DNA of 33,745 bases from Spirogloea muscicola (taxonomy: Eukaryota; Streptophyta; Zygnematophyceae; Spirogloeales; Spirogloeaceae), in NCBI GenBank assembly GCA_009602725.1, contig WELB01000407.1, forward strand, positions 1 to 33,745, given 5' to 3'. Shown piece after piece: positions 1 to 33,745 of this stretch. The stretch's first letter is position 1. Each line of letters starts with the position of its first letter. Below the pieces are notes generated by a model. That model was not told the origin of the DNA, ran no database searches, and was given only the letters and a program-made list of their open reading frames with translations. The position numbers were made by a program, and so were the translations under genes.

Positions 1-1
1 G

Positions 2-20262
<20,261 letters not shown>

Positions 20263-21093
20263 AGCACACAAGGACACAGAGGACAAGTGACACAGCAAGC
20301 TCTGCTTGCTGCAGAGCTGCTGCAGCAAGCGGTCTGCAGGTCTCTTGTATCATGCTGTCTTGTATAAATTTGCGCAAGATTCTGACGCCTTCAGCTAAAG
20401 GTCTGCTTGCTAGCCACCACCATACCTCTATGACAACCTGAATGGATTGTGCTCCCATGTACAAGGTCGTGCGCATGGTGAAAGGTGACCAGCCTTTCGT
20501 GTACATGACACTGCCACTGCCTGTGATACAGTTACCACATGCCGCGGACTTAATTGTCATTACCAATATGACCTGACAGAGATTCTTCATATGTGCAGCA
20601 CCTTTGAAGCCGTACTCATTTAGGAGGGTGTTTGTACACGTGGATGCACCTCTCATATACTCTACATATGTGAGGAGAAGCGCAACGAGTGGAAACCCTG
20701 CAATACCGAGTATCAAGAGCCAAAAAGAGCAATGGTGGCAGGGTAGTTGGACTAGTAATTTGCGGGCTTGGCAAAGACCTGTGGTTTTGCCACAAAGGCT
20801 TAACATGCCCAATGAAGCCCAACTAATGTCTCACTGGATTGCCAACCTCGGCATGCAGACTCGTTGGGAAGGTTTTCTGCAGGCCCTGCTTAGTCACCAT
20901 GTCACGTTGATCTGACAACATACTTCCTCCCTCGAACTGCCTGCGGAGTTGTAGGAGCTCTGCAAGTGCATCCAAGGCCTAACAAGACTTAGGGTTCTGT
21001 ATACATCTGTGATGGCTTGTCACAAGGTGCTCTGTCACCGAAATAAAACGTGTCAGACAGGCCAGTACCGAAAGACCTCACCCAAACTAGGAC
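20263..21093. other. Convergent intergenic region, SMG1 / PPOX 3' ends
   Basis: SMG1 ends at 20262 on the plus strand and PPOX ends at 21094 on the minus strand, so this 831-bp stretch must hold both 3' untranslated regions and both polyadenylation sites. Open frames here (for example 20159-20812 on the minus strand) show no family resemblance, and one runs antisense to the SMG1 terminal exon. I see no clear TGTAA signal for either gene and no RNA gene. Confidence 0.6.
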
Positions 21094-24000
21094 TCAAGCT
21101 GCTACGGAAGTCTTGGAAACCATTGAGGCCACCTCAGCCGCACTTTCATAAGCAGCCTCCACGCATCTGCCCAACGCTACCCCTGCTACGTAGTTGCCAC
21201 CCAAAAGAAGGCCATCCAGCCCAGCATCCTGCGCAGGGTGTGGTTGATTTGGGTGCTAGTTAGTGTATGTAACATGATGAGCATCCTGAGTAAGTCGGAA
21301 GTAAGAGCTTGACTCACGCCCTCGCTCAAGGCATTAGCATACGGATACTCTCAAGACGAATACCTGATCTTGTGGCTCAATCTTTACCTGTTGACGACTT
21401 GTAGCTCAATCTATCTGTTGACTACGGCCCAGCAAGCAGAAGCGTACATCCTGCATGCCTTAGGGCAAGTATGGCACGGTTGCAGGGGGCTAGAGTACCA
21501 ACACAATCAATGGACCAAGCTACACTGGTGAGTTGGACCTCCATCCGAAAGCTGACCTTGAGTCCCTGGCGAGCCTCCTCGAGCGTGTCAAGGTGGCCAA
21601 CATTGAATTGAGGGATGGCAGTTGGCCAAACTCGGCAGCCATGGGCTGTAGGTAATGGGGCATCGTCCCTCAGCAGCATAGTCCGCAAGTCCTTATCAAC
21701 AGCTGCTACGATGGCATCTTCACCCTGCAGAAGTCGTCGAGACTGCACTTTCAGTGAGGGGCATCCATGCAACATAGTAGAGACAGTCTGCCATGGCCTC
21801 ATAGCTGGTACTGTCTTCTCATCTGATCCAGTGCAAATGACAGTGTGAAGCCATGTGAACGATAGCGGGAAGAGCATCAGAACTACATGTCGGAACAATT
21901 ATTGAGGGGATACACAGGATTGAACATGCCTTGGTAGTAATCTCCTCATTTGTGGCTCCACCAATGTAGCACAAAAGGAGTGTGCGACCCTTGGGAGCTC
22001 TGTTTGGAAACAGTGATGAGCTGTAGATAGTACCTGCATGATTTCAGCAGCACGGTTCCAGATACAAGTCAAGGCAGCATGAGTGCAGGGCCCTTGCGTC
22101 AACATCTGCTTAGATTGGCACTTCAAAATATTTGTGCACCATATATAGCTTGCTAACGTCCAACCTCAATTGACAAAGATAGGAGGGCCACCCTCTCAAC
22201 AACAGACTGACCTAGGGTCTGAATGCCTTGACTTCGGGGATGGAGCTGCCCAAAGCCTTTGAGCTCTCCGTTGACCAATCGGTCTTCTCTGATGGCAGAA
22301 GATGGGTAAGAGACAGTGACGGCACAGACTGGCGGATAGTAAAACTTCGCCAAGGCATCAGCTGCACGCGGCTGCAAAATTTGAGCAAGTAGGCGATCAG
22401 CGACAATTGAAGAGCTTCAGAACGGCACATGAAGGAATCGGTATGTACTTCTAAGAAAAGAAGTTTGTCAATTTACAAAGTCTGTGGAGTTGGGCTAGGT
22501 AATGACAGCTTATTGCAGCCAAAAGCATGGGCCATCAACCAGAGGAGGAAGGTCAGCAGATACCGCTGTTGGCCGGAGAATTTTGCTGGCGATCCTAGAG
22601 GGTACGGTGAGGATGACCTTCTTGGCCAGGACTGTCTGTGGACCCGAGGGGGTGCTGTATGATAATCTGAAACCTTCCTCAGTCTTGTTGATGTCGATCA
22701 GCTCCCATTTCACCTTCACCTTCTCTCCAAGCCTAGTGACAGGAATGAATTTGAGATGAAGATGAGACAGCAGCACAAGCCTGGCACAACTCGGCGGACG
22801 TGCACATGTGCACGTGTGCTAGTGGAGGGAACAGAAAGCTGGGAGTGTGCAGGAGAAGGTTCTAAACCTGTGGACCGGGATGCAAGGGCGGAGGACAGGA
22901 GAGGCCTCTGGAGAGCCTTACTGAGCGGCAATGGCATTAGGGAGAGTGCTGAGGCCCCTCTTGAAAGACCCGACCGTCTGGCCCTTGACCACAGGTAACC
23001 TCCTGCACAGCACTTGGCGGAGGATGACAATGAGGACAAATCACTACGGCCCAGAGCAGCTTGGATTGCGAGCAGCGGCTCTTGGAGGACGAGCTTCCGT
23101 CTCCCTCGCCTCATTTCGGTACCACAAGCCGTGGGAGAGATCTCATCCCGCATCCAAGGAGCCCGAGCCTACTGCAGGCCGACGACTGTGGAAGCAAGGC
23201 CGAGATCCTCACGGGTCGGGGGGCGGAGAGGGGTTGGCACGGCGGTCCTGGATGAGCTGCAGGCTTCCTCCCAGGATGCTGCCTCCAATCTGCTCCAGCC
23301 TCCACACCTTTCCAAATGCTGCTTTCATGCTGAGCTTGGAGGGGTCGCCGGCGTACACGCCTGGGGCAACGCGTGGGAGACGGAAGAGCAGGACGTGTCG
23401 TGGAATGGATACTTGCCAATTGCCACAACACTACCAACACAGAGGCATGCAGCATAGAATATGCAGGCCCGGAGCTTCATGTAATCTTGTTGTCAGCAGC
23501 ACAATGACAGAGGGCGTGCAAAATGCCAGTTGGCAGCAGCTTCGAGGTGATTGAAGCTGCGTGCCGTGACTCGGCGAGCAGCAGTCAGCACGGCTGGTCA
23601 CGCGACGTGCATTGTGCGCTCTCGACCTGCATTGGGCTGTCGTGAGCACAGCCCAGGGTCTGGCTGCTCAAACAAGGCAGCGGATCCCACTGCCGCCAGG
23701 GGCAGGCTTGCGCACCGGAGCAGAAGGGCTCGATGAGGCGCTCGAACACCTCGGCGCCCAGGTTGCGGCGCACAAACTCCTCCACGCTCTCCTCCTTGCC
23801 GGCGGGCGGCGGCGGGCGGAGGCCCGCGGCGCCGAGGCCGGCGCGCAGCTTGCCCCAGGGGCTCAGGAGGTCGAAGAAGGGCAGGTCGGCGGGGCCGGCG
23901 GGCACGGGCCGCAGGCGGCCGCGCCAGAGGACGAAGCGCGGGCTGTCGGGGTCGCCCAGCACCAGGTCGCCCAGGAGGCCGCTGTCGGCCGCCATGGTGA

Positions 24001-24357
24001 GCATGGCGGTGCTGGGCTGGAAGCTGTTGGGGCCCTCCTCCCACAAATACCCCGCCCCCTCGTCCGCCACCGTCGTCACATTCCCGCCCACGCGCGCGCC
24101 CGCCTCCGTCACCAGCAGCCGCGGCACCGCCGCGCCGTGCCGCGTGGCCAGCGCCTGCGCCGTGCACAGCCCCGAGATGCCCCCGCCCACGACCACGCAG
24201 TCGAACGGCGGCGGCGGGGNAGCGCCGCCATGGCCGCCGCCGGGTGCGCAGGCCGGCGCGGGGCTGCGGGCTGCCGGGGCTGCCGAGGGAGAGGGGTTGG
24301 GGTTGGCCCGCCCAGCTGGGCACTCGGCCCCTTATCCTGCCAGGCGAGAAGGCGCAT
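21094..24357 (-). CDS. PPOX: Protoporphyrinogen IX oxidase, plastid type, 8 exons, 5' end unresolved
   Basis: The enzyme oxidises protoporphyrinogen IX to protoporphyrin IX with FAD and O2, the last step shared by chlorophyll and haem synthesis. Exons on the minus strand: 23716 up to the start, 23213-23360, 22922-23002, 22564-22732, 22212-22371, 21930-22033, 21557-21724, 21094-21228. All phases agree and give 481 residues from the conserved VVVGGGISG FAD-binding motif (24196). Landmarks in order: GYLWEEGPNSFQPS, GRLRPVPAGPADLPFFD, ERLIEPFCSG joined to VYAGDPSKLSMKAAFGKVWR, KGQTVGSFKRGL, YYPPVCAVTVSYP, GELKGFGQLHPR, CYIGGATNEE, VGHLD, GGNYVAGVALG. The intron at 21725-21929 begins GC. The start is uncertain. 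ATGs at 24357 and 24231 open a proline/alanine-rich, transit-peptide-like frame, but it is out of frame with the catalytic part across the ambiguous base N at 24220. The catalytic frame itself has no ATG before an upstream TAA. One base missing at N would join them. Confidence 0.93.
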
Positions 24358-24590
24358 GACATTGAACGTGAGTGAGGCCAATTCCTGCCTTACGAATGGA
24401 AGTCCTGTTACGGGGTCATGAGCTAGCCAGGGGGGGACACCAACATCCCCGAGTGAGCACATGCATATCTGACAGGCTAGGCTGAGGAGCCAGACCACCA
24501 CCACGGAAGCCATTAGCCTGGGCTACTGCACGCCCAGCACGCCGGTGTGTCGCAAGTGCCTGGGAGCCCTGTAGACTCAATGCGCTGGGG
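24340..24590 (-). repeat. Retroelement 3'-end remnant, copy A
   Basis: This is the first of three related units (A here, B at 24594-24742, C at 26446-26690). Read on the minus strand it encodes the tail of a retroelement protein: ALAQANGFRGGG, then LSLSDMHVLTRG. In copy A the normal Tyr-stop is lost by mutation and the frame runs on to a TGA near 24418. The outer part (24340-24417) matches the 3' flank of copy C (26446-26513), which includes AGAAGGCGC and GAGGCCAATTC. It therefore reaches into the presumed 5' end of PPOX. Confidence 0.7.
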
Positions 24591-24593
24591 TAA

Positions 24594-24742
24594 TGAGCTA
24601 GCTAAGGGGACACTGATGTCCCCGAGTCAGCACATGCATATCTGACAAGCTAAGCTGAGGAGCCAAACCACCACCACGGAAGCCATTAGCCTGGGCTAAT
24701 GCACGCCAAGCACGCTGGTGTGTCGCAAGTGCCTGGGAAGCG
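24594..24742 (-). repeat. Retroelement 3'-end remnant, copy B
   Basis: This tandem partner of copy A is near-identical over about 145 bp (shared AAGCCATTAGCCTGGGCTA, ACATGCATATCTGACA). The minus strand encodes THQRAWRALAQANGFRGGG and LSLSDMHVLTRGH, with the terminal Tyr codon changed to His and the stop displaced. The A/B pair arose by tandem duplication or by two insertions at nearby sites. Confidence 0.72.
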
Positions 24743-24769
24743 CTCGCCCATAGAGAAAGAGGGGCCTGG

Positions 24770-25664
24770 TGTGCGTCAGAGCGACTGTGGCGAGCGAGGG
24801 GCCGAGCCTGGAGAGCTGGCCGCTCATGTTCTGCGCTGTTCCCACGGCGGAGAGCGGACGGCGGCCCACAACCGCCTCCAGGATGCGATGCATGGCATCC
24901 TGGTGGAGGGTGGCTTCTCGGTGGCAGCGGAGAACTCCGCCGTCATGCCGCTCCAGCAAAGGGCCGACGGTCTCCACCCACGTCGCGTAGACTTTGTGGC
25001 CACCCTACAAGCTGGCGGGCCACGTCTTATCCTGGACGTGGTTACCACAGACGCATACGACCGCTCAAACCCAGCCCAATGTGCCATCAAGGCTGGGTAT
25101 GCAGTCGCCTGCGCCGCTCGAGCTAAGGAGCTCAAATTCGCTGATCATCCGCGGGAAGACGAGTTCTTCCCGCTGGCTATCGACACGCATGGGGCGTTGG
25201 GCGCTCGGTGGCTCGAGCTGCTCAACCAGCTCGCCCGCCACGCCATCGTCCGCCGCTTCCATGGGGAGCCGGTGGACTTTCCTGCAGCCGGGTCGCTAGT
25301 GCAGGTGTACCGTATGCGCTTGGCCGTCTCGTTGCTGCTGGCTCGCCCGCCACGCCATCGTCCGCCGCTTCCATGGGGAGCCGGGGAATTTTCCTGCAGC
25401 CGGGTCGCTAGCGCAGGTGTACCGGATGCGCTTGGCCGTCTCGCTGCAGAGGTCTATGGCCCGCGCGCTGCACCTGCGTGCCGGCAGAGCCCTCGCTGCT
25501 GCCTCTGGCTCTGGCCAGGGGACCCACTTCCAGGAGCCTAGCTTCTCTACGCCTTGCATCTGCGTGCTGGCCGTGCTCTCGCTGCGGCCTCCGGCTTTCG
25601 TCAGGGGGATAGTTTACCGGCAGCTAGTCTGTCGGATGTGAGGCTCCTCACTCGTAACTACTAA
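24770..25664 (+). pseudogene. Retroelement protein C-terminal domain, broken copy
   Basis: The plus strand reads a Cys/His segment (ELAAHVLRCSHGGERTAAHN), then RRVDFVATLQAGGPRLILDV, FADHPREDEFFPLAIDTHG, LGARWLELLNQLARHAI, and finally RMRLAVSLQRSMARALHLRA and LLTRNY before TAA (25662-25664). I recognise this arrangement from the C-terminal region of reverse-transcriptase-type proteins in algal and other non-LTR retroelements; that is from memory, not a search. A 112-bp tandem duplication (25229-25340 and 25341-25452) shifts the frame, and a second partial repeat sits near 25551. The copy is therefore dead. The most intact frame is 24699-25541. Confidence 0.7.
25229..25452 (+). repeat. 112-bp tandem duplication inside the retroelement copy
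   Basis: Two successive units begin GCTCGCCCGCCACGCCATCG and end in the segment encoding QVYRMRLAVSL. Their spacing is 112 bp, not a multiple of three, so the second unit is in a different frame. Differences between units are few (for example GTGGAC versus GGGAAT), so the duplication is recent compared with the spread of the family. Confidence 0.9.
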
Positions 25665-25811
25665 GTGGTCCATCCTCCCCCGTTCTGCCATAGCCTCTTC
25701 AGGCCCCGCAGTCGCTGCTTAGCTCGTAGTCTGGCCCCTTCGAACCTTGTCAATTCTTTTCGGGCTGGCTTCTCACAGCCCTTGCCCCCATTGGATGAGC
25801 CACTTCTTCTA
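25551..25811 (+). repeat. 260-bp direct repeat, left copy (partner 26797-27058)
   Basis: This segment and 26797-27058 are close to identical. Both run from the codons for LHLRAGRALAAASGFRQGDS through the stop codon, a shared 3' flank (CTGCCATAGCCTCTTCAGG), and one hairpin module (GGGCTGGCTTCTCACAGCCC). This shows that the hairpin is part of the retroelement 3' untranslated end in these two copies, about 100 bp after the stop. Confidence 0.85.
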
Positions 25812-25822
25812 GCTTCTCTGAC

Positions 25823-25885
25823 CTTTGTAAGGCTTGAATTGGCCTCCCTTTCAATTCCATGCGCACCGCGCGCCTTCTCTCTGAC
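25823..25885 (+). repeat. 60-bp inverted repeat, left arm (right arm 26446-26508)
   Basis: GGCTTGAATTGGCCTCCCTT and GCGCACCGCGCGCCTTCTCT here are the reverse complement of sequence at 26446-26508. A third, weaker copy in the inverted sense is at about 24345-24400. A diverged direct copy is at about 28339-28385 (CGCACCGCGCCTTC). The box follows the hairpin module on the plus strand and follows the stop codon in minus-strand copies A and C, so it is probably part of the element 3' untranslated region. Confidence 0.8.
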
Positions 25886-26035
25886 CTGAGGCTGCTTAGC
25901 AGGAAATACTGAGTAATACGTAGCTGCTTTGTTTCTTGTTGTGCTTGTTTCTCTTAGCGCTTCCCCTGGGCTTCTTCTCGTATTTGTTTTGGGCTGGCTT
26001 TTCCAGCCCCTATCGTTAATGGGCGAGCACTTTCT

Positions 26036-26085
26036 TCTGTCCTGTTGTCCTGTCCTGTCCTGCCCTGTCCTGTCCTGTTGTCCAT
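26036..26085 (+). repeat. (TGTCC)n pentanucleotide repeat
   Basis: About nine imperfect units of TGTCC, with TGCCC and TTGTCC variants, lie between two hairpin modules. This is a simple sequence repeat with no coding meaning. Confidence 0.9.
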
Positions 26086-26108
26086 TCCTTTGGGCTGGCC
26101 TCTCCCAG

Positions 26109-26110
<2 letters not shown>

Positions 26111-26143
<33 letters not shown>
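26111..26143 (+). repeat. (TC)n dinucleotide repeat
   Basis: This is an uninterrupted TC tract of about 33 bp, placed exactly between the hairpin (26092-26110) and the GGGTGAGC tail of that module. It appears to have expanded inside the module's pyrimidine linker. Confidence 0.95.
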
Positions 26144-26146
<3 letters not shown>

Positions 26147-26160
26147 GGGTGAGCTCTAGT

Positions 26161-26242
26161 TGGTGGCAGAAGGGCTTCGTATCTGCCATCTAGTATCCAG
26201 GCATCGGTTAGCGACCTTTATGTTTTGACCCGTGGTTACTGA
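26161..26242 (+). pseudogene. Retroelement C-terminal remnant ending LTRGY
   Basis: The frame ending at TGA 26240-26242 reads SVSDLYVLTRGY, the same terminus as in the other copies (LSLSDMHVLTRGY in copy C; LMLLTRGY at 27340). Upstream only a short decayed stretch is recognisable. From here to about 26440 I see nothing else beyond a weak GACCCG/CGGGTC inverted repeat around the stop. Confidence 0.55.
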
Positions 26243-26445
26243 GCGGGTCAATCTACTGTAGCTTATGTAGGTCTTAAGATGTGCTTGCCTTTTTGTACTT
26301 GGCCATTTGGCCTTCGTTTGTTTCAAATACACGATATTCTCTTCCCAGCCACCAGTTAATCTGGCAGCGCTTACTTCTTTCTTCTTTCGGCAGCCGCTGG
26401 CTGGATCGCTGGATCTCCTCCAGCGGCTTGCCCGTCAGGAGAGAA

Positions 26446-26690
26446 GGCGCGCGGTGCGCATGAAATTGAAAGGGAGGCCAATTCAAGCCCTACAAATGAC
26501 CTGTTAACTCGGTAATGAGCTGGCTAAGGGGGACACTAATATCCCCGAGTGAGCACATGCATATCTGACAAGCTAAGCTGAGGCACCAAACCACCACCAC
26601 GGAAGCCATTAGCCTGTGCTAATGCACGACCGGCACGCTGGTGTATCGCGAGTGCCTGGGAGCGCTGTAGACTCAATGATAACCGCATTC
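26446..26690 (-). pseudogene. Retroelement 3'-end remnant, copy C (minus strand)
   Basis: On the minus strand this reads MRLSLSLQRSQALAIHQRAG, then RALAQANGFRGGG and LSLSDMHVLTRGY with TAG at about 26536. It is the best preserved of the three A/B/C units because the terminal Tyr and stop are intact. Its 3' flank is the inverted-repeat box at 26446-26508. It lies back to back with the plus-strand copy starting near 26697, so two element ends of opposite strand meet here. Confidence 0.75.
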
Positions 26691-26696
26691 TATGTC

Positions 26697-26910
26697 CCGC
26701 AGGCGTGGTGAGCCGGCTGACTTCAACGCCGCTGGCTTGTGGGCTCAGGTGTATCGTATGCGCTTGTCCGTCTCCCTCCAGCGGTCCATGGCCCACGCCT
26801 TGCATCTGCGTGCTGGCCGTGCTCTTGCTGCGGCCTCCGGCTTTCGTCAGGGGGATAGTTTTCCGGCAGCTAGTCTGTAGGATGTGAGGCTCCTTACTCG
26901 TAACTACTGA
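26697..26910 (+). pseudogene. Retroelement C-terminal remnant
   Basis: The plus strand reads RRRGEPADFNAAGLWAQVYR, MRLSVSLQRSMAHALHLRAG and RALAAASGFRQGDSFPAASL, then an in-frame TAG (a Ser-Asp position in the sister copy). The remaining codons give DVRLLTRNY before TGA at 26908-26910. The premature TAG and the loss of everything upstream make it a pseudogene. It continues into the 260-bp repeat and a hairpin module at 27009. Confidence 0.75.
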
Positions 26911-27056
26911 GTGGTCCATCCTCCCCCCCTTCTGCCATAGCCTCTTCAGGCCCCACAGTCGCTGCTTAGCTCGCAGTTAGGCCCCTTCAAACCTTGTCAA
27001 TTCTTTTCGGGCTGGCTTCTCACAGCCCTTGCCCCCATTGGGAAAGCCACTTCTTC

Positions 27057-27084
27057 TATAGCATGCAACGATGGCTTGCGGGAC
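27057..27084 (+). repeat. 28-bp exact direct repeat, first copy (second 27503-27530)
   Basis: TATAGCATGCAACGATGGCT followed by TGCGGGAC occurs identically at 27057-27084 and 27503-27530, about 446 bp apart. Each follows a hairpin module tail ending CTTCTTC. The later copy is preceded by CAATGATAGCCGCATTATA, which resembles 26676-26694. The pattern fits a repeated 3'-to-5' element junction or a target duplication around the 27085-27502 segment. Confidence 0.85.
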
Positions 27085-27340
27085 GACCCCTAGACCTAAA
27101 ACCCGTCAGGCCATTGACCGGCGGCCGGGTCTGCCAGGGACGATGCCCAGCTTCAACGCTGCCGGTTCGCTCGCCCAAGTCTTCCGTATGCGCCTGGCTG
27201 TATCGTTACAACGCTCCCTTGCCTACGCCGTCCACACGCGAGCAGGCCGTGCTATGGCCGCCGCCTCTGGGTCTCGGCGGAATGCCTCTTTCCATGCAGC
27301 GAGCTACTCCGACCTGATGTTGCTCACTCGCGGGTACTGA
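27071..27340 (+). pseudogene. Retroelement C-terminal remnant, 89 codons
   Basis: The open frame starts at ATG 27071 and ends at TGA 27338-27340. It includes FNAAGSLAQVFRMRLAVSLQ, RSLAYAVHTRAGRAMAAASG and SYSDLMLLTRGY. The tail is uninterrupted, but the element is truncated: only the last domain is present, and the first 30 residues have no counterpart in the sister copies. A hairpin module follows at 27437. Confidence 0.65.
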
Positions 27341-27539
27341 GCTTCCCTCTGCATTGTCTGGTGTTTTGTAGTGTTTTGTGGTGTAGTCCTTTTTCGGCAC
27401 CTCTTTCTTTGGCTTTGACCATTGTCCATTCTCTTTGGGCTGGCTTTGCCAGCCCCTCTTCTCTACGGGCGAGCACTTTCTTCTTCAATGATAGCCGCAT
27501 TATATAGCATGCAACGATGGCTTGCGGGACACTAGCATG

Positions 27540-27920
27540 CCCTAAGCTACCCGCCCGACTACGTCGGCGGGCATCGACATACAGAGCCAGGCGATGGAGG
27601 AGGGAAGACCACTTCCTTCCGTAGCCGCCGTATATGTGCAAGGCGCATGGGAAGAAGTGGTCGCCCCGGGGGTGGTCATTGTAGTGCCTCTCCTTCTTCC
27701 TCTCCATATGATGTGTCGCCCAACCTGGCACAGACCGGTGTGGGTGCCCCTGGTTGGAATGCGTCGATGAGAACGACATCAAGGAGGAGACGTGGCCCAC
27801 CGCTCCGGGGTCGCAACCACATCCAGACGCCTGATGTAGGGTCTGCCGCGCTTCTGGAGTACCGGCATGATGCCTGGCACCTCCATGGCCGCATGGTAAC
27901 CAGGAGAGAGTTGGGACTGC
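27540..27920 (-). pseudogene. Retroelement C-terminal domain remnant, frameshifted, minus strand
   Basis: Minus-strand fragments in order are PYIRRLDVVATPERW, then (new frame) GGPRLLLDVVLIDAF, then (new frame) HYNDHPRGDHFFPCALHIYG and GRKWSSLLHRLALYVDAR. These line up with RRVDFVATLQAGGPRLILDV, HPREDEFFPLAIDTHG and ARWLELLNQLARHA of the plus-strand copy at 24770-25664. At least two frameshifts separate the parts. It is an inverted, older copy of the same family. Confidence 0.65.
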
Positions 27921-28754
27921 GCTTTGTGGCCCCTTCGGACCTTGTCAACTCTTTCCGGGCTGGCTGTCTCACAGCCCTCGCCCACTTCGGGAGAGCCACT
28001 TGCCATGGCATCTTCTTTGGCTCTTTGGATTCTGTCCATACTTTTCGGGCTGGCCTCTGCCCGCCCCTCTTCTACATGGGCGCGCACTTTCTTCTTGCCT
28101 TGGCCATCCCTGCTCGGTTGGCTGGCCATTCCCAGCCCCTATGGGCGAGCCCTTCTTCATACGTGGCTGCTTCGTTTCTTTTCAGTGCTTGTTGTTCTTC
28201 GTACTTCCCCTGGCCCCATTTCGTCCTTTGTTCATTCTTTTCTGGGCTGGCTTTTTCCAGCCCCTATCCTCAATGGGCGAGCCCTTTCCCATTGCCGACC
28301 TGCTTCTCGCTCCTGGCAGGACGTTGTGGCTTTGTTCTGGCCTCCCTCATTCACTTTCGCACCGCGCCTTCACGCTCCTTCTGCCGTCTTAGCCTCTCCC
28401 GCCTGGCAAAACGCGCTTTTCATCCCAGTCTGCAGCCGCTCCAACACCGCCCCCCCCCGCCCCTGGTCCTTGTCCTTCTTCTGTGGGTTGGCCCTAACGC
28501 AGCTCTGTCGAACCTTCTTCCTTCTTTTGCGGGCTGGCTTTCCCCAGCCCTCGCCCCCTCTGGAAGAGCTGCTTCCATGCCTAGCACTGCTAATGTTGCA
28601 AATAAGCTAACTCTATGGCTTTGAGAAGCACCCACCATGATAAGCTCTTTGCAGCCCTCGGCCCACTAGGAAATGCTGCGTCTCCGACAGACGCACCGCC
28701 TGCCCGCCACCAAGAAAACTGCATAAATGTCTCTGCCGGCGCACGGCGACGTGT

Positions 28755-31700
28755 CTAGACGCTGTGCAGCTGGAAGCGTGCCTCCCTCAGCGTCGGCAGG
28801 CCCTCGACCCCCTCCAGCACCATCGGTCGCTTCTCGCCCTCGGGCTTGGACACCCAGATTCTGCACAGGTCAGCCCGCTCGCTCAGACCCTCTCACACCC
28901 TGTCAGCTTCAGCAGGCGGCTGCTATCACAACACAAGCTCGAGGCGTCGCTGCCTCTCTATCCGGTCCCAAGTGCTGACGGCGCGTCAATCCTTCCGGCA
29001 CTATATGCACGCCCAAGCAATGCACGCCTGAAGAGCGTACGTGTCGTATGGAAGCTTGTAGGTGCCTTCCCCAGTCACTCGAAGGTGGATCTTGTCCGTT
29101 GTGCACCTAAGCCCTAAGCTGAGCTCCCTAAACACCCCCTGCTTGTAAGAATGACTGCAAAAGCCCGCACGTACTGGCAATGTGAGCAACATGCCAGGCC
29201 ATGGCCATCAGCGCAACCTGGAGGGCATGCAGTCTCCTGCATGTTGTTGAAGCTCGACACAGCAACCAGAGCAAGCAACCTTCTCTACCACAAAGAGTGT
29301 CAGAATATAGCTTTCCTTAAAGAGCAGAAGGTTGAGAGAAGTGACCACGTGCCTGATGCCATCATCCTCGTACAAGCAGCACGTAGACAGGCCTTCGTGG
29401 GGATGAGGAAATACACGCAAGATGCGTGATGATTCGTCATGCAGTGCCGAGAAGTCATGGGCCTCGGCAGTCATTGGCAGTATACTTCCAGCCGGCACGA
29501 AGAGCGGAAGTCTCTCGATTGGAGCGGCCACCTTGGCAACAGTTCCTGGCTCAAAGCTTTCTGGACCCCAGAAATCCCACCAGCAGGTTGGCCCCTTTGG
29601 CAGGTAGACCTCGCGCTGGCGTGAACCGTTCTCCAACACTGGTGCAGCCAGCAAGCTGCTCCCAACCATGACTTCATCGCAATCTCGCCATGTTGCATCG
29701 TCGTCATCACCATACTCCCAAAACGTTGGACGCACAAGTGGCTTGTGCAGCTCCGCAGCCTCCCTGGCCAGCAAATGGCGACACACTGATTGTACATGGG
29801 ACTTGGCCTAGGATCCAACAAGTTCTCACTCTCTCTGCAGCAGTCAGGGAGGGGCTCGTTCACCTGAAGAGAGTGTACAGGTAGGGGACGAGGCGGTAGC
29901 GCAAGCGAATGGCGAATCGGATGGCTGAGGAGACAGATGGGTGGAGCCACGGCGTTGTCACAGAGCCGTCTGTCTTCCACGAGTTTGTTATGAAGCGGGG
30001 GTGCAGGAGACCGCTCTGAAACCACCGCACTAGGAGCTCTTTGTCTGGAGATGGCCCTGGAATAAGTGCAACAGGACAATCATGCAGACCTCTCATCTTT
30101 CTTTGCCCCCAGATCCCTCAAGTGGGACAAGGGCAGGAGCAGCAGCTGCTGCACATCCATCTGCTGCCTGCAGATCGATGTTCAAAGACTATAGAGGCTA
30201 AAGAGGCAACATTGCCTTCAAGGCAGAAGTCACGGACCTGCAAAACCCCCCACGTCGTGTCCTATATTGAATAGACCTGAGAGTCCCATGGTCAACCCGG
30301 TCCTCAGATTCCATCGCAATGTCTTCCAGCTTGTGTTGTTGTCTCCACTCCATGTCTGCGCGTATCTCTGCTCCAGGCAAAAACAGTATGCAAGTCAACA
30401 GATGCTGGCGATGCCGTGCATTGCAACACTGCATGAAGTGCTTGCTAAACCGACGCGCCAAAATTAGCCCTCAACTAGATTCACCAGTTGTTGCACATCG
30501 GAAATACCTGAATTCCTGGACAGCCTGCCCTTGTCACCGTGTACGGCCGCTCAGAAGGTGCGTGCTGCTGCTGCTGCTCCAGCGATGCTCGAGTCATGAG
30601 CAGTGCATGTAAAGGTCTGACAAGATCTAGAGCTAAAGGCTCTCCAAAGGCATCACATTGTGCATCCTCGTCACCAATGTCGTACTCATTGTTATCTGCA
30701 AACAGGCCAATGTTCCTCAGCATGTGGATACACCCATGAGTAGGAGCAGTGGATTGGGCTCCTCTCAGGAAGCAATGTGTCTACACCTGAATTGCATTGC
30801 CATACCATTCCAGGCAGCATCAATGCCAACATCAAGGATGGCTTCCTGCAGCCCTTCCTGCCACCACTCAATCGCATCCGGATTAGTGAAGTCTAAGTGG
30901 GCTCCCTCTCCATCCCAAAATTGACTGGTGCTCGGCTTGCCAGAGCTACTGTTGCGGATGAAGATGCCGGTGGATGCCCCATCCGCATATCGCGGGTGGT
31001 CGTCCAACAGGCAAGGCTTCAGGTTTGCTGCGACTCGCATGTTCGCTGCATGGAAATCCGCCACGAGCTTCTTCGCATCCGGAAACTTCTCCCTGGCCAC
31101 CACCACCATATTGAGTCATTAAGATCCGGGCCCCAGCTCGGCAGGCCCGCAAACTGTCAACCTGACTCACACGTGTATCTGACCTGCAAGAGTCAGCGCA
31201 ACAAGCCAACTAAGCTCCACTGCAGTCTTTGCGGTCTGCGCGGGACGTTCTAACAAATGCTAAGCCTGAGCTTTGCTGAGCGGCTTTCTATGCAGCGACA
31301 GGCTCAGTACGAATTGCAGTACTTGCGCACTTGTTCCAGTGGAAGACGTATCTACGCTTGCCGATGGTGGTGTAGCCGGACCCAAAGTGGAAAGCGCTGC
31401 AGGGAATGGCATATTCCTGGCACTGCCTGATGAACTGTTCAATTTTCTGCTGCGCATTTGCTGCATCCGCAAGAGGCATGGCTGTGCAATGGTAGCCCAG
31501 GGTCCACCGTGGGCCAAACATCATCGGGCCTGTCAGTCGTGCAAATTGCGCCACGACATCTGCAATGGAGGGGCCCAGAAATAGATAGAAGTCGAGGTCG
31601 CCCTCCTCTGCCTCGTACGTTCGGAATCGACCATAGTAATTGTTGTGCTCGCAGCCGAGATCGAAGGTGGCTGCTGCAAGGTTGTCGTAGAAGAGCCCAT

Positions 31701-33284
31701 ACGCCAATCCGCTGCAGGGGTTACCCAGCAGGAATCCGCCTTTTAATTCGTCATCAGGCAAGTGCGATTGGAACTTTGAAGAAACTCTCTGGAAGCGCAT
31801 CGTCGATTCAAAGCCAACGACAGCTTCTGCAGTGAAGCGCCCAGTTAAGCACTGGCTTTGATTTCAGTTGTGAAGGGGTGGGGCACGTGAAGTCCCACCT
31901 AGCACCATCACGAACGACCAGAAACGGCCAGTGCTTGTACAAGGGGTCTCCTGTGCAGGCGTCGTAGCCCAGGGCATCAGTCATGCTCGTGCGCAGACGC
32001 CGCCCGTGCAGGTTGACAGGGCCTGTCTTGTCACCCAGCCCACAGTAGAAGTCGCGCTCGTCGCGCCGCATGCAGTGCCGTACGGCCTGCAAGGTGACGG
32101 TCTCAAGAAGCTCAGCTCAGTCAGGTCTCACCATCACGGCACGGAAGACATGGGCTTGCGGATGCTTTCATCCATCATCTCAATGACAATGGCAGGCCTG
32201 CCACCGGTCTCAAATCATCAGGGGTGATCTTGTGAGCTTTGGCGCAGCTTGGCTGACTGCCTGCCGATAAGGACTGCCTGCCAGCTGGTGTCAACAAGGA
32301 CCTCTCTTTCGAAGCCCCCCCCGAGTGAGGCGATAGGGAGGTGAGCTGTGAGTGGAACCCTGCGCACCTTGTCCAGCTCACCTGGCTTCGCTTGGAGAAC
32401 TTGTACGCGTCTGCTGGGCGATCACTGGCAAAAACTGCAGCGAGGTGGGGAGGGGGCCCAGTCGCTCAGCACCGGTGCAGAGCGGTCCAATCCACGAAAA
32501 GCTGGTTGGCAACATCGAGGTGCTGCCACTCTGCAGCTGCTTCGGAGGCCCGTTGGGCGCGGAAGTCCAGGCCGGAGCTCTCCCGAGGGCCAGACGTGCA
32601 CGGCCCGGGCTTAGGCAACAATGGGGGCGTAGCGGCGGGGGGAGGAGGAGGAAAAGGATCGGGTGGGATGGGACCTGTGCCGTCGGCGGCCGACCACTCC
32701 ATGGCAAAGGGGTGGAGGGAGACGGAGAGCGTGAGCTGCGCCGTGCTGAGCCGGATCTGGCGCGCGACGGCAGGGCGGGGGCGGGCGGTGAGCAGAGGCA
32801 GCGGCTGGGCGGAGAGCGGGGCGCCAAGTGAAGGGGGGCAAGGGAGGTGGACCTTGCCATCGTCGGCCTCGGAGACGTGGAAGGCGGTGGCGCCGTGGAG
32901 GGCGGCGGAGAGGCGGGGGGTGCCGCGCCAGGGGGCGTCGGCGCCGGGCGCGCGGGGGTGCGGGAGGACGGAGTAGGTGACGGGGTGGCGGGGCGCGCCA
33001 CCGCGCAGGAACAGCACGCGCAGCGTGGCGTCGCCCACGGCGCGCACGCGGCATGTCACGCCGCCCTCGCAGTCGAACGCCAGCCCGTGCCGCCCGGCCT
33101 CCGTCAGGTGCCCGCGCATCGCGCCGGGCTGCCTGCCGGGCGCCCCGCGGTTGAGCTTCCGAGCTCCGGGGCCGAGGCAGAACGGCGCCCTGCTGGCTGA
33201 CAGGCGGGGGTACGCTTCCCCTCCCGGCCCGCGGCTGAACACAGCCTCCGTCCCGGCGCTCTTGCCCCTGCCGTCGGTTGGCAA
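28755..33284 (-). CDS. GH31 alpha-glucosidase, complete, 11 exons, 886 residues
   Basis: Glycoside hydrolase family 31 removes alpha-linked glucose from the non-reducing end of glucans or oligosaccharides. Exons (minus): 32675-33284, 32382-32434, 31899-32086, 31331-31711, 30806-31092, 30508-30695, 30238-30367, 29864-30056, 29353-29763, 29041-29154, 28755-28860. All phases agree and the total, 2661 nt, divides by three. The N-terminal beta domain (1-280) includes FASDRPADAYKFSKR and GLGDKTGPVNLHGRR. The catalytic barrel includes FHFGSGYTTIGKRRYVFHWN, LDFTNPDAIEWW, nucleophile Asp507 in WNDNNEYDI (its codon is split by an intron), acid/base Asp578 in WSGDNNTSW, and GHDVGGF at 605-611. C-terminal beta domains include CLYEDDG and end LREARFQLHSV. 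The intron at 29155-29352 is best read with a GC donor; a GT alternative (GGCATCAGGCAC then GT) is possible. Start: ATG 33284 is the longest, but an internal Met at about 33119 is also possible. No signal or transit peptide is clear, so it may be cytosolic. Confidence 0.93.
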
Positions 33285-33291
33285 GAGCTAA

Positions 33292-33745
33292 CTTGCGACG
33301 GTCGACCAGGGGTTCTCGCACGACCGCTTTTGTTGCGTCCATTTCTTTCGCTTCATCCTGAGGGGCCAGGCTGTTTTAGCACCCGCTATAGCGGGTGTTG
33401 CAACAGGGACCAGGCCCTTCCAGCTTTCCCTAACCGCAGCACTGCATGACCTCTCGTGCTCCCTACCAACACTTGCCGAGGGTCATGCAGATTTTGCGGC
33501 ATGGGCACGCTGTTCCGATAGGAAAGCGCAGGCTCACTACACACACGCTGCGGACGTGCAGGCCGCCTCCGACTTGAAGGGACTGCTCAAGGACGATAGA
33601 CGTGGCCTTACCCGGCTCCTTTCAATCGGCTCCCCGGGCGCGTCGGAGTGGCTAAACGCTCTGCCGATCTACGAGTCCCTTCGGCTTTCTGACAACCTTT
33701 TCCGCACGGCGCTCCACCACCACCTTGGCCTCCCCCCCCCTTGCT
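33292..33745 (+). pseudogene. Retroelement protein fragment, open to the window edge
   Basis: The plus-strand frame is open from 33292 (after a TAA) to the end with no ATG. It reads LRGQAVLAPAIAGVATGTRP, LTAALHDLSCSLPTL, DDRRGLTRLLSIGSPGASEW, LNALPIYESLRLSDNLFRTA and HHHLGLPPP. SPGAxxWLxALP followed by xLRLSDxxFRxAxxxxLGLP is, from memory, the segment just before the Cys/His and C-terminal domains of the same retroelement protein type seen at 24770-25664. The coding segment would therefore continue beyond the window. Whether the element is intact cannot be judged from this piece. It lies against the glucosidase start, in divergent orientation. Confidence 0.65.
33380..33397. repeat. 18-bp perfect palindrome
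   Basis: CACCCGCTATAGCGGGTG is its own reverse complement. It lies inside the retroelement frame (coding for APAIAG) and about 96 bp upstream of the glucosidase ATG on the other strand. It could be chance, a cruciform, or a dimeric factor site. Confidence 0.85.

Follow-up and report, generated by a model that had tools for sequence, protein, structure and literature searches.

The hairpin modules at 25745-28581 of the window (the whole 33.7-kb stretch of DNA analysed) very probably mark a pile of LINE copies from one clade, dead and for the most part 5'-truncated, with the module as the 3' terminus in one family. The host sequence is probably nuclear DNA of a green alga. Variable 5' points were found together with a constant 3' module, and in two insertions the 3' terminus is flanked by target-site duplications (TSDs). 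Copies holding only the tail are most readily explained as insertions with severe 5' truncation, either nested or lying end to end. The pile lies in what looks like an intergenic stretch between two ordinary genes, and looks like a known kind of genomic debris.

Census of the hairpin module

Ten copies of the module (c1 to c10) were found, all on the + strand, bearing out the preliminary description of about ten same-orientation copies in 2.8 kb. A degenerate stem pattern with up to three mismatches gave 19 matches on both strands, a count that includes the same places scored on both strands and a few unrelated ones; the mean in 100 dinucleotide shuffles was 2.5, and none of the 100 reached 19. 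A longer module pattern matched five times in the window compared to 0.00 in shuffles. The covariance model recovered all ten modules (E 6e-8 to 1.6e-17), as expected since it was built from them. The best further match in the 33.7 kb had an E of 0.034, and nothing else in the window was convincing. Copies were first detected by their stems, which biases the set toward conserved stems. An Rfam scan of the window gave no family at its gathering threshold; at 24300-28800 a single match (E 0.7) fell far under its gathering score.

Table. Features of the probable LINE pile, with positions in the window
Feature	Position	Strand	Stem start	Basis
LINE copy A, 5'-truncated, ending in c2	24745-26038	+		ORFs, tblastn self-comparison; 5' boundary approximate
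A2 left TSD, AGCTTCTCT	25540-25548	+		sequence; right copy 25811-25819
LINE copy A2, 262 bp, 5'-truncated, inside A coding region	25549-25810	+		94% identical to El1 over 264 bp; 9-bp TSD
Module c1, type I, 3' terminus of A2	25762-25810	+	25762	alignment, covariance model
M-family LINE tail, about 52 bp, inserted in A	25826-25880	+		97% inverted match to 26439-26496
Module c2, type II, 3' terminus of A	25991-26038	+	25991	alignment, covariance model
Module c3	26092-26155	+	26092	alignment, covariance model (match ends 26142)
LINE copy M1, second family	26440-27926	-		tblastn pieces in different frames; ends approximate
LINE copy El1, 5'-truncated, within left TSD copy of El2	26694-27057	+		self-comparison, tblastn, flank joining
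Module c4, type I, 3' terminus of El1	27009-27057	+	27009	alignment, covariance model
LINE copy El2, 5'-truncated, inside M1 coding	27085-27484	+		tblastn, flank joining
Module c5, type II, 3' terminus of El2	27437-27484	+	27437	alignment, covariance model
El2 right TSD copy, 46 bp	27485-27530	+		alignment score 39; 0/1000 shuffles reach it
Tail-only copy, c6 (type I)	27927-28003	+	27957	homology from 30 nt ahead of stem; score 24, null maximum 15
Tail-only copy, c7 (type II), 83 bp	28013-28095	+	28047	match to El2 tail, E 4e-13; probable TSD
Tail-only copy, c8, shortened linker	28113-28158	+	28119	alignment, covariance model; 5' boundary a guess
Tail-only copy, c9 (type II)	28159-28288	+	28244	homology to A 3' UTR; score 38.3, null maximum 25.9
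Candidate second M-family tail, in the c9-c10 interval	28328-28374	+		weak self-comparison basis; TSD not above chance
Tail-only copy, c10 (type I, most diverged)	28508-28577	+	28531	self-comparison, covariance model

Nested LINE insertions

Two copies had been described at retroelement 3' ends. The link to LINEs held, and the number rose to four (c1, c2, c4 and c5), with the stem 78-98 nt past the stop codon of a homologous LINE C-terminal ORF in the same orientation. Copy A consists of a C-terminal ORF with an internal tandem duplication (period 112, near 25229-25446), a TGA stop at 25910-25912 and a 3' UTR. It is interrupted by A2, which has its stop codon at 25662-25664 and ends in c1, and by a short M-family tail. 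This tail has CTGACCT at both edges, and its flank repeat gave P 0.014 against shuffles and 0.118 against random places. In c3 a CT microsatellite separates the stem from a GGGTGAGC box; the box beyond the microsatellite is a reading by eye.

M1 has the same kind of C-terminal ORF, with frameshifts, a stop at 26536 and a different 3' end. It is interrupted by El1 and El2, and joining the flanks around both yields one open frame there. El1 shows one premature stop followed by the stop codon at 26908-26910, and the stop codon of El2 is at 27338-27340. The left TSD copy of El2 consists of 26673-26693 and 27058-27084, split by El1. M-family tails scored E 0.76 and 0.99 against the module covariance model, just short of significance; we note a hint of distant kinship and do not claim it.

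In two insertions, A2 (9 bp) and El2 (46 bp), the TSD starts exactly where the module ends. TSD tests covered 11 candidates, including two alternative versions of A, with boundaries set by eye. El2 was clear. Both A2 and c7 were below 0.05 against both nulls, at P values (0.02-0.04) that would fail correction for 11 candidates, though the test takes no account of the repeats lying directly against the insert; for A2, 8 abutting bases were aligned with the test boundary displaced by one base. The M tail in A was below 0.05 against shuffles only, and the other seven candidates against neither null. No TSD was found for copy A at two alternative boundaries, and none was recognisable for c3. The flanks of c7 form an imperfect 12/13-bp repeat (P 0.023 with shuffles as the null and 0.039 with random places). 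Among the five tail-only copies c7 alone has a likely TSD, with none above chance for c6, c8, c9 and c10.

As first described, the later five copies come without coding fragments in their own orientation: a tblastn search with the LINE ORF gave none there, and a weak tail of the other LINE family is possible between c9 and c10. Homology ahead of the stem extends 30 nt in c6, about 34-40 nt in c7, 85 nt in c9 and at least 23 nt in c10; the extents in coding-linked copies are 213 nt (A2), 315 nt (El1) and 352 nt (El2). In c9, homology to the A 3' UTR begins 4 nt past the position of A's stop codon. Homology of c10 upstream of 28508 was not above chance. We rejected 25732-26141 and 27927-28382 (63% identical) as a shared long unit, because that alignment depends on module stretches separated by large gaps.

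Structure and conservation of the module

The final 48-50 nt of one family's RNA make up the module, which starts with a GC-rich hairpin and continues through a short linker and a GG..GAGC box to a pyrimidine end, CTTTCTTCT or CTTCTTCT. Two further sequences had been described after the stem; exact GGGCGAGC is present in 4/10 copies and exact CTTTCTTCT in 3/10. Modules fell into type I (c1, c4, c6 and c10) and type II (c2, c5, c7, c8 and c9), a split with tree support of 98/99 in trees covering nine of the ten copies; c3 was omitted because of its microsatellite and is unplaced. The alignment behind one tree places c8 poorly, and typing and clade results were therefore taken from the other tree. 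That tree makes c10 type I, and in the other alignment the top identity of c10 was to c9 (66%), with 64-65% to A2 and El1.

Identity between copies was 97% and 93% in the stem arms, 66% in the loop, 46% in the linker, 53% in the lead, 69% in the box and 52% in the tail. The stem is thus more conserved than loop and linker, which, together with two TSD-flanked insertions that end exactly with the module, supports the initial idea of a LINE 3' stem-loop. Between sublineages, the upstream UTR was 52-69% identical (shuffled sequence: mean 59%, maximum 75%) and the last 74 nt 68-75%. In comparisons of A2 or El1 with El2, the last 48 nt were 69% identical and coding sequence 62-64%, a small excess for the module. 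The region limits used for these comparisons differ by a few bases from the stop codons stated above.

The stem had been said to be kept in most copies: a perfect 7-bp stem is present in only 4/10, but the inner six pairs form in 58/60 cells. Loop length and sequence vary, and both arms stay complementary. Compensatory changes were seen at 0/6 stem pairs in the ten copies; four of the six never vary and are therefore uninformative on covariation. The structural constraint proposed earlier consequently draws only on the conservation of the arms and the variation of the loops, and paired RNA is plausible rather than proven. Single copies showed only a slight folding advantage over shuffles (z -0.4 to -2.8); folding of c6 and c7 favoured other pairings over the module stem.

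Origin of the tail-only copies

The reading of tail-only copies as truncated LINE insertions implies target-primed reverse transcription, in which the LINE reverse transcriptase would recognise the 3' tail, perhaps, by analogy, through the hairpin itself, and begin copying at the tail end. Copying would often stop early, so that an insertion may hold 3' UTR only. Later rounds would have landed in earlier copies, and some copies were perhaps joined end to end via template jumping. The alternative first proposed, that the tail multiplied on its own, did not hold. As a SINE-like non-autonomous element, a tail of about 50-90 nt would be transcribed and moved by the LINE enzyme independently of the rest of the element. 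Five copies do hold the tail alone, among them c7, an insertion of 83 bp flanked by a probable TSD, and Chlamydomonas SINEs are described as having 3' tails in common with RandI LINEs (Ohshima 2013, PMC3747384). However, a single tail-only clade was rejected (AU p 0.0005; 0% of 200 bootstrap trees; nine of ten copies in both), and the 5' ends of tail-only copies differ, with no shared head seen, making such an element highly improbable. Each module type contains both tail-only and coding-linked copies, and changes between these labels on the tree numbered 4, compared to 3.2 for shuffled labels.

It is conceivable, if on balance doubtful, that the later five copies, as well as A and c3, came from few events, the enzyme completing a truncated copy and then switching to another RNA at its 3' end to leave copies head to tail without TSDs between them. 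The CTTCTTC end of c8 coincides with the start of c9 UTR homology, the pyrimidine lead of c3 directly follows the end of A, and c6, c8, c9 and c10 have no TSD. There is precedent in the end-to-end jumps of the R2 enzyme (known from a title cited in PMC2881922, and from PMC8857657). Against this, c7 looks separately nested with its own TSD, and the later five are just 48-66% identical mutually (c8 being poorly aligned) and of two types, which makes a single event for all five improbable. Local tandem duplication of one LINE tail into a small satellite appears very unlikely: the equal stem spacing of 287 bp from c6 to c9 and from c9 to c10, and local precedents with periods of 112 in A and about 175 in M copies at 24412-24738, are countered by the difference in type between c6/c10 and c7/c8/c9, by weak self-similarity at 287 bp (57% over 376 bp), and by sequences 3' of c9 and c10 that align no better than chance. 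We also consider it unlikely, though less so than tandem duplication, that the stem is conserved as plain sequence, such as DNA or RNA bound by a protein, with the hairpin never formed. The lack of covariation and the modest folding energies suit this explanation, but not loops that differ in length and sequence between arms that remain complementary.

Coding sequence and search for relatives

In LINEs with a restriction-like endonuclease (RLE), a knuckle is followed by a PD..D endonuclease core. The ORF of copy A contains C...HVLRC, in which one C and the spacing deviate from the knuckle, and RVD-x14-LDVV; the knuckle motif is given as CX2-3CX7-8HX4C in PMC5678591. From its sequence the C-terminal ORF is a candidate restriction-like endonuclease. 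C-terminal ORFs had no match among Pfam and PDB sequences, and modelling the putative endonuclease part with AlphaFold2 from a single sequence gave a mean pLDDT of 39.5. Reverse transcriptase and APE domains are absent from the window, the copies being truncated downstream of the reverse transcriptase.

Relatives of the C-terminal ORF were sought in two protein-based scans of viral contigs (8 and 50 pattern matches) and one scan of genome contigs (73 matches), and none was confirmed. A longer type-II pattern had 0 matches. Since these collections hold viruses and prokaryotes, the absence of relatives in them weighs little for a eukaryotic element. Seven viral-contig loci with the stem pattern (L001-L007) were treated as chance. 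Six of them, L001-L006, match the covariance model at the stem by which they were detected, with 21-35 of its 68 positions covered (lowest E 0.00022, in L002), and L007 does not match; at other places in L004, L005 and L006, three matches of full length were at chance level (E 1.5 to 3).

Discussion

Among the closest known systems are the stringent-type LINE 3' stem-loops (UnaL2, ZfL2, SART1, R2, and the tail of monocot L1 and ZmSINE2). Those stem-loops show compensatory changes and varying stem letters, whereas the module has near-fixed stem letters, varying loops and no compensatory changes. In one monocot L1 group, the last 45 nt are reported as conserved, with loop UCU and 3' flank CGAG (Ohshima 2013, PMC3747384); in the module a TCT loop occurs in 5/10 copies and CGAG after the stem in 4/10, never both in one copy.

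The pile resembles the Zepp/ZeppL LINE clusters of green algae in its nested insertions into earlier copies, 5' truncation and arrays mostly of 3' ends (as described in PMC8226300; nested clusters also in PMC3446292). Zepp, a LINE that PMC3747384 places in the L1 clade and lists with poly(A) as its 3' repeat, clusters at probable centromeres; the pile here has no poly(A), occupies a small intergenic patch and has a C-terminal ORF that looks RLE-like. Dualen/RandI is described as a LINE group with APE and a PD-(D/E)XK-type endonuclease (PMC3636483), and it occurs in the relatives of Chlamydomonas that PMC8226300 examined. According to PMC3747384, its tails are common to SINEX elements and its 3' repeats are of kinds such as (ATT)n, with (CTTT)n for SINEX-2_CR. 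In contrast, the module has one of two pyrimidine ends, and the reverse transcriptase and APE domains are missing from the window.

One further conjecture, which we regard as improbable, is an RLE-like LINE with a compact and self-sufficient 50-nt 3' hairpin tail that is efficiently primed and easily re-entered, such that repeated template jumps chain tail-only copies head to tail into arrays devoid of coding sequence, the enzyme reading stem letters as well as shape. If true, such reading would explain the fixed stem letters and free loops.

With the truncated LINE copies as the likely origin, an array of unknown function becomes a layered pile of LINE insertions. Its well-delimited 3' tail and two module types offer material for testing how a LINE, probably of RLE type, selects its RNA. 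Should copying require the stem, stringent recognition of the 3' end would reach another lineage; otherwise the tail would be an ordinary one.

Hairpin modules and LINE coding ends

A search of both strands for the stem pattern gave 19 matches against 2.5 expected, a count reached in none of 100 shuffles. A covariance model detected no convincing module copy in the window beyond the ten on the plus strand, c1 to c10 (next best E 0.034). The preliminary description placed two copies in retroelement 3' ends; we found four, each following a plus-strand, 5'-truncated LINE copy (A, A2, El1 or El2) with 78-98 nt from stop to stem. Homologous C-terminal ORFs, identified by self-comparison and tblastn, end in LLTRNY- or LLTRGY-like peptides. 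On the minus strand, the second LINE family, M, showed a C-terminus of the same kind and a different 3' end; short M tails were also present.

The core of the restriction-like endonuclease is PD..D. Two motifs of the C-terminal ORF, RVD-x14-LDVV and a degenerate C...HVLRC, recall restriction-like-endonuclease LINEs (knuckle spacing covered in a section of PMC5678591). Pfam, a PDB sequence search and a low-confidence structure model did not confirm this endonuclease in the ORF. Tandem duplications were seen in a minus-strand M copy (~175 bp; 24412-24565 / 24587-24738) and in A (period 112; 25229-25334 / 25341-25446).

Positions of modules, LINE ends and neighbouring genes
Feature	Position	Strand	Remark
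c1 stem start	25762	+	
c2 stem start	25991	+	
c3 stem start	26092	+	
c4 stem start	27009	+	
c5 stem start	27437	+	
c6 stem start	27957	+	
c7 stem start	28047	+	
c8 stem start	28119	+	
c9 stem start	28244	+	
c10 stem start	28531	+	
A stop	25910-25912	+	then c2
A2 stop	25662-25664	+	then c1
El1 stop	26908-26910	+	one earlier stop; then c4
El2 stop	27338-27340	+	then c5
A2 / M-tail insertion sites in A	25540-25548, 25811-25825, 25876-25895		
Retroelement patch	24.34-28.6 kb		between the two genes below
Flavin amine-oxidoreductase gene, open frame	23585-24331	-	Pfam Amino_oxidase, E 1.8e-28
Family-31 glycosidase gene	from ~29.2 kb upward	-	Pfam

Insertion anatomy

A2 lies inside the A coding region, flanked by AGCTTCTCT repeats. 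El2 is flanked by 46-bp repeats inside M1, a minus-strand M copy, and El1 sits in the left repeat; without El1, El2 and one repeat, M1 forms a single open frame across the site. Imperfect repeats, TGCCATGGCATC and TGCCTTGGCCATC, flank the 83-bp insertion that holds c7 (P 0.02-0.04). The anatomy of these insertions therefore establishes the module as the element's exact 3' terminus. The proposed LINE 3'-terminal hairpin is well supported.

No target-site duplication above chance was detected for c6, c8, c9 or c10, and the end of c8 is the start of c9 UTR homology. Possible reasons are great age of the insertions, end-to-end template jumping and local duplication.

The insertions of A2 and of a 52-bp M-family tail each lie no more than a few bases from the same AGCTTCTCTGACC site in A. 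TTCTC-like sequence also follows other M 3' ends, possibly a target preference.

CTT(n)CCAT(n)GCC-like letters follow c6, c9 and c10 (28002-28020, 28284-28310, 28571-28595), beyond the module end as set by other copies; two null-tested comparisons of the shared downstream letters were not above chance. Two microsatellites at 26039-26145, (TGTCC)n ahead of c3 and (CT)n within it, look as if they expanded from UTR and linker letters of the element itself.

Stem conservation

The earlier observation that stems are kept while loops vary held for identity between copies: 97% and 93% in the arms versus 66% in the loop, with linker (46%) and lead (53%) variable, unlike the near-invariant arms. Pairing was intact in 58 of 60 cells (one G-U) among copies originally found by their stem; in the alignment, all six pairs were kept by c1, c2, c4 and c5, which are defined independently by their ORF. 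Compensatory changes, which bear on the suggested structural constraint, were seen in 0 of 6 pairs, four of which never vary. Two results speak against a special constraint: identity of El2 with A2 or El1 was 69% over the final 48 nt, only slightly above that of their coding ends (62-64%), and single copies folded only weakly better than shuffles.

Spread of the tail

The tail had been proposed to multiply by itself, as a small non-autonomous element. A single clade of the tail-only copies (c6-c10) was rejected (AU test, p 0.0005) and appeared in 0% of 200 bootstrap trees; tail-only label changes numbered 4 versus a mean of 3.2 when shuffled, showing no greater clustering. The nine-copy tree, from which c3 was omitted, separated type I (c1, c4, c6, c10) from type II (c2, c5, c7, c8, c9) with support of 98/99, the sole strongly supported branch of six. 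c6 was nearest to A2 and El1 (86% and 84% identity), c7 to El2 (74%) and c9 to A (70%); identity comparison among the copies gave no close partner for c8 or c10. Upstream homology extents varied among tail-only copies. The whole c7 tail matched El2 (E 4e-13); its upstream part alone scored 16.2, not exceeding the null maximum of 17.3. Autonomous spread of the tail is disfavoured. Related-sequence scans of virus and prokaryote contig collections found no module or ORF relatives.

Neighbouring genes

The window appears to hold nuclear genes split by introns, including, near 13 kb on the plus strand, a putative PI3K-related kinase-like gene. The gene content suggests a green alga as source. The flavin amine-oxidoreductase, which we take to be protoporphyrinogen oxidase, has no methionine ahead of the Rossmann motif in its open frame; the window's only N (24220) is found a short way upstream of the motif. 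An M copy has its 3' end directly at the 5' end of this ORF (24330-24400, minus strand), and the M tail may belong to the 5' exon or the promoter of the gene.

Comparison with known LINE systems

Nested LINE clusters are described in part of PMC3446292, and a passage of PMC8226300 reports nested arrays, mostly 3' ends, for Zepp of green algae. Recognition of a 3' stem-loop by the element's enzyme is established in several LINEs (section of PMC5135761); a plant L1 tail is conserved, with loop UCU and flank CGAG (portion of PMC3747384). The module resembles LINE 3' stem-loops in its location and its shape, yet shows none of the compensatory changes described for known ones. By analogy, the hairpin would be recognised by the reverse transcriptase. 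A non-exhaustive literature search, by topic rather than by its letters, did not turn up the module.
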